Shown here: positions 1 through 64,000 of the stretch, piece after piece
Layout: every line of letters begins with the position of its first letter
How positions within the stretch are numbered: position 1 is the stretch's first letter
DNA from: Actinomycetospora succinea
Lineage (GTDB): Bacteria > Actinomycetota > Actinomycetes > Mycobacteriales > Pseudonocardiaceae
Reading direction: 5' to 3'
NCBI RefSeq assembly: GCF_004363095.1
Contig: NZ_SNYO01000002.1
Span: 310,001 to 374,000 of the forward strand
DNA length: 64,000 bases
Program-made: the position numbers and the translations under genes
The notes under the pieces: generated by a model
The model's database searches: none
What the model saw: only the letters and a program-made list of their open reading frames with translations
Told to the model about the DNA's origin: nothing

Positions 1-576
1 GAGCATCACGCCCTTGGCCAGGCCCGTCGTGCCCGACGAGTACGGCAGCAGCGCGAGGTCGGTGGCCGGGTCGACGAGCCCGCCGGGCAGGTCGCCGTCC
101 GCCAGCACGTCGGCGAACGGGGTGGCGCCCTCCGCCTCCCCCAGCACCAGCAGGTCCAGGTCGTCGATCCCGGCCGCCGCGGCCTGCACCAGCGGCAGGA
201 ACGGCGGGATCGTCAGCAGGAACCGGGCTCCGTGGTCGCGCAGCTGCGGGGCGATCTCGTCGGCGGTGTAGAGCGGGTTGATCCCCGACACGACGCCGCC
301 CGCCGCCATCGCCCCGAGGCACGCGACGAGCCACTCAGGGCTGTTCGGCGCGACGATCGCCAGGACGTCGCCGGGGCGCATCCCGCGCCGGCGCAGGCCG
401 ACCGCGCACCGCCGGACGTCGCGGCGCAGCTCGCCGTAGGTCAGCGTGCGCCCGGACGGTCCGTCGATCACCGCCGGCGCGTCGGGCCGGTCGTCGGCCG
501 CGCGGAGCAGGTGGTCGGGCAGGGCGAGGTCGGGGACCTGCACGGCGGGTCGGTGGCTGACGACGCGGGTGGTCAC
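1..576 (-). CDS. Acyl-CoA synthetase (AMP-binding), N-terminal part, cut by window edge
   Basis: The reading frame starts at GTG 576 behind a good GGAGG ribosome site and runs off the left edge, leaving about 192 residues. The N-terminus has the layout of 4-coumarate/medium-chain acyl-CoA ligases (an early LTYGELRRDV segment, then PNSPEWLVACLGAMAAGG). Near the edge is the phosphate-binding motif SSGTTGLAKG. Such enzymes adenylate a carboxylate and transfer it to CoA. The substrate cannot be read from this fragment, and the C-terminal lid domain lies outside the window. It is followed upstream by the VOC/ArsR pair on the same strand. Confidence 0.9.
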   Translation of the reverse strand, partial: MTTRVVSHRPAVQVPDLALPDHLLRAADDRPDAPAVIDGPSGRTLTYGELRRDVRRCAVGLRRRGMRPGDVLAIVAPNSPEWLVACLGAMAAGGVVSGINPLYTADEIAPQLRDHGARFLLTIPPFLPLVQAAAAGIDDLDLLVLGEAEGATPFADVLADGDLPGGLVDPATDLALLPYSSGTTGLAKGVML

Positions 577-660
577 GGGTGCCTCCGGACGGTCGGGTGC
601 TCCCGACCAGGTCACCGCGTCGCCGCCCCGGTGGCGTCGGGGGACCACCCCGAGAACTTC

Positions 661-1053
661 TCAGGCGGGCCTCTCCGACACGATCTGGACGAGGTTGCCG
701 CACGTGTCGTCGAGCACCGCCATGATCACCGGGCCGGCGTCGGTCGGCGGCTGGGTGAACATGACGCCGCGGGCGACCAGCCGCTCGTGCTCGGCGTGCA
801 CGTCGTCGACGGCGAACTGCACGAGCGGGATGCCGTCCTCCACCAGCGCGTCGCGGTAGGGCTTGACCGCCGGGTGCCCGGCGGGCTCGAGGAGCAGCTC
901 CGGGCCGTCGGGGTCCTCCGGGGAGACGACGGTGAGCCAGGAGGCCTCGCCGAGCGGGATGTCGTGGTGCTTCGTGAAGCCCAGGACGTCGGTGTAGAAG
1001 GCGAGCGCGGCGCGCTGGTCGTCGACGAAGATGCTGGTCAGGCTGATCCTCAC
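661..1053 (-). CDS. VOC-superfamily (glyoxalase/bleomycin-resistance-like) protein
   Basis: 130 residues, a single vicinal-oxygen-chelate module pair. It opens with the typical ISLTSIFVDDQRAALAFYTD strand-helix and later has LLEPAGHPAV and a terminal DTCGNLVQIV strand. Proteins of this type bind a metal or a small hydrophobic ligand; some are dioxygenases, others sequester toxins. The GTG start overlaps the TGA stop of the ArsR gene (GTGA at 1050-1053), so the two are translationally coupled and share the operator upstream of arsR. An ArsR regulator paired with a small VOC or AHSA1 protein is a common actinobacterial arrangement. The ligand is unknown. Confidence 0.85.
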   Translation of the reverse strand: MRISLTSIFVDDQRAALAFYTDVLGFTKHHDIPLGEASWLTVVSPEDPDGPELLLEPAGHPAVKPYRDALVEDGIPLVQFAVDDVHAEHERLVARGVMFTQPPTDAGPVIMAVLDDTCGNLVQIVSERPA

Positions 1054-1334
1054 GGGGTGTCCTTCCGGCTGGCGGGCCAGCGCTGCGTGATGGCGGCGAG
1101 CGGCTCGCCGCGGAAGTGGTGGATCTTCGTGCGGCCGCGGCGCTCGGTGACGACGAGGCCCGCGTCCTCGAGCACGCCGAGGTGCTGGGAGATCGCCTGG
1201 CGGCTCGAGGAGAGCCCGTGGCGGGTCACCAGCGTCGTGCAGAGCTCGAAGAGCGTCCGGCCGTCGCGCGCCACGAGCTCGTCGAGCAGGAGACGCCGGG
1301 TCTCGTCGTCGAGAGCGCGGAAGACGTCGGCCAC
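1050..1334 (-). CDS. ArsR-family winged-helix repressor
   Basis: 94 residues from GTG 1334; the frame stays open further upstream, but that extension would translate through the operator palindromes. The start VADVFRALDDETRRLLLDEL is the classic ArsR opening. The recognition helix region is SSSRQAISQHLGVLEDAGLV, followed by the beta-wing TERRGRTKIHHF. No cysteine-rich metal site is evident, so the inducer may be an organic molecule rather than a metal. Two inverted repeats begin 11 bp upstream of the start (1346-1389), which suggests autorepression together with the VOC gene. The gene is divergent from the LuxR ATPase at 1487. Confidence 0.9.
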   Translation of the reverse strand: MADVFRALDDETRRLLLDELVARDGRTLFELCTTLVTRHGLSSSRQAISQHLGVLEDAGLVVTERRGRTKIHHFRGEPLAAITQRWPASRKDTP

Positions 1335-1345
1335 GAGCCCAGAAT

Positions 1346-1389
1346 AGGCAAGTAGCGACTTGCCTCTCAAGGGCAAGCAGTCACTTGCC
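1346..1389. promoter_or_regulatory. Double inverted-repeat operator upstream of arsR
   Basis: Two palindromes are visible. AGGCAAGT-AGCG-ACTTGCCT (1346-1365) has perfect 8-bp arms. GGCAAG-CAGTCA-CTTGCC (1372-1389) has perfect 6-bp arms with the same core. They start 11 bp before the arsR GTG, where a homodimeric ArsR repressor would block RNA polymerase. The divergent gene at 1487 could also be affected. Binding by this ArsR is inferred from position and symmetry. Confidence 0.75.
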
Positions 1390-1486
1390 TGTCGGGACAG
1401 GTTAGTCACTTCACGTGATGGTCGCCGCGACGTCGTCACCGTACGGTCAGCCGTCAGGGGGAACGACGAGAGCACGGGGTGTCGTC

Positions 1487-4243
1487 ATGGCCGTGACGTC
1501 GACGACGCACGCCACGGCGATCCTCGAGCGCGACCGCGAGCTGGCCGCGCTCGCGGCCGTCGTCGACTCGGCGCGCGCGGGCCGCGGCGCCCTCGCGTGG
1601 GTCGAGGGCCCGCCCGGCATCGGCAAGACCCGGCTCCTCGACGCCGCGCGGTCCCGGGCGCGCGCGGCCGGGGACACCGTCCTCGCGGCCCGGGGCGGGC
1701 GCCTCGAGCGCGACTTCGCGTTCGGCGTCGTCCGCGGCCTGGTCGAGCCGCTGCTCGTGGGCGCCGCCGACGATCTCCTCGCGGGGGCCGCGCGGCTCTC
1801 CGCCCCCGCGGTCGCGCCCGGCCGGGCGGACTCCGGTGACCACGACACCGCCAGCACCCTGCACGGCATCTACTGGCTGGTCGCGAACCTCGCCGAGCGC
1901 GGCCCGGTGCTGCTGGTGGTCGACGACGCCCACGTCGCCGACGCCTCGTCGCTGCGCGCGCTCGCGTACGTGGCGCGCCGGGTGGCCGAGCTGCCCGTCG
2001 CGATCGTGCTCGCCGCCCAGAGCCCCGTCGACCACGTCGAGCCCGCGGTGGTCGACGCGCTGCGCGACGCGGCGACGGTGCTGCTCCCGGCCCCGCTGAG
2101 CCCCGGCGCGGTCGGCGAGCTCGTCGACGCGCGGCTCGGCCCCTCCCCCGCCGCGTTCGCGAGCGCCTGCCACGAGGCCACCGGCGGGAACCCGCTGCTG
2201 GTCGCGGCCCTGCTCGACGCGGTGCTCGAGGCGGGGACGGGTCCCCGGTCGGAGTCCGTCGCCGAGCTCGCGCCCGGGGTCGTCGCGGCGTTCGTGGCGC
2301 GCCGGCTGCGCGAGACCGGGGCGGACGCGGCGGCGGTGGCCGACGCCGTGGCCGTGCTCGGTGGATCCGCGGAGCTGCGCCACGTCGTCGCCGTGTCCGG
2401 GCTCGACGCCGAGCGCGTGGCCCGGGCGGCCGAGACCCTGGTGGCGGCGCGCCTGCTCGCCCCGGGGCGGCCCCTGATGTTCGGGCACTCGCTGGTCGAG
2501 CAGGCCGTCACCGACCGGATCGGGCCCGCCGAGCGGCACCGTGCCCACCGCCGGGCCGCCGCCGCGCTGGCCGACGAGGAGGCGTCGGCGGAGCTCGTCG
2601 CCACCCACCTGCTGCGCACCGAGGCCCTCGGCGACCCCACGGTCGTCGCCGGGCTGCGCGAGGCCGGGCGCGTCGCTCTGGCCAAGGGGGCGCCCGAGAC
2701 GGCGTGCCTCTACCTGCGCCGCGCCGTCGCGGAGCCGCCGCCGGTCCCGGAGCGGGCGGCGGTGCTGCACGAGCTGGGCACCGCGACCGCGCGCGTCTCC
2801 TACCGCGAGGGCGTCGAGCTGCTCGAGGAGGCGTTCGCCGTCGCCGCGCACCCGATCCGACGCGGACTGATCGCCCTCGAGCTCGCCCGCGCGCTGAGCG
2901 TCACGCTGGCGTTCGACCGGGCCCTGCACGTCCTCGACGAGGCGGCGGCGGGCCTCGACGACGGCGAGCTCGCCAGGGAGCTGGCGGCGGCGAGCGTGAG
3001 CCTCGCCCGGCGGGACCCGGCGCGCCGGGCGGCGGCCGCCGAGCTCACCCGGACGCTGCGCCGCGACGGACGCCTGCCCCCGCAGGGCGGGCCCGCGCTG
3101 CTCGCGTTCGCCGCCCTCGACGCGCTGCAGACCGGGGACCCCGCGGCCCCCGACCTCGCCCGCGAGGCGCTGGCGACGACGCTGCGCGCGTACGCCCCGG
3201 ACCCGGGCGTGGTGCTGCCGGCGACGATGGTGCTGGTCGCGATCGACCACCTCGACCCTGTTCGCGCCTGCGCCGAGGGCATGCTCGCGAGCGCGCGGCG
3301 CCGAGGGTCGACGTACGACTTCGTGTCCGCGAGCGTCCTGCGCGCCCAGACCCGCTACCTCGCGGGCGACCTCACCGAGGCCGAGGCCGACGCCCGCCTC
3401 GCCGACGGGCTCGCCGCGGAGCACGAGGTCCACGCCGCGCGCCGCTACACGGTGGCCTGGCTGGTGCTCGTCCTCGTCGAGCGGGGGCGGGCGGACGAGG
3501 CGTCGGCGGTGCTCGACAGCAGCGGCGTGCAGGGCGACCTCGCCTACCTGCTGGCCGCGCGCGGGCGCCTGCGCCTCGCCCTCGGACGCCACGAGGAGGC
3601 CGTCGCCGACTTCCTGACCTGCGGCGAGCGCCTCGCCCACCGCGGCATCCACCACCCCGGGCTCCTGCCGTGGCAGGTCGGCGTCGCGTCGGCGCTGCAC
3701 GCCCTCGGCCGCGAGGAGGAGGCCGTCGACGCCGCGGACCAGGCCGTGCGCGCCGGGCGGGAGTTCGCCGCGCCGCGCGCGCTGGCGCTGGCCCTGCTCA
3801 CGCGCGGGCTGGTCGGCGGCACGGTCGAGCCGCTGCGCGAGGCGGTGACGCTGCTCGGACCGACGCCGGCGCGCCTCGAGCTGGCGCGCACCCACGTCGA
3901 GCTCGGCGCCTCCCTGCGGCGTGCCAACCAGCGGGTGGCCGCGCGGGCCGAGCTCGCGGTGGGCCAGGACCTCGCCGCGCGCTGCGGTGCCGACGGCCTC
4001 GTCGAGCGGGCGCGCCAGGAGCTGCACGCGGCGGGCGCCCGGCCGCGGCGGGTGGCCGTGACGGGGGTCGGCGCGCTGACCGCGGGCGAGCGGCGCGTGG
4101 CCGAGCTCGCCGCCGACGGCCTGTCGAACCGCGAGGTGGCGCAGGCCCTGTTCGTCACCACCAAGACCGTCGAGACCCACCTCGGGCACGTGTACCGCAA
4201 ACTCGGCGTGACCGGGCGCGACGAGCTGGCGACGCGCCTCTAG
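1487..4243 (+). CDS. Large LuxR-type (LAL/MalT-like) ATPase transcription regulator
   Basis: 918 residues from ATG 1487; the frame is open further upstream, but the LERDRELAAL opening typical of this family follows this ATG. An N-terminal AAA/STAND ATPase has Walker A GPPGIGKT (about residues 41-48) and Walker B LLVVDDAH. A long helical TPR-like middle follows, then a C-terminal LuxR helix-turn-helix (LTAGERRVAELAADGLSNRE ... TTKTVETHLGHVYRKLGV). Family members are signal-gated activators of secondary metabolism or sugar use. The target here is unknown. Its stop shares the tetranucleotide CTAG with the convergent gene at 4240. Confidence 0.93.
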   Translation: MAVTSTTHATAILERDRELAALAAVVDSARAGRGALAWVEGPPGIGKTRLLDAARSRARAAGDTVLAARGGRLERDFAFGVVRGLVEPLLVGAADDLLAGAARLSAPAVAPGRADSGDHDTASTLHGIYWLVANLAERGPVLLVVDDAHVADASSLRALAYVARRVAELPVAIVLAAQSPVDHVEPAVVDALRDAATVLLPAPLSPGAVGELVDARLGPSPAAFASACHEATGGNPLLVAALLDAVLEAGTGPRSESVAELAPGVVAAFVARRLRETGADAAAVADAVAVLGGSAELRHVVAVSGLDAERVARAAETLVAARLLAPGRPLMFGHSLVEQAVTDRIGPAERHRAHRRAAAALADEEASAELVATHLLRTEALGDPTVVAGLREAGRVALAKGAPETACLYLRRAVAEPPPVPERAAVLHELGTATARVSYREGVELLEEAFAVAAHPIRRGLIALELARALSVTLAFDRALHVLDEAAAGLDDGELARELAAASVSLARRDPARRAAAAELTRTLRRDGRLPPQGGPALLAFAALDALQTGDPAAPDLAREALATTLRAYAPDPGVVLPATMVLVAIDHLDPVRACAEGMLASARRRGSTYDFVSASVLRAQTRYLAGDLTEAEADARLADGLAAEHEVHAARRYTVAWLVLVLVERGRADEASAVLDSSGVQGDLAYLLAARGRLRLALGRHEEAVADFLTCGERLAHRGIHHPGLLPWQVGVASALHALGREEEAVDAADQAVRAGREFAAPRALALALLTRGLVGGTVEPLREAVTLLGPTPARLELARTHVELGASLRRANQRVAARAELAVGQDLAARCGADGLVERARQELHAAGARPRRVAVTGVGALTAGERRVAELAADGLSNREVAQALFVTTKTVETHLGHVYRKLGVTGRDELATRL

Positions 4244-4668
4244 CCCTTGCGCGGGTCGGGCGGCGGATAATCGGCGTGCCGGTGGACGAGCCACCAGTCG
4301 CCGTCGATGCGCCGGAACCCGTGGGTGACCCGCAGGACCATCGGCGCGCGGGGGCCACCGTCGACGCGCACGACGCCGCGCTCGAAGCCGACCGTGTACG
4401 CCAGATCCCCGTCCACCGCGACGACGCGGTAGTCGTAGGGCTCCATGACGCCGTCGCTGAACCGGGAGGCGACCCAGTCGAAGGTCCGGGTGACCGGCGC
4501 GCGCCCCTGCTCGATGGGGCCCCAGGCGCCGTAGAGCGTCACGTCGCCGCGGTCGGGCCACAGCGCCGCGTAGGGCCGGGGATCGCCGGTGAACATCGCG
4601 TCGAGCGCGGCGCCGACGCGGTCGAGGAACACGAGGAAGTCGGCCGGCGCCTCGGTGGTGATGGTCAT
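4240..4668 (-). CDS. NTF2-like / SnoaL-fold protein (DUF4440-like)
   Basis: 142 residues. Features of the cone-shaped NTF2 fold are visible: an N-terminal helix LVFLDRVGAALDAMFTGDPR, a YGAWGPIEQG loop, and strands ending in VTHGFRRIDGDWWLVHRHAD. Proteins of this type are small cyclases, isomerases, or ligand-binding proteins of unknown role. The next gene, AbiEi/DUF559, ends about 190 bp away on the same strand with a long palindrome between them. The stop overlaps that of the LuxR regulator tail to tail. Function is not assignable beyond the fold. Confidence 0.85.
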   Translation of the reverse strand: MTITTEAPADFLVFLDRVGAALDAMFTGDPRPYAALWPDRGDVTLYGAWGPIEQGRAPVTRTFDWVASRFSDGVMEPYDYRVVAVDGDLAYTVGFERGVVRVDGGPRAPMVLRVTHGFRRIDGDWWLVHRHADYPPPDPRKG

Positions 4669-4791
4669 GGCACCGAGGCTCCGCCGGCCCCGGGTCGGCG
4701 GCGTCGGGGCGCGACCCCGAGCTTTGCGGTCGGCGGCGACGGTCGTCGGCAGGGGCGATTCCCCCGGGGCGGGGAGGCGAGGCTTCTGCGG

Positions 4792-4836
4792 TTACTGGCT
4801 GGTATCTCTCGCCTCGCGAGACATGCCAGCCAGTAA
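4792..4836. repeat. Long imperfect palindrome, family 1 copy A
   Basis: Arms of 21 bp (left TTACTGGCTGGTATCTCTCG + C, right its complement with two mismatches) around a 3-bp centre. It lies 21 bp after the stop of the AbiEi/DUF559 gene and could act as its terminator, although no T-run follows. The same arm sequence recurs as a perfect palindrome at 5825-5869, on the other side of that gene. Confidence 0.85.
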
Positions 4837-4857
4837 TCGCCAGCCCGGGCGAGGAAC

Positions 4858-5757
4858 TCACGCCGCCACGGCGCTCGCGAGGACCGCGCGGCGCACCACG
4901 TCCACGAGGTAGCCGGGGTTCTCCTGGAGCTCGTACCAGGTCACGCGGATCACTCGCCAACCACCGATGACGACCTCGTTCTGGCGTAGTCCGTCGTGGC
5001 GGAAGCGATCGACGTCGCGGTGGAACGCCCAGCCGTCGATCTCGATCGCGAGCCGTTCTCCCGCGAAGGCGATGTCGAGGACCGCGCGGCCGAAGCCCGG
5101 GAGGTCGACGGGGAGGTTCGCGGTCCAGCCGGTGATGCGGGCGCGGCTGAGCTGCCGGTGGGCGTCCCGTTCCGCCTCGGATCGCGCACCACCCTCGGCG
5201 AGGGCGACCAGCCGGCGCGCGAGGACCACCCCGTGACGCTGACCCATGCTCGTCAGGGCCCTGCGCAACGCCGGGAGCCCGATGCGGTCCTGCTGCAGCG
5301 CGCGGTCCAGGAGACGCGCGCCCTCGAGGAGACCGAGTGACGCGGCGGCCTCCAACGCGGCGTCCGCCCGGTGCGCCACCCATACGCCGTCGACCTTCAC
5401 CCGCGCGAGGTCGCCGACCGACCTCCGGATCGTGCGAACGCCCTCCGGCGGGGTGTGCCCACCCTCGGCGCCCACGGCGAGCGCGATCGTCTCGGGGTGG
5501 CGATCGGTGAGGTTCCACCAGGCGGCCCCCGCCTGACCCACGAGCGTGGCACCGTCACCCGCCCAGAGGGCCGCGGCGCGGAGGGCCGCGCGAGGCGTCA
5601 GGTCGTGGGTGGCCGAGCGGTACACCCGAGGATGGACCTCGATCCACTCCTCGGACCCGACGCGGCGCCAGATCGCGGCCCGGGACATGCCGAGAGCCCG
5701 GGCCTGGTCGTGGCGGATCAGACCGTCCTGGGTGCGAAGCAGTTCGAGGAGTTCCAC
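4858..5757 (-). CDS. AbiEi-type N-terminal domain plus DUF559 (Vsr-like) protein
   Basis: 299 residues from GTG 5757. The first about 60 residues (ELLRTQDGLIRHDQARALGM, then a winged helix and HPRVYRSA) match the AbiEi antitoxin/regulator domain. The C-terminus is DUF559, a Vsr-endonuclease-like fold with LAIEIDGWAFHRD...RFRHDGLRQNEV and WRVIRVTW. This architecture is frequent in actinobacteria, often as solitary genes. No AbiEii-type toxin partner is next to it. The start is uncertain because the frame stays open upstream through the palindrome to 5898 and no clear ribosome site is seen. Flanking by two copies of the same palindrome is unusual. Confidence 0.8.
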   Translation of the reverse strand: MELLELLRTQDGLIRHDQARALGMSRAAIWRRVGSEEWIEVHPRVYRSATHDLTPRAALRAAALWAGDGATLVGQAGAAWWNLTDRHPETIALAVGAEGGHTPPEGVRTIRRSVGDLARVKVDGVWVAHRADAALEAAASLGLLEGARLLDRALQQDRIGLPALRRALTSMGQRHGVVLARRLVALAEGGARSEAERDAHRQLSRARITGWTANLPVDLPGFGRAVLDIAFAGERLAIEIDGWAFHRDVDRFRHDGLRQNEVVIGGWRVIRVTWYELQENPGYLVDVVRRAVLASAVAA

Positions 5758-5824
5758 ACCCGGTTCGACGCAGCCGGCGGGCGAGCGGCTCCATCGCGTG
5801 CGGCGTCGCCCGCGCCATGAGGCA

Positions 5825-5869
5825 TTACTGGCTGGTATCTCTCGCTCAGCGAGAGATACCAGCCAGTAA
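5825..5869. repeat. Long perfect palindrome, family 1 copy B
   Basis: Two perfect 22-bp arms (TTACTGGCTGGTATCTCTCG + CT and its complement) around a single central base. It lies 78 bp after the flavin monooxygenase stop and upstream of the AbiEi/DUF559 start. The palindrome contains no stop in the AbiEi frame, where it would read YWLVSLAEREIPASN. It is a near duplicate of 4792-4836. Confidence 0.9.
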
Positions 5870-5946
5870 CCGTCGCTTGACGGGGTCGGCGCGCGCACCC
5901 GAGACGCGCGAGCTTCCGGGGCCCGCGGACCCCGGAGCGAGCCGGG

Positions 5947-7077
5947 TCAGGCCTGGGCCAGCGCCGGGGCCGGTTCGGCGTCCGGGAGCTCGGCCTCCTT
6001 CTCGCGGATGATCGGCAGGACCTCCTTGCCGAACTGCTCGATCTCCTCCTTCACGTGCAGGAAGCACAGGAGGTTGAGGTCGACGCCGAGCTTCTTGTAC
6101 TCGATGATCCGGTCGGCGACCTGCTCGGCGGTGCCGATGAGCTGGGACTTGAAGCCGTCGTTGTACTGGACGAGGTCCTCGAACGACGACTCCGCCCACA
6201 TGCCCTTGCCGTCCGAGGCGGACGCGCCGGCCTGCTGCACGGCCTGGCGGAAGCCCTCGACCTGCTCCTTGTTCGCCTTGTCGACGATCTCGCGCAGGGT
6301 GTCGCGGGCCTCCTTCTCGGAGTCGCGGACGATCATGAAGCCGTTGAGGCCGAAGTTCACCGAGCGGTTGTTCGCGGCGGCCTCGGTGTTGACGTCGTGG
6401 AGCTGCTCGACGACGCCGTCGAAGTCCTTGCCGTTGGAGAAGTACCAGTCGGACACCCGGCCGGCCATCTGCCGGGCGGCCGTGGAGTTGCCGCCCTGGA
6501 AGATCTCCGGGTGCGGGCGCTCCGGGGTGTTCAGGGGCTTGGGCTTCAGCGAGTAGTCGTGGAAGCGGTAGAAGTCGCCCTTGAACTCGAAGTTGTCCTG
6601 CTCCCAGATGCCCTTGAGGCAGGCGATGAACTCCTCGGTGCGCCGGTAGCGCTCGTCGTGCTCGAGCCACGGCTCGCCGAAGGCGGTGAACTCGCCCTTG
6701 AACCAGCCCGACACGACGTTGGTGGCGAAGCGCCCGCCCGTCAGGTGGTCGGCGGTGGCGCCGAAGTTGGCGAACACGCCCGGGTGCCACATGCCCGGGT
6801 GCACGGCGGCCATGACCTTCAGCCGCTCGGTGGCCATCATGATCGCGAGCGACAGCGAGGTCGACTCGTGCTGGTACTCCGCCGAGTAGCTCGCCATGTA
6901 GCGGACCTGGGACAGGGCGTACTCGAAGCCGCTGTTCTCCGCGGCGATCGCGGTCTCGCGGTTGTAGTCCCAGTTCCAGTCGGTGCGCTGCTCGATCCCG
7001 CTGGTGACGAGGCCACCGGAGACGTTGGGGACCCAGTAGGCGAACTTCAGGGGCTTGGTGGGGATGCCGACGGACAC
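5947..7077 (-). CDS. sfnG: Luciferase-like flavin monooxygenase, SfnG (dimethyl sulfone monooxygenase)-like
   Basis: 376 residues from GTG 7077, preceded by a strong GAGGAGG site. The protein is an (alpha/beta)8 LLM-class FMNH2-dependent oxygenase. Segments such as FAYWVPNVSGGLV, NVVSGWFKGEF, DERYRRTEEFI and HPEIFQGGNS closely resemble dimethyl sulfone monooxygenase SfnG, which releases methanesulfinate in sulfur scavenging. The neighbours are a C-N hydrolase and an NCS2 permease on the same strand, not sulfonate genes, so the true substrate may be a nitrogen compound or heterocycle. Pyrimidine oxygenase RutA is a distant relative. A separate flavin reductase would be needed; none is adjacent. 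Confidence 0.85.
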   Translation of the reverse strand: MSVGIPTKPLKFAYWVPNVSGGLVTSGIEQRTDWNWDYNRETAIAAENSGFEYALSQVRYMASYSAEYQHESTSLSLAIMMATERLKVMAAVHPGMWHPGVFANFGATADHLTGGRFATNVVSGWFKGEFTAFGEPWLEHDERYRRTEEFIACLKGIWEQDNFEFKGDFYRFHDYSLKPKPLNTPERPHPEIFQGGNSTAARQMAGRVSDWYFSNGKDFDGVVEQLHDVNTEAAANNRSVNFGLNGFMIVRDSEKEARDTLREIVDKANKEQVEGFRQAVQQAGASASDGKGMWAESSFEDLVQYNDGFKSQLIGTAEQVADRIIEYKKLGVDLNLLCFLHVKEEIEQFGKEVLPIIREKEAELPDAEPAPALAQA

Positions 7078-7291
7078 GGCGGGATGCCTCCTCGTCGAGG
7101 GGGTGGAGACGCGCGGGAGCGCGCGGGAAACGGGCGAGAGGGGACGAACGGGGATCAGCGACAGAGCGCGGTCGCGAGCTTCCCGTGGTCGACGTGCCGG
7201 CGGCGCGTCAGTGGTGCCCTACCCATCGCGCCCGACGCTTCCGGTACCGACGGACCCTGTCAACCGGTGACCGGCCCGCGTCACACCGTGG

Positions 7292-8353
7292 TCAGGGCCG
7301 CCGCCACACGTCGCGCTCGTGGAGCAGCTCGATCTGCTTCTCGGTGACCTCGCGCCGGTACTCGGCGTGGTCGTAGGGCTTGCGCTCCAGATAGAGGTTC
7401 TTCGGGTAGATCGGGTCCCGGTAGATGGCCTGGTACTGCTCGGTCGTCAGGTCCTTCATCCAGTTGCCGAACTGTGCGCGGGCCCGGAAGTCGCGCAGCG
7501 CGCCGATGTCGATCGTCCCGGCCATGTACGTGGAGTGGCCCGCGTACCCGACCTCGCCGACGACGCTGCCGCGGTAGTCGCAGATCATGCTCGGCGAGCC
7601 GAAGGTGTCGATCGGGACGTCCGAGTCGGTGTGCAGGTAGTACGTGCCGACCTGGTTGGCGACGACGTACATGTTGTTGTCGAGCGCCCGCGCCTTGTTC
7701 TGGATCTCGTAGAAGCCGTTGCCGGCGTGCGGGTGCGGGTACGGACCGCGGTAGGCGACCTCGCAGCCGTTCATCGCGAGCCCGCGCGCGTTCTCCGGGT
7801 ACGACGCCTCGTTCGCCATCATGATGCCGAGGCGCCCGATCTCCGTGTCCGCCACCGGGTAGAACGCGTCGAGCCCGTCGCCGTAGAGCTCCACCCACCG
7901 GTCCCACACGTTGTGCGGCGTCACCGAGTGCTCGACGGGCAGCAGCGGGACGACCTTGTAGTGGGTCAGCACGATCTCCTGCTGCGGGGAGATCGCGAAC
8001 CCGACGTTGAAGAACCGCCCGGGGAACTCGGGGTGCCGCGCCTTCGCCGTCGCCATCACGTAGGCGTCCCAGGTCGCGGCCATCCGCCCCAGCGCGTCGG
8101 TCTCGGGCCCCGGGATGTCGATCGCGCACTCGCGCGCGAACCACTCGTGGTCGTGGTCGAGGACCTCGTCGTTGAAGCCCTGCAGCGCGCCCTCGGGGAT
8201 GGTGATCAGGCGCACCGGCAGCGCCATCGCCGAGAGCCACGACGCGGCCTTCGCCAGGTGCTCGAGGTGCTCGAGGTTGACCTTGATCTCGTCGCGGTAG
8301 CGGATCCCGCGCATCGTCGGGATCAGGCCGACCACCTGGTAGGGCTCGATCAC
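7292..8353 (-). CDS. Carbon-nitrogen hydrolase (nitrilase superfamily)
   Basis: 353 residues. Nitrilase-superfamily features are a catalytic glutamate in ITIPEGALQGF, a lysine in LTHYKVVPLLP and, where the catalytic cysteine is usual, the segment IGRLGIMMANEASYPENARG. The expected cysteine of the nucleophile elbow is not obvious in that segment; a methionine-alanine pair stands there instead. This could mean altered catalysis. Such enzymes hydrolyse amides, carbamoyl compounds or nitriles. The gene lies 13 bp after the NCS2 permease and about 214 bp before sfnG on the same strand, so a shared catabolic unit is likely. Confidence 0.8.
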   Translation of the reverse strand: MIEPYQVVGLIPTMRGIRYRDEIKVNLEHLEHLAKAASWLSAMALPVRLITIPEGALQGFNDEVLDHDHEWFARECAIDIPGPETDALGRMAATWDAYVMATAKARHPEFPGRFFNVGFAISPQQEIVLTHYKVVPLLPVEHSVTPHNVWDRWVELYGDGLDAFYPVADTEIGRLGIMMANEASYPENARGLAMNGCEVAYRGPYPHPHAGNGFYEIQNKARALDNNMYVVANQVGTYYLHTDSDVPIDTFGSPSMICDYRGSVVGEVGYAGHSTYMAGTIDIGALRDFRARAQFGNWMKDLTTEQYQAIYRDPIYPKNLYLERKPYDHAEYRREVTEKQIELLHERDVWRRP

Positions 8354-8366
8354 GTGAGGAAGTACC

Positions 8367-9803
8367 TCACAGGCCGAACAGCACCCGCAACGGTGTGACG
8401 GCGAAGTAGAGGACGAAGGCGACCGCGACGACCCACATCAGCGGGTGGATCTCGCGCACGCGGCCGGTGGCCGAGCGCAGCAGCACCCAGCTGATGAAGC
8501 CCGCGCCGATGCCGTTGGCGATCGAGTAGGTGAACGGCATGACCACGATCGTCAGGAACACCGGCAGCGCGACCGAGAAGTCGGACCACTCGATGTCGCG
8601 GACGCCGCCGATCATCAGGGCGCCGACGATGACGAGCGCGGGCGCGGCCGCCTCGACCGGGACGATCTCGTAGAGCGGGGTGAAGAACATCGCGACCAGG
8701 AACAGCACGCCGGTGACGACGTTGGCGAGCCCGGTGCGCGCGCCCTCCGCGATGCCCGACGCCGACTCGACGAACACGGTGTTCGAGCTCGACGACGCCA
8801 CGCCGCCGGCCACCGCGCCGGCGCCCTCGACGACGAGCGCGCGCCCGATGTTCGGGAGCTGGCCGTTCTCGTCGAGCAGGTTCGCCTGGCGGCCGAGGCC
8901 GGTCATGGTGCCCATGGCGTCGAAGAAGTTGGCGAGCACGAGCGTGAAGACGAGCAGCGAGACCGCGAGCGCGGGCAGCCGCGCGAACGCGCCGAACGAG
9001 ACGTCGCCGACCAGCGAGAGGTCGGGCAGCGAGACGATCGAGTCCGGCAGGCCCGGGTAGCCGAGGTTCCAGCCCTTGGGGTTCGTGCCGTTCGAGGGCC
9101 CCGCCTGCACGATCGCCTCGACGATGATCGCGAGCACGGTCGTGCCGAGCACCCCGAGCAGGATGCCGGCGCGCACCCCCCGCGCGACGAGCACGCCGGT
9201 GAGCAGCAGGCCGAAGCAGAACACCGCCGTCGGCCAGGACGCGATCGAGCCCTCGATGCCCAGGCCGACGGGGACCGTGGTGTTCGCGGCGTCGGGCAGG
9301 CGGCGCACGAACCCGGAGTCGACGAGCCCGATGAACGCGATGAACGCGCCGATCCCGGCGGCGATCGCGATCTTGAGGGGATCGGGGATCGCGTTGAACA
9401 CCGCGGTCCGGAAGCCGGTGAGCCCCAGGATCACGATGATGATGCCGTTGACGACCACGAGGCCCATCGCCTCGGGCCAGCTGACCTGCGGCGCGATCGT
9501 GACCGCGACCAGGGTGTTGATGCCCAGGCCGGTCGCCATCGCGAACGGGAAGTTGGCGACGAGGCCGAAGATGATCGTCATGACGCCCGCGACCAGGGCG
9601 GTCACGGCCGCGACCTGGGGCACGGTGAGCGTCGCCCCGAGGATGTCGCGCTTCGCCGACGGCGAGGCCGGGTCGATGCTGCCGAGGATCAGCGGGTTGA
9701 GGACCACGATGTAGGCCATCGTCACGAAGGTGACGACGCCGCCGCGGACCTCGCGACCGACCGAGGTCTCGCGCTCGTTCAGGCGGAAGAAGCGCTGTAG
9801 CAC
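8367..9803 (-). CDS. NCS2-family (AzgA-like) nucleobase permease
   Basis: 478 residues, membrane protein with 12 or more hydrophobic segments. The AzgA-type opening (FFRLNERETSVGREVRGGVV) leads to TFVTMAYIVVLNPLILG, then MATGLGINT and, in the second half, FFDAMGTMTGLGRQANLLDE and SSSNTVFVESASGIAEGART, which form the substrate region. Known relatives import adenine, guanine or hypoxanthine by proton symport. As the first gene of the probable three-gene unit with the C-N hydrolase and flavin monooxygenase, it suggests that the pathway degrades an imported nitrogen heterocycle or similar compound. The start is GTG 9803. Confidence 0.93.
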   Translation of the reverse strand: MLQRFFRLNERETSVGREVRGGVVTFVTMAYIVVLNPLILGSIDPASPSAKRDILGATLTVPQVAAVTALVAGVMTIIFGLVANFPFAMATGLGINTLVAVTIAPQVSWPEAMGLVVVNGIIIVILGLTGFRTAVFNAIPDPLKIAIAAGIGAFIAFIGLVDSGFVRRLPDAANTTVPVGLGIEGSIASWPTAVFCFGLLLTGVLVARGVRAGILLGVLGTTVLAIIVEAIVQAGPSNGTNPKGWNLGYPGLPDSIVSLPDLSLVGDVSFGAFARLPALAVSLLVFTLVLANFFDAMGTMTGLGRQANLLDENGQLPNIGRALVVEGAGAVAGGVASSSSNTVFVESASGIAEGARTGLANVVTGVLFLVAMFFTPLYEIVPVEAAAPALVIVGALMIGGVRDIEWSDFSVALPVFLTIVVMPFTYSIANGIGAGFISWVLLRSATGRVREIHPLMWVVAVAFVLYFAVTPLRVLFGL

Positions 9804-9881
9804 GGGCGGCAGGCTAGCCGTCTCACACCGGTTTCATGTACGTGATCTCAACGGCGCAACGCAGAGTTTCCCTCACGTAGG

Positions 9882-10157
9882 GTGCGCGTCGTGGCCCGAC
9901 GGTTCGACCTGCACGCGGAGCCGCCGCCCCTGCCCCGCCGGCTGACCGACCCGGTCCCCGTCGTCCTCGTGGGCTCGGCGGTGTGGGCGGCGGTCGCGGT
10001 CGTCCTGGGCGTGCTCGCCGCGGTCGGCGTGCGGCCGCTCGACGTCTGGTTCGCCGCGGCGCTCATCGGCGTCGGGCTCGGCGCGGTGGGCCTGGTCGTG
10101 CTCGCCCTGCAGCGGCGGGCGATCCGGCGCGGGGTCAAGGGCGCGCAGAAGCTCTAG
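9882..10157 (+). CDS. DUF2530 small membrane protein
   Basis: 91 residues with two hydrophobic helices (PVVLVGSAVWAAVAVVLGVL and WFAAALIGVGLGAVGLVVLA) and a basic tail RRAIRRGVKG, the pattern of DUF2530. The function is unknown. The start could be GTG 9882 or GTG 9891. It is divergent from the NCS2 permease; the gap holds an imperfect inverted repeat with TACGTGA ends (9839-9879). From memory, a DUF2530 gene also lies in the Rv0876c-Rv0883c neighbourhood of Mycobacterium tuberculosis, which matches other genes in this window. Confidence 0.8.
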   Translation: MRVVARRFDLHAEPPPLPRRLTDPVPVVLVGSAVWAAVAVVLGVLAAVGVRPLDVWFAAALIGVGLGAVGLVVLALQRRAIRRGVKGAQKL

Positions 10158-10167
10158 CGCCGGCCCC

Positions 10168-12834
10168 TCAACGGTCGAGCTCCGCCGCGCTCCGCCTCCC
10201 GAACACCGCCCGCAGCTCCGCCCGCCCCTTCACGCCGAGCTTGGCGTAGGACGCCCCGAGCGCGTTGTCGACCGTGCGCACCGAGAGCACGAGGCGCTCG
10301 GCGATCGCCCGGCTCGACATCCCGGACGCGGCGAGCTCGGCGATCTCGCGCTCGCGGGAGGTCAGGTCGGCGGCGACGCGCACGCGCAGGGCCGGCGTGT
10401 CCGGCGCCTCGCAGGCCTCCAGCCACGTGCGGGCGCGACCGGCGGACGCCGTCGCCGCCCCGGTCCGGGCGGCGTCGCGGTGGGCGGCCGCGGCCGTCGT
10501 GGCGACCTCGACGGCGAGCAGGAGCATCCCGCACGCCGCGTATCCCTCGGCGACGTCGTCGAGGTCCTCGACGCCCGCCGCCGCGTGCCGCGCGTGCAGC
10601 GCCGCGAGCGGGCCGTCGACGCGCGCGGCGACCTCGGCCAGCCGGTCGGCGACGAGCGCGCCCTGCCCGCAGCGGACCACCACGTGCAGCGCGTCGACCT
10701 CGTAGCAGAGCTGACCCGCTGCCGCGGCCTCGTCGGCGACCTCGCGGGCCCGGGCCGCCGCCGACTCCACCCGCCCGGCCGCCGCGTGCACCCAGGCCTC
10801 GCCGAGGTGCAGCCAGGGCCGGAAGTGCACGAGGTCGCGCGCCTCGCCGCGGTCGACGCGTTCCTGCCAGGCCGCGGCCTCCTCGGCGCGGCCGGCCTGG
10901 CCCAGCGTCGCGATCATCTCGCCGGCGAGCTGCGGGCTGCAGGGCAGGTCGGGCAGCGGGGCCTGCGCGGCGGCCTCGTGGAACCAGCGGATCGCGGTGG
11001 TCAGGCGCCCGCGGCGCGCGGCGTCGACCCCGAGCAGGAACGCGTAGATCGCCCGCGGGACGGCGGCCTCCGCGGTGCCGCTGCCGCGGGTCTCCTCGTA
11101 CCAGGCGCGGGCGAGCGTCGCGGCCTCGTCGAGGCGGCCCTGCGCCAGCCGCGAGGTCCACAGCCCGCCGGCCCGGATCTGGAGCCGCAGCCCGCTCGAG
11201 AGCCCCGACGCGTCCCGGCCGATCAGCTCCAGGGCCCGCTCGGCGATGGCGGCGCCGTCCTCCAGCCGCCCGATCATCGGCCGCACGCTCGCCGCGACCA
11301 TGAGCGCCGGCAGCTCGGTGGGCGATCCCGGCGCGAGGCGCGCGAGCACCGGGTCGAGCAGGGCGTCGGCCTCGGCGTACTTGGCGCCCTCGAGCAGCAG
11401 CATCGCCCGCAGCACCGCGAGCCCGTCCGGGGCGGGCCGACCCCCGATCCGCGCCGCCAGCTCGTCGTGGACCCGCACCGCGCCGTCCGGGTCGGCGAGC
11501 GCCCAGGCCAGCAGCATCGCGCGGGTCACCGCGAGGTCGGCGTGCTCGTCGTCCGACGCCTCCTCGCGCGCGGCCCGCGCGTGGGCCTCCGCGGCCTCAC
11601 CGAAGCGCCCGCGCAGCGTCCGGACCGCGGCGAGGCGCGACGCCGCCGCGAACCCGCCGCCACGGTCGACGGCCTCGCCGAACAGCCGCTCGGCCAGCGC
11701 CGGGTCGTCGCCGACGACGTGGTCGCCCGCCGCGACGAGCTCGCCGGGCTCGACCGCTTCGCCGCCCGCGACCCGCCAGGTCAGCAGGCGGACGGTGTCC
11801 TCGCGGCGGCGGTGGCCCGCGAGGCCGTCGAGCACGGTGGCCAGCGCCGCGGCGAGCGTCCGGTGCGCCCGCCGCGCGCCCAGCGGGGAGAACGTCGCGC
11901 GCAGCACCGCCGCGTCGAGCCGCCGCGCCGGCGCGATCTCCAGCCGGCGGCCGGCCGCCCGCGAGACCACGACGCCGGCCCGTTCGAGGGCGGCGACCTC
12001 GTCTCCGCCGGGCAGCGCCTCGACCACCTCCAGTCCGAGCGGGCCGCCGAGCGCCAGCAGCTCGGCGAGCTCGCGCTGGGGCGCGGTCAGCTCGGCCGTC
12101 CGCGCCAGCACCACCTCGCGCAGGCGCGGGGGCGGGGTGACGTCGTCGTACCAGCGCCAGACCGGCCCGGACCGGCGCAGCGCACCCTGCGCGCGACCCG
12201 CGTCGACGAGCTCGCGCAGCAGAAAGGGGTTGCCGCCCGACAGCGCGCCGAGCTCGTGGCGCGTCGCGCCCTCGACCGGCCCGCCGAGCGCCCGCTCGAC
12301 GAGGACGTCGGCGTCGTCGGGACCGAGGTCGGCGGTCTCGACGCGCTCGAGCAGCCCGTCGACGCGCAGGGCGAGGACCGGCTCGGGCAGCGTCGCCCCG
12401 GCGCGGGCGGTGAGGACGACGAACGCCTCGCGGTGGCGGGCGAGGTCGTGCACGAGGCGCGCGGAGAGGGCGTCGAGCAGGTGGACGTCGTCGACGACGA
12501 GCAGCACCCGGTCCGCATCACCCCGGACCGCGGCGCGCGCCCGCCGCAGCGCCGCGAGGTCGTCGTCGCCGCCCGGGGCCGCGTCGGGCAGGCGCGCGGC
12601 GACCGCGCCCAGCGGGGTGTCGCGCGTCCACGGGGTGGCGGTGACGGCGACGACGCGGGTGCCCGGTCCCGCGAGGGCGCGCGCGGCCTCCCCCGCCAGG
12701 CGGGTGCGCCCGCTGCCCGGCGGGCCGACCAGCAGCACGCCGGCTGCGCGCCCCGCCGCGGCCCGGATCGCGGCGAGGTGGGCGTCGCGGCCGACGAGCG
12801 GCCACACCTCGGGGCGAGGCGGTTCGTCCCCCAC
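10168..12834 (-). CDS. LuxR-type ATPase regulator with Lys-to-Arg Walker A
   Basis: 888 residues from GTG 12834, which has a GGAGGTGA site just before it. Same plan as the regulator at 1487: N-terminal ATPase, TPR-like middle, C-terminal LuxR HTH (LTSREREIAELAASGMSSRA ... SVRTVDNALGASYAKLGVKG). The Walker A motif reads GPPGSGRT, so the usual lysine is arginine, while Walker B (LLVVDDVHLLD) is intact. ATP binding or hydrolysis may therefore be weakened. It is convergent with the DUF2530 gene. The target is unknown; the gene upstream is an NmrA-like protein in the same orientation 35 bp away. Confidence 0.92.
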   Translation of the reverse strand: MGDEPPRPEVWPLVGRDAHLAAIRAAAGRAAGVLLVGPPGSGRTRLAGEAARALAGPGTRVVAVTATPWTRDTPLGAVAARLPDAAPGGDDDLAALRRARAAVRGDADRVLLVVDDVHLLDALSARLVHDLARHREAFVVLTARAGATLPEPVLALRVDGLLERVETADLGPDDADVLVERALGGPVEGATRHELGALSGGNPFLLRELVDAGRAQGALRRSGPVWRWYDDVTPPPRLREVVLARTAELTAPQRELAELLALGGPLGLEVVEALPGGDEVAALERAGVVVSRAAGRRLEIAPARRLDAAVLRATFSPLGARRAHRTLAAALATVLDGLAGHRRREDTVRLLTWRVAGGEAVEPGELVAAGDHVVGDDPALAERLFGEAVDRGGGFAAASRLAAVRTLRGRFGEAAEAHARAAREEASDDEHADLAVTRAMLLAWALADPDGAVRVHDELAARIGGRPAPDGLAVLRAMLLLEGAKYAEADALLDPVLARLAPGSPTELPALMVAASVRPMIGRLEDGAAIAERALELIGRDASGLSSGLRLQIRAGGLWTSRLAQGRLDEAATLARAWYEETRGSGTAEAAVPRAIYAFLLGVDAARRGRLTTAIRWFHEAAAQAPLPDLPCSPQLAGEMIATLGQAGRAEEAAAWQERVDRGEARDLVHFRPWLHLGEAWVHAAAGRVESAAARAREVADEAAAAGQLCYEVDALHVVVRCGQGALVADRLAEVAARVDGPLAALHARHAAAGVEDLDDVAEGYAACGMLLLAVEVATTAAAAHRDAARTGAATASAGRARTWLEACEAPDTPALRVRVAADLTSREREIAELAASGMSSRAIAERLVLSVRTVDNALGASYAKLGVKGRAELRAVFGRRSAAELDR

Positions 12835-12869
12835 CGTCACCTCCGCCGCGGCTCGTCCGGGTCGCCACC

Positions 12870-13709
12870 CTAGGACGTCAGCCGGCGGCGGCCCCGGAAG
12901 AGATCGGCGTTCTCCCGCGCCCAGGTCGCGAACGTGCGCGGCGCGCGGCCCGTCACCTCCGCGACGGTCGGCGCCGGGTGCGAGCCGATCGGCGGCGGGT
13001 CGTTCTCCAGGGCGATCGTGAACTCGATCATCTCCGGCGCCAGGCCCGCCGCCGCGAGGTCGGCGCGGGCCTGCTCCTCCGAGAGCCGGGTCAGCGTGAC
13101 CGGCTGCCCGGTCGCCGCCGACACCGCCGCCAGCTTCTGCTCGAGGCTCAGCGCCTCGCCCCCGGTCAGCAGGTAGCGCCGGCCGGTCGGCGCCGCGCCG
13201 GTGAGCACGGCGAGCGCCACCGCCGCGATGTCCGCCTCGTGCACCATCGCGCTCGTGCGGCCTGCGTCGTAGACGCGCACCTCGCCGGACGTGCGCACGG
13301 CCACGGCGTGGTCGACGACGTTGGCCATGAACTCCACGGGCGAGAGCAGCGCCCACGGCACCCCGGCCGCGTCGAGCGCCGGCTCGACGGTGCTGGTGTC
13401 CCAGCCGCCGAGGACGCTGACGCGCGCCACCCCCGCCGCGACCAGCGCGTCCACGATCTCGGCGCCGTTGGTCAGGGTGTCGCCGAACTCCCCGCTGAAC
13501 GTGATCAGGTGCGCGGCCCCGACGCCGGCGAACGCCCCGGTCAGGGTCGAGACGTCGGTGAGGTCGCCGCGCACGACCTCCGCCCCGGCCGGGAGATCGG
13601 CGCGGGCGGGGTCGCGGGTCAGCGCGCGCACCGCGTGCCCCGCCTCCAGCAGCTGGCTCACCAGCGACCGCCCCACCGTGCCCGTCGCGCCGGCCACCAG
13701 GATCGTCAT
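12870..13709 (-). CDS. NmrA-like NAD(P)-binding protein
   Basis: 279 residues from ATG 13709, chosen for its GAGGAGGA site; an earlier in-frame ATG at 13733 lacks one. The N-terminal Rossmann motif is ILVAGATGTVGRSLVSQLLE, followed by HAVRALTRDPARA, as in atypical SDRs of the NmrA/HSCARG type. No YxxxK catalytic pair is evident, so it may be a redox sensor or a reductase like QorB. It lies directly upstream of the LuxR ATPase on the same strand and could be its partner. Confidence 0.88.
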   Translation of the reverse strand: MTILVAGATGTVGRSLVSQLLEAGHAVRALTRDPARADLPAGAEVVRGDLTDVSTLTGAFAGVGAAHLITFSGEFGDTLTNGAEIVDALVAAGVARVSVLGGWDTSTVEPALDAAGVPWALLSPVEFMANVVDHAVAVRTSGEVRVYDAGRTSAMVHEADIAAVALAVLTGAAPTGRRYLLTGGEALSLEQKLAAVSAATGQPVTLTRLSEEQARADLAAAGLAPEMIEFTIALENDPPPIGSHPAPTVAEVTGRAPRTFATWARENADLFRGRRRLTS

Positions 13710-13784
13710 GCGGTCCTCCTCCTCGATCGGCATGGACCGATCGTCGCGGGAGGGGCGGACAGGTCCGGTCCGCCATGTCCGAAT

Positions 13785-16700
13785 CTATGGCGCCAGGGCG
13801 GCCAGGAGTCCGCGCACCGGGTCGTCGGCGTGCACGACGCCGTCGTCGTCGACCCACGCCGACGGCGTGTACTCGACGGGGGCGCCGCCGCGCTCGTCGT
13901 CGACGACGAGGACGCGCAGGCGCTCGTGCAGGACCAGCGCGCCGTCGGGCAGCGGCCGCCGCAGTGCCGACGCCCAGGCGACGGCCGCGGGCAGCTCCTC
14001 CCACGGCACCGCGCGCCCGCCCTCGCGGACGGTGACCCGCACGCGCTCGGAGGCGGGCGCGAGGTCGAGCAGGTCGGCGAGCAGCGCGGGGTCGCCGGTG
14101 CCGGGCAGCACGAGGACCCCGGGCGGCAGGACGCTCCCGAGCTGGGCGCGGTCGAGGACGGCGGGCGGGACGTCGCGAGCCGGGTCGGCGTCGCGGACCG
14201 CGCCGTCGGCGGTGCGGACGCGGGCGGGCGGCTCGACGTCGGCGACGCTCACGCGCCCGGCGGCCACGGCGTCGGCGAGGGCGGCGTGCGCGGCTGCCGC
14301 CCGCGCCGGGGGCACCACGCGGGCGGGCTCGGCGAGGCGGGCGAGCAGATCGATGGCGTCGTCGGTGGAGGACACCCGCGCCCGGGTGCGGACGCCGATC
14401 GCCGCGAGGAACGCGGGGTCGAGGCGGGCGGCGACGTCGGCCGGCACGGGGTCGTAGAGCCCGTCGACCACGCTCGCGCCGGGCAGGCGCCACGCCGTCG
14501 GCGGGTGCCCCGCGAGGCGCGCGTGCCGGCCGAGCCACCAGGCGGTGTAGGGGCGGGGGGCGTCGCCGGCGTCCGCGCCGAGCGACTCCACCGGCCGCGC
14601 GCCGCCGAGCGCCTCGCGGACCTCCCGGTCGCCGGCCAGCACCGACCAGGCGGCGTCCCAGCGGTCCTCGGCCACCAGCTCGAGGTCCCGCACGGCCACC
14701 ATCGGGCCCGGGGCGTCCCCGTCCGGGCCGTCGGGACGCTCCGCCGCGGGGTCCACCTCCTCGGCCCACCAGGTCTCCTCGTCGTCGAGGTCGTGGTCCG
14801 GGCCGGCGGGGGCGTCGTCGCGCAGGACCGCGAAGCCGTCGAGCACGCCGACCGCGGTGAGGACGTGGCGCGGGTGAGCGGCGGCGACAACGGGGTCGAG
14901 CACGCCGAGCGGCCCGTCGGGGTCGACGAGCCCGCGCAGCGCGCCGTCGGGCAGGACGAGCTCGTCGGCGCGCCGGTACCCGCCCTCGGCATCGCGCAGG
15001 GCCACGGCGCCGAGGTCGCGGTCGGCGTCGCCACCGGCCGCGACGAGGGCCAGCACCAGGGCGCCGAGCGCGTCGAGGGTCTCGGGGTCGACGCCGGCCT
15101 CCGCGTCGTCGACGGAGCGGTCGACGGCCTCGCGCAGGGCCGGGTCGGCGAGCAGCGCGGCCCCGTCGACGCGGCGGGCGCCGAGGGCGACGAGCAGGTC
15201 GCGGCCGGCGGGGTCGCCATCCACGAGGCCCGGCGCCGCGACGCGCATCCCGGGCACGGCGGCCGCGGCGAGGCGGGCGGCGAGCTCGGGGTCGGTCCCG
15301 GCGAGCAGGACCCCGCGCGCGCCGACGACCAGCCGGCCGTCGGCCAGCGGGACGGGCAGGCCGGCGAGCTCCTCGCGGTGCGCGGGCAGGGCCGCGAGCC
15401 GCCCGTAGAGCGCGCGCCACCAGTCCACCGGCCGGCCGAGCCCGGCGAGCGCGTCGGCGAGCGCCGCCGGGCCGACCCGCGTCACCCCGACCGCGGCGAG
15501 CGCGGCGGCGTGGCGGGGCGCGGCGAGCCGGGCGTCGACGAGCCCGGGCAGGACGTCGGCGAGCTGCTCGTCGAGGCCGTCCGGAGCCCCGTCGAGGTCC
15601 AGCACCTGCGCCGACGCCGGGACGAGGTCCTCCCCCGAGACCCCGGGGAGCCACGCCGTCGACCCCAGCGCGGCGAGCACCGCGTCGCGCAGGGTGGCGT
15701 CGACCGCCGAGCCGGGCAGCGCCGGCAAGGGCACCAGGGCCGGGCGCTCCTCGGCCGGGCGGGCGCGCACGAGGTCGGGGTAGCGGGCGGCGGCGGCGCG
15801 CAGGACGTGCTCGGTGACCGCGCCGGCGCGCACGTGGCGCCGGTCGGGGTCCAGCGGCACGGTCGCGAGCAGGCGCGCGGGCAGGGTGGTGCGCTCGTCG
15901 GTCGGGGTGGGCGCGTGCAGCACCTCGGACCCGGCCGGCCCGTCCACCGGCACCGCCCAGGTCGCCCGCCACCCGGAGCGGGCGCGGTCCTCGACGGCGA
16001 GGCCGGCGAGCAGGTCGGCGGGGATCGTGCCCTCGCTGCGCAGCACGTGCCACGCGCGGTCGCCGACCCGGACCGCGTCGCCGCCCTCGGTGCGCGCCAC
16101 GACCCCGTCGGGCAGGTCGACCGCGGACAGCGGGGGCAGGGCGAGCAGGAGGTCCGGCGCCTGGGCGGCCGCGGCGGCGAGCAGCTCGGCGGGGTCGACG
16201 TCCGGGCGCAGGGGCAGGCGCACCTCGACGTCGGTGCCCGGGGGCGGGGCGGGCTCGTCGCCGTCGGTGGCCCAGACCAGCCGCAGCGCCGGGGCCGCGC
16301 CGTCGCGGCGGGCCAGCTCGTCGGTGAGGCCGGCGACCTCCCGGTCGGCGACCGCGCGGGCGGTGCGGGCCCGGTCGAACGCGACCCCGGCCGTCGCGCC
16401 GTCGGCGGTGCGGGTGACGACGCGCGGGGCGTCGCTGATCGCCGTCACGGCCGCGAACCCGACCCCGAAGCGCCCGACCCCGCCGCCGTCGCGCTTGGCC
16501 GAGGCGCGCAGCGACGCGAGGCCGGCGACGCCGTCGGCGTCGAGCGCCAGGCCGGTGTTGGCGACGCACAGGGCCCCGTCCCGGATCCGCACCCGCAGCA
16601 CGGTCGTCGTCCCGGCGCGCTCGGCGGCGTCGGCGGCGTTCTGGGCGAGCTCGACGAACCAGCGGTCGCGGTACCCGCCGCGGAGCAGGTCCTCCTCGGC

Positions 16701-16793
16701 GTTGGCGTCCTCGCGGAACCGGGCCGGCGACGCCGACCAGGCGTCCAGGACGGCCTGCCGCAGGGCGGCGGTGCCGAAGGGATCGGGGCTCAC
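13785..16793 (-). CDS. Sacsin-like GHKL ATP-binding protein
   Basis: 1002 residues. The N-terminus carries the GHKL/Hsp90-type ATP pocket: N-box VELAQNAADAAE at about 47-57 and glycine box GRFGVGFAAVT at about 107-117, as in bacterial proteins with a sacsin N-terminal-like domain. The remaining 800 residues are Ala/Asp/Val-rich and without motifs I recognise. A chaperone-like role is suggested by the fold but is not established for bacterial members. The DUF3027 gene follows closely on the same strand upstream; these two are neighbours in many actinobacteria. GTG start with a GAGGAA site. Confidence 0.85.
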   Translation of the reverse strand: MSPDPFGTAALRQAVLDAWSASPARFREDANAEEDLLRGGYRDRWFVELAQNAADAAERAGTTTVLRVRIRDGALCVANTGLALDADGVAGLASLRASAKRDGGGVGRFGVGFAAVTAISDAPRVVTRTADGATAGVAFDRARTARAVADREVAGLTDELARRDGAAPALRLVWATDGDEPAPPPGTDVEVRLPLRPDVDPAELLAAAAAQAPDLLLALPPLSAVDLPDGVVARTEGGDAVRVGDRAWHVLRSEGTIPADLLAGLAVEDRARSGWRATWAVPVDGPAGSEVLHAPTPTDERTTLPARLLATVPLDPDRRHVRAGAVTEHVLRAAAARYPDLVRARPAEERPALVPLPALPGSAVDATLRDAVLAALGSTAWLPGVSGEDLVPASAQVLDLDGAPDGLDEQLADVLPGLVDARLAAPRHAAALAAVGVTRVGPAALADALAGLGRPVDWWRALYGRLAALPAHREELAGLPVPLADGRLVVGARGVLLAGTDPELAARLAAAAVPGMRVAAPGLVDGDPAGRDLLVALGARRVDGAALLADPALREAVDRSVDDAEAGVDPETLDALGALVLALVAAGGDADRDLGAVALRDAEGGYRRADELVLPDGALRGLVDPDGPLGVLDPVVAAAHPRHVLTAVGVLDGFAVLRDDAPAGPDHDLDDEETWWAEEVDPAAERPDGPDGDAPGPMVAVRDLELVAEDRWDAAWSVLAGDREVREALGGARPVESLGADAGDAPRPYTAWWLGRHARLAGHPPTAWRLPGASVVDGLYDPVPADVAARLDPAFLAAIGVRTRARVSSTDDAIDLLARLAEPARVVPPARAAAAHAALADAVAAGRVSVADVEPPARVRTADGAVRDADPARDVPPAVLDRAQLGSVLPPGVLVLPGTGDPALLADLLDLAPASERVRVTVREGGRAVPWEELPAAVAWASALRRPLPDGALVLHERLRVLVVDDERGGAPVEYTPSAWVDDDGVVHADDPVRGLLAALAP

Positions 16794-16819
16794 GGTTCCT
16801 CCCCCTCAGCCGCCTGTCC

Positions 16820-17659
16820 CTAGCCGCCCGATCCGGCGGTCTCCGGTTCCATCTCGACCCCGTCGTCGTAGACCAGGTCGGCCACCGCGATGAGGGCCCC
16901 GCTGTCGATCTGCAGCTCGGAGTGCCCGCCGCACCCGTACTCGGCGTGCACCACGTGCCCGTCGGCGGGGACGTTGCCGTTGCCGCACACGCCGAACGCG
17001 GCGCGCAGCGACCCGGCGACCGGGAGGTAGAACCCGCAGGTCCCGCAGTGGGCGGACGCCGCGCGGGCCATGTCGGCGCCGGGGCCGAAGTCGCCGTCGG
17101 ACCACCGCACGGCCGCGTCGAGGCGGCCCTCGCGGCTCATGACCCGCGGGCGGCCCATGCCGAGCTCGTCGCCGACCTCGCGGACGCCCGGGCCGGGCTC
17201 GTCGTCGTCCTCGGTCTCGGGGTCGACGGACGCGGAGGCGGGGACGAGGCGCTCGTCGTCGTCCTCGACCGGCAGCAGGTCGCCCGGGCCGAGGTCCTCG
17301 GCGCGCAGCCGCTCGGTCCACGGCACCCAGGTCGGGGCCACGACCGACTCCGGGCCGGGCAGCAGCACGACCTCGCTGACCCCGACGTCGCTCGCGGGGC
17401 CCGCGACGGTCACCGCCCAGTACCAGCCGCGGTAGCCGGGCTTGTCGGCCGCGAAGTAGTGGGTCGCGGCGTCGGGCACGTCCTCGGCGCGCACGGCGAC
17501 CGACGCACCGACCTGGGCGGCGTCACCGTCGGCGGTCTCCACGGCCGCGGCGCGCGCGAGGTCGGCCGCCGCGGCGAGGTGCGCAGCGACGGTCCGCCCT
17601 GCGTCGGACGAGGTGTCGGACGGGGCGTCGGGTGTCGGGTCGGCGAGCTCGGGGACCAC
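16820..17659 (-). CDS. DUF3027 protein
   Basis: 279 residues from GTG 17659. The conserved core KPGYRGWYWAVTVAG, then VLLPGPESVVAPTWVPW and LGPGDLLP identifies DUF3027. The C-terminal third contains AHCGTCGFYLPVAGSLRAAF and CGNGNVPADG...EYGCGGHSE, with four or more cysteines and histidines that could bind zinc. An acidic stretch lies between the two parts. The function is unknown. It ends 27 bp before the sacsin-like gene and is divergent from the MFS transporter at 17753, an arrangement that recurs in actinobacteria (in M. tuberculosis, Rv0883c and Rv0876c, from memory). Confidence 0.9.
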   Translation of the reverse strand: MVPELADPTPDAPSDTSSDAGRTVAAHLAAAADLARAAAVETADGDAAQVGASVAVRAEDVPDAATHYFAADKPGYRGWYWAVTVAGPASDVGVSEVVLLPGPESVVAPTWVPWTERLRAEDLGPGDLLPVEDDDERLVPASASVDPETEDDDEPGPGVREVGDELGMGRPRVMSREGRLDAAVRWSDGDFGPGADMARAASAHCGTCGFYLPVAGSLRAAFGVCGNGNVPADGHVVHAEYGCGGHSELQIDSGALIAVADLVYDDGVEMEPETAGSGG

Positions 17660-17752
17660 ACGACGATTGTGCCCGTCCGTCGCGGGCGCGCGAGAGGTGG
17701 GCGCCCACCACACGCGGTCGAGCGTCGGTCACTCCTCGGTCATCATGGACGC

Positions 17753-19282
17753 GTGACCGGACCGTCCCCCCATCCGTACGGTCCGCGGCCCCGACGCCGG
17801 CCCGAACGGCTGCCGCCCACGGCCCGGTCGACGCGGCCGTTCCCGGAGGACGCCGGGCCCGCCGAGGATGACACGCAGTACTCCACCCGCTACGACCCGC
17901 GGGCCGAGACGCAGTACGAGGGCCGGGCGTACCGGCCCGACGAGGACGACGTCGCCGATCGCGACGGCCCCCGGAAGATCACCGTCACGCGGGTCGCGGC
18001 CTGGCGGGCCCGGCGCCTGACCCAGCAGGGCGCGCGGGCGTTCCACCGCGCGGCGTCGGCCGACGGCGCCGACCGGTCGGGGCTCACGGCGCTCACCTAC
18101 GCCTGGATGGCCAACTACGCCTCCGACGCGACGCTGGCCGTCGCGCTGGCCAACACCCTGTTCTTCTCCGCGGCGAGCGCCGAGAGCAAGACCAAGGTGG
18201 CGCTCTACCTGCTCATCACCGTGGCGCCGTTCGCGCTCGTCGCGCCCGTGATCGGCCCGGCGCTCGACCGGCTGCAGCAGGGCCGCCGCGTCGCCATGGC
18301 GGTGTCCACGGCCGGGCAGGGCGCGCTGGCCGTCGTGCTCGCGCTGTGGATGGACACCTGGGCGCTCTACCCCGCCGCGCTCGGGATCATGGTGCTGTCG
18401 AAGTCGTTCGGCGTGCTCAAGGCGGCGGTGACGCCCCGGGTGCTGCCGCCGGGCATCACGCTCGTGACGACGAACTCCCGGCTCACCGTGTTCGGGCTCG
18501 TCGCGTCCGGGGTGGCGGGCGGGATCGCGGCCGGCGTCGCGTGGCTGTTCGGCTCGCCCGGCGCCGCCTGGCTGACCGCGGCGATCTGCGTCGCGGGCGT
18601 GTGGCTGTGCCTGCGCATCCCGTCGTGGGTCGAGGTCACCGAGGGCGAGGAGCCGACGAGGATCCTGCCGGTGCACGACGCCTCCGGGCAGCGCCGTCGC
18701 ACCCCGCTGAGTCGCGACGTCGTCACCGCGCTGTGGGCCAACGGGACGATCCGCAGCCTCACCGGCTTCCTCATGCTGTTCTCGGCGTTCGTCGTCAAGA
18801 ACGAGACCCCGGGCGCGCCGGGCGACCAGCTCGTGCTGCTCGGGGTCGTCGGCGCCGCGGCCGGGGCGGGCGGGTTCGTCGGCAACTTCATCGGCGCCCG
18901 GCAGCGTTTCCGGCGACCGCGCGTGCTGATGATCGTCTGCCTCGTCCTGGCCCTCGCCGGGGTCGTCCTCGCCGCGACGCTGACCGGCCTGCCGACCGCC
19001 GCCGTGGCCGCCCTGATCGCCGCGACGACGAGCGCGCTGCTCAAGGTCTGCCTCGACGCGATGGTGCAGCGCGACCTCCCCGAGGCCAACCGCGCGTCGG
19101 CGTTCGGGCGCTCGGAGACGATCCTGCAGCTGTCGTGGGTGTTCGGCGGGGCGCTGGGCGTGCTGCTCCCGCCGACGTGGTGGATCGGGTTCACCGTCAT
19201 CGGCGTCGTGATGGCGATCGGTACGGTGCAGACCGTGCTGATCACGCGGGGGTCGTCGATGATTCCGAGGATCCGCCGGTGA
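17753..19282 (+). CDS. MFS transporter with acidic N-terminal extension
   Basis: 509 residues from GTG 17753. About 90 hydrophilic N-terminal residues rich in Pro, Arg and Asp precede 12 membrane segments. Typical MFS loop sequences are GPALDRLQQGRR and NFIGARQRFRRP. The closest type I recognise is the actinobacterial MFS protein encoded next to DUF2771 (Rv0876c-like). Its cargo is unknown. Its TGA overlaps the GTG of the DUF2771 gene (19279-19282), so the two are coupled and probably act together at the membrane. Confidence 0.9.
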   Translation: MTGPSPHPYGPRPRRRPERLPPTARSTRPFPEDAGPAEDDTQYSTRYDPRAETQYEGRAYRPDEDDVADRDGPRKITVTRVAAWRARRLTQQGARAFHRAASADGADRSGLTALTYAWMANYASDATLAVALANTLFFSAASAESKTKVALYLLITVAPFALVAPVIGPALDRLQQGRRVAMAVSTAGQGALAVVLALWMDTWALYPAALGIMVLSKSFGVLKAAVTPRVLPPGITLVTTNSRLTVFGLVASGVAGGIAAGVAWLFGSPGAAWLTAAICVAGVWLCLRIPSWVEVTEGEEPTRILPVHDASGQRRRTPLSRDVVTALWANGTIRSLTGFLMLFSAFVVKNETPGAPGDQLVLLGVVGAAAGAGGFVGNFIGARQRFRRPRVLMIVCLVLALAGVVLAATLTGLPTAAVAALIAATTSALLKVCLDAMVQRDLPEANRASAFGRSETILQLSWVFGGALGVLLPPTWWIGFTVIGVVMAIGTVQTVLITRGSSMIPRIRR

Positions 19283-19788
19283 GGTCGCTCTCCCGCCGGA
19301 CCGTCGTCGTCGGCGCCGTGCTCCTCGTCGTCGTCGTGGCCGTGGTCGTCGTGCTGGTCGTGCGCGCCACCGCCGGCCCGTCCTCCCCCGGCGACGTCAC
19401 GTTCGCCGCCGGCGGGGCGAGCGCGACGGTCGGCGCGAGCCAGTTCTGCGACGTCCAGGTCACCGACTGCGGGGACGACCCGGAGGCGAACGCCGTCCTG
19501 CGCGTCCCGCCGAACACGCCGCTGGCCGTGACCGTGCCCGAGGAGGTCGCCGCCACCCCGTGGCAGCTCGCCTTCACCTTCCGCGACCCGGCCGGCGCCA
19601 TCCAGCAGGGCCGAAGCCCCGTCTTCGCGCCGGGCACGACGCCGACCTTCACGCTCGTCCTGCCCGTCGCGACCGACCAGCTCGAGAGCGCCGAGGTCCA
19701 GCAGTACGGCGCGCGGATCAGTCAGGGTCCGAACGGCCTGGAGTTCGCCACCCGCTCCACCTGGGTGCTCAGCGTCGACGACCGTTGA
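19279..19788 (+). CDS. DUF2771 membrane-anchored secreted protein
   Basis: 169 residues. A basic start (RSLSRRT) and one hydrophobic helix at residues 8-28 anchor an extracytoplasmic domain with FCDVQVTDCGDDPEANAVLR, where two cysteines may form a disulfide, and VPPNTPLAVTVPEEVAATPW. This matches DUF2771, which is almost always adjacent to the MFS gene upstream. The role is unknown. A GC palindrome directly after the stop probably terminates the pair. Confidence 0.85.
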   Translation: MRSLSRRTVVVGAVLLVVVVAVVVVLVVRATAGPSSPGDVTFAAGGASATVGASQFCDVQVTDCGDDPEANAVLRVPPNTPLAVTVPEEVAATPWQLAFTFRDPAGAIQQGRSPVFAPGTTPTFTLVLPVATDQLESAEVQQYGARISQGPNGLEFATRSTWVLSVDDR

Positions 19789-19792
19789 CACG

Positions 19793-19808
19793 CCGGGCGG
19801 CCGCCCGG
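19793..19808. terminator. GC palindrome after DUF2771
   Basis: CCGGGCGG followed directly by CCGCCCGG, a perfect 16-bp palindrome five bases after the stop of the MFS/DUF2771 pair. It folds as a six-pair stem with a GGCC loop. No T-run follows, as is common in high-GC actinobacteria. Use as a terminator is inferred. Confidence 0.55.
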
Positions 19809-19924
19809 TCCAGTGACATCCCATCGAGTGGCGTCCGATGCTTTCACCCGTTCGGCTCTGGGTAGGTGTATCCGCGAGGGCCACGGTGCTCGACGGCACG
19901 GGCCACTCTCGGGGGGAGTTCACG

Positions 19925-21655
19925 ATGGGGACGACGCGCGCTCGATCTCGACCGGCACGGTGGCTCGCCGCGCTCGGGGTGCTGGTCGCCACGGTGCTGG
20001 CGTTCTCGACCGTCGTGGCGGCCCCGCAGGCGGAGGCCGCGACCGTGCTCGGGCAGTTCCGCAACGCCGCGGGCCGGTGCCTGGAGAACCTCAACAACGC
20101 GACCACGGCGAACAACAAGATCCAGATCGCCGCGTGCGGCGCCGCGACCAACCAGGCCCAGCAGTTCAGCCGGTGGGCGAACGACGAGGCGATCAAGACC
20201 CCGGCGAACCGGTGCCTCGGCACGCTGAACAACGGCACGGCGGCGGGCACCTCGGTCGTGCTCCAGACCTGCGCGCCCACCAACAACAGCCAGCACTGGG
20301 TGGTGCGCACCGACGGGCTGATCGTCAACCGGCAGGCCGTGCGCTGCCTCGCCCCGCTGAACAACAGCACCACCGCCGGCACCCGCATGGTGCTCGCGAC
20401 CTGCACCACGGCGACCGCGATGCGCTGGACCGTGCCGGCGGCCTCGACCCCGACCGTGCCACCGACCACGACCACGCGGCCCACCACGACGACGACGGTC
20501 CCGCCGACGACCACCACGACGACCCCGCCGCCGGCGCGCGACCCGCTGCGCCAGCCGTTCGCGTCGAGCTCGATCTGGAACATGCCGATCGGCAGCGGCG
20601 CCACCTACGTCCCCGCGAACCTGCCCGCCCTGCCCGGCGGCAGCACCGGCGCCCGCGTCCCGCAGGTCGACGACGAGCCCCTCGTGCTGACGCCGACCGC
20701 GCCGCTGACCCCGATCCTCGCGAGCCCGGGCGGCTGGGGCGGCAACCGGTGCGTCACCGACCCGGCGACGACGCTCGCGACGGTCCCGATCCCGGCGAAC
20801 TACGTCCTGCCCAGCGACAACAAGAACCAGAGCGCCGCGTTCCTCGCCGCCGACGGGCGCACCGTCGTGCAGACCCAGCCCCTGGCGCGCTGCGCCGCGG
20901 GCGGGCCGGCGACGAGCTACGTGCGCTACCCGGACCAGGACATCTACGGCCCCGGCATCCAGGGCTCCCACGGCGGCTCGGGCATGAGCGCGCTCGGCGG
21001 CTCGATCCGCATCGGCGAGCTGCGTCCCGGCAGTCAGGGCCCGCGGCACGCCCTGAAGATCAACCTGTACGCCCGCGGCGAGCTCGGCCAGTGCGCCTCG
21101 CGCCCGGAGTGCTTCCGGTGGCCCGCGGTGAAGTCCGACAGCTACGCGGTCGGCTGGTACGGCTCGGTCGGCAACAACACCAACACCGCCATGCGCATGG
21201 GCTCGCTGCTCGCCATCCCGCCGTCGGTGAACATCGGCTCGCTCGGCCTGACCACCGAGCCCGGACGGCAGATCGCCTGGACGCTGCAGAACTACGGCGC
21301 CTACGTCGTCGACGACACCTACGGCCCGTCGTTCGCGTTCAACGCCGAGAACGGGCCCGCGGGCAACATGCGCACGCAGTTCCGCGCCGACTACGGCCAG
21401 GACTTCGAGGTCTACGCGAGCTCGCCGAACGCCTGGAGCCGCGACGTGCAGAAGCTCCGCCAGGTGCTGCAGGTCGTGGACAACAACGGGCCGAGCAGCG
21501 TCGGCGGCGGGGGCACGCCGCGCCAGCCGCTGCTGCCCGAGCTCGTCGAGCCGCTCGTGTCGATCCCGCCGACGCTGCCCACGCCGCCGGCGACCACGCA
21601 GACCAGCGCGCCGGTGCCGGCGACCTCGAGCCCGGCGATCCCGGATGGGCCGTAG
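19925..21655 (+). CDS. Secreted protein: ricin-type lectin domain, Thr/Pro linker, unknown C-terminal domain
   Basis: 576 residues from ATG 19925 behind a GGGGGAG site. A signal peptide (basic start, hydrophobic core AALGVLVATVLAFSTVVAA, cleavage near AEA-AT) is followed by a beta-trefoil lectin region with three repeats (LENLNNATTANN, LGTLNNGTAAGT, LAPLNNSTTAGT), each ending in a cysteine strand and a Q/W-type segment. A Thr/Pro linker leads to about 330 residues starting PFASSSIWNMPIGSGATYVP, containing GIQGSHGGSGMSALGGSIRI and VGWYGSVGNNTNT. I do not recognise a named family for this part. It probably binds an extracellular glycan. The C-terminus is Pro/Thr-rich. Confidence 0.85.
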   Translation: MGTTRARSRPARWLAALGVLVATVLAFSTVVAAPQAEAATVLGQFRNAAGRCLENLNNATTANNKIQIAACGAATNQAQQFSRWANDEAIKTPANRCLGTLNNGTAAGTSVVLQTCAPTNNSQHWVVRTDGLIVNRQAVRCLAPLNNSTTAGTRMVLATCTTATAMRWTVPAASTPTVPPTTTTRPTTTTTVPPTTTTTTPPPARDPLRQPFASSSIWNMPIGSGATYVPANLPALPGGSTGARVPQVDDEPLVLTPTAPLTPILASPGGWGGNRCVTDPATTLATVPIPANYVLPSDNKNQSAAFLAADGRTVVQTQPLARCAAGGPATSYVRYPDQDIYGPGIQGSHGGSGMSALGGSIRIGELRPGSQGPRHALKINLYARGELGQCASRPECFRWPAVKSDSYAVGWYGSVGNNTNTAMRMGSLLAIPPSVNIGSLGLTTEPGRQIAWTLQNYGAYVVDDTYGPSFAFNAENGPAGNMRTQFRADYGQDFEVYASSPNAWSRDVQKLRQVLQVVDNNGPSSVGGGGTPRQPLLPELVEPLVSIPPTLPTPPATTQTSAPVPATSSPAIPDGP

Positions 21656-21657
21656 GC

Positions 21658-21705
21658 CCACGTGAGTGATATGGGTCGTCATGACGACCCATATCCCTCA
21701 CGTGG
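21658..21705. terminator. 23-bp-arm palindrome filling a convergent gene gap
   Basis: Arms of 23 bp (22 matching; left outer sequence CCACGTGAGTGATATGGGTC) around a 2-bp centre occupy almost the entire gap between the lectin-protein stop (21655) and the cold-shock gene stop (21708). It is symmetrical, so it can serve both genes. The outer motif CGTGAGTGAT also occurs in the palindrome at 34097 in the form CGTGCGTGAT and in the array at 60760. Confidence 0.8.
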
Positions 21706-21707
21706 CG

Positions 21708-22094
21708 TCAGCCCTCGAGCTCCCGGGCCACGGCGCGGACGACCTCGGCGAGCTGCTTGGTGTGGCGCCGGTCGGGGTAGCGCCCGCGCCGCAGTTCCGG
21801 CTGGACGCGGGCCTCCAGGATCTTGATCATGTCGTCGATGAGGCCGTGGAGCTCGTCGGGTGAGCGGCGGGCGGCCTCGGCGACCGAGGGCGCGGGGTCG
21901 ACCAGGCGGACCTGGAGCGCCTGCGGCCCGCGCCGGCCCTCGGCGATCCCGAACTCCACGCGCTGACCGGACTTCAGCGTCTCCACCTCGCGGGGGAGCG
22001 CGCCCTTCGGCACGTAGACGTCGGCCCCGCCCTCCTGCGACAGGAAGCCGAAGCCCTTCTCGGCGTCGTACCACTTGACCTTGCCGGTCGGCAC
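21708..22094 (-). CDS. Cold-shock domain protein with C-terminal extension
   Basis: 128 residues from GTG 22094. Residues 1-66 are a cold-shock OB-fold: [20 protein letters not shown] contains RNP1 (KGFGF), and [10 protein letters not shown] takes the RNP2 position. The remaining about 60 residues ([20 protein letters not shown] ... [13 protein letters not shown]) are helical and absent from short CspA proteins; this longer form is usual in actinobacteria (CspB of mycobacteria, from memory). It probably binds single-stranded nucleic acid as an RNA chaperone. It is convergent with the lectin gene. Confidence 0.93.
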
Positions 22095-22227
22095 CGTCGT
22101 CTCCCGACTCTCCGCTGGACACCACGACAAAGCGCCCCGGCGACCGGCCGGAGCGCAGACGCCCAGTTTATCCCCGCGCGGCCACCACGAATCCGCCGAG
22201 CGCACGCCGGGTTCTCCTCCTGTGGGG

Positions 22228-23262
22228 TCAGCCGGCGTGCAGCCCGGCGTAGGTCCCGAGGAAGAGGGCCGCCTGGAGCTCGGCACGGCCGGAGACCCCG
22301 AACTTCGCCAGCACCGCCTTCACGTGGTCCTGGACCGTCCACTCCGAGAGCCCCAGCGCGCGGGCGATGCGCCGGTTCGAGCGCCCCAGCGCCAGCTGGC
22401 CGAGCACCTCCTGCTCGCGCTGCGAGAGCCCCCGGGCCCGGGCCACCAGGTCGGCCAGGCACCCGGGGCGGATCGGGTCGACGACCACGGCGAGCCGGGC
22501 GCCCAGGGCCGTGACGGTGAAGCTCAGCCAGCGCCCCTCGGCGGTCGGCGCGTGGACCGTGCGCGCGCCGGCGGACCGGCGCCGGTCCGCGACGAGCGCG
22601 CCCACCACGGGCGGGAGCCGGTCGTCGCCGCCGAGGAGCACCCGCGCCTCGGCGCTGATCTCCTCCACGCGGCCGCCGGGGGCGCACAGGACGAGCCCGG
22701 ACCCCGCGACGTCGAGCGGGACCAGGGCCGGGTCGTCGTCACCCACGACGCGGCCGGCGATCATGGCCTCGCGCAGGGCGAGGGCCACCGGGCGGCCCAC
22801 CGCCGCGACGGTCGCGACCTCGTCGTCGGTGAACGTCCCGCCGGCCCGCAGGAGCTCGACGGTGCCCCACGGGGTGCGGCCGTCGTGGAGCACCAGACGC
22901 AGGTGGTCGGTGAAGCCGCGGGGCGCGAGCGTCTCGCGGTGCCGGGCGCTGCGGGCGGGCTCGCCGCCGGTGGCCGCCCGCACCGTCCCGACCAGCGACC
23001 CCTCGAGGAGGTCGGCGAACCGCAGGACGTCGGGGTCCGGGCCGTACTCGTGGGCGAACACCTCCGCCTCGAGGTCCTCGTCGCGCTCGGCGCCGTGCAG
23101 CACGCAGGACGTCGTCATGGCCGTGGCGGGGTCGACCGTCGCCCACACCGCGAGGTCGTGGCTGACGGTCCGCTCGACGACCGCGGCGGCGGCGCGACGC
23201 AGCGCCGCGTGACCCGCCACCGGATCGAGCGTCGCCGCCAGCCGCTCGACGAGCATCGTCAC
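22228..23262 (-). CDS. GAF-like sensor with C-terminal LuxR helix-turn-helix
   Basis: 344 residues. The N-terminal 250 residues have a GAF-like pattern ([20 protein letters not shown] ... [20 protein letters not shown], a sensory strand series). The C-terminal HTH reads [20 protein letters not shown] ... [20 protein letters not shown]. This is a one-component regulator; the ligand and target are unknown. It is divergent from the cupin at 23360 with about 100 bp between, so that gene is a candidate target. GTG start at 23262. Confidence 0.88.
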
Positions 23263-23359
23263 GGCGCGTACCCCCCTGGGACTGGGGATGGGCTCCCCCC
23301 GCCCAGTATTCCTACTGTCGGCTCATCGACAAGCCCCACTCGCTGACTCGGAGTACACG

Positions 23360-23782
23360 ATGAGCGCTCAGACCCTCGACACCTTCCCCCTCATGGGGGC
23401 GGAGGCGACCGTCCTCGCCGACGGCGACACCACCGGCGACGCCTGGGAGGCGCTCCAGCTCGACCTCGCCCCGGGAGCACGATCCCCGAGACACACGCTC
23501 GCGGCCGACAAGCTGTTCGCCGTCGTCGCCGGGACGGTGACGATCGAGATCGGGGACGAGACGCGCGAGGTCGACGGCGGGCCGGTGTGGGTGCCGGCCG
23601 GCACGCCGCACTGCTACCGGAACACCTCGGACGCGCCCGCCCGCATGCTCGTCGTGGTGACCGGCCGCAGCCAGGTCGAGTTCCTGCGCGGCATGAGCCG
23701 GCTGACCGCCGGGGGCCCGCCGGACCCGGCGGCCGTCGCCGAGCACACGGCGGCCCACGGCGTGGCGATCCTGCCCGCCTAG
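23360..23782 (+). CDS. Small cupin-domain protein
   Basis: 140 residues from ATG 23360. A single cupin barrel: FAVVAGTVTIEIGDETREVD and GGPVWVPAGTPHCYRNTSD form the two cupin motifs, with the metal-type histidine of the second motif (TPHCYRN) present. The first motif has RHTLAADKLF in place of HxH(x)E, so metal binding is uncertain. It could be a small-molecule binding protein or a dioxygenase-like enzyme. It is transcribed away from the GAF-LuxR regulator and convergent with the acyl-CoA ligase. Confidence 0.85.
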   Translation: MSAQTLDTFPLMGAEATVLADGDTTGDAWEALQLDLAPGARSPRHTLAADKLFAVVAGTVTIEIGDETREVDGGPVWVPAGTPHCYRNTSDAPARMLVVVTGRSQVEFLRGMSRLTAGGPPDPAAVAEHTAAHGVAILPA

Positions 23783-23790
23783 GAGGCGCG

Positions 23791-25440
23791 TCAGGCCGTG
23801 GGGCTGGTCCGGAGGCCGAGGAGCTCGACGGACTCCTCGCGCATCTGGACCTTGCGGACCTTGCCGGTGACGGTCATCGGGAACTCCTCGACGACGTGCA
23901 CGTAGCGCGGGATCTTGTAGTGGGCGAGCTTGCCCGTCGAGAACTCGCGGATCGCCTCCGGCGTCAGCGGCGTGGTGCCGGCCTTCTGGCGCACCCACGC
24001 CATGAGCTCCTCGCCGTAGCGCTCGTCGGGGACCCCGATGACCTGCGCGTCGACGATGTCCGGGTGGGTGTAGAGGAACTCCTCGATCTCGCGCGGGTAC
24101 ACGTTCTCCCCGCCGCGGATGACCATGTCCTTGATCCGGCCGGTGATGTTGATGTAGCCCTCGTCGTCCATCACGCCGAGGTCGCCGGTGTGCATCCAGC
24201 GGGCCCGGTCGATGACCTCGGCGGTCTTCTCGGGCTGCTCCCAGTAGCCGAGCATCACCGAGTAGCCCCGCGTGCACAGCTCGCCCGGCTCCCCGCGCGG
24301 GACCGTGCGGCCGGTCTCCGGGTCGACGATCTTCGACTCGAGGTGGGGCATCGTGCGGCCCACCGTCGACACCCGGCGGTCCAGCGAGTCGTCGACGCGG
24401 GTCTGGGTGGAGACCGGGCTGGTCTCGGTCATGCCGTAGGAGATCGCGACCTCGGACATGCCCATCCGCTCGACGACCTGCTTCATCACCTCGATCGGGC
24501 ACGGCGAGCCGGCCATGATCCCGGTGCGCAGGCTGCCCAGGTCGTAGGACTCGAAGTTCTCCAGCCCCAGCTCGGCGATGAACATCGTCGGCACCCCGTA
24601 GAGCGAGGTGCACCGCTCGGCGGCGACGGCCTCGAGCGTGGCCGTCGGGTCGAACCCGGGCGCCGGGATGACCATCGTCGCCCCGGAGCTGGTGCACGCG
24701 AGGTTGCCCATGACCATGCCGAAGCAGTGGTAGAAGGGCACCGGGATGCAGACGCGGTCGACGTCGGAGTAGCCGATGAGCTGCCCGACGAAGAAGCCGT
24801 TGTTGAGGATGTTGTGGTGCGACAGGGTCGCGCCCTTCGGGAAACCCGTGGTCCCCGAGGTGTACTGGATGTTGATCGGGTCGTCCGGGGTCAGCGTCGC
24901 GGACACCTCGCGCACGCGGGAGACGTCCCCGTCGCGGACGAACAGGTCGTCCCACTCGTCGGAGTCGATGATCACGACCCGCTCGAGCGCCTGCCGCTCG
25001 GGCCGGACCTCCTCGATCATCGCGGCGTAGTCCGAGGTCTTGAAGCTACGCGCGGCGACCAGCAGCGAGATCCCCGCCTGGTCGAGCACGAACGCCAGCT
25101 CGTGGGTCCGGTACGCCGGGTTGATGTTGACCAGGATCGCGCCGATCTTGGCCGTGGCGTACTGCAGCAGCGTCCACGGCGCGCAGTTCGGCGCCCAGAT
25201 GCCGACGCGGTCGCCGACCGCGACGCCCAGGTCGAGCAGGCCCAGGGCCAGCGCGTCGACCTCGGCCACGAACCGCGCCCACGTGTAGCGCTCGCCGCGG
25301 GCGCGGTCGACCAGGGCCTCGGCGTCCGGGCGCGCACCCGCGGTGCGGTCCAGGTTGTCGCCGATGGTGTCCCCGAGCAGCGGGACGTCCGAGATCCCGG
25401 ACGTGTAGCTGGGCACGAGGGGCTGGGCTGGCGCCGTCAC
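23791..25440 (-). CDS. Fatty-acyl-CoA synthetase (FadD-type, AMP-binding)
   Basis: 549 residues from GTG 25440, chosen for the CGGAGG site 6 bp upstream; an ATG 39 bp earlier has none. Motifs run in order: [18 protein letters not shown] (phosphate binding), [30 protein letters not shown] (hinge) and the catalytic lysine in [12 protein letters not shown]. This matches the AMP-dependent acyl-CoA ligases annotated as fatty-acyl-CoA synthases in actinobacteria. The chain-length preference cannot be read. It is divergent from AMP nucleosidase at 25549; AMP is a product of this ligase, but a metabolic link is speculative. Confidence 0.93.
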
Positions 25441-25548
25441 GGTCGACCTCCGGAGGGACACGTCTGTGGTCGTCGACACGATGTCACGTCGATCGCCCCG
25501 TCGTCACCGGACGAACCGCCGGGGCGGCCCCGCGGAACGGCTGGGACC

Positions 25549-26742
25549 ATGTCGACCATGGGTGACGTGGTCGAGGTGGACGGCGCCGGCCTGGGCGCGG
25601 ACGACGTCGAGAAGGCGACCGACCGGCTCGTCGACGCGCTCGTCGACGCCGACGAGGCCGGCTGGTACGGGCGCCTCGAGGTGATCCGGCCCTGGTCGCA
25701 GCACAATCCGCACCTCGACGGCGAGTTCGCCCGCGCGGGCGCGATCCGCCGCTACCTGTGCCGCGAGCTGGCCTCGCTGCTCACGATGGGCGCGCGGATC
25801 ACGGCGCGCCCGTCGCGGGCCCAGCCGCCGTTCGACGACCCGGCGTTCTTCACCGCCCTCGACGAGGACCGCGTCGACACCCGCTCGAAGAAGCTCTTCC
25901 TCTTCTCCCCCGAGCGGATGGCGCTCTCGATCGACCGGATCGGCCACTACACGGGCACGCCCGCGGGCGCGTTCCAGCGCCACGTCCTCTTCACGAACTA
26001 CGCGATGCACGTCGAGGCGTTCCTGGAGCGGTTCCCGCACGCCGTGCGCCCCGACCGGCCGGGCGCGCAGATGCCCGCGTACCACCACGTCACGGAGGCC
26101 GGCGACGGCGTGAGCCTCGTGAACATCGGCGTGGGGCCGGCCAACGCGAAGACCGCGACCGACCACGTCGCGGTGCTGCGGCCGGACACGATGATCATGA
26201 TCGGGCACTGCGGCGGCCTGCGGAACCACCAGCACAAGGGCGATTTCGTGCTGGCCACGGGCTACCAGCGTGCCGACCACGTCCTCGACGAGGTGCTCCC
26301 GCTCGACGTGCCCGTCGTGCCCAACCACCGGCTGAACTCGTTCCTGCTCGACGCGCTGCAGCAGGCCGGCATGACCTACCGCCTCGGCATCGTGCACACC
26401 ACCGACAACCGCGACTGGGAGTTCAACCAGCAGGCGACGCTGCGGGCCATGCGCCTGAGCCGCAGCGTCGCCGTCGACATGGAGTCGGCCACCATCGCGG
26501 CCAACGGGTTCCGCTACCGCGTGCCCCACGCGACCCTGCTGTGCGTCTCGGACAAGCCGCTGCACGGCTCGCCGAAGCTCGCGGCCGGCGCGCAGGAGTT
26601 CTACGAAGCCTCCAAGCGCCACCACCTCGACCTCGCCCTGACCGCGATCGCGTCGGTGCGCCGCGAGCACCCCGAGGGCCTGCCCGGCCAGGAGATCCGG
26701 GCCGTCGACGAGCCGCTGTTCGGGGGCCCGCCGGATCTCTAG
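25549..26742 (+). CDS. amn: AMP nucleosidase
   Basis: 397 residues from ATG 25549 (a second ATG is 9 bp on). The N-terminal AMP-nucleosidase domain covers roughly the first 150 residues (DTRSKKLFLFSPERMALSID). The C-terminal PNP/UDP-phosphorylase fold has VNIGVGPANAKTATDHVAVL, MIMIGHCGGLRNHQHKGDFV and AVDMESATIAANGFR. The enzyme splits AMP to adenine and ribose 5-phosphate and adjusts adenylate pools. E. coli Amn is about 484 residues, so this is a shorter form. Its stop shares CTAG with the convergent hemerythrin gene. Confidence 0.93.
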   Translation: MSTMGDVVEVDGAGLGADDVEKATDRLVDALVDADEAGWYGRLEVIRPWSQHNPHLDGEFARAGAIRRYLCRELASLLTMGARITARPSRAQPPFDDPAFFTALDEDRVDTRSKKLFLFSPERMALSIDRIGHYTGTPAGAFQRHVLFTNYAMHVEAFLERFPHAVRPDRPGAQMPAYHHVTEAGDGVSLVNIGVGPANAKTATDHVAVLRPDTMIMIGHCGGLRNHQHKGDFVLATGYQRADHVLDEVLPLDVPVVPNHRLNSFLLDALQQAGMTYRLGIVHTTDNRDWEFNQQATLRAMRLSRSVAVDMESATIAANGFRYRVPHATLLCVSDKPLHGSPKLAAGAQEFYEASKRHHLDLALTAIASVRREHPEGLPGQEIRAVDEPLFGGPPDL

Positions 26743-27410
26743 ACCCCGAACAGGCGGCCGGCGCGCGCCGCGAACCGGCGCTCGGTGAGCGCGAGGATCC
26801 CCCGCAGCGGCGCCGGTGCCTCGGCGACGAGCACCCGGCGCTCGTCGGGGGTCGCGTGCGACACCACCCAGGGCACCACGAACGTCAGGACGCCGAGCCC
26901 GAGCGTGCCCCGGAAGCGCTCCTGCAGCCGCGCGTAGTCCTCGACGGTGACCCGCTCGATGATGATCGGGAAGACATCGCGCTCCTCGTCGGCGACGTGG
27001 CGCACGAGCAGGTCGGCGACCTCGCCGAGGACCGCGGCGAGCTCCGGGCCCGCCTCCCCGGCGGCGGCGAGCTCGCCGGCCCGGTCGAGCAGGGGATCGA
27101 GCCGCTCGTGGTCCTCGGTCAGCGCGCACAGCGCCGTGAGGTCGCCCGCCACCTCCTCGAGCAGCGGCCACACGTCGTCGTCCTCCACGCGGTGGTGGTT
27201 GACGATCTCGGCCGTCACCCCCTGCAGGTAGTGGCGCAACAGCCGTAGCCGCCGCCGATCCGGTGTCCGGACCAGCTCCCCGGCGACCTCGGCGAGCCGG
27301 GTCAGGTCGCGGGTCATGGCGCGGTGCACGACGCGGTAGTCGAGCAGGTCGGGGGTCGGGTCGCCCGGGCGGCGGGGCGTGGCGGGCGTCGGGCGGGTGG
27401 TCGTGGTCAT
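26739..27410 (-). CDS. Hemerythrin HHE-domain protein
   Basis: 223 residues from ATG 27410 with a GGAGAG site. A four-helix bundle with iron-ligand-like pairs: VVHRAMTRDL, NHHRVEDDDVWPLLEE, LTEDHERLDPLL and VRHVADEERDVFPII. The C-terminal about 70 residues are hydrophobic to amphipathic (LGLGVLTFVVPWVVSHATPD) and probably form additional helices. Such proteins bind di-iron and act in oxygen, NO or iron sensing, or in repair. The AT-richer 70 bp upstream, unlike the surrounding sequence, probably holds its promoter. Confidence 0.88.
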   Translation of the reverse strand: MTTTTRPTPATPRRPGDPTPDLLDYRVVHRAMTRDLTRLAEVAGELVRTPDRRRLRLLRHYLQGVTAEIVNHHRVEDDDVWPLLEEVAGDLTALCALTEDHERLDPLLDRAGELAAAGEAGPELAAVLGEVADLLVRHVADEERDVFPIIIERVTVEDYARLQERFRGTLGLGVLTFVVPWVVSHATPDERRVLVAEAPAPLRGILALTERRFAARAGRLFGV

Positions 27411-27480
27411 GGTGCTCTCCTCGTGACTGATTCGGATGGAGTGAGACTAACTTCGATTGAGCTACAGTCAAACAAAACTG

Positions 27481-28857
27481 TCAGGCCGCCGCGAGCGGTC
27501 GCGTCGTCGCGGCGCGGTGGCGGGCGACGGGCACGCCGTCGGGACGGGCGAGCAGGGCGCCGTCGGCGCCGAGCCCGAGGGCGCAGGCGGTGCCGGCGTC
27601 GAGGGCGTGGACGGTGACCGGGGCGCTCCCCGACCGGCCGGCGGCGAGGGCCCGGGCACCCGCGTCGGCCCGCGGCCCGGAGAGCACGGTCCACCCCTCG
27701 CCGAGCAGGTCCAGCGTCGAGCGCCCGTCCGGGAGCACCAGGTGCGGCAGGCGGGCGCCGAGGTCGACGGCGAGCTCCGCGGCGACGTCGCGGCGGCTGC
27801 CGTCCGGGTCGGTCGAGCGGGTGACGACGTGCTCGGCGACGGGGCGGCGCTCGGCCTCGTAGGTGTCGAGCAGCTCCGCGTCCGCCCAGCCCCGCAGCAC
27901 CCAGGCGAGCTTCCAGGCGAGGTCGACGCCGCTCTGGAACGCGGTGTTCATCCCGGTGCCGCCCCGCGGGGTGACGCGGTGCGCGGCGTCGCCGGCGAGG
28001 AACACGTCGCCGGCCCGGAAGGTGTCGGCGAGGTGGGCCGCGGCGTGGATCCGGCGCACGCTCCGGACGCGCACGTCGAGGTGCGGCGCGCCGGCGCTGC
28101 GCCGCAGCATGTCGGCGACCTCGTCGGGATCGTCGGTGTCCCGGCCGGGCACGTAGATCCACCGGTCGCCCCCGGCGGGGAAGAAGAGCCCGGGCGAGTC
28201 CGAGGTCCAGTACAGGCCGAAGCGGACCGGCCCGAGGACCTGCGTCAGCGGCGCCTGCACGACCGCGTGGGTGCCGGACAGCACGCCCTCGTCCTCGCGG
28301 ACGTCGATCCCCACCGCCCGGCGGACCGCGCTGCGTGCGCCGTCGGCACCGATCACGTAGCGGGCGCGCAGCGCACGCCCGTCGGCGGTGGTCGCGACGA
28401 CGCCGTCGACCCCCGAGGTCACCGCGTCGATCTCGATCCCGGTCGCGACGCGCACCGTCGGCAGCGTCGCGAGATGGCGGCGCAGCACCGCCTCGAACCG
28501 GTCCTGGGCGACCACGGCCGGCGCGGTGGGACTGACCAGGGCCGCCTGCTGGCGCGTCGGGTAGCCGACCGCGACGGCGCGGCCCTCGTCGGCGGTCGCG
28601 AGCGAGCCGCACTCCCAGAGCCAGACGTCGGCGTCGGGACCCTCGGCGCGGACCACCTCCTCGAGGCCCCACGCGCGCACGTGCTCCATCACCCGCGTGC
28701 TGATCACGGTGGCCCGCGGCCACGTGGACGGGGCCGGGCGTTTCTCGACCACGAGCGTGTCGATCCCGTGCCGGCCGAGCGTGACGGCGGCGGCGAGGCC
28801 GGCGGCGCCGGCGCCGACGATCAGGACATCACATTTCCACTGCACAGCTTGTCTCAT
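27481..28857 (-). CDS. FAD-dependent monooxygenase (PheA/TetX aromatic hydroxylase type)
   Basis: 458 residues from ATG 28857. Class A flavoprotein hydroxylase with GxGxxG near the start (DVLIVGAGAAGLAAAVTLGR), a second nucleotide motif YVIGADGARSAVRRAVG, and the FAD-binding GD motif FLAGDAAHRVTPRGGTGMNT followed by WKLAWVLRG. Such enzymes hydroxylate phenolic or polyketide-type substrates with NAD(P)H. The C-terminal about 110 residues are variable. The intergenic region to the divergent TetR gene carries two identical palindromes (28863-28890), so it is probably that repressor's target. Confidence 0.9.
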   Translation of the reverse strand: MRQAVQWKCDVLIVGAGAAGLAAAVTLGRHGIDTLVVEKRPAPSTWPRATVISTRVMEHVRAWGLEEVVRAEGPDADVWLWECGSLATADEGRAVAVGYPTRQQAALVSPTAPAVVAQDRFEAVLRRHLATLPTVRVATGIEIDAVTSGVDGVVATTADGRALRARYVIGADGARSAVRRAVGIDVREDEGVLSGTHAVVQAPLTQVLGPVRFGLYWTSDSPGLFFPAGGDRWIYVPGRDTDDPDEVADMLRRSAGAPHLDVRVRSVRRIHAAAHLADTFRAGDVFLAGDAAHRVTPRGGTGMNTAFQSGVDLAWKLAWVLRGWADAELLDTYEAERRPVAEHVVTRSTDPDGSRRDVAAELAVDLGARLPHLVLPDGRSTLDLLGEGWTVLSGPRADAGARALAAGRSGSAPVTVHALDAGTACALGLGADGALLARPDGVPVARHRAATTRPLAAA

Positions 28858-28862
28858 AGAAG

Positions 28863-28890
28863 ACAGACTGTGTAGCCGAATACAGACTGT
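28863..28890. promoter_or_regulatory. Twin ACAGACTGT operator between monooxygenase and tetR
   Basis: Two exact copies of the 9-bp palindrome ACAGACTGT at 28863-28871 and 28882-28890, start-to-start 19 bp, immediately upstream of the monooxygenase ATG and about 28 bp before the tetR GTG. Two same-face sites near two helical turns apart suit a pair of TetR dimers. Repression of both genes is inferred. Confidence 0.75.
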
Positions 28891-28917
28891 CAAGCGAAAT
28901 CTGCTAGGTTCGGCCTC

Positions 28918-29544
28918 GTGGCCACCCGGAAGTACGAGCAACGGTTGCGCGCCGTGTCCGCCGAACAGACGCGTCGGGACGTGCTCACCTCGCTGGAGGA
29001 GCGCCTGAAGGAGAAGCCGGGGGCCACTGTCGGCCTCGAGGACGTGGCCCGGCGGGCCGGGGTCTCGCGGTCGACGGTCTATCTCGTCTTCGGGTCACGG
29101 GCCGGGCTGTTCGACGCGCTGGCCGACGACCTGTGGCAGCGCTCCGGGCTCCCCCACCTGACCGAGGCCGTCGCGCACCCGGACGCCCGCGAGCACCTGC
29201 GCGGCGGGCTGCGCGCCGGCACGAGGATCTACGCGGCGATGCGCGACGTCGCCGCGGTGCTGTTCGCGATGTCCGCGCTCGACCCGGACTCGGTCGGCGG
29301 GGCGATCCTGCGCATCGAGGACCACCGCTGGGGCGGGATGCTCCACCTCGCCCACCGCCTCGCCGAGCAGGGCGTGCTGCGCGACGACGTCACCGAGGCC
29401 GACGCCGCCGACACCCTCTGGGTGATCGCGGGCTTCGAGAGCTTCGACGCGCTCTACACCGGCCGCGGGCTCCCTGCCGAGGAGGTCGCCGACCGCCTGG
29501 TGCTCACGGCCGAACGGAGCCTGTGCTCACCGACCGACCGCTAG
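28918..29544 (+). CDS. TetR-family repressor
   Basis: 208 residues from GTG 28918. The N-terminal HTH is VGLEDVARRAGVSRSTVYLV followed by FGSRAGLFDALADDL, the TetR signature. The C-terminal ligand-binding half ends in GFESFDALYTGRGLPAEEVADRL. It is divergent from the FAD monooxygenase with a twin operator between them and is most likely a substrate-responsive repressor of it. The stop shares CTAG with the convergent modC. Confidence 0.93.
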   Translation: MATRKYEQRLRAVSAEQTRRDVLTSLEERLKEKPGATVGLEDVARRAGVSRSTVYLVFGSRAGLFDALADDLWQRSGLPHLTEAVAHPDAREHLRGGLRAGTRIYAAMRDVAAVLFAMSALDPDSVGGAILRIEDHRWGGMLHLAHRLAEQGVLRDDVTEADAADTLWVIAGFESFDALYTGRGLPAEEVADRLVLTAERSLCSPTDR

Positions 29545-30755
29545 CGGCGGCGCGGGTGCACGGCCACCTCGGTCGCCTTGACGGCGAACCAGAGGTCGTC
29601 GCCCGGCTCGGCGCCCAGCTCCGCGAGCGCGGCCGGGGTGACGTCGGCGGCGAGGCCGTCGACCCACGGCGGGCCGCCCGGTGCCGCCGCGGCGCGCAGG
29701 CGCACCACCTCGCCCTGCGGTTCCAGGGCGGCGAGCCGGGCCGGGAGCACGTTGCGGGGGCTGCCCTCGGGAGGCTTGCGGTGCACGGCGACGGCGCTCG
29801 GCGGGAACACCGCGACCGCGGGCTCGCCGGGCGCGACCTGCTCCGACGCGAGGCCGAACACCGTGGTGCCGTCGGGCGTCGTCAGGCCGGCGTCCGAGGC
29901 CGTGCCGGCGACGAGGTCGAGGCCGGCGATGCGGGCGGCGAACGCCGAGCGCGGGCGGGCGAGCACCTCGGCGGTCGGCCCCTGCTCGACGACGCCGCCC
30001 TCGGTGAGCACGACGAGACGGTCGGCGAGCACCACCGCGTCGACGACGTCGTGGGTGACGAGCAGGGTCGTCTGGCCGGTGTCGCGCACGAGGCGGCGCA
30101 GCACCGAGCGCACGGCGGGCGCGGCGTCGACGTCGAGCGCGGCGAAGGGCTCGTCGAGCAGCAGCAGCTCGGGCTCGACGGCCAGGGCGCGGGCGATCGC
30201 GACGCGCTGGGCCTGCCCGCCGGAGAGCGCGGCGGGCCTCCGGTCGGCGAGGTCGCCGACGCCGACGTCCACGAGCCGCTCGCGGGCGGCCGCGAGGGAC
30301 TCGCGCCGGCTGCGGCCCGCGCAGCGCGGGCCGAACGCGACGTTGTCGCGGGCAGTGAGGTGCGGGAAGAGCAGCGCCTGCTGACTGAGCAGGCCCACCC
30401 GGCGCTGGTGGGCGGGGACACCGACGCCGGCCGCGGTGTCGGTGAGCACCCGCCCGCCGAGCGTGATCCGGGCGTCCTCGGGCGTGTAGAGCCCGGCGAG
30501 GGTGCCGAGCAGCGTCGACTTCCCCGAGCCGTTCGGCCCGAGCACGGCGACGACCTCGCCGGGCGCGACCTCGAACGACACGTCGAGCGTGAACCCGCCC
30601 CGGCGCGTCGTCACCCGCGCCTGCAGGCCGCCGGATTCCGGGCCCTGTTCCGAGCGAGGGGCACCATCGCTCGATACAGCCGGCGCCGGGCGCCCCTCGC
30701 CAGCACCGCCGGAACGCTCGAACGCGCGCGGGCGGCGGCGGATCGGCGGACTCAC
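29541..30755 (-). CDS. modC: Molybdate ABC transporter ATP-binding protein ModC, with an in-frame palindromic insert near the start
   Basis: 404 residues. ABC motifs: Walker A GPNGSGKST, signature LSGGQAQRVAIARAL, Walker B LLLLDEPFAALD; C-terminal TOBE region after about residue 280 (RNVLPARLAALEPQGEVVRL). GTG 30755 overlaps the modB stop (GTGA). ModC proteins normally begin at about SGLQARVTTRRGGFTLDVSF. Here about 40 extra residues precede it (PRAFERSGGAGEGRPAPAVS... ), encoded by a repeated palindromic element at 30648-30716 that has a relative at 47469. The overlap shows the insert is translated if coupling is used. Couples ATP hydrolysis to molybdate or tungstate import. Confidence 0.93.
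   Translation of the reverse strand: MSPPIRRRPRAFERSGGAGEGRPAPAVSSDGAPRSEQGPESGGLQARVTTRRGGFTLDVSFEVAPGEVVAVLGPNGSGKSTLLGTLAGLYTPEDARITLGGRVLTDTAAGVGVPAHQRRVGLLSQQALLFPHLTARDNVAFGPRCAGRSRRESLAAARERLVDVGVGDLADRRPAALSGGQAQRVAIARALAVEPELLLLDEPFAALDVDAAPAVRSVLRRLVRDTGQTTLLVTHDVVDAVVLADRLVVLTEGGVVEQGPTAEVLARPRSAFAARIAGLDLVAGTASDAGLTTPDGTTVFGLASEQVAPGEPAVAVFPPSAVAVHRKPPEGSPRNVLPARLAALEPQGEVVRLRAAAAPGGPPWVDGLAADVTPAALAELGAEPGDDLWFAVKATEVAVHPRRR
30648..30716. repeat. Family 2 element inside modC
   Basis: Begins TTCCGAGCGAGGGGCACC, continues ATCGCTCG (inverted ends CGAGCGA/TCGCTCG), then a GGCGCCGGGCGCCC stretch and CACCGCCGGAAC. The same order of blocks occurs at 47469-47528 in a gap between genes. 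The element keeps the modC frame open and adds residues absent from ordinary ModC N-termini. Confidence 0.75.
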
Positions 30756-31570
30756 CGGACGCCCGATGCGTCGCGGGTGCGGGTCGCGACGATCACGAGG
30801 ACCGCGACGACGACGAGCACGAGGGACATGGCCACCGCGCCGTCGAGGTCGTTCTGCGACTGGATGTAGATCAGCAACGGCAGGGTCTGGGTGGTGCCCT
30901 GCAGGTTGCCGGCGAAGGCGATCGTCGCCCCGAACTCGCCGAGCGCCCGCGCGAACGCGAGCACCGAGCCCGAGATGAGCCCGGGCAGCACCACGGGGAT
31001 CGTCACCCGACGCAGCGCGGTCAGCGGCGAGGCGCCGAGGGTCGCCGCGACGATCTCGTAGCGCTCGCCCGCGGTGCGCAGCGCGCCCTCGAGGCTCACG
31101 ACGAGGAAGGGCATCGCGACGAACGTCTGCGCGATGATCACCGCGGGGGTCGAGAACGGGATCGTGATCCCGAACCAGTCGTTCGCCAGCTGCCCGATCG
31201 GCCCGGTCCGCCCGAGCAGGAACAGCAGCGTCAGACCGCCGACCACCGGCGGCAGGACCAGCGGCAGCAGCACGATCGAGCGCAGCACCGGCAGGCCCGG
31301 CAGGTTCGACCGCGCGAGCACGAGGGCCAGCGGCGTCCCCAGCAGGAGGCACAGCGCCGTGGAGATCAGGCCGGTCTGCAGGGAGAGCAGCAGCGCGTCG
31401 AGCGCCGCGTCGGTGGTGATCAGCGCGCCGAAGTCCGGCCAGTCCGTGCGGACGACCAGCCCGGCCACGGGCACCGCGATGAGGCCGAAGCCCACGATCG
31501 CGGGAACCCACACCGGCCAGGGGAGGGCGAGGGTGACCGCACCACCCCTGGCCGGTCGGGCGCGTGTCAC
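30752..31570 (-). CDS. modB: Molybdate ABC transporter permease ModB
   Basis: 272 residues from GTG 31570, which overlaps the modA stop (GTGA). About six membrane helices; the EAA loop for docking ModC is EIVAATLGASPLTALRRVTI followed by PVVLPGLISG and ALGEFGATIAFAGNL. This is the ModB/CysTW permease pattern, and ModB is supported by the flanking modA, modC and TOBE genes. It forms the membrane channel for molybdate. Confidence 0.95.
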   Translation of the reverse strand: MTRARPARGGAVTLALPWPVWVPAIVGFGLIAVPVAGLVVRTDWPDFGALITTDAALDALLLSLQTGLISTALCLLLGTPLALVLARSNLPGLPVLRSIVLLPLVLPPVVGGLTLLFLLGRTGPIGQLANDWFGITIPFSTPAVIIAQTFVAMPFLVVSLEGALRTAGERYEIVAATLGASPLTALRRVTIPVVLPGLISGSVLAFARALGEFGATIAFAGNLQGTTQTLPLLIYIQSQNDLDGAVAMSLVLVVVAVLVIVATRTRDASGVR

Positions 31571-32352
31571 TTCAGCGCGAAGCCGGCCTGCTGCAGGGCG
31601 GCGTCGCCCTGGGGACCGGTGACGAACTGGATCCAGCCGTTGGCGAGGTCGGCGTTCTGGCTGCCGGTCACCGCGCCGATCAGGTAGTTCTGGCCCGCGC
31701 CCTGGGCGGACGCCTGCGGGAAGTCGACGCCCTGGACCTGCCCGTTCGACGCCTTGACGTCGGTGAGGTAGACGAGCCCGGCGTCGACGTTGCGGGTGGT
31801 GACGCGCTGGAGCACCGAGCGGACGTCCTGCTCCTCGCTGACCGGGTCGAGCGTGACCCCGGCGGCGCGCTCGGCGGCCTCGGTGGCCGCGCCGCACGGC
31901 ACGGCGGGCGCGCAGATCGACTCCGTGACCTGCGGGCCGACCAGCGACGTCAGGTCGACGACGCCCTTCGGGTTCCCGGGCTGGACCGCGATCTGGAGCT
32001 TGTTGGTCGCGTACGTGACCGGCTCGCCCTGGATGCGGCCGGCCTGCTGCGCGGTCTGCATCGTCCGCGTGCTCGCGGTGGCCAGGACGTCGGCGGGCAC
32101 GCCCTGCACGACCTGCTGGGCGAGCGTGTCCGAGCCGCCGAAGTTGAAGCGCACGGTCGTGCCCGGGTTGGCCTGCTCGAACTGCGGCTTGAGCTGGTTG
32201 TAGACGTCGGTCAGCGACGCGGCCGCCGAGACGGTGAGGGTGCGGGTGGGCGGCGCCTGTTGTTCCCCACCGGAAGAGCCGCCGCACGCGGCGACACCGA
32301 GGGTGAGGGCGGCGGCGGCCGCCGCCATGACGAGTCTGCGGGCGCTGCTCAC
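31567..32352 (-). CDS. modA: Molybdate-binding lipoprotein ModA
   Basis: 261 residues from GTG 32352. The signal peptide ends in a lipobox (LGVAAC-GG), so the protein is lipid-anchored outside the membrane. The mature protein starts with the ModA pattern LTVSAAASLTDVYNQLKPQF, followed by VRFNFGGSDTLAQQVVQGVP and DAGLVYLTDVKA. It delivers molybdate or tungstate to ModB/ModC. The start overlaps the stop of the HTH-TOBE regulator. Confidence 0.95.
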   Translation of the reverse strand: MSSARRLVMAAAAAALTLGVAACGGSSGGEQQAPPTRTLTVSAAASLTDVYNQLKPQFEQANPGTTVRFNFGGSDTLAQQVVQGVPADVLATASTRTMQTAQQAGRIQGEPVTYATNKLQIAVQPGNPKGVVDLTSLVGPQVTESICAPAVPCGAATEAAERAAGVTLDPVSEEQDVRSVLQRVTTRNVDAGLVYLTDVKASNGQVQGVDFPQASAQGAGQNYLIGAVTGSQNADLANGWIQFVTGPQGDAALQQAGFALK

Positions 32353-32753
32353 GCCATGCCTCCGGGGGTCTCGACGATGATGTGCGACGCCTTCACGACC
32401 GAGACCGCCAGCGACCCGACCTCGAGCCCGAGCTCCTCGACGGCCTCGGTGCTCATGAGCGAGACGACGCGGTGGGGCCCGCACTGCATCTCGACCTGGG
32501 ACATGACCTTGTCGCTCTTGATCTCGGTGACGAGGCCGACGAAGCGGTTCCGTGCGGACCGGCCCACCCCGGACGGGTCGGGGGTGGCGTGGGCCTGGGC
32601 CCGGGCGAACGAGGCGAGGTCCGATCCGGCGATGACCTTGCGGCCGCTGGCGTCGGAGCTCACCGGCAGCGAGCCGCTGTCGGTCCAGCGGCGCACCGTG
32701 TCGTCGCTCACGCCGAGCAGCCGGGCGGCCTCGGCGATCCGGAAGTGCGTCAC
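32349..32753 (-). CDS. HTH-TOBE molybdenum-responsive regulator
   Basis: 134 residues from GTG 32753. The N-terminal MerR/excisionase-like HTH FRIAEAARLLGVSDDTVRRW is followed by a TOBE/Mop domain (ARNRFVGLVTEIKSDKVMSQ ... LGLEVGSLAVSVVKASHIIV) that binds molybdate oxyanion. It resembles short ModE-like or MopI proteins with a DNA-binding head that occur at the front of actinobacterial mod operons. As the first gene of a four-gene overlapping operon it is likely the autoregulator that shuts off modABC when molybdate is plentiful. Confidence 0.9.
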   Translation of the reverse strand: MTHFRIAEAARLLGVSDDTVRRWTDSGSLPVSSDASGRKVIAGSDLASFARAQAHATPDPSGVGRSARNRFVGLVTEIKSDKVMSQVEMQCGPHRVVSLMSTEAVEELGLEVGSLAVSVVKASHIIVETPGGMA

Positions 32754-32884
32754 GGCGCGCAGTGTAGGGCCGTGAACGCGCCTGTACAGCGCCGAGCGAC
32801 CCGCATCTCCGAGACGGCGTCGATCGCCGGGGGCGTCCGGAGCCGCGCTCGCGCGGTCGGGGCACGCGGTGGGAAGGTGCAGAG

Positions 32885-34090
32885 GTGGACTTCGCACCCA
32901 GTGCCGCGGCGCAGGACTACACCGACCGGATGCGGGCCTTCCTCGACGAGGCCGTGCTGCCCGCCGAGAAGGCCTACGACGCGTGGCGCGAGGAGCGGCG
33001 CGGGACGCCGGCCGAGCACGACCTGCCGCCGGTGGTGGAGGACCTCAAGGCCCAGGCCCGCGAGCGCGGGCTGTGGAACCTCTTCCTGCCCGACGTCTCG
33101 GGCCTGTCGAACCTCGAGTACGCGCCGGTCGCGGAGGTCTCGGGCTGGTCTCCGGTGATCGCCCCGGAGGCGATCAACTGCCAGGCGCCCGACACCGGGA
33201 ACATGGAGACGCTGCACCTGTTCGGCACCACCGAGCAGAAGCAGCAGTGGCTGGAGCCCCTGCTCAGCGGCGAGATCCGCTCGGCGTTCGCCATGACCGA
33301 GCCCGCCGTCGCGTCCTCGGACGCCACCAACATCACGACCTCGATCCGCCCTGACGGCGACGAGTACGTGATCACCGGCAAGAAGTGGTGGATCTCCGGC
33401 GCCTCCGACCCGCGCTGCCAGATCTTCATCGTCATGGGCAAGACCGACCCGGACGCCCCGACGCACCGCCAGCAGTCGATGGTGCTCGTGCCCCGCGACA
33501 CCCCGGGCCTGACGATCACCCGCCCGCTGCCGGTCTTCGGCTACCAGGACCAGCACGGGCATTGCGAGCTCGAGCTCAACGAGGTCCGCGTGCCGGTCTC
33601 GAACCTGCTCGGCGAGGAGGGCGGCGGCTTCGCGATCGCCCAGGCGCGCCTCGGCCCCGGCCGCATCCACCACTGCATGCGCCTCATCGGGATGGCCGAG
33701 CGCGCGGTCGACGCGATGGTGCGCCGGGCCAACGAGCGCGTCGCCTTCGGCAAGACCCTCGGCGAGCAGGGCGTCGTGCGCGAGCAGATCGCCGAGAGCC
33801 GCATCGAGATCGAGCAGGCCCGCCTGCTCGTGCTCAAGACGGCCTGGCTGATCGACAACGTCGGCTCGCGCGGCGCGGCCACCGAGATCGCGGCGATCAA
33901 GGTCATCTGCCCGCGGATGGCCTGCAACGTCATCGACCGCGCGATCCAGATCCACGGCGGCGGCGGGGTCTCCGACGACTTCCCGCTCGCCTACGCCTAC
34001 GCCTGGGCCCGCGCGCTTCGCCTGGCCGACGGCCCGGACGAGGTGCACCTGCGCTCCGTGGCGCGCCAGGAGCTCAAGGCGCACGGATAG
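32885..34090 (+). CDS. Acyl-CoA dehydrogenase
   Basis: 401 residues from GTG 32885. Three-domain FAD acyl-CoA dehydrogenase: substrate/FAD loop [20 protein letters not shown], middle strand domain [20 protein letters not shown], and C-terminal helical domain with [20 protein letters not shown] and the terminal [20 protein letters not shown]. The sequence resembles ACAD10/11-like and FadE-type proteins of mycobacteria. The substrate is unknown. It is convergent with the response-regulator gene, with a perfect palindrome between. Confidence 0.93.
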
Positions 34091-34096
34091 TCCGTA

Positions 34097-34138
34097 CGTG
34101 CGTGATCTTCTGAGCTATGGCTCAGAAGATCACGCACG
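34097..34138. terminator. Perfect 19-bp-arm palindrome between convergent genes
   Basis: Left arm CGTGCGTGATCTTCTGAGC and its exact complement flank a TATG loop, filling the 54-bp gap between the acyl-CoA dehydrogenase stop and the regulator stop. It is a probable bidirectional terminator. Its outer motif (CGTGCGTGAT) and central GCTATGGC echo the palindromes at 21658 and 60760. Confidence 0.8.
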
Positions 34139-34144
34139 AAGGGG

Positions 34145-34867
34145 TCAGGCGCCGGCGCGGCGGGACGGCGCGGGCACGAACAGGCCCAGGCGCCAGGCGT
34201 GGCTGACGGCCTGCGCGCGGTCGCTCGCGCCGAGCTTGCGGAACAGGTGCCCGGTGTGGGACTTGACCGTGTGGTCGGAGAGGTAGAGCCGCCGGCCGAT
34301 GTCGGCGTTGGTCAGCCCGCGGCTGACGCCGATGAGCACCTGGATCTCTCGCACCGAGAGCTCGAGACGCTTCTGGGCGGCGAGGTCGACGACGACGTCG
34401 TGCAGCCCGTCCTCGGGGGTCGAGAAGGTCTCGACGGACCCGCGCGCCGACGGCACCGCCGGTCGGGGCACCAGGTCCTCGCCCGCCGCCGTGGTGGCGA
34501 GGCTGCGGACCAGCGTGCGGATCATCGCGCGCGGCGCCTCCCAGCGCAGGAAGCCCGCGGCGCCCTCGGCGAGCGCCTGCTGGGCGGGGGCGTGCGCCTC
34601 GCCCGAGCCGGCGACGAGCACCGCCGTTCCGGGCGCGTCGGCGAGCACGCGGCGCACGACGTCCAGCCCGGTCGGCTCGGACTCGGCGAGACCGAGCACC
34701 GCGATCGCCCGGGGCGTCCCGGCCAGCAGGTCGAGCAGGTCGTCCGCGTCGCGCGCGACCGCGACCGGACCGGCGACCGTCTCGACGAGCATCTGCAGAC
34801 GCCGCCGAGCCTGTGGCCGCCCGTCGTGGACGACGCACGTCTCTCCTGAGCCCCCGCTCTCGCGCAC
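34145..34867 (-). CDS. LuxR-type response-regulator-like protein
   Basis: 240 residues. The N-terminal half follows the receiver fold (VAVARDADDLLDLLAGTPRA, TAVLVAGSGEAHAPAQQALA, EGAAGFLRWEAP), but the phosphoacceptor aspartate is replaced in AIAVLGLAESEPTGLDVVRR, so it is probably not phosphorylated in the usual way. The C-terminal HTH is LSVREIQVLIGVSRGLTNAD ... SDHTVKSHTGHLFRKLGASD. No histidine kinase is adjacent. The start at GTG 34867 is uncertain. Confidence 0.82.
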   Translation of the reverse strand: MRESGGSGETCVVHDGRPQARRRLQMLVETVAGPVAVARDADDLLDLLAGTPRAIAVLGLAESEPTGLDVVRRVLADAPGTAVLVAGSGEAHAPAQQALAEGAAGFLRWEAPRAMIRTLVRSLATTAAGEDLVPRPAVPSARGSVETFSTPEDGLHDVVVDLAAQKRLELSVREIQVLIGVSRGLTNADIGRRLYLSDHTVKSHTGHLFRKLGASDRAQAVSHAWRLGLFVPAPSRRAGA

Positions 34868-35068
34868 CCCGATAGACGTACCTCATCAGGGTGATGCTCG
34901 ACGTGGCGACGCGCGGGTGGCGATCATCGTAATGACAGTCATGTAAGTCGCCTGCCCGTCTATCACCCACATGCGTCTCCCTGCTTTCGCTTGTCCACAG
35001 AGAGTCCGCGATCTTCCATGGTCGCCGACGTCCTCGACCAGCCGAGGACCCGACGGCGGGGAGCACCG

Positions 35069-36301
35069 ATGGCGGGACGCCGGACCGGATCGTGGACCCG
35101 GGGGGCGCTCGGCACCGCCGTCGCGGCCGGCGCGGTGCTCGCGTCCGTGCTCGCCGCCCCCGTGGCCGGCGCGGTGCCGACCAGCGAGTCGTGGGTCGCC
35201 GAGCTCGCGATCGAGGGCGGCGACGACAGCAACGTCGTCACCCGTGACGAGGCCGTGCGCCTGCGCGACACCGAGCCGCGCGCGACGAGCACCGGCGCGG
35301 CACCCGCCGAGGGACAGCTCCTGCTCGCCCCGCGCCGGCCCGCCGCCGTCACCGACGAGGTGTCGGCCGACGTCGCCGCCGACGTCCCGGCGGGCGCGCA
35401 GGTCGTCGTCTCCGTGCGCGGCATCCGCGACGACGACACGTGGAGCGAGTGGCGCGAGGCCGCTCCCGGCGCCCCGGCGCGCCTCGAGCAGCCGACCTTC
35501 GAGATCCAGGTGCGCGTCACCCTCGTCGCCGCGCCGGACGGCTCCGGGCCCGCGCTGCGCCGGCTGGGCCTGACCGCGCAGAGCGGCCCGCAGCGCTTCG
35601 CCGCGGCGGAGCCGGTCACGACCACTCCCCTGACCTCGCGCGTCTTCGCCACCCGGATCGGCCTCGTCGGCAACGACACCGCCAACGGCCACGAGGTCCG
35701 GCGCGACGACCGCTTCGCCGCCCTCCCGTCGCGGCGCAGCCTCGCGCCCCGCGACACCGGCGACTACACCGCGCGCGTCTGCGCCTCGGAGACCCGCTGC
35801 ACCTGGGTGCCGGTCTGGGACGTCGGCCCGTGGAACACCCGCGACGACTACTGGAGCGAGAGCGCGCAGCGCCAGGAGTTCGGCGACCTGCCCCGCGGGC
35901 GCCCGCAGGCCGAGGCCGCCTTCACCGACGACTACCGCGGCGGGCGCGACGGCTCGGGCCGCCGCGTCGCCAACCCGGCCGGCATCGACCTCGCCGACGG
36001 CACGTTCCAGCAGGACCTCGGGCTCACCGACAACGCCTGGGTGAGCGTCACCTACCTCTGGACGGGCACCGGCCCCTCGGGCACGGCGATCGACCGCACC
36101 GCACGGCTCGAGGTCCGCGCCGCGCCGCTGGCCGACGCGGGCGTCGTCGGCGTCGTCGCCCCGCAGGCCCGCATGTCCTACGAGTGCGTGGTGGACGCCG
36201 GTGCCGGCCGCACCGGGGTCGGCACCCGCTGGATCCGCCTCGGACCCGCCCAGTTCGTCCCGGCCGACCAGGTGGAGGCGCGCGATGTCCCGTCCTGCTG
36301 A
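35069..36301 (+). CDS. Secreted protein, tandem paralogue 1
   Basis: 410 residues from ATG 35069, favoured by a GGGGAG site over ATG 35018. Signal peptide with hydrophobic core and cleavage near VAGA-VP. The first domain (ESWVAELAIEGGDD ... VVVSVRGIRDDDTWSEWREA) resembles the N-terminal module of actinobacterial secreted C39-type peptidase proteins. The second (FATRIGLVGNDTANGHEVRR, WVPVWDVGPWNTRDDYW, NPAGIDLADGTFQQDL) is a common secreted module of unknown role in Pseudonocardiales. There are no obvious catalytic residues. It overlaps the next gene by 17 bp, and the first domain is shared with it. Confidence 0.8.
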   Translation: MAGRRTGSWTRGALGTAVAAGAVLASVLAAPVAGAVPTSESWVAELAIEGGDDSNVVTRDEAVRLRDTEPRATSTGAAPAEGQLLLAPRRPAAVTDEVSADVAADVPAGAQVVVSVRGIRDDDTWSEWREAAPGAPARLEQPTFEIQVRVTLVAAPDGSGPALRRLGLTAQSGPQRFAAAEPVTTTPLTSRVFATRIGLVGNDTANGHEVRRDDRFAALPSRRSLAPRDTGDYTARVCASETRCTWVPVWDVGPWNTRDDYWSESAQRQEFGDLPRGRPQAEAAFTDDYRGGRDGSGRRVANPAGIDLADGTFQQDLGLTDNAWVSVTYLWTGTGPSGTAIDRTARLEVRAAPLADAGVVGVVAPQARMSYECVVDAGAGRTGVGTRWIRLGPAQFVPADQVEARDVPSC

Positions 36302-37313
36302 CTCCCGGCGTCACGCCGCCCTCGCCGTCGCGGCGGGTGCCGTGGGGCTCGCCCTCGCGCTCGCGGTGCCGGCCGGGGCGTCGACCGACCCGCCGCGCAC
36401 CGAGAGCTGGTCGCCCGAGCTCGCGATCGACGGCGGCGACGACCGCGGCGTCGTCCTCGACGGCGGCGCGATCCGGCTCGACGACTCCGGTGGCCGCGAC
36501 GGCGAGCTGGTGCTCGCGCCGCGGCGGACCACGGGCGTCGTCGACTCGGTCACCGGCGTCCCCACCGCCGACGTCCCCTCCGGCGGCTCGCTCGTCGTCG
36601 AGGCGCGCGGCCTGCGCGGCGACGGCACCTGGGGCTCCTGGGTGACCGTGCCGAGCGACGGCGCCGCCCGCCTCGGCGGCCCGAGCACCGAGCTCTCCGT
36701 CCGCGTGCTCCTGCGCCGTGCCGACGGGGGCGCGAGCCCGGTCCTGCGCGCGCTGTGGCTGAGCACGACCGCGGTCCCGGCCCCGGTGACCACCGAGACG
36801 CGCACCGAGACGCGGACGAAGACGGTGACGCCGGACCCGACGACCACGACGACGTCGGCGGAGCCCACGACGACCACCACGACGGCCGAGCCGACCACGA
36901 CCACCACGGCGGCGGAGCCCACGACGACCACCACCACGCCGCGGCCGACGACCACCACGACCGTCGAGCCGACCACCACCACGACGGCGGAGCCGACGAC
37001 CACCACGGCCGAGCCCACGACGACGACCACCACGGTCGCGCCGACCACGACGACGACGCGCGAGCACCCGCGGCCGACGCGGCCCTCGCGCCCGGCCCAG
37101 CCGCCGGCCGACGAGACCTCCACGACGACGAGCACCACCACGACCACCACGACCACGCCGCCCGTGGTGCCCCCGCCCGGCCTGCTGCCCGGGCTCCCGG
37201 GCCTGCCCGCGCCGCTGCCGGTGCCGCTCCCGGCCGCGACGCCGGTGGCCGACGCCGCCGCGGGCCCGTCGTGGGGCCAGGGCCTGCTCGACTGGCTCGA
37301 GCGCGCCTTCTAG
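36285..37313 (+). CDS. Secreted protein, tandem paralogue 2, with long Thr-rich stalk
   Basis: 342 residues from ATG 36285 behind GGTGGAGG, overlapping the previous gene by 17 bp in another frame. Signal peptide, then a domain ESWSPELAIDGGDDRGVV ... VVEARGLRGDGTWGSWVTVP that duplicates the first domain of the upstream protein. Residues about 185-280 are a low-complexity (TTTTTAEP)n region, probably a glycosylated stalk, followed by a Pro-rich segment and an amphipathic end WGQGLLDWLERAF. No sortase motif. Probably cell-surface associated. The stop shares CTAG with the convergent gene. Confidence 0.8.
   Translation: MSRPADSRRHAALAVAAGAVGLALALAVPAGASTDPPRTESWSPELAIDGGDDRGVVLDGGAIRLDDSGGRDGELVLAPRRTTGVVDSVTGVPTADVPSGGSLVVEARGLRGDGTWGSWVTVPSDGAARLGGPSTELSVRVLLRRADGGASPVLRALWLSTTAVPAPVTTETRTETRTKTVTPDPTTTTTSAEPTTTTTTAEPTTTTTAAEPTTTTTTPRPTTTTTVEPTTTTTAEPTTTTAEPTTTTTTVAPTTTTTREHPRPTRPSRPAQPPADETSTTTSTTTTTTTTPPVVPPPGLLPGLPGLPAPLPVPLPAATPVADAAAGPSWGQGLLDWLERAF
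36838..37070 (+). repeat. Coding repeats for a Thr/Glu/Pro stalk
   Basis: Degenerate ACGACC/ACCACG triplet runs interrupted by GCGGAGCCC-like blocks encode repeated TTTTT-AEP units. Unequal recombination could vary the number of units between strains. Confidence 0.8.
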
Positions 37314-37813
37314 GACCCGGGCACACCCACCGCGTCGGCGGTGAGCACTCCGTCGGCGTCGGGCACGCCGAGCACGCTGACTCGGGTGCCGCGGACGAGG
37401 CCGGTCACCGGCCCGGGGCGTTGCTGCTGATCGACCACGCGGGTGGCGGGCGAGGTCCGCACGGGCACGAGACGCCCCTCCGGGGTGCGCACGGCGATCA
37501 GCCCGTCGGCGGTGCTCTCGAGCGTGCCGACGAGCGGGACCCCGGTGCCCGGGGGCGGCGCGCAGGTGCGGCACCCGACGGCGAGGTAGCGGTCGGCGAT
37601 CACACCCCCGAGCACGCCGAGCACGAAGACGGTCAGCAGCGCCAGCGCCGTCACCCAGCGCCGCGGGCGCGGACGCTCCCGGTCCGTCGGCGGCTCGTCC
37701 GGTGGTGGCGGCTCGCCGGGGTCGGTCGCGTACTCGCGGGCCCGGTAGTACTCGTCCTCCCAGTCGTCGCTGCGGTCGTACTCGCGGTGGCCCTCGTCGT
37801 CGCGGTAGGTCAC
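37310..37813 (-). CDS. Single-pass membrane protein of unknown function
   Basis: 167 residues from GTG 37813, which overlaps the adaptor gene stop (GTGA), so the two are coupled. An acidic, Tyr-rich cytoplasmic N-terminus (DDWEDEYYRAREY), a Pro-rich stretch, one membrane helix (WVTALALLTVFVLGVLGGVI), two close cysteines (VGCRTCAPPPG) and a small extracytoplasmic beta domain of 80 residues (LVGTLESTADGLIAVRTPEG ... VSVLGVPDADGVLTADAVGV) that looks OB-like. I do not recognise a family. Its coupling to the HlyD-like gene suggests a shared envelope role. Confidence 0.75.
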   Translation of the reverse strand: MTYRDDEGHREYDRSDDWEDEYYRAREYATDPGEPPPPDEPPTDRERPRPRRWVTALALLTVFVLGVLGGVIADRYLAVGCRTCAPPPGTGVPLVGTLESTADGLIAVRTPEGRLVPVRTSPATRVVDQQQRPGPVTGLVRGTRVSVLGVPDADGVLTADAVGVPGS

Positions 37814-38862
37814 GGCCGCGATCCCGTGTCACGGGGCACGAGGACCCGGTCGCCCTCCCGCAGCCCGGCGCGGATCTCGACCGACGTGGCGTCGGCGATG
37901 CCGGTGGTGACCGTGAGGACGCGGTTCGGGCCGCGGCCGTCGGGCGGGGGCACGAGCACCGTCGCGCGGTCCGGGGAGACGCGCCGCACCGCGGCCGGCG
38001 GCACGACGAGGACCCCGACCGCGCGGTCGACGACGACCCGCACGTCGGCGGCCTGGCCCACCCGCAGCGTCGGCGGGGGCAACGGGGAGGCGACGCTGAC
38101 GCCGTAGGCGCCGTCCGGGCCCGGCGCGGGCTCGACGCCCACGACCTCGCCGAGCACCGGGTCGCCGACCCCGTCGACGACCGCCGACGCCGACTGGCCC
38201 GGCAGCACCCGGGGGACGTCGCGCGGCGGCACGGCCGCGCGGACGACGAGCGTGGCGAGGTCCGCGAGGCGCACGAACGGCCGGCGGCTCGGGGCGTCGT
38301 CCGGGGTGGGCGCGCCGGCGTCCACGCGGTCGCCGACCTGCCCGGCCACCGCCGTCACCGTGCCCCCGCGCGGGGCCCGCAGCACCGTGCCCTCGAGCTG
38401 GCGGTTGGCCTCGGCGAGCTCCGCGCGGTCGCGCGCGGCCGCCGCCTCGAACCGCCCGACGGCCACGAGGTCGACGGGGACGGCGCTGCGGGCGGCCGTG
38501 ATGTCGCGGGTGTCGGCGGCGAGCGCGGTCTGGGCGGCGGCGATGCGCGCGCGGGCGGGGGCGTCGTCGAGGGTGGCCAGCACCTCGCCGGGGGCGACCG
38601 TCGCGCCGGGCGCGACCGGGATGGTCGTCACGACCCCGCTGACCACGAACGACACGTCCGCCTCGCCGCCGCTGCGGACCGACCCGGGGGCGCGGACCTC
38701 GGTGACGACGTCGGCGCGCACCACGGGCACCACGGTCGCCGTCCGGCCGGGCAGGAGCTGGGGCTCGCGGAGCAGGACCACCGTCCCCGCGCCGCCGGCG
38801 AGCAGGACCACCACCAGCACCGTCGGCAGCAGCCAGCCCAGGCGGCGCCGACCGGTGGACAT
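37810..38862 (-). CDS. HlyD/RND-type efflux adaptor-like protein
   Basis: 350 residues. An N-terminal membrane helix (LLPTVLVVVLLAGGAGTVVLL), then the two lipoyl half-motifs separated by a short helical hairpin: VVSGVVTTIPVAPGATVAPG and EGTVLRAPRGGTVTAVAGQV. The barrel region ends VRVVVDRAVGVLVVPPAAVR. In Gram-positives such MFP proteins couple to ABC permeases (MacA-like), but no ABC or permease gene is adjacent, only the small coupled membrane protein. Function as transporter subunit or peptidoglycan-binding sensor is open. Confidence 0.85.
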   Translation of the reverse strand: MSTGRRRLGWLLPTVLVVVLLAGGAGTVVLLREPQLLPGRTATVVPVVRADVVTEVRAPGSVRSGGEADVSFVVSGVVTTIPVAPGATVAPGEVLATLDDAPARARIAAAQTALAADTRDITAARSAVPVDLVAVGRFEAAAARDRAELAEANRQLEGTVLRAPRGGTVTAVAGQVGDRVDAGAPTPDDAPSRRPFVRLADLATLVVRAAVPPRDVPRVLPGQSASAVVDGVGDPVLGEVVGVEPAPGPDGAYGVSVASPLPPPTLRVGQAADVRVVVDRAVGVLVVPPAAVRRVSPDRATVLVPPPDGRGPNRVLTVTTGIADATSVEIRAGLREGDRVLVPRDTGSRP

Positions 38863-38939
38863 GGTGTCCGACCGTAATGCGGGGTGATGCCCGGTCCGGG
38901 GAGGAGCGCGCCCGGCGTGTCACCCGTCCGAGCGAGGGA

Positions 38940-39560
38940 TCAGTCCGCGACCGCGACGAGGTGCCCGACGGCGTCGCCCTCGCGCGTGAGACGCAGCAGC
39001 TCGGCGGCGAGGTCGGCGCGGGCGACGCGGTGGCCTCCCGCGAGGTGGCGGTCGAGGGCACGGCGGTAGCTCCCGGTGCGCGGCCCGTCGGTGAGCTGGG
39101 GCGGGCGCACGATCGTCCAGTCGCGGTCGCTCGCGCGCACGATCTCCTCCATGCGGGCCATGTCCGCGTAGGGGTGGCGGAACACCCGCTGCAGGATCGG
39201 CTTGACCAGCCAGCGCACCGCGAGGTCGTCGCCCTCGCCGGGCAGCCCGGCGGCGCTGACCACGACGAGCCGGCGCACCTGCGTCCGCTCCATGGCCGCG
39301 AGGACCGCGGACACCCCGTCGGTGCACACCGTCGTCGGCCCGCGGCCCCGCCCGCCCAGAGCGGAGATCACCGCGTCGGCGCCGCGCACCGCCTCCTCGA
39401 GAGCATCGGCGTCGTCGAACCCGGCGCGCACGACCATCGCCCCCGCCGGGACGTCCGATCCCGCGCGGGCCACGGCGACGACCTCGTGCCCCTCCGCGAC
39501 CGCCTGCGTCACGACCTCGCGCCCGGTCCGGCCGGACGCCCCCAGCACCACGATCCGCAC
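38940..39560 (-). CDS. NAD(P)-binding atypical SDR (NmrA/YwnB-like)
   Basis: 206 residues from GTG 39560 behind AGGAGGGG. The Rossmann start is VRIVVLGASGRTGREVVTQA, followed by EVVAVARAGSDVP, ADAVISALGGRG, and the SDR-like RRLVVVSAAGLPG and WTIVRPPQLTDGP. It resembles NAD(P)-dependent epimerase or flavin-reductase-like BLVRB proteins. It is divergent from the TetR gene at 39606 with a palindromic operator between, so it is probably that regulator's target. Confidence 0.9.
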   Translation of the reverse strand: MRIVVLGASGRTGREVVTQAVAEGHEVVAVARAGSDVPAGAMVVRAGFDDADALEEAVRGADAVISALGGRGRGPTTVCTDGVSAVLAAMERTQVRRLVVVSAAGLPGEGDDLAVRWLVKPILQRVFRHPYADMARMEEIVRASDRDWTIVRPPQLTDGPRTGSYRRALDRHLAGGHRVARADLAAELLRLTREGDAVGHLVAVAD

Positions 39561-39571
39561 GACCCCTCCTG

Positions 39572-39589
39572 GGTGAGTGAGCACTCACC
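39572..39589. promoter_or_regulatory. TetR-type operator between SDR and tetR
   Basis: GGTGAGTGA-GCACTCACC, with 8 of 9 bases matching in each arm, in the 45-bp divergent gap. This TGAGTG..CACTCA form is typical of TetR operators in actinobacteria and here would control both genes. Confidence 0.75.
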
Positions 39590-39605
39590 AACCTAGGATG
39601 ACCGC

Positions 39606-40208
39606 GTGCCCCGCAGCGCGTCAAGCCGGTCCACGCGCGACCGCATGCTCGACGCCGCCCTCACCGTCATGCGCGACCACGGGGTCGCGCGCGCGACGAC
39701 GAAGGAGATCGCCCGCGAGGCCGGCTTCTCCGAGGCCGCGCTGTACAAGCACTTCGACGACAAGACGGCACTCTTCGTCGCCGTCCTCGTCGAGCGGGTG
39801 CCCTCGCGGCTCACCGACGTCCTCGACGGCCTCCCGGCGCGCGTCGGCACGACGGGGGTGGAGGAGCTGCTCGTCGAGGTGGCCACCGAGGCGATCGCGT
39901 TCTACCGCGAGACCTTCCCGATGGGCGCCTCGCTGTTCTCGGAGCCGGCGATCCTCGCGGCCCACCGCGCCGCGCTCGCGCGGCTCGGCACCGGACCGCA
40001 CGTCGCCGTCGACGGCCTGGCGTCCTTCCTCGCCGCCGAGGCCCGCGCGGGCCGCGTGGACGCGGCGGTCGACCCGCGGGCGTCGGCCCTGCTCCTGCTC
40101 GGGGCGTGCCAGATGACGGCGTTCCTCGCCGCCTTCGGCGACACCGACGAGGCCGCGACGGGCGACGGCCTCGCCCGCGCCGCCGTCCGCGGGCTGCTCC
40201 CCCGCTGA
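39606..40208 (+). CDS. TetR-family repressor
   Basis: 200 residues from GTG 39606. HTH region ARATTKEIAREAGFSEAALY followed by KHFDDKTALFVAVLVERV. The C-terminal domain is helical, with FYRETFPMGASLFSEPAILA in the pocket region. It sits divergently to the NAD(P)-binding gene and probably represses it and itself through the palindrome at 39572. moaA follows 161 bp downstream on the same strand. Confidence 0.93.
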   Translation: MPRSASSRSTRDRMLDAALTVMRDHGVARATTKEIAREAGFSEAALYKHFDDKTALFVAVLVERVPSRLTDVLDGLPARVGTTGVEELLVEVATEAIAFYRETFPMGASLFSEPAILAAHRAALARLGTGPHVAVDGLASFLAAEARAGRVDAAVDPRASALLLLGACQMTAFLAAFGDTDEAATGDGLARAAVRGLLPR

Positions 40209-40369
40209 GCCCCGATCTCCGCGACCCCTCCGATCGGACTGTTTCCCCGCATCGCCCCCCGCAGCTGCGATCATCTTCGCCCGGCGATCACCGCATCTGC
40301 GGAGGAGTGCCTCCGACCTGCGGAGACTCTGCTCACCGCACCCTCGCGACGCGGTTAGGGTGGAACGCG

Positions 40370-41458
40370 ATGACCGCCCTCGACCTCGGTGTGCCGGCCG
40401 TCCCCGGAGCCGCCACCGCCACCACGGACACCAGCGGACGCCCCGCCGACGCGCGCCTGGTCGACTCCTGGGGGCGCGTCGCGACCGACCTGCGGGTGTC
40501 GCTCACCGACCGCTGCAACCTGCGCTGCACCTACTGCATGCCCGCCGAGGGCCTGGAGTGGATGCCGACCGACCAGGCGCTCACCGACGACGAGATCGTG
40601 CGCCTGGTGCGCATCGCCGTCGAGCAGCTGGGCGTGCAGGAGATCCGCTTCACCGGCGGCGAGCCGCTGCTGCGCAAGGGCCTCGAGGACATCGTCGCGG
40701 CCACCGCCGCGCTGGCCCCGCGCCCCGAGATGTCGGTGACCACCAACGCGCTCGGCCTCACGCGCCGCGCCGCGGGCCTCGCCGCCGCGGGCCTGGACCG
40801 CGTCAACGTCTCCCTCGACACGCTGCGCCGCGACCGGTTCGCCGAGATCACCCGGCGCGACCGGCTCGACGACGTCCTCACCGGCCTGCGCGCCGCCCGC
40901 GAGCACGGGCTCGACCCGATCAAGATCAATACGGTGCTCATGCCCGGGCTCAACGACGACGAGGCGCCCGACCTGCTGGCCTGGGCCCTCGAGGAGCGCT
41001 ACGAGCTGCGCATCATCGAGCAGATGCCGCTCGACGCCGGCCACTCCTGGCAGCGCGACCGCATGATCACCGCCGAGCAGGTGCTCGCGGCGCTGCGCAC
41101 CCGCTTCACGCTCACCGAGGACTCCGCCGAGCGCGGCGGCGCCCCCGCCGAGCGGTTCCTCGTCGACGGCTGGACCGGCCACGACGGCGGGCCGGCGAAG
41201 GTCGGCGTGATCGCCTCGGTGACCCGCCCGTTCTGCGGCAACTGCGACCGCACGCGCCTCACCGCCGACGGGCAGGTGCGCAACTGCCTGTTCGCCCGCT
41301 CGGAGAACGACCTGCGCGGCCTGCTGCGCGGCGGCGGCACCGACCACGAGATCGCCGACGCCTGGCGCGTGGCGATGTGGGGCAAGAAGCCGGGCCACGG
41401 CATCGACGACCCCGGGTTCCTGCAGCCCGACCGGCCCATGAGCGCGATCGGAGGATGA
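40370..41458 (+). CDS. moaA: GTP 3',8-cyclase MoaA (molybdenum cofactor synthesis)
   Basis: 362 residues from ATG 40370. Radical-SAM cluster motif at C49-x3-C53-x2-C56 (DRCNLRCTYCMP), IRFTGGEPLLRKG for SAM binding, and the second 4Fe-4S cluster motif FCGNCDRTRLTADGQVRNCL near the C-terminus. The end is GG, as the active enzyme requires. It converts GTP to 3',8-cyclo-H2GTP, the first step to molybdopterin. A TAGGGT -10-like element lies about 15 bp before the start. It overlaps the MoaD-like gene and, together with the mod and cox operons, forms a molybdenum-related neighbourhood. Confidence 0.96.
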   Translation: MTALDLGVPAVPGAATATTDTSGRPADARLVDSWGRVATDLRVSLTDRCNLRCTYCMPAEGLEWMPTDQALTDDEIVRLVRIAVEQLGVQEIRFTGGEPLLRKGLEDIVAATAALAPRPEMSVTTNALGLTRRAAGLAAAGLDRVNVSLDTLRRDRFAEITRRDRLDDVLTGLRAAREHGLDPIKINTVLMPGLNDDEAPDLLAWALEERYELRIIEQMPLDAGHSWQRDRMITAEQVLAALRTRFTLTEDSAERGGAPAERFLVDGWTGHDGGPAKVGVIASVTRPFCGNCDRTRLTADGQVRNCLFARSENDLRGLLRGGGTDHEIADAWRVAMWGKKPGHGIDDPGFLQPDRPMSAIGG

Positions 41459-41742
41459 TGGGCACGACGACCGACGTCCGCGTCTCCACCGTCACGGTGA
41501 CGGTGCGCTACTTCGCCGGCGCGAAGGCCGCCGCCGGCACCCGCAGCGAGCCCGTCGAGATCCCCGCCGGCGCCACCGTCGCCGACCTCGTGACGGCGCT
41601 CGCCGCCGACCACGGCGAGGCGCTGGCCCGCGTGCTCGGCGCCGCGAGCTTCCTGCTCGACGAGACCGCGGTGCACGACCGCACGACCGTCCTCCCGCAC
41701 GGCGCGACGTTCGACGTCCTCCCGCCGTTCGCGGGCGGCTGA
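41458..41742 (+). CDS. moaD: MoaD/ThiS-family sulfur carrier
   Basis: 94 residues from ATG 41458 (ATG 41455 is an alternative; both follow GGAGG). A ubiquitin-like beta-grasp: VRYFAGAKAAAGTRSEPVEI, ATVADLVTALAADHGEALAR, and the terminal PPFAGG with the di-glycine that is thiocarboxylated. As the small subunit of molybdopterin synthase it carries sulfur to the pterin. It overlaps the moaA stop. MoaE is not in the window. Confidence 0.93.
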   Translation: MGTTTDVRVSTVTVTVRYFAGAKAAAGTRSEPVEIPAGATVADLVTALAADHGEALARVLGAASFLLDETAVHDRTTVLPHGATFDVLPPFAGG

Positions 41743-41780
41743 GCCGCCACGCCCGACCCCGGGCCGGTGTTCTGGTGGGT

Positions 41781-42257
41781 ATGAGCGTCGTCCACGAGAC
41801 CCGGATCGGTCCCCTGCACCTCGAGGCGTCCGAGCACGGTCTGACCCTGCTCGGCTTCTCCCCCGTCGACGGTGACGTCGCGCGCGGCGCGGCCGCCGAG
41901 GAGATCCTCGACCTCGCCCGCCGCGAGATTGACGAGTACCTCGACGGCACGCTGCGCGAGTTCACCGTGCCCGTCGACCTGTCCGCCCACCCGGCCTGGG
42001 ACCGCCGCGTCCTGACCGAGCTCCGGTCGGTCGGCTACGGCGACACCGTCAGCTACGGCGAGCTGGCCGCCGCGACCGGGCTCGCCGCCGGCGAGGCCCG
42101 CCGCGTCGGCGGGGCCATGGCCCGCAACCCCGTGGCGATCGTCGTCCCGTGCCACCGGGTCGTCGGCGCCGACGGCAGCCTCACCGGCTACGCGGGCGGG
42201 CTGGAGCGCAAGCGCGCCCTCCTGGACCTCGAGTGCGCCGACCAGGTCCTGTTCTGA
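41781..42257 (+). CDS. ogt: Methylated-DNA--protein-cysteine methyltransferase
   Basis: 158 residues from ATG 41781. The active-site motif is VVPCHRVVGADGSLTGYAGG with acceptor Cys124, and the DNA-binding helix precedes it (YGDTVSYGELAAATGL ... RRVGGAMARNPVAI). There is no Ada N-terminal domain, so this is the Ogt/AGT type. It repairs O6-alkylguanine by suicide alkyl transfer. The alkA gene for base excision lies 2 kb away on the opposite strand. Confidence 0.95.
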   Translation: MSVVHETRIGPLHLEASEHGLTLLGFSPVDGDVARGAAAEEILDLARREIDEYLDGTLREFTVPVDLSAHPAWDRRVLTELRSVGYGDTVSYGELAAATGLAAGEARRVGGAMARNPVAIVVPCHRVVGADGSLTGYAGGLERKRALLDLECADQVLF

Positions 42258-42355
42258 TCCGGCCCTGACTCACGGCTCACACCGGCGAGCCGGCCTCCCG
42301 ATCACCGGGTAGTCGTTGCGCAAGCGAACGATCACCGGCGATCGAGGAGGTCGGC

Positions 42356-43855
42356 ATGCCGCGCGCGGACGTCGAGATCCACCTGCAGGCGTTCTCCACC
42401 CACCGCGACGACGTGGCCCTCGTGCACCGCGACCGGCGCCTGACCTTCGGCGAGCTGGTCGACGCCGTGCACCGGACCGCCCGCGTCCTGGCCCACCGGG
42501 GCCTGGGGCCCGGCGACCTCGCGGTGATCATCGGCGGCAACGAGCCCGAGGTCATCGTCGCCCGCTACGCCGCGAACCTCCTCGGCGCGGGCGTCACCCA
42601 GCCCTACGCGGGCCTGGCCGACAGCGCCCGCGGCCGGATCGTCGACGACGTCGAGGCGGCGCTGGTGCTCGTCGCCCCCGGTCACGCCGACGAGGCCGAC
42701 GCGGTCCTCGCGCACGCCCGGCCGGTGCCCGTCGTCGTGGTCGACGACGCCCTCGTCGCCGGCGTCGACGCGAGCCCCGTCGCGTGCGCGGCGCGGCCGG
42801 AGGACGTCGAGCAGATCCGCCACACGGGCGGCACGACCGGCCACCCCAAGGGCATCACCTACACGTTCGGCCACCACCTGCGGATGCTCGAGAGCGCCGG
42901 GAGCATCCTCGGCGGCGACGACGCCCCCGGCGCCCAGCTGGTGTGCACGACGATCGCGCACGCCGCGGGCGGCATCGCCGACCGCACCCTCGCCGGTGGC
43001 GGCCGCGTCGTCCTGCTCGACGGCTTCGAGCCCGGCGAGGTCCTCGCGACGATCGAGCGCGAGCGGATCACCGACCTGTGGCTGCTCCCGCCGCTGCTGC
43101 ACCGGCTGCTCGACCACGTCGATCCCTCTGGCCGCGACCTCGACGCGCGCGACCTGACGAGCCTGCGCACCGTCGTCTACGGCGGCGCGCCCGCGGTCCC
43201 CGCGCGCATCGCCGAGGCCGTCCGCCGGATCGGGCGGGTGTTCGTCCAGTTCTACGGCCAGACCGAGGCGGGCGGCGTCAGCATCCTGTCCCGCGAGGAG
43301 CACGACGACCCGGCGCTGCTGGAGACCGTCGGGAGGGTGCTGCCCACCACCGAGCTGGCGGTCTGCGACGAGCACGGCGCGCGTGTCCCCGAGGGCGCCA
43401 CCGGCGAGCTGTGGGCGCGGACCGGCATGGCGATGGACCGCTACTGGAAGCAGCCCGAGCTCACCGCCCGCACGATCACCGCGGACGGCTGGGTGCGCAC
43501 GGGCGACGTCGGGTTCCTCGACGAGCGCGGCTACCTGCACGTCGTCGACCGGCTCGGCGACGTCGTCGTCGTGGTGGGCGGGCACGTGCACACCTCCGAG
43601 GTGGAGAACGTGCTGGTCGACCACCCGGCGGTGCGCGAGGCGGCGGTGTTCGGCGCGCCGGACGCGGACGGGTCGGAGAGCGTGCGCGCGGCGGTGGTCG
43701 CCGACGGGGACGTCGACGCCGGCGAGCTGGCCGAGCACGTCGCCGAGCACCACGGCGCGATGGCGGCGCCGCGCGAGGTCACGGTGGTCGCCGAGATGCC
43801 GCTGACCGACACCGGCAAGGTCGACAAAAGGGCGCTGCGGGAGCGGGTGGGCTAG
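42356..43855 (+). CDS. Acyl-CoA synthetase (AMP-binding) of unknown substrate
   Basis: 499 residues from ATG 42356 behind GAGGAGG. Motifs: IRHTGGTTGHPKGITYTFGH (phosphate binding, with TGGTTG in place of SSGTTG), QFYGQTEAGGVSILS, RTGDVGFLDERGYLHVVDRL, and the catalytic lysine in LTDTGKVDKRALRE. The shorter length and QTEAGG motif resemble actinobacterial FadD-like ligases such as those in polyketide or sterol metabolism. The upstream gap contains two CGATCACCGG direct repeats that may be regulator sites. Tail-to-tail CTAG overlap with the next gene. Confidence 0.9.
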   Translation: MPRADVEIHLQAFSTHRDDVALVHRDRRLTFGELVDAVHRTARVLAHRGLGPGDLAVIIGGNEPEVIVARYAANLLGAGVTQPYAGLADSARGRIVDDVEAALVLVAPGHADEADAVLAHARPVPVVVVDDALVAGVDASPVACAARPEDVEQIRHTGGTTGHPKGITYTFGHHLRMLESAGSILGGDDAPGAQLVCTTIAHAAGGIADRTLAGGGRVVLLDGFEPGEVLATIERERITDLWLLPPLLHRLLDHVDPSGRDLDARDLTSLRTVVYGGAPAVPARIAEAVRRIGRVFVQFYGQTEAGGVSILSREEHDDPALLETVGRVLPTTELAVCDEHGARVPEGATGELWARTGMAMDRYWKQPELTARTITADGWVRTGDVGFLDERGYLHVVDRLGDVVVVVGGHVHTSEVENVLVDHPAVREAAVFGAPDADGSESVRAAVVADGDVDAGELAEHVAEHHGAMAAPREVTVVAEMPLTDTGKVDKRALRERVG

Positions 43856-44319
43856 ATGCTGCGGCGCAGGCCGGCGAGCTCCTCGAGCAGCTCGGCGACC
43901 TCGTCGACGTCCTCGACCTCGTAGGGCGAGCCGGGTCCCAGCTCCTCGCCGACACCCACGACGACGTCGGCGGACGTGCCGGTGACCGCGACGCCGACGG
44001 CGACGAGGGCGGTGGCGCCGACCTCGTCGCGCAGGGCGCCCAGGCCCTCCGGCGCGACGGCCCGCAGGCCGCCCTTGGCCCCCGACAGGAACATCAGCTC
44101 GGCGACCTCGTCCAGTGGCCGGTCGGAGACCACCGCGACCGTCGTGTCGGCCAGGGCCACGAGGACGTTGAGTGCCTCGGACGACACCTGCTCGGCCCGC
44201 GCCCCGGCGGGGTCACCCTCGTCCGGCGCGAGCGCCCCGTCGAAGGCGCAGGCCACGAGCAGCCTAGGCGTCTCCGCGACCCGGTCGAGCGCACCCCACA
44301 GCGGATCGTCGGTGTCCAC
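43852..44319 (-). CDS. OtsB-like (trehalose-phosphatase) N-terminal fragment protein
   Basis: 155 residues. The pattern LLVACAFDGALAPDEGDPAG ... ALNVLVALADTTVAVVSDRP resembles HAD motif I and the S/T motif region of trehalose-6-phosphatases, where DFDGTLAP is expected. Here the first aspartate of DxD is alanine and the threonine-leucine is alanine-leucine, so the catalytic nucleophile is lost (AFDGAL). The cap region is absent or reduced. It is likely a non-catalytic relative conserved in actinobacteria. GTG start, 6 bp after alkA's stop on the same strand. Confidence 0.7.
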   Translation of the reverse strand: MDTDDPLWGALDRVAETPRLLVACAFDGALAPDEGDPAGARAEQVSSEALNVLVALADTTVAVVSDRPLDEVAELMFLSGAKGGLRAVAPEGLGALRDEVGATALVAVGVAVTGTSADVVVGVGEELGPGSPYEVEDVDEVAELLEELAGLRRSI

Positions 44320-44325
44320 GGTCGA

Positions 44326-45225
44326 TCAGCCTGGCATGACGTTCACGGCGTGGTCCAGCGCCGCCCAGAGGTACTGCACGGCGTACGCGCGGTACGGCCG
44401 CCAGGGCTCGGCGCGGGCGACGAGGTCGCGGTCGCGGGCGGGCAGGCCGAGCCGCTCGGCGGCCACGCGGATGCCGAGGTCGCCCGGCAGGAACGCGTCG
44501 GGGTCGCCGAGCGCGCGCATCGCGACGGTGTCGACGGTCCACGGGCCGATCCCGGGCAGGCCGGCGAGCGCGGCCCGGGAGGCGGGGACGTCGGCCGGGT
44601 CGAGCACGACCTCGCCGTCGGCGAGCGCCCGCACGAGCCCGAGCAGCGTGCGCTTGCGGGTGCGGGGCATGCCGAGCTCGTCGGGGTCGACGGCGGTGAG
44701 CGCGGCCGGGCTCGGGAAGAGGTGGGTCAGCGTGCTGCCGGGGCCGGCGAACCCGTCGGGCAGCGGCGTCCCGTGGCCGCGCACGAGGCGCCCGGCGTGG
44801 GTGCGCGCGGCGGCGGTCGAGACCTGCTGGCCGAGCACGGCGCGCACGGCGAACTCGTCGGCGTCCGGTGAGCCGGGCACCCGCCGGCCCGGCGCCTCGT
44901 CGACCAGCGCCGTGAGCACCGGGTCGGCGCGCAGGGTGCCGTCGACCGCGGCGGGGTCGGCGTCGAGGTCGAGGACGCGGCGGGCCAGGCGCGCGGCCTC
45001 GTCGGCGTCGGCGGGGTCGGTGAGGGTCAGGGTGGCGTCGACCTGATCGGCGATGGGCCGCAGCGACACGACCCCCGGCCCGCCGGGCAGCGCGAGCGTG
45101 CGGCGGTAGGCGCCGTCGTGCCACTCCTCGACGCCCGGCACGGCCGTGGCGACGAGGTGGCCGAAGAGGTTGTCCGGGCACAGCGGCGGGGTGAAGGCCA
45201 GCGTGCGGTCCTCGACGTGCACCAC
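44326..45225 (-). CDS. alkA: DNA-3-methyladenine glycosylase II (AlkA-like)
   Basis: 299 residues from GTG 45225 with an AGGA site; ATG 45288 is possible but would overlap the VOC start. An AlkA N-terminal domain (LPGGPGVVSLRPIADQVDAT) precedes the HhH-GPD core: AVRAVLGQQVSTAAARTHAG, the hairpin LAGLPGIGPWTVDTVAMRAL, and the catalytic aspartate in FLPGDLGIRV. It removes alkylated purines. It is divergent from the VOC gene at 45287. Confidence 0.93.
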   Translation of the reverse strand: MVHVEDRTLAFTPPLCPDNLFGHLVATAVPGVEEWHDGAYRRTLALPGGPGVVSLRPIADQVDATLTLTDPADADEAARLARRVLDLDADPAAVDGTLRADPVLTALVDEAPGRRVPGSPDADEFAVRAVLGQQVSTAAARTHAGRLVRGHGTPLPDGFAGPGSTLTHLFPSPAALTAVDPDELGMPRTRKRTLLGLVRALADGEVVLDPADVPASRAALAGLPGIGPWTVDTVAMRALGDPDAFLPGDLGIRVAAERLGLPARDRDLVARAEPWRPYRAYAVQYLWAALDHAVNVMPG

Positions 45226-45286
45226 GCGGGCATCCTGTCCGATCGCTCCAAGCCCGGCCGCGCGGGCGCTCCCTACGGTGAGCGCC

Positions 45287-45682
45287 ATGGCACCCCGTCT
45301 CTCCGTCGTCGAGCTGGTCGTCGCCGACATGGCCGCCTCGCTCGCCTTCTACCGCCGCCTGGGCATCGACGCTCCGCCCGAGGCCGACACGCAGCCGCAC
45401 GTCGAGGTCGACCTCGGCGGCGGGCTGCGCCTCGCGTTCGACACCGAGGCCACGATCCTGTCCTTCGACCCCTCGTGGACCCGGCCGACCGGCGGCCCCC
45501 GCAGCGCGCTCGCGTTCGCGTGCGACTCGCCCGCCGAGGTCGACGACACCTACGCCGCCCTCGTCGGGGCCGGGTACCACGGCGAGCTCAAGCCCTGGGA
45601 CGCGTTCTGGGGTCAGCGCTACGCGACCGTGCAGGACCCCGACGGCGGGTCGGTCGACCTGTTCGCCCCGCTACCGGGCTAA
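45287..45682 (+). CDS. VOC-superfamily protein
   Basis: 131 residues from ATG 45287. A glyoxalase-like module with LSVVELVVADMAASLAFYRR and the closing strand ATVQDPDGGSVDLFAPL. The conserved NPDG-type end suggests a metal or small-ligand site, but the exact activity is unknown. It overlaps the convergent AraC gene by 12 bp at the 3' ends. Confidence 0.88.
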   Translation: MAPRLSVVELVVADMAASLAFYRRLGIDAPPEADTQPHVEVDLGGGLRLAFDTEATILSFDPSWTRPTGGPRSALAFACDSPAEVDDTYAALVGAGYHGELKPWDAFWGQRYATVQDPDGGSVDLFAPLPG

Positions 45683-46336
45683 CAACCCCGTCGGCGTCGT
45701 CCCGGCCAGCGCCCGGACCTCGCGCGCCAGGTGCGGCTGGTCGGCGAAGCCCTCGGCGGCGGCGACGTCGGCCCAGGGCGTGCCCTCGCGGGCGCGGGCC
45801 AGCGCGCGCTGGAGCCGCAGGATGCGACCGAGGTGCTGCGGCCCGAACCCGAACACCGGCAGGCAGCGCCGGTGCAGCGTGCGCGGGGTGGTGCCGAGGT
45901 CGTCGGCGAGCCCCGCGACGTCGCTGCCCCGGGCGAGCGCGCCGAACACCCGCGCCCCGAACCGCTCGTCGGCACTCGGCGGCGTGGCGGTGGCGACCCC
46001 GAGCAGCACGCCGGCCGGGTCGTCGGCGACCCGCTCGGCCAGCTCGCGGGCGCGGGCGTCGCCCCACAGGGCGTCGAGCGCGACCGTGGTGTCGCGCAGC
46101 TCGTCGGCGCGCAGCCCGAGCAGCGCCGGGCCCCGCCCGTGGGAGAACCGCAGGCCCACGTGGCGCCGGCCGCCGCCGTCGTTGGACCGCGCCGCGCCGT
46201 CGGGCCCGGCGACGACCAGCCCGCGCCCGTTCCAGATCAGGTCGAGGCAGCCGTCGGGCAGGATCGTCCCGGGCGCGCCGGCGCTGCTCCAGAGCACGAC
46301 CCCGGGCGCCACCCGGCGCTCGCGGTACCCGTCCAC
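45671..46336 (-). CDS. AraC-family regulator
   Basis: 221 residues from GTG 46336. The N-terminal part (VVLWSSAGAPGTILPDGCLD ... AARSNDGGGRRHVGLRFSHG) is the DUF6597-type effector domain common in AraC proteins. The C-terminal HTH pair is SDVAGLADDLGTTPRTLHRR and WADVAAAEGFADQPHLAREV. The target is unknown; the overlapping VOC gene is a candidate. A palindrome lies upstream at 46360. Confidence 0.9.
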   Translation of the reverse strand: MDGYRERRVAPGVVLWSSAGAPGTILPDGCLDLIWNGRGLVVAGPDGAARSNDGGGRRHVGLRFSHGRGPALLGLRADELRDTTVALDALWGDARARELAERVADDPAGVLLGVATATPPSADERFGARVFGALARGSDVAGLADDLGTTPRTLHRRCLPVFGFGPQHLGRILRLQRALARAREGTPWADVAAAEGFADQPHLAREVRALAGTTPTGLLAR

Positions 46337-46359
46337 GCCTCCATGGTGCTACGGGGAGG

Positions 46360-46410
46360 GAGCGAGGGGCACCCTGGCTGCGTGGGACGCAGCGAGGGTG
46401 ACCCTCGCTC
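46360..46410. repeat. 24-bp-arm palindrome, family 2 related
   Basis: Left arm begins GAGCGAGGGGCACCCTGGCT and the right arm complements it with two mismatches, loop of 3. The opening GAGCGAGGGGCACC is the same as in the modC copy. It lies between the P1 peptidase stop and the AraC start (both minus strand) and may terminate the peptidase gene. Confidence 0.8.
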
Positions 46411-46427
46411 GCACGCATCTCGCACGG

Positions 46428-47438
46428 TCAGCCGACGAGGTCCCGGTAGCTGCGCCAGTGCCCGGCCGGGGTCTCGACGCTGCGGGCGGCGAGGACGGCG
46501 TGCACCACGGCGCGGGTCACGCAGTCGGCGCCGGCGGTGAGGATCTCCTGGACGCCGCCGAGGTCCGGGGCCGGGCGGGCGGTGGTCGCGAGGCCGAAGA
46601 ACGTGTCGCCGTCGGTCATGCCGTGGGCGGGGCGCACGGCCCGGGCGAGGCCGCTCTGGCCGACGGCGGCGAGCTTGGCGCACTGGGCGACGGTGAGCCC
46701 CGCGTCGGTGGCGACGACGCCGATCGTCGTGTTCAGCGTGGGCGGGGCGGCGGCGTCGCGCAGGGTCGCGAGCAGGGCGGCGCGGTCGTCGGGCAGGGCG
46801 GGCAGCTCGGCGTCGTCGGCGTGACGGTGGCGCGCGCCCCAGAGCTCGCCGGTCGCGGGGTCGACCGCGGAGCCCGCGGCGTTGGCGACGACCAGCGCGG
46901 CGACCACCGTGCCGTCGGCGAGCACCGACGACGCCGACCCGACCCCGCCCTTGAGCCCGCCGACCACGGTCCCGGTGCCCGCGCCCACCACGCCCTGGGC
47001 CGGCGGCGCGTCCGTGCACGCTGCCAGTGCGGCCGCGCCGAGCTCGGCACCGGGCCGCGCGGTGAAGCGCCCGCCGCGCCCGAGGTCGAAGACGACGGCG
47101 GCGGGCACCACGGGCACGACCTCGCCGGGTCCGCCGACCGGGAACCCGCGCCCCTGCTCACCCAGCGCGTCGGCGACCCCGGAGGCGGCGGCGAGCCCGT
47201 AGGCGCTGCCGCCGGTGAGCACCACGGCGTGGATGCGCTCGACGAGCGTGCGCGGGTCGAGGGCGTCGGTCTCGCGGGTGCCGGGCCCGCCGCCGCGCAC
47301 GTCGACGCCCGCGACCGCGCCCTCGGGTCCCGGCAGCACGACCGTCGTCCCCGACAGCGCGCCCTCCCCCGAGAGCTCCGCGTGCCCGACCTGCAGGCCC
47401 GGGACGTCGACGATCGTGTTCGTGGCGCCGGAGTGCAC
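46428..47438 (-). CDS. P1-family peptidase (DmpA-like L-aminopeptidase/D-esterase)
   Basis: 336 residues from GTG 47438. The P1/DmpA pattern is complete: VVLTGGSAYGLAAASGVADA, GAGTGTVVGGLKGGVGSAS, and the self-cleavage/nucleophile region NTTIGVVATDAGLTVAQCAK with ALNTT-like PTLNTTIG. These Ntn-like enzymes autocleave before a serine or threonine and hydrolyse N-terminal residues or beta-peptides. The expected nucleophile is the threonine of NTTIG. The cellular substrate is unknown. Confidence 0.92.
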   Translation of the reverse strand: MHSGATNTIVDVPGLQVGHAELSGEGALSGTTVVLPGPEGAVAGVDVRGGGPGTRETDALDPRTLVERIHAVVLTGGSAYGLAAASGVADALGEQGRGFPVGGPGEVVPVVPAAVVFDLGRGGRFTARPGAELGAAALAACTDAPPAQGVVGAGTGTVVGGLKGGVGSASSVLADGTVVAALVVANAAGSAVDPATGELWGARHRHADDAELPALPDDRAALLATLRDAAAPPTLNTTIGVVATDAGLTVAQCAKLAAVGQSGLARAVRPAHGMTDGDTFFGLATTARPAPDLGGVQEILTAGADCVTRAVVHAVLAARSVETPAGHWRSYRDLVG

Positions 47439-47468
47439 GGGAGCAGCCTCGCAGAGCGCGTCCGGCCG

Positions 47469-47528
47469 TTCCGACCGAAGGGCACCTTCGCTCGGGTAGA
47501 GCGGCGACGGGCGCCCACCGCCGGAACC
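47469..47528. repeat. Family 2 element, intergenic copy
   Basis: TTCCGACCGAAGGGCACC, then TTCGCTCG, GGCGACGGGCGCCC and ACCGCCGGAAC follow the same block order as the element inside modC (30648-30716), with an 11-base block missing. It lies upstream of the P1 peptidase start. Confidence 0.75.
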
Positions 47529-47547
47529 GTCACGCCGACCCCGGAAC

Positions 47548-47598
47548 GAGCGAAGGGCACCTTCGGTCGAACTAGTCGACCGAAGGTGCCCTTCGCTC
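47548..47598. terminator. Perfect 23-bp-arm palindrome, family 2 related
   Basis: Left arm GAGCGAAGGGCACCTTCGGT + CGA and its exact complement, loop ACTAG. It sits 17 bp after the coxG stop and about 110 bp before the peptidase gene, both on the minus strand, so it probably terminates the cox operon. The GAGCGAAGGGCACC core is shared with 30648, 46360 and 47469. Confidence 0.8.
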
Positions 47599-47614
47599 AG
47601 TACGGGTCAGGCGC

Positions 47615-48505
47615 TCAGTTCTTCGAGCCCCCGCGCGCGATCAGGATGATCGCGATGATCGCGGCGAGCACACCGGCGCCGATGCCCACGGGCGCGAGGC
47701 GCTTGAGCACGGCCTCCCGCGAGCTGTCGAGCAGGTCGATCGCCTCGACCTGCGGACGGCGCGCCGTCGACGCGGCGGCACCCGCAGCGGTGCCGGCGGC
47801 AGCGCCCGCGGCGCCGCCGACCGTGCTGCCGACCGACCCGCCGGGCTTCGCGCCCGCGTCGGCCTTGGCCGCCGAGGCGACCGTGGTCGGCATCGCCGCG
47901 GCCGCCGGGGCCCCGGAGCCGGACGAGACCGGCGTCGGCGCCGCGGGCGTGCTGACCGGGGCGTCGCCCGCCGTCGCGGCCGTGGCCGCGGGCGCCGGGG
48001 TGGTGCCGTTGCCGCCGCTCGCCGGGGCCTCCGACGTGGCGGCGGCGGCCGGGCCGCCCGCGCTGCCGAACTCGTCGGCGAGGCACGAGGCGAACTGGCC
48101 CAGGATCTTGTCGCCGACGTCGGACATGACGCCGCGGCCGAACTGCGCCGGCTTGCCGGTCACCTGCATCTCGGTGAGGACGGTGACCTTGGTCTTGCCC
48201 CCGCCCGCGTCGCTCATCGTCAGCGTCGCCTTGGCCGACGCGGTGCCGTTGCCCCGCGAGTCGCGGCCCTGGGCGTCGACGACGACCTTGTGGTTGCTCT
48301 TGTCGCGCTCGACGAAGGTGCCCTTGCCCTTGTAGGTCATCGAGATCGGGCCGAGCTTGACCTTCACGGTGCCGGTGAAGTCGTCACCGTCGTGGGAGTC
48401 GAGCGTGGCACCCGGGAAGCACGGCGTGACCTTCTCCGGGTCGTTCAGGGCGTCGAACACGGTGTCGATGTCCACCGGGACGGTGAACTCGTTCTCCAGC
48501 TTCAC
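47615..48505 (-). CDS. coxG: CoxG-like SRPBCC protein with C-terminal membrane anchor
   Basis: 296 residues from GTG 48505 with an AGGAGGA site. Residues 1-150 are the CoxG/SRPBCC fold (ENEFTVPVDIDTVFDALNDP ... KVTPCFPGATLDS, TYKGKGTFVERDK). A 110-residue Ala/Pro/Thr linker follows, and the end is a membrane helix VGIGAGVLAAIIAIILIARG. CoxG anchors carbon monoxide dehydrogenase to the membrane and helps pass electrons to quinone. It is the last gene of the cox operon, set apart from coxM by a strong hairpin. Confidence 0.9.
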   Translation of the reverse strand: MKLENEFTVPVDIDTVFDALNDPEKVTPCFPGATLDSHDGDDFTGTVKVKLGPISMTYKGKGTFVERDKSNHKVVVDAQGRDSRGNGTASAKATLTMSDAGGGKTKVTVLTEMQVTGKPAQFGRGVMSDVGDKILGQFASCLADEFGSAGGPAAAATSEAPASGGNGTTPAPAATAATAGDAPVSTPAAPTPVSSGSGAPAAAAMPTTVASAAKADAGAKPGGSVGSTVGGAAGAAAGTAAGAAASTARRPQVEAIDLLDSSREAVLKRLAPVGIGAGVLAAIIAIILIARGGSKN

Positions 48506-48540
48506 GGGCTCCTCCTGCAGAGGGTGCGGATCACGACGGC

Positions 48541-48569
48541 GGCCCGCCCCCGCGGTGCGGGGGCGGGCC
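48541..48569. promoter_or_regulatory. 13-bp perfect hairpin between coxM and coxG
   Basis: GGCCCGCCCCCGC-GGT-GCGGGGGCGGGCC. It lies in the 107-bp gap after coxM and 36 bp before coxG, so it may partly terminate transcription or protect the upstream mRNA, lowering coxG relative to the enzyme subunits. Function inferred. Confidence 0.65.
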
Positions 48570-48612
48570 GGGGCGTCGTGACGATCGGGTCGTCAGCGAG
48601 TGGTCGACGTGG

Positions 48613-49464
48613 TCAGCCCACGGCCGCGAGGACGGCCCGGCCCGTGAGCACCCGGGCGAGGTGCTCGCGGTAGTCCGAACCGGCGTCCGCGTCCGCGGTC
48701 GGGCTGGTGCCCTCGGCGGCGGCCTGGGCGGCCTGACGGACATTGTCCTCGGTGGCCGACTGCCCGACCAGCGCTGCCTCCACACCACGGGCGCGCACCG
48801 GGGTGCCCGCCATGTTGGTGAGGCCGATGCGCGCGTCGGTGATCGAGCCACCGTCGGTCTTGACCGTGGCCGCGACCGCGACGATCGACCAGGCCTGCGC
48901 GACCCGGTTGAACTTCTCGTACCGCGCGCCCCACCCGGTGTACTTCGGGAAGCGGATCTCCGTGAGGAGCTCACCCTCGCCGATGGCGGTGGTGAAGTAG
49001 TCCTCGAAGAAGTCCGCCGCGGCGACCGTGCGGGTCCCGTCCGGGCCGGCGATGACGAACTGCGCGTCGAGGGCCAGCGCCGGCGCGGCGAGGTCACCGG
49101 CCGGGTCGGCGTGGGCCAGGGCCCCGCCGAGCGTGCCCCGGTGCCGGACCTGCGGGTCCGCCACCGTCTTCGTCGCCTCCTGGATGAGGGCGACGTGCTG
49201 GCGCAGCGTGTCGTCGCGGGCGACGTCGTAGTGCGAGGTCATTGCCCCGACCACGACGGAGTCGCCGTCCTCGCGGACGCCCTTGAGCTCCGCGATCCCG
49301 CCGAGGTCGATGATCAGCGACGGGTCGGCCATCCGGAGCCGGAGCACCGGCAGCAGGCTCTGGCCGCCGGCCAGGAGCTTGGCGTCGTCGCCGCCGTCAC
49401 GCAGGGCCTGCACCGCCTCCTCGACGGTGGTGGGCCGGACGTAGTCGAACTGGGCCGGGATCAC
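48613..49464 (-). CDS. coxM: Molybdenum hydroxylase FAD subunit (CoxM-like)
   Basis: 283 residues from GTG 49464, overlapping the coxL stop (GTGA). The PCMH-type FAD domain has AKLLAGGQSLLPVLRLRMAD for FAD and IQEATKTVADPQVRHRGTLG for the second FAD loop; the C-terminal CO_deh_flav_C domain ends HLARVLTGRAVLAAV. It passes electrons from the 2Fe-2S subunit to the acceptor. Confidence 0.95.
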   Translation of the reverse strand: MIPAQFDYVRPTTVEEAVQALRDGGDDAKLLAGGQSLLPVLRLRMADPSLIIDLGGIAELKGVREDGDSVVVGAMTSHYDVARDDTLRQHVALIQEATKTVADPQVRHRGTLGGALAHADPAGDLAAPALALDAQFVIAGPDGTRTVAAADFFEDYFTTAIGEGELLTEIRFPKYTGWGARYEKFNRVAQAWSIVAVAATVKTDGGSITDARIGLTNMAGTPVRARGVEAALVGQSATEDNVRQAAQAAAEGTSPTADADAGSDYREHLARVLTGRAVLAAVG

Positions 49465-51947
49465 AGGTTGCCTCCCTCGGGCATGTCGCGGGCGGTGGAG
49501 CCGAGGCCCGCACCCGGCGAGGCGACGTTCGCCTCGTCGGCGCGCCCGGCGTGACCCGACGCGTTCTGGATGGCGCTCCAGACGCGGTACGGGGTGGTCG
49601 GCATGTCGATGTCCTTGACACCGAGGTGCCGGATCGCGTCGAGCACCGAGTTCACGACCGCCGGGGTGGAGGCGATCGTGCCGGCCTCGCCGACGCCCTT
49701 GACCCCGAGCGGGTTGGTCGTCGACGCGGTCGTGGTGTTCGCGGTGTCGAAGCTGATCAGGTCCGCCGCGGTGGGCAGCGTGTAGTCGACCAGCGTGCCC
49801 GAGAGCAGCGTGCCCTGGTCGTCGTACGCGGCCTCCTCGTAGAGGGCCTGCGCGATGCCCTGGGCCAGGCCACCGTGCACCTGCCCCTCGACGATCAGCG
49901 GGTTGATCACGTTGCCGACGTCGTCGACGCAGACGTACTTGTAGAGCTCGACGAAGCCGGTCTCGGTGTCGACCTCCACGGCGCACAGGTGCGTGCCGTG
50001 CGGGAACGAGAAGTTCTCCGGGTCGAACGTCGCGTGGGCGTCGATGTCGGGCTCGATGCCCTCGGGGTAGTCGTGGGCGGCGAACACCGCGAGCGCGATG
50101 TCCTGGATGCCCACACCCTTGTCGGTGCCCTTGACCGTGAACTTGCCGCCCGAGAACTCGAGGTCGCCCTCGGCGGCCTCGAGCATGTGCGCGGCGATCG
50201 GCTTGGCCTTCTCGATGACCTTCTCGGCCGCCTTGACGACGGCGATGCCGCCGACCGCGAGCGAGCGCGAGCCGTAGGTGTCGAGGCCCTTGTACGACGA
50301 CTGGGTGTCGCCGTGGAGGATCTCGACGTCGTCGAAGGGCACGCCGAGCTGGTCGGCGACGATCTGCGAGAACGCCGTCTCGTGGCCCTGCCCGTGCGGG
50401 CTGACGCCGACGACGACCTCGGCCTTGCCGGTGGGCTGCATCCGGATGGACGCGGTCTCCCAGCCGCCGGCGCCGTAGTCGAGCGAGCCGAGCACGCGGG
50501 ACGGGGCGAGGCCGCACATCTCGGTGAAGGTCGAGATGCCGATGCCGAGCTGCTTGACGTCGCCGCGCCGACGGCGCTCCTGCTGCTCACGCCGCAGGCC
50601 GTCGTAGTCGAACATCTGCTTGGCCTGCTCGGTGGCGGCCTCGTAGTTGCCCGTGTCGTAGGTCAGCGTGCTGACCGTGGTGTACGGGAACTCCTCGTGC
50701 TTGATCCAGTTCTTCTCGCGGAACTCGAGCGGCTCCATGTCGAGCTCGAGCGCCACCTCGTCCATCAGGCGCTCGATGCCGAAGGTCGCCTCCGGCCGGC
50801 CGGCGCCGCGGTAGGCGTCGGTGAGCGTCTTGGTGGTGAAGACGTTGGTGCAGTCGAAGCGGTACGCCGGGATCTTGTAGATGGCGTTGAACATGAACGC
50901 GCCGAGGATCGGCACGCCCGGACCGACGAGGCCCAGGTAGGCGCCCATGTCGGCGATCAGCTTCACGTCCAGGCCGGTGATCCGCCCGTCCTTCGTGACG
51001 GACATGGCCAGCTCCTGCACCTGGTCACGGCCGTGGTGGGCCGTGAGCAGCGACTCGGAGCGGGTCTCGGTCCACTTCACCGGCTTGCCCAGCTTGCGGG
51101 CCACCAGCAGCGTGAGGACCTCCTCGGGCGCGACGGCGATCTTGCCGCCGAACCCGCCGCCGACGTCCGGCGCGATGACGCGGATCTTGTGCTCGGGCAG
51201 GCCGAGCGTCAGCGCCAGCATCGTCTTGAGGATGTGCGGCACCTGGGTGGACGACCACATCGTCAGCTGCTCGCTGTTGGGGTCGACCACCGTGGAGCGG
51301 GGCTCCATGAACACCGGCACGAGGCGCTGCTGGCGGAAGCGGCGCCGCACGACGATCTGGTCGTCGTCCGACTCCGCCTTCTTCAGCGCCTCGGCGACGT
51401 CGCCGCCCGAACCCGCCTCGCCGGAGTCGAACACCCACTGCGCGTTGGCGTTGGTGCCGATCTCGGGGTGCACGAGGGTGGCGCCGTCCTGCAGCGCCGC
51501 CTCCATGTCGAGGACCGGCTCGAGCTCCTCGTAGTCGACCTCGACGAGCTCGGCGGCGTCCTTGGCGATCGCCGCGCTGCGGGCGACGACCACGGCGACG
51601 CCCTCGCCCGCGAAGTTGACGCGGCTGCCCGCGAGCGCCGGGCGCTGCGGGGACTTCATGTCCTTGGTGATCGGCCAGGCGCAGGGCAGCTGCACCTGGT
51701 CGGCACCGATGTCGGCCGCCGAGTAGACCGCGACGACGCCGGGGACCTGCTTGGCCGCCGACGTGTCGATGCCCTTGATGTTCGCGTGGGCGAACGGGCT
51801 ACGGACGATCGAGAGGTGCAGCAGGCCGGTGAGGGCCTGGTTGTCGACCCAGCGGGTGCGCCCCGTGATGAGTCGACGGTCCTCCTTGCGCCGTCGGTCC
51901 CGACCGATCTCGGGAGCCGGGGTGCTCGGGTTCTCCGTCGTCGTCAT
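49461..51947 (-). CDS. coxL: Molybdopterin-binding large subunit, form II CO dehydrogenase-like (CoxL)
   Basis: 828 residues from ATG 51947 (TGATG overlap with coxS). Aldehyde-oxidase/xanthine-dehydrogenase fold: [36 protein letters not shown], and the catalytic-site loop [13 protein letters not shown] at about residue 380. Form I CO dehydrogenases carry AYxCSFR here; AYRGAGR is form II, whose CO activity is disputed. The catalytic glutamate loop [16 protein letters not shown] is present at about 752. Requires Mo-molybdopterin cytosine dinucleotide in characterised relatives. The natural substrate could be an aldehyde or N-heterocycle. Confidence 0.95.
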
Positions 51948-52468
51948 CAGGCGCCACCCCCGGCCACCGGCTGGGCGGAGGACTGCTGGGTGGCGGACGC
52001 GCCCGGCTTCATCTTCGAGGCGGCGTCCTGGACGGCGCGCACGATGTTCTGGTAGCCGGTGCAGCGGCAGAGGTTGCCCTCGATGCCCTCGCGGATCTCG
52101 GTCTCCGACGGGTCGGGGTTGTCCCCGAGCAGGTCGATCGACTGCATGATCATGCCGGGCGTGCAGTAGCCGCACTGCAGGGCGTGGTTGTCGTGGAAGG
52201 CCTGCTGCATCGGGTGCAGCTGGCCGTCACGCTCGAGACCCTCGATGGTGAGGACCTCGGCCCCGTTCGCCTGCACGGCCAGGACGGAGCACGACTTCAC
52301 GCTCATGCCGTCCAGGTGGACGGTGCAGGCCCCGCAGTTGCTCGTGTCGCAGCCGATCACCGTGCCCGTCTTGCCGAGTCGTTCCCGCAGGTACTGGACG
52401 AGCAGCATGCGGGGCTCGACGTCGTCCTCGTAGACGAGGCCGTCGACGGTGGTCCGGATGCGTGCCAT
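51947..52468 (-). CDS. coxS: 2Fe-2S small subunit (CoxS-like)
   Basis: 173 residues from ATG 52468 behind GAGGAGAGG. A plant-type 2Fe-2S cluster ([20 protein letters not shown]...C) and a second helical cluster ([18 protein letters not shown] ... [13 protein letters not shown]) are both complete. The C-terminal 20 residues are low-complexity. First gene of the operon coxS-coxL-coxM-coxG. Confidence 0.96.
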
Positions 52469-52876
52469 GGACCTCTCCTCACTCGGCCGCCCGACGCGGC
52501 GCCGGAGACCGACCGTCGTACGCCGAGGACGTGGTGGCGTGTCTCGAACCCCGCCCGTCGCGAACGGCGGCGGGCGCGGTTGCCGACCACCTCCGGCGTG
52601 GTCGCGGACACATCACACCGCCGTCGCCGGGGCAGCGCAACATCCACTGCGGGGTCGGTCCGTGTGATCAAAACCCGAGGTGGGAGCCCTTCCCACCCCT
52701 GATTCCGCAGGCGCGGAACGATCGCCGCAAGACCGCCGATTCTGCGGCACGACGACCACGCTGCGCGCCCGGTGGGCGCCCGAAAGAGACCGGTACAGAC
52801 AGTCCTGCCCCCCTCCGTTCGGAGGGGGGCACCCGTCACGCGGAGCACACGTGACGCGACCGCCCGGGGTCGGTCG
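52469..52876. other. 408-bp gap between coxS and ppdK
   Basis: No convincing gene. It holds the ribosome site and presumably the promoter of the cox operon, a hairpin GGTGGGA-GCCCT-TCCCACC at 52679-52697, a wide GCCGCA...TGCGGC inverted pair near 52722-52746, and the strong GC hairpin at 52807-52830 that suits a ppdK terminator. I cannot identify a specific regulator site. Confidence 0.6.
52807..52830 (-). terminator. GC hairpin after ppdK
   Basis: GCCCCCCTCC-GTTC-GGAGGGGGGC, ten perfect pairs with a four-base loop, 46 bp beyond the ppdK stop on the minus strand. A T-rich tail is lacking. Confidence 0.65.
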
Positions 52877-55570
<2,694 letters not shown>

Positions 55571-55675
55571 GTGCTGCGTCCTCGTCCCCCGGTAGTCCGA
55601 CCGTGGAACTCTGGCACGCGGCGCCCCCGCCGGACACGTCCGAGCGGCCCGGCCTGACCGGTCCAGTGGGCGACG

Positions 55676-56311
55676 TCAGTCTCTTGACACCAGCCGCTTG
55701 CGGGCCCAGTCGTGGTACCAGGACGGCAGGCCGGGGGCGTCGAGGAGACGCGCCGCGCGGTGTCTCTCGTGGTGGTAGATGGTGAAGACGTCGGTGACGG
55801 TGGGGGCGTCGTCCTGTCTTTGCGTGACGCTGAGCGCGTCCCCGGCCGTGATCGTGCCGGTGGTGACGACGCGCAGGTAGACGCCGGGGCGGTCGGCGGC
55901 GACGAAGCGTCGCGGCATCGTGGGGTCGCCGGCGCGCAGGCCGAGCTTGAAGCAGGGGATGCGCGGCTGGACGACCTCGAGCTCGGCGGTGCCGATCCGC
56001 CAGCGCTCGCCGATCCGCGCGTCGCGCAGGTCGTAACCGACGGTGGTCAGGTTCTGGCCGAAGACCAGGTCGTCGACGTCGCCGAGCTCGGCGCGCCACC
56101 AGGCGAGGTCCTCCTCGCCGTACGCGTAGACCGCCTTCTCCGGGCCGCCGTGGTTCTTCCGGTCGGCCTGCTCGTCGCCGACGAGGTTCTCCGGGCCCAC
56201 CTCGACCGGTCCGTCGACCGGTTCCTTCCAGATCGCGGTGCTGGTGGTCTCGCCCGGCCGGGGTCCCGGGACCTCGCGGGGGCGGCCGAGGGCGATCGTC
56301 CGGACCTTCAC
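55676..56311 (-). CDS. MOSC-domain protein (YiiM-like)
   Basis: 211 residues from GTG 56311, overlapping the mftF stop (GTGA), so the two are translationally coupled. MOSC features: AIWKEPVDGPVEVGPENLVG, DEQADRKNHGGPEKAVYAY, and FGQNLTTVGYDLRDARIGER ... VVQPRIPCFKLGLR with the conserved cysteine. YiiM-type proteins reduce N-hydroxylated compounds with molybdenum cofactor. A MOSC gene coupled to a mycofactocin glycosyltransferase is unexpected; it may be position only. Confidence 0.88.
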   Translation of the reverse strand: MKVRTIALGRPREVPGPRPGETTSTAIWKEPVDGPVEVGPENLVGDEQADRKNHGGPEKAVYAYGEEDLAWWRAELGDVDDLVFGQNLTTVGYDLRDARIGERWRIGTAELEVVQPRIPCFKLGLRAGDPTMPRRFVAADRPGVYLRVVTTGTITAGDALSVTQRQDDAPTVTDVFTIYHHERHRAARLLDAPGLPSWYHDWARKRLVSRD

Positions 56312-57927
56312 TGGGGTGCCTTCCCGGTGAGGTCGGGGCGCAGCGGGGCGAGCGTGCGGTGGCGCCAGGCGCCCCACCAGAGCCCGGCGCCGTAGGCGAG
56401 GTCGTCGAGGCGGTGGGCGAGGAGGTGGCCGAGGGCGTCTCCCGGCCCCGTGCCGGGCTCGCGGTAGCGCCACCAGTCGGCGAGGCCCTCGGCCGTCGCC
56501 GCGAGGAGCAGAGCCCGGCGGACACGCTGCGAGACGAGCGCGCCGACGACGGCCGCGGGCCACCAGTGCCGCGTCAGCGCCCCGGCTGCCTGCCACAACG
56601 CGCCCCCGAGCCCCCACGGCGCGAGCACCGCGGCGAGCCGCGCGGCGCGGAGAAGCTCGCGAGGTGTGTCAGCGTGGCGGCCACGCTGACGTTGAACGTC
56701 AGTTTTTCCGCCCGCTCGATTCTTGGGGCGCCGGGCCTCGTGCAGGCCCTTGGCGAGGCGGACGGTGGCGATGGCCGTCACCCCGCCCGCCGCGACGGTG
56801 CTCCACCGCCGCTGGACGCCCAGGAGCGTCACGGCCGCCGCCGTCCACGGGGCGAGCGCGACCGGCGGCACGCGGCGCGGGTGGCGCAGGGCGAGCGGGG
56901 CGGCGCCGGTCCCGTAGAACGCCTTGCGCGTGAGCCACGGGCCGACGGTGTCGCGGTGCTCGTGGGCGACACGCGAGGCGGGCTCGTAGCGCAACCGCCA
57001 GCCGTCGCCGGCGATGCGCCAGACGAGGTCGACGTCCTCGGCGACGGGCATGTCCTCGGCGAACCCGTCACCGAGGGCCTCGCGCCGCACGACCAGCGCG
57101 GCGCTGGGCACGTAGGCGACCCGCGAGCGCGCGGTCACCGGGGCCGGGCGCGCGCCGAGGTCGAGGCTGGACCGTCGCTCCTCGTAGCGAGCGACCACCC
57201 CGCGCGCAATCGAGCGGGCGGCTTTCCTGACGTTGAGTGTCAGCGTGGCCGCCACGCTGACAACCCCGGGCCTCGCACCGCTACTCGGCGTGTCGCGGAT
57301 CGAGGATGTGGCGAGCCTGGTGTCAGACGCCAGCGATGCCGCATCGCTCGCAACACCGGACCACGCCACGATCCGGGGAGCCGCGAGGCCGACGGCGGGG
57401 TCGGCGAGGTGACCCAGGAGCGGGGCGAGCCAGCCGGGTTCGGGGACGACATCGGAGTCGAGGAACGCCACGAGGTCGCCCGACGACGCCGCGGCCCCCG
57501 TGTTCCGCGCAGCCGCGGGGCCCCGGGACACGTCGTGGCGGACGACGCGCGCCCTGCGAGCCCCGGCGACGCGCTCGGTCCGGTCGGGGTCCGCGGAGCC
57601 GTCGTCGACGACCACCACCTCGCCCACGCCGGTCCCGACCAGCGCGTCGAGCAGGCGCGCGAGCTCGTCCGGGCGGTCGCGCACCGGCACCACGACCGAC
57701 ACGGTCGCGGCGTCCGGCGCGTCGGGATGCGTGGGCGACGGGTGCGCGACGCCGGCGTCGGTGAGCAGCCGGGCGAGCGCCGCGGACGTCGCGTCGGTGA
57801 CGGTCAGCCGAGCCTCGGCGGGGACCCCGGAGGAGTCGGCGAGCCGGTCGTACGCCGCAGCGGACAGGTGCAGCACCCGCGGCGGCGACCCGCCGACCAG
57901 CGTGCGCCCGCCGTCGACGCGCAGCAC
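56308..57927 (-). CDS. mftF: Mycofactocin system glycosyltransferase MftF with palindromic in-frame inserts
   Basis: 539 residues from GTG 57927. GT2 core: ATVSVVVPVRDRPDELARLL, VVVDDGSADPDR, AAARNTGAAASSGDLVAFLD with DSDV, and the later AEDVDLVWRIAGDGWRLRYE. MftF adds beta-1,4-glucose units to mycofactocin. The mycobacterial protein is about 470 residues, from memory. The excess here falls at two places, about residues 180-242 and 400-425, each containing a 55-bp repeated palindromic element. The conserved N-terminal stretch LPTGWSVVLDRR lies upstream of GTG 57927 in frame without ATG, GTG or TTG, so the true start is unsettled. Confidence 0.88.
   Translation of the reverse strand: MLRVDGGRTLVGGSPPRVLHLSAAAYDRLADSSGVPAEARLTVTDATSAALARLLTDAGVAHPSPTHPDAPDAATVSVVVPVRDRPDELARLLDALVGTGVGEVVVVDDGSADPDRTERVAGARRARVVRHDVSRGPAAARNTGAAASSGDLVAFLDSDVVPEPGWLAPLLGHLADPAVGLAAPRIVAWSGVASDAASLASDTRLATSSIRDTPSSGARPGVVSVAATLTLNVRKAARSIARGVVARYEERRSSLDLGARPAPVTARSRVAYVPSAALVVRREALGDGFAEDMPVAEDVDLVWRIAGDGWRLRYEPASRVAHEHRDTVGPWLTRKAFYGTGAAPLALRHPRRVPPVALAPWTAAAVTLLGVQRRWSTVAAGGVTAIATVRLAKGLHEARRPKNRAGGKTDVQRQRGRHADTPRELLRAARLAAVLAPWGLGGALWQAAGALTRHWWPAAVVGALVSQRVRRALLLAATAEGLADWWRYREPGTGPGDALGHLLAHRLDDLAYGAGLWWGAWRHRTLAPLRPDLTGKAPQ
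56667..56721 (-). repeat. Family 3 element copy 1, inside mftF
   Basis: On the minus strand: AATCGAGCGGGCGG, five A, CTGACGTTCAACGTCAG (7-bp arms), then CGTGGCCGCCACGCTGACA. The larger hairpin has 10-bp perfect arms. It is 55 bp long and in frame with mftF, encoding part of KNRAGGKTDVQRQRGRHADT. Copy 2 (57208) has the same parts in the opposite orientation. Confidence 0.88.
57208..57262 (+). repeat. Family 3 element copy 2, inside mftF
   Basis: On the plus strand: AATCGAGCGGGCGG, CTTTC, CTGACGTTGAGTGTCAG, CGTGGCCGCCACGCTGACA. The outer blocks are identical to copy 1 and the length is the same (55 bp), but the orientation is inverted relative to the gene. It reads in frame as SVAATLTLNVRKAARSIA in MftF. 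Confidence 0.88.
57332..57348. repeat. Small palindrome in the mftF insert region
   Basis: AGCGATGC-C-GCATCGCT, perfect 8-bp arms, 70 bp beyond copy 2 in the same non-conserved stretch of MftF (SDAASLASDTRLATSSIRD). Confidence 0.6.
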
Positions 57928-58047
57928 GCGGCGGTCGAGGACGACCGACCAGCCCGTGGGCAGTCGCGAGGGCCGCGCGGGGGCGGCGGTGTCGGTGGAG
58001 GGGGAGGTGGCGATGGCGGGCGAGTCTAGGCAGCGCGGGCGCCCCGG

Positions 58048-58680
58048 TCAGCGACCGAGGACACGTCGCACGTCGTCGTCGGTGAGCTGGCCGAAGTCGT
58101 CGTAGAGGTCGCCCACGGCGCGGAACTCGTCGGGCACGAGCACCGCGACGAGCGCGTCGCGCCACGCACCCAGGCGCCCCAGCGACGGCGGCGATGCCAC
58201 GGGCACCCCGAGCAGCAGGCGCGCGGGGCCGGCCGCCGCGATCGCCTCGAGGGCGGCGAGCACCGTCATCCCGGTCGCGATCCCGTCGTCGACGAGCACG
58301 ACGTCGCGGCTCGGCACCCGGTCGCGCCAGCCCGCGCCGTAGACCGCCTCCCGCCGGGCGGCCTCGGCGCGCTGGGCGGCGACGACGTCGGCGAGCGCGT
58401 CCGGTGTGAGGCCGGCGGTGTCCAGCGCCCGGTCGAACCACACCGGCTCGCCGTCGACCGCGACGGCGCCGAGCCCCGCCTCGGGCCGTCCCGGCGCGGT
58501 GATCTTGCGGGCGACGCCCACGTCGACCTCGGCCCCGGGCAGGAGCGCCGCGGCGGCGACGGCGACCGGCACCCCGCCGCGGGCCAGACCGATCACCAGC
58601 GGGCGGTCGAGGCCCGCGCCCGCCAACCGCTCGCCCAGGGCGCGTCCGGCGGCGGCGCGATCTGCGAACGGGCGTGCCAT
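58048..58680 (-). CDS. Phosphoribosyltransferase-domain protein
   Basis: 210 residues from ATG 58680. PRT type I fold with the PRPP-binding loop VVLVDDGIATGMTVLAALEA and an early PLVIGLARGGVPVAVAAAAL. The middle (GVARKITAPGRPEAGLGAVA) resembles the actinobacterial phosphoribosyltransferases that are often fused to dienelactone hydrolase domains; here there is none. The substrate is unknown. Its TGA is in the same frame as mftF, and no canonical start intervenes until 57927. Confidence 0.9.
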   Translation of the reverse strand: MARPFADRAAAGRALGERLAGAGLDRPLVIGLARGGVPVAVAAAALLPGAEVDVGVARKITAPGRPEAGLGAVAVDGEPVWFDRALDTAGLTPDALADVVAAQRAEAARREAVYGAGWRDRVPSRDVVLVDDGIATGMTVLAALEAIAAAGPARLLLGVPVASPPSLGRLGAWRDALVAVLVPDEFRAVGDLYDDFGQLTDDDVRRVLGR

Positions 58681-58690
58681 CGGCGACAGC

Positions 58691-59125
58691 CTAGGTCGCC
58701 CCGACGATCGACTTGGTGATCTGGCTCAGCGCGACGGGCCGGTCGGGGCCGTCCTCGAGGCTCGCGGTGACGCTGACGAACGCGAGCTCGCGGGCCCGCT
58801 TGGCGAGCGTGCCGACCACGCGGACGCGCGTGCCGGACGCCGCCGGGCGCAGGTACTGCGTCGAGATCTGGTGGGTGACCGCGTGCTGCGCCGGCGTCAG
58901 CGTCGGGAGCACCGCGAGGTACCCGGCGAGCTCGATGGCGGCGCCGAGCGCGGAGGCGTGCGCGGTCGCGGCGGGCGTGACGGCGATCCCGGTGACGGGG
59001 AGGACGACGCCGTCGAGGGGGGCGTACGGGTCGACGAACTCGACGCCCAGCGCGTCGGGGAGCGCCACCGCGAGCGCGGCCTCGGCGCGGGCCAGGAGAT
59101 CGTCGCCGGTGAGCAGTCCGGTCAT
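58691..59125 (-). CDS. Hotdog-fold thioesterase (PaaI/DUF4442-like)
   Basis: 144 residues from ATG 59125. The hotdog helix and strands are recognisable: HASALGAAIELAGYLAVLPT, HQISTQYLRPAASGTRVRVV and ARELAFVSVTASLEDG. Such proteins hydrolyse acyl-CoA or related thioesters. It lies 10 bp upstream of the phosphoribosyltransferase gene on the same strand and is divergent from the ATP-grasp gene. Confidence 0.85.
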   Translation of the reverse strand: MTGLLTGDDLLARAEAALAVALPDALGVEFVDPYAPLDGVVLPVTGIAVTPAATAHASALGAAIELAGYLAVLPTLTPAQHAVTHQISTQYLRPAASGTRVRVVGTLAKRARELAFVSVTASLEDGPDRPVALSQITKSIVGAT

Positions 59126-59202
59126 GCTGCCCGAGTGTCCGCCGGGCCCGTGAACGGCGCGAGGACACGCGCTGTCCGGAGCCCGATCCGCGGGATGATC
59201 GG

Positions 59203-60078
59203 GTGGTGTCCGCGCGCATCGCCCTCGCCACCAGCCGCGAGGTCCCCGGGCTCCTCGACGACGAGGGGCGCCTGCTGCAGGACCGTCTGCGCGCGCTCGG
59301 CGCCGACGCCGAGCCGGCCGTGTGGGACGACCCGGACGTCGCGTGGTCGGCGTACGACCTCGTCCTCGTCCGCTCGACCTGGGACTACGCGCTGCGCCGC
59401 GACGCCTACCTCGCCTGGGCGGACGCCGTCGCGCGGGTGACGGCGCTCCACAACCCGGCCCCGGTGCTCGCGTGGAGCACCGACAAGCACTACCTGCTCG
59501 AGCTCGCCGACGCCGGGCTGCCCGTCGTGCCGTCGGCGGTGCTGGAGCACGGCTCCGACGACACCGACCCCGCCGCGCACCCGTTCCGCGACGTCGAGCA
59601 CGTCGTGAAGCCGTGCGTGTCGGCCGGCTCGAGGGACACCCTGCGCTGCGGCGCCGACGAGGGGGCGCGCTCGGCCGCGCACGTCCGCGCGCTGCTCGAG
59701 GCCGGGCGCCCGGTGCTGGTGCAGCCGTACCTGGCGGCGGTCGACGAGGTGGGCGAGACCGCGGTCGTCGCGATCGACGGGGTGCCGTCGCACGCGGTGC
59801 GCAAGGCCGCGCTGCTGACGCGCGGCGGCGGGCTGGTCGAGGGCCTGTTCGCGCCGGAGGAGATCGAGGCCCGGGAGCCGTCGGCGGTCGAGTCGGCGGT
59901 GGCCGCGCGGGTCCTCGAGCACGTGGGCCCGCAGCTCTACGCGCGCGTCGACCTGCTGCCCGGACCGGACGGCCCGCAGGTGCTCGAGGTGGAGCTCGCC
60001 GAGCCGTCGCTCTTCCTGCAGCACGCGCCGGGCGCCGCCGACCGGCTCGCGGCCGCGGTGGTGCGCAGGCTCAGGTGA
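59203..60078 (+). CDS. ATP-grasp family ligase-like protein
   Basis: 291 residues from GTG 59203 (GTG 59206 is an alternative). The N-terminal preATP-grasp part has YDLVLVRSTWDYALRRDAYL, the ATP-grasp core has HVVKPCVSAGSRDTLRCGAD and PVLVQPYLAAVDEVGETAVV, and metal ligands lie in RVDLLPGPDGPQVLEVELAE. It resembles the RimK/DcsG-type proteins common in actinobacteria with no assigned substrate. It is embedded in the opposite direction between the mft genes and overlaps mftE by 8 bp at the 3' ends. Confidence 0.88.
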   Translation: MVSARIALATSREVPGLLDDEGRLLQDRLRALGADAEPAVWDDPDVAWSAYDLVLVRSTWDYALRRDAYLAWADAVARVTALHNPAPVLAWSTDKHYLLELADAGLPVVPSAVLEHGSDDTDPAAHPFRDVEHVVKPCVSAGSRDTLRCGADEGARSAAHVRALLEAGRPVLVQPYLAAVDEVGETAVVAIDGVPSHAVRKAALLTRGGGLVEGLFAPEEIEAREPSAVESAVAARVLEHVGPQLYARVDLLPGPDGPQVLEVELAEPSLFLQHAPGAADRLAAAVVRRLR

Positions 60079-60748
60079 GGCGGCCGGTCGGCTCGTCGAC
60101 GACCCAGCGCTCGACGGCCGTGACGAGCCCGGCGACCATCACCGACACCGTCTCGGCGCCCTCGGCCCCGCTCGCGCCGGCGGGGTCGCCGAGGACCCCG
60201 GACGGGCTGACGTCGCGCACCGAGCCGGCGGCGATCGCGGGCATGAGCTCGCGCAGCGGGGCGGTGTTGCCGGGCGCGGCGAGGTCCACGCGGACGGCGT
60301 CCGGGGCGAGCGCGAGCATCACCGACGTCTCGTGACGCCCGGCGTGCGCGTCGGCGCCGGGGACGCCGCAGGGAAACCAGGCGACGTCGCGGCCCTCGGC
60401 GCGCAGCATCGGCACGGCGACGCGCAGGGCGCCGACGTTGCCGCCGTGCCCGTTGACCAGCACGAGCCGGCGGGCGAAGCGGCACGCCGAGCGGCCGAGC
60501 TCGACGATCACGGCGGCGAGGGTCTCGGTGCCGATGGAGACCGTGCCGGGGAAGCCCTCGTGCTCCCCGGAGGCGCCGTAGGGCAGGGCCGGCGCGGTCG
60601 TCAGGCCGCTGCGCGCGGCGACCGTCGCGGCGACGGTGGTGTCGGTGCGCAGGGGCAGGTGGGGGCCGTGCTGCTCGGTGGCACCGACCGGTACGAGCAG
60701 CACCGGCACGTCCTCGCACTCCGCCCACCGCGCGTCCCCGAGCTCCAC
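60071..60748 (-). CDS. mftE: Mycofactocin system creatininase-family peptidase MftE
   Basis: 225 residues from GTG 60748; the frame is open further up, but that would run into the palindrome array. Creatininase fold with metal motifs LVPVGATEQHGPHLPLRTD, LVLVNGHGGNVGALRVAV and GADAHAGRHETSVML. MftE cleaves the C-terminal Val-Tyr-derived core (AHDP) from the modified MftA peptide. The assignment rests on family plus the neighbouring mftF and mycofactocin-type OYE genes. Confidence 0.9.
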   Translation of the reverse strand: MELGDARWAECEDVPVLLVPVGATEQHGPHLPLRTDTTVAATVAARSGLTTAPALPYGASGEHEGFPGTVSIGTETLAAVIVELGRSACRFARRLVLVNGHGGNVGALRVAVPMLRAEGRDVAWFPCGVPGADAHAGRHETSVMLALAPDAVRVDLAAPGNTAPLRELMPAIAAGSVRDVSPSGVLGDPAGASGAEGAETVSVMVAGLVTAVERWVVDEPTGRLT

Positions 60749-60759
60749 GCGCCCGACCC

Positions 60760-60921
60760 TATGTGAGCACTTTCGGGCCCTATGGCGCGGGAAAGTGCGC
60801 ACGGAGGCCGAACGGAGTACGTGAGCGATGTTCACGGCTATAGCCGGGAATTTCGCGCACGTAGGCCGAACGGCGTATGTGAGCGGACTTCGGTGCTATA
60901 GCCCGGACGTTCGCTCACATA
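60760..60921. repeat. Tandem array of three palindromes between OYE1 and mftE
   Basis: Units at 60760-60804, 60818-60863 and 60876-60921 are each 45-46 bp imperfect inverted repeats. They begin TATGTGAGC, TACGTGAGCG and TATGTGAGCG, and the second and third have GCTATAGC centres. The spacers GGCCGAACGGAG and GGCCGAACGGCG are nearly identical, giving a period of about 58 bp. The OYE1 stop codon (60915-60917) is within the third unit. Confidence 0.85.
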
Positions 60922-62774
60922 CTCCGACCGGCGGCCGTGCCCTCGCGGACGGCGGCGTCGATGCCGCGCGGGGCGAGGCAGTCGCCGACGCGGACCGCCG
61001 GCACCCCGAGATCGGGCACCTCCGGTGTCGGCGGGCCCGCGTGCACGACCCAGTCGGCGGGCCACGGCGTCACCGTGCCCGTGAGGTGCTCGAGCACGTC
61101 GACCACCAGGCCCTCGCGCGCCGCCAGCACCACGCGGTCCGTGTACTCCGCGACCCCCACCTCGGCGGCCCGGCGGCGCCAGCGCTCGCGGTCCAGGGTG
61201 GGCGCGAGCGCGTCGGCGGCCACGAGCGCCGGGGTCAGCATCGCCACGTCGGCACCCCGGCGCGCCAGCAGCTCCGCGGTCGACGTCGCCGGGTGCCCGC
61301 GCCCCGCGTCGACGACCAGCACGCGCCCGCTCGGCGCCACCCGGCCGGCGAGGACGTCGGTGACGTCGACGACCCGCTCGAGCCCGCCCGCCCAGGGCGG
61401 GAGCGCCGGGCGGGCGCCGGTGGCGAGGACGACGGCGTCGACCCCGTCGACGGAACCGACCGGGGTCCGCAGCCGCACGACCACCCCCAGGTCGCGCGCC
61501 TCGTGCGCCAGGTCGGCGACGAGGTTCGCCAGCTCCCGGCGCTCGGGCGCGCGGGACGCGAGCGCCAGCTGCCCGCCGAGGACGTCGGAGCGCTCCGCCA
61601 GCGTCACCGCGTGCCCGGCCCGCGCCGCCGCGACCGCCGCCGCCAGCCCCGCGGGCCCGCCGCCGACCACGAGGACACGCGCGCCGCCGGAGGCCACCGG
61701 AGGCGATGACACCGACTCCCGACCCGCCGCCGGGTTCACCGCGCACCCCAGCCGCTGGTTGAGCCCCACGCGCGCGATGCACTCCTGGTTGCACCCGATG
61801 CACCGGCGCACGCGCTCCCCGCGCAGCGCCTTCGCTGCGAAGGACGGGTCGGCGATCTGGCCCCGGACGACGCCGACGAGGTCGCACGACCCCGACGCCA
61901 CGGCCTCGGTCGCCTGCTCCGGGGTCGTGAAGCGCCCGACCCCGATCACCGGCACCGACACCGCCGCCCGCACCGCCGACGGCACGTGCGCGGCGTAGCC
62001 CGCGGGGACGCCCATCGGCGGCTCGATCAGCGGCAGGGTCCGGGTGGCGACGCCGACGGCGGTGTTGACGTAGTCCACGAGCGGCTCCACGGCGACGGCC
62101 ACCCGCACGGCGTCCTCGGTGACCAGCCCGCCCGCCAGACCCTCGTCGCCCTGCACCCGCACGCCGAGCACGCGGTCCGGCCCGATCGCCGCGCGCACCG
62201 CCCGCAGCACCGCGAGCAGGAACGGCTCCGCCCGCGGCGACCGCGCCGAGAACAGCTGCCGGATCAGCGACGCCTGCGAGCACTGCACCTCGACGCCGTC
62301 GAGCCCGCCCGCCGCCACGTGCGAGGCGACCAGCCCGAACCCGTCGACCAGCCGCGCCAGCGCCGCGTCGGAGAGGACCCGCGGCACCTCCCGGAACATC
62401 GGGTCCGGCTCGTCGTCGGCGCCGTCGACCGGCGCGCGGGAGTAGATCGACGACGACTGCCCGCCGTTGTGCCCGAGCTGCGCGAGCACCAGCGCCCCGT
62501 GCCCGTGCACCGCATCGGCGATCGCCCGGTACCCAGCCACGACGGCGGGGTCGGTGCCGTCGACGAGCTTCTCGTAGGGCCGATCGGCGGGGTCGACCGA
62601 CTGCTCCTCGGTGATCACCAGCCCGGCGCCGCCCGCCGCCCGCGCCCCGTAGTAGGCGGCGTGCTGGGCGGTCGGGAGCCGCGCCACGGCCGCGTTGGTC
62701 AGGTGGGCCGGGAAGACGATCCGGTTCCGAGCGACAAGAGGTCCGAGCCGGACGGGCTCGCCGAGGACACTCAC
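60915..62774 (-). CDS. Mycofactocin-type FadH/OYE oxidoreductase, complete (OYE1)
   Basis: 619 residues from GTG 62774, overlapping the stop of the next gene (GTGA). The N-terminal old-yellow-enzyme TIM barrel (LGPLVARNRIVFPAHLTNAA, LAQLGHNGGQSSS) is followed by a 4Fe-4S motif with four cysteines (CIGCNQECIARVGLNQRLGC) and a C-terminal FAD/NAD domain starting RVLVVGGGPAGLAAAVAAAR. This is the 2,4-dienoyl-CoA reductase architecture used by oxidoreductases linked to mycofactocin. The gene ends abruptly in AAGRSM, with the stop supplied by the palindrome array. Confidence 0.9.
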   Translation of the reverse strand: MSVLGEPVRLGPLVARNRIVFPAHLTNAAVARLPTAQHAAYYGARAAGGAGLVITEEQSVDPADRPYEKLVDGTDPAVVAGYRAIADAVHGHGALVLAQLGHNGGQSSSIYSRAPVDGADDEPDPMFREVPRVLSDAALARLVDGFGLVASHVAAGGLDGVEVQCSQASLIRQLFSARSPRAEPFLLAVLRAVRAAIGPDRVLGVRVQGDEGLAGGLVTEDAVRVAVAVEPLVDYVNTAVGVATRTLPLIEPPMGVPAGYAAHVPSAVRAAVSVPVIGVGRFTTPEQATEAVASGSCDLVGVVRGQIADPSFAAKALRGERVRRCIGCNQECIARVGLNQRLGCAVNPAAGRESVSSPPVASGGARVLVVGGGPAGLAAAVAAARAGHAVTLAERSDVLGGQLALASRAPERRELANLVADLAHEARDLGVVVRLRTPVGSVDGVDAVVLATGARPALPPWAGGLERVVDVTDVLAGRVAPSGRVLVVDAGRGHPATSTAELLARRGADVAMLTPALVAADALAPTLDRERWRRRAAEVGVAEYTDRVVLAAREGLVVDVLEHLTGTVTPWPADWVVHAGPPTPEVPDLGVPAVRVGDCLAPRGIDAAVREGTAAGRSM

Positions 62775-64000
62775 GCCAGCAGCTCCCGCGCCGCCGCCCG
62801 ACCCTCGCGGATCGCCTCCGCCACGGTCCGCGGCGCGACGGCGTCGCCGACCGCGATCAGACCCGGCCCGGCCGCGAACGACGGCGCCCGCCGCGGCCCC
62901 GCGTCGACGAGCACCGCCGCCGGCAGCGACGACACGGCCCCCGTCACCACGTCCGCGACGGACACGACGCCGTCGGACCACCCCGTCACCGACGACTCCG
63001 TCACCCGCCGCACCCCCGCCCGCGCGAGCCGCGCCTGGGCGTCGACGAGGTCGCCGGTGCGCGCGAGCCCCGGTCCGATGAGCAGCCCCGGTGCCACGAT
63101 CGAGACCTCACGCCCCTCGGCGGCGAGGAGCTCCGCCAGCGCCACCGCCGCCCCGTCGCCGACGGGGTCCTCGATCACCACCGGCCCCGGCGGCACGCCG
63201 TCCCGCAGCGCCGCCGCGATCGGCGTCCCGCGCCCCGGGCGGTCGACGCCCCCGCACGCGAGCACGGCCCGGCCCGACTCAAGATCGTGGGTGATTTCCT
63301 GACGTTCAACGCGAGTGTTCGGCCTCCGGCGCGGCAGCTCTCGCTCCGCTTCGTGCCGCGGGTGGCCGCCACGCTGGAGCACCCCGGACCCCGCAGCGAC
63401 CCCGAGGGAGATCGGGACCCCGAGTGCGGCGAGCTCGTCGACGTACCAGTCGACGAGGCGCGCGAAGCGCTCGCGCCCGGGCAGTCCGGCTACCAGGGGC
63501 AGGAGGCCGCCGACGGTCGACGCCCGCTCGACGAGATGCACCGGGCACCCCGCCCGCGCTAGCGTCCGCGCCGCTTCCAGGCCCGCCGGACCGGCGCCGA
63601 TCACGACCACCGGGGAGACGGAACGCCCCACCACCCGCTCCGGCACCTCCGGCGCCGCGACCGTGCACGAGATCCGCGGGTTGCGGACGTCGCGCACGCG
63701 GCACTGCTGGTTGGTCAGCACGCACGGGCGCGGCGCGGACCCGGCGCGGACCGCGGCGACGAGGTCGGCGTCGGCGAGCTGGGCGCGGGTCATCTCGACG
63801 AGGTCGGCGTCCCCGGACGCCAGCACATCGGCAGCGAACGGAACGTCCACCACGCTCCCCGCCAGCACCGTCGCCACGCCCGGCACGCGGACCGACGAGC
63901 AGACGTCCCGCAGGAAGCCCGGCTCCGTGTGTGCGTCCGGCCGCGTCGCGCCGACCGTCAGCGCGGAGCCCCGCACCGGCACGACGAGGTCGACCAGATC
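62771..64000 (-). CDS. Second mycofactocin-type FadH/OYE oxidoreductase, C-terminal part (OYE2)
   Basis: The frame is open to the right edge, so the N-terminal barrel is outside the window. The visible part has the end of the OYE barrel (ADLVEMTRAQLADADLVAAV), an iron-sulfur region CVLTNQQC...C with threonine where the second cysteine is expected, and the flavin domain start VVVIGAGPAGLEAARTLARA. Between ALGVPISLGVAAG and DLESGRAVLACGGVDRPG is an insert of about 35 residues encoded by a family 3 relative (63281-63381). Its stop overlaps the OYE1 start. Confidence 0.88.
   Translation of the reverse strand, partial: DLVDLVVPVRGSALTVGATRPDAHTEPGFLRDVCSSVRVPGVATVLAGSVVDVPFAADVLASGDADLVEMTRAQLADADLVAAVRAGSAPRPCVLTNQQCRVRDVRNPRISCTVAAPEVPERVVGRSVSPVVVIGAGPAGLEAARTLARAGCPVHLVERASTVGGLLPLVAGLPGRERFARLVDWYVDELAALGVPISLGVAAGSGVLQRGGHPRHEAERELPRRRPNTRVERQEITHDLESGRAVLACGGVDRPGRGTPIAAALRDGVPPGPVVIEDPVGDGAAVALAELLAAEGREVSIVAPGLLIGPGLARTGDLVDAQARLARAGVRRVTESSVTGWSDGVVSVADVVTGAVSSLPAAVLVDAGPRRAPSFAAGPGLIAVGDAVAPRTVAEAIREGRAAARELLA
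63281..63381 (+). repeat. Family 3 relative, longer form, inside OYE2
   Basis: Plus strand: an ATCG-G-G-G like start, TTTCCTGACGTTCAACG as in the mftF copies, then about 50 extra bases with inverted GGCGCGGCAG-type segments, then GGTGGCCGCCACGCTG. It is in frame with the oxidoreductase, which reads GVLQRGGHPRHEAERELPRR across it. Confidence 0.75.

Follow-up and report, generated by a model that had tools for sequence, protein, structure and literature searches.

A dispersed REP-like family of 55-nt hairpin elements in Actinomycetospora, with copies in frame in mftF and other genes

A dispersed family of short hairpin elements populates the genomes of Actinomycetospora, and it is very probably a REP-like family that colonises genes in frame. 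The wider statement, in which the family colonises proteins in frame and its members are also replaced in place, we regard as likely when taken as a whole. Three units of this family lie within mftF, the mycofactocin glycosyltransferase gene of Actinomycetospora succinea, in a window of 64 kb (the whole stretch of DNA that was analysed). The features are given below, with residues numbered along the mftF frame as read from 58014.

56308..58014, minus strand: mftF, mycofactocin glycosyltransferase frame with a putative start, host of three units (TIGR03965, PF00535)
57209..57263, plus strand: unit 1, type A, 55 nt, antisense to mftF, about residues 251-269 (R2 73.4 bits, E 9.2e-16)
57264..57298, plus strand: 35-nt spacer inside the A-B composite of units 1 and 2, with spacers of similar length in other A-B tandems of this genome
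57299..57353, plus strand: unit 2, type B, 55 nt, in tandem with unit 1, about residues 221-239 (R2 61.1 bits, E 8.9e-13)
56666..56720, minus strand: unit 3, type A, 55 nt, sense to mftF, about residues 432-450 (R2 68.8 bits, E 1.2e-14)

The units in mftF and the fold of the element

The mftF frame scored 447.7 bits against TIGR03965 in a profile search (cut-off 280). A repeat search delimited inverted arms of 55 nt at 56667-56721 and 57208-57262, which are 85% complementary. A preliminary description of this DNA had reported two inverted 55-bp elements in mftF. These are real, 55 nt long, inverted and compatible with an intact frame, but their number has to be corrected to three, the unit at 57299-57353 having been missed, and units 1 and 2 together make up the larger insert of 145 bp. 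In a search of the 64-kb window with the covariance model R2, the three mftF units alone exceeded 60 bits; nine other matches up to E = 1 reached at most 24 bits, and two of these are the opposite strands of named units. An earlier model, R1, whose automatic structure held only 6 pairs, was set aside for R2.

At the protein level, MftF had been described as about 70 residues longer than its mycobacterial homologue, and the excess over MftFs of other genera indeed amounts to 76 residues at the two sites. Between fixed anchors, site 1 comprises 64 residues here and site 2 comprises 51; the corresponding values in other genera are 15 and 24, each in 59 of 65 MftFs. Both insert positions are empty in all 65 of these orthologues (15-24 residues between anchors at site 1, 23-25 at site 2). 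The added residues are therefore not a property of all orthologues, and the DNA of the two sites is similar. Overall, the coded stretch comes to 18-19 residues per unit and 48 for the composite, at positions that are empty in orthologues of other genera, as tested for MftF. In an AlphaFold2 model of MftF built with 33 sequences (mean pLDDT 85.8), values below 50 are predicted for residues 1-13 and 222-267, the latter being the sole internal low segment and matching the element-coded stretch of about 221-269; residues 431-450 at site 2 are predicted at 62-66. The model fits a picture in which the element-coded stretches would be flexible loops on a sound fold.

The length of the unit was determined on the copies in this genome. 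R2 gave 123 matches. Before classification we removed 15 of them, namely 12 duplicates on the opposite strand, one match truncated where its locus ends and two of unusual length. Among the 108 that were left, one place had been counted in two overlapping loci, so that 107 distinct copies were examined. The unit is exactly 55 nt long in 103 of them, and the copies align without gaps across these 55 nt. Each unit folds as a single imperfect hairpin, with compensatory changes in support. The layout of outer stem, 3x3 internal loop, inner stem and small loop was seen with RNAfold in many examples of types A, B, C and D, several of the 28 typed examples folding otherwise. The separate small conserved hairpins of the preliminary description did not survive this analysis, as the folds show one long imperfect hairpin instead.

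In 45 selected copies, 82.4% of the cells were paired compared with 74.5% after shuffling (0 of 500 shuffles as high), a figure that favours the structure since this was drawn from folds of these same sequences. In the same copies, 55 cells were changed on both sides vs 26.5 in shuffles and the covariation score was 0.257 vs 0.134, neither value being reached in 500 shuffles, and versions of the structure with slid partners left 26-52% of the cells paired. Two of the five covariation measures were close to the shuffles, i.e. pairs changed on both sides (8 vs 7.2) and further pair types (19 vs 19.2). In a larger set of 132 unique copies, 84.8% were paired vs 75.2% shuffled. A weak test, the symmetry score of whole inserts, gave z > 3 in 14 of 51 stretches. 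G-U pairs are frequent in the stems, and the stems covary.

Some copies deserve separate mention. The element in the methyltransferase gene of one congener (G200, locus L204, 2064-2120) is so symmetric that R2 matches it on both strands, with 58.6 and 52.4 bits. Five copies (L006, L022, L031, L035 and L040) resemble chimeras in which the first half is of type B and the second of type A, which would fit recombination between types within the hairpin.

The element had been described as open in both directions, and one forward and one reverse phase are indeed free of stops in all 104 exact-length rows, which represent 103 distinct places. Two more phases are stop-free in 89 and 79 of the 104 rows, and the last two in 32 and 43. 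At 65% GC, such openness in both directions would need no special selection. Forward phase 0 is stop-free in 104 of 104 rows and is used by 0 of 9 in-frame units here, these numbers being small.

Spread of the family and its gene context

With up to 3 mismatches allowed, a core palindrome of 25 nt was located 59 times in the genome, which measures 6.47 Mb in 23 contigs, vs 0 for a reversed control, so that the similarity goes beyond chance. A second sequence type, B, was found at 40 sites in this genome vs 0 for the control. All 18 Actinomycetospora genomes gave R2 matches, 49-147 per genome and 1964 in total at E <= 0.01, with 150 candidates scored per genome; these figures are matches rather than exact copy numbers, since some places match on both strands (12 of the 123 matches in this genome). 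In a draw of 200 genomes from the family Pseudonocardiaceae, the core pattern was present in five, all of them among the 10 genomes of the own genus, and in 0 of the 190 others. The palindrome centre differs between species.

Across the order, R2 matched this genome and 3 of 149 others, the latter with one match each (E about 3e-4, 33-34 bits), and these three matches look like ordinary high-GC coding sequence. At E <= 0.001, no match was found in 18 MftF loci of other genera. The searches of the genome and its relatives that had been suggested thus describe a family that is dispersed, present in high copy and restricted to the genus within the genomes searched. A known structured RNA family was considered and rejected: in Rfam searches of five element loci no match reached its gathering score, the one match (mir-4859) standing at 28 bits vs a gathering score of 100, and positions 54000 to 60000 of the window gave no match. 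None of the open-licence papers searched described a family of this kind in Actinomycetospora or elsewhere in its order.

Next to this distribution, the gene context was classed using a codon model trained on the window. This gave 72 distinct copy blocks, 38 of them placed and 34 unclear. The placed blocks comprise 18 between convergent genes, 7 between codirectional genes, 4 between divergent genes and 9 in-frame calls. One of these calls (L021) was removed, as it lies upstream of the likely start of a presumed thiolase gene, and in-frame residence then stands at 8 blocks in 7 genes. The hosts are mftF (twice), an AMP-binding enzyme, a THUMP-like methyltransferase, the linker of a [2Fe-2S]-CoxG fusion, a membrane protein (L039) and the genes at L244 and L250, which are presumably a deazaflavin-synthesis radical SAM protein and a family 9 glycosyltransferase, respectively. 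Many copies lie near gene 3' ends, with an excess between convergent genes. Because most placed copies are intergenic and near gene 3' ends, the family acts REP-like first and only second like the RPEs, the palindromic elements of Rickettsia discussed below.

Copies are also arranged with respect to each other. Among 28 neighbour pairs at distances of up to 150 nt, 20 are tandem, 8 head-to-head and 0 tail-to-tail. The spacers of the tandem pairs range from 5 to 81 nt and measure 31-39 nt in 15 of the 20, and 4 of the 8 head-to-head pairs share a 6-nt spacer. A gene carried between paired elements was considered as well, but the ORFs between seven nearby pairs, read by eye, showed no common gene and no parent transposon.

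This context bears directly on the strongest rival explanation, which we consider possible but doubtful. It holds that the elements are functional RNAs, i.e. stabilisers or terminators under selection at the 3' ends of transcripts, with the coding copies as by-products. The 18 convergent blocks among 38 placed, vs 4 divergent ones, speak for it, as do the frequent G-U pairs, the covarying stems and the presence of a family member after era in 14 of 18 genomes. However, it leaves unexplained why palindrome centres are species-specific, why in-frame copies reside in seven genes and why unrelated loci share sequence at 90% identity or more. A functional RNA role is compatible with the main reading, that of a REP-like family colonising genes, as a secondary role; the intergenic copies probably act as RNA hairpins at transcript 3' ends.

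Occupancy and turnover at fixed sites

MftF is present in 17 of the 18 Actinomycetospora genomes, and the MftF locus scan covered the best 80 of 539 loci, 15 of them from Actinomycetospora. In 16 MftF rows of the genus, site 1 spans 17-64 and site 2 28-65 residues between anchors. Whether sister lineages lack the inserts had been raised as a check; they are lacking in other genera, but other Actinomycetospora species also have inserts at these places, often of another type, so that the mftF sites are not simply recent insertions of A. succinea.

The occupancy of individual sites varies within the genus. In the case of mftF site 1, elements occur in one clade of 9 genomes out of 17, the other 8 being empty, and this genome has its element in common with A. 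lutea (G201). In the case of mftF site 2, 11 of 17 genomes have an R2 match. A full gene for the THUMP-like methyltransferase is present in 17 genomes, of which 11 have an element in it and 6 do not; in A. lutea, the empty site contains short stretches resembling element ends and may thus reflect a deletion rather than a place that was never filled. On the 3' side of era, R2 matches in the 14 genomes mentioned above, and in the AMP-binding enzyme one close relative (G205) has another family member at the same place.

Two further observations concern these sites. Downstream of era, two genomes (L227 in G203 and L224 in G202) have other long hairpins lacking an R2 match where their relatives hold family members. 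At mftF site 2 of G042 and G075 (L058 and L059, about 2000-2054), the insert is a nearly perfect hairpin with at least 21 paired bases, identical over 55 nt and scoring 36.9 bits with R2, and in G042 an 11-nt direct repeat stands on its flanks.

All nine rows at mftF site 1, from eight genomes, are reverse and in one phase, and all ten scored in-frame copies at site 2 are forward and in one phase. In the methyltransferase, five forward copies share the phase of mftF site 2 and six reverse copies share another. A flip about the hairpin axis would give exactly this pair of forward and reverse phases (start phases 1 and 2), which weakly suggests such flips, as flip-compatible phases would be a one-in-two or one-in-three coincidence.

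To describe turnover, changes were counted by parsimony on a tree of 16 genomes based on MftF, methyltransferase and Era cores (1092 columns), some branches of which are weak (lowest support 41). Element types were set at 75% identity, and unmatched tips were counted as empty for occupancy. Among occupied tips, the element type changed at least 3, 7, 6 and 5 times at mftF site 1, mftF site 2, the methyltransferase site and the 3' end of era, respectively, a total of at least 21. Occupancy changes at the same sites number at most 2, 4, 2 and 2, a total of at most 10. Since type changes exceed occupancy changes at these four sites, replacement in place is suggested. With single linkage at 70%, the site copies all merge into one cluster; type counts vary with the threshold, and drift that preserves the fold could account for some of the apparent replacement.

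A second view comes from the closest relatives of the site copies. Of 21 cases, 13 pointed to a paralogue in the same genome and 7 to the orthologous site, while one was tied, in a test that used part of the copies of each genome and 99 rows from this genome and hence leans against paralogues elsewhere. As the nearest relatives are split in this manner, vertical descent and replacement are both present. Altogether there is good evidence that different species have different residents at fixed sites and moderate evidence for the replacement of these residents in place, and we lean slightly towards such replacement as the chief cause of the interspecific differences.

The family would then consist of REP-like, non-autonomous hairpin elements of 55 nt. 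Coding copies would survive where they landed in tolerant surface loops or linkers, frame-breaking insertions being purged, and at an occupied site the resident would, less surely, be overwritten repeatedly by another family member. Such overwriting could proceed by gene conversion, by template switching from one hairpin to another or by insertions that recur at one position. Since almost every member measures exactly 55 nt, exchanging one type for any other leaves the frame intact. A bolder version, which we put forward only tentatively and hold to be rather improbable, sees the units as length-locked, exchangeable cassettes of 55 nt, with the genome's own set continually overwriting the residents and reshuffling the loops of MftF, the methyltransferase and other proteins as well as gene ends, axis flips included.

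Independent re-insertion, in which a transposase or recombinase would insert elements into the same preferred positions separately in each species, would account for several of the same observations, and we judge it unlikely. It could explain why both orientations occur at the methyltransferase site (five forward and six reverse in 11 occupied genomes), why the sister genomes G166 and G207, and likewise G135 and G189, differ there in type and orientation, and why an exact 6-nt spacer recurs in 4 of 8 head-to-head pairs, which suggests a defined unit or target geometry. On the other hand, the scored copies have one orientation at 3 of the 4 sites (in the case of era by reading), the start phases 1 and 2 of the methyltransferase copies are those expected from an axis flip, with the chance of coincidence given above, no Y1 transposase was found in the 18 genomes and no common gene was recognised by eye in the ORFs between the seven nearby pairs.

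Relation to known repeat families and meaning

In PMC3733652, REPs are described as short, many-copy hairpins that are mostly intergenic, between convergent or unidirectional genes, and that form head-to-head dimers, fall into species-specific subtypes, have G-T pairs in their stems and include in-frame intragenic copies. The paper also mentions one case, recB of two Xanthomonas species, with different REPs at about one site. On this description the Actinomycetospora units resemble REPs by their high copy number, their mostly extragenic location near gene 3' ends, their head-to-head dimers, their in-frame copies and their species-specific subtypes. In contrast, the REPs described there are 20-40 bp long with one stem of 8-9 bp, whereas here the unit has 55 nt and combines two stems with a 3x3 internal loop. 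The main text of PMC3733652 contains neither the word stem 'actinobacter' nor 'actinomyc'.

A classical REP with GTAG/CGTC ends, mobilised by a RAYT that is now lost or missing from the draft assemblies, we hold to be very unlikely. The dimers, 3'-end location, intragenic copies and subtypes just listed match the description in PMC3733652, and TGTC, a listed variant of the CGTC tag, stands near the end of the other strand in 35 of 104 rows. Yet GTAG or CGTC was found in the first 8 nt of 0 of 104 rows, and on the other strand CGTC occurred once and GTAG 0 times. The Y1/RAYT transposase (PF01797) was detected in 0 of the 18 Actinomycetospora genomes, compared with 5 positive genomes among 14 controls, and the 55-nt unit with two stems departs from a single stem of 8-9 bp. 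Spread of the family by RAYT is thus not supported, and its original spreader would not have been a Y1/RAYT transposase of the present genomes.

The preliminary description had likened the elements to RPEs, which are presented in PMC10969869 and PMC3733652 as palindromic elements of about 150 bp in Rickettsia, located in frame in unrelated metabolic genes and tolerated there. The comparison proved apt: the family is palindromic and dispersed, is in frame in seven unrelated genes, and its mftF positions are empty in 65 of 65 orthologues of other genera. The two differ in that RPEs have about 150 bp and belong to Rickettsia, while the present units have 55 nt and belong to an actinobacterium, the likeness being one of description, and in that the protein positions in Actinomycetospora hold different family members in different species. 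The units also resemble MITEs in being small, non-autonomous, dispersed and sometimes in frame; as to MITE features, no parent transposon was seen by eye between the seven nearby pairs, and the flanks in G042 offer one possible 11-nt direct repeat. The reading as ordinary variable loops whose DNA is similar by chance, which would suit host positions that are predicted loops, is ruled out for practical purposes by the 59 places vs 0 in the control, the genus-wide R2 matches and the empty positions in 65 of 65 MftFs of other genera.

According to PMC10969869 and PMC3733652, palindromic repeats that colonise proteins in frame are known mainly from Rickettsia and some REP-rich bacteria. Actinomycetospora adds an actinobacterial case in which 18 genomes can be compared and the same protein positions are filled by different family members in different species. 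This makes two questions testable: how REP-like elements spread where RAYT is absent, and whether the exchange of repeats alters protein loops over evolution. If the units are indeed exchangeable cassettes, a bacterium would keep rearranging these protein loops in frame through nothing but the exchange of DNA.
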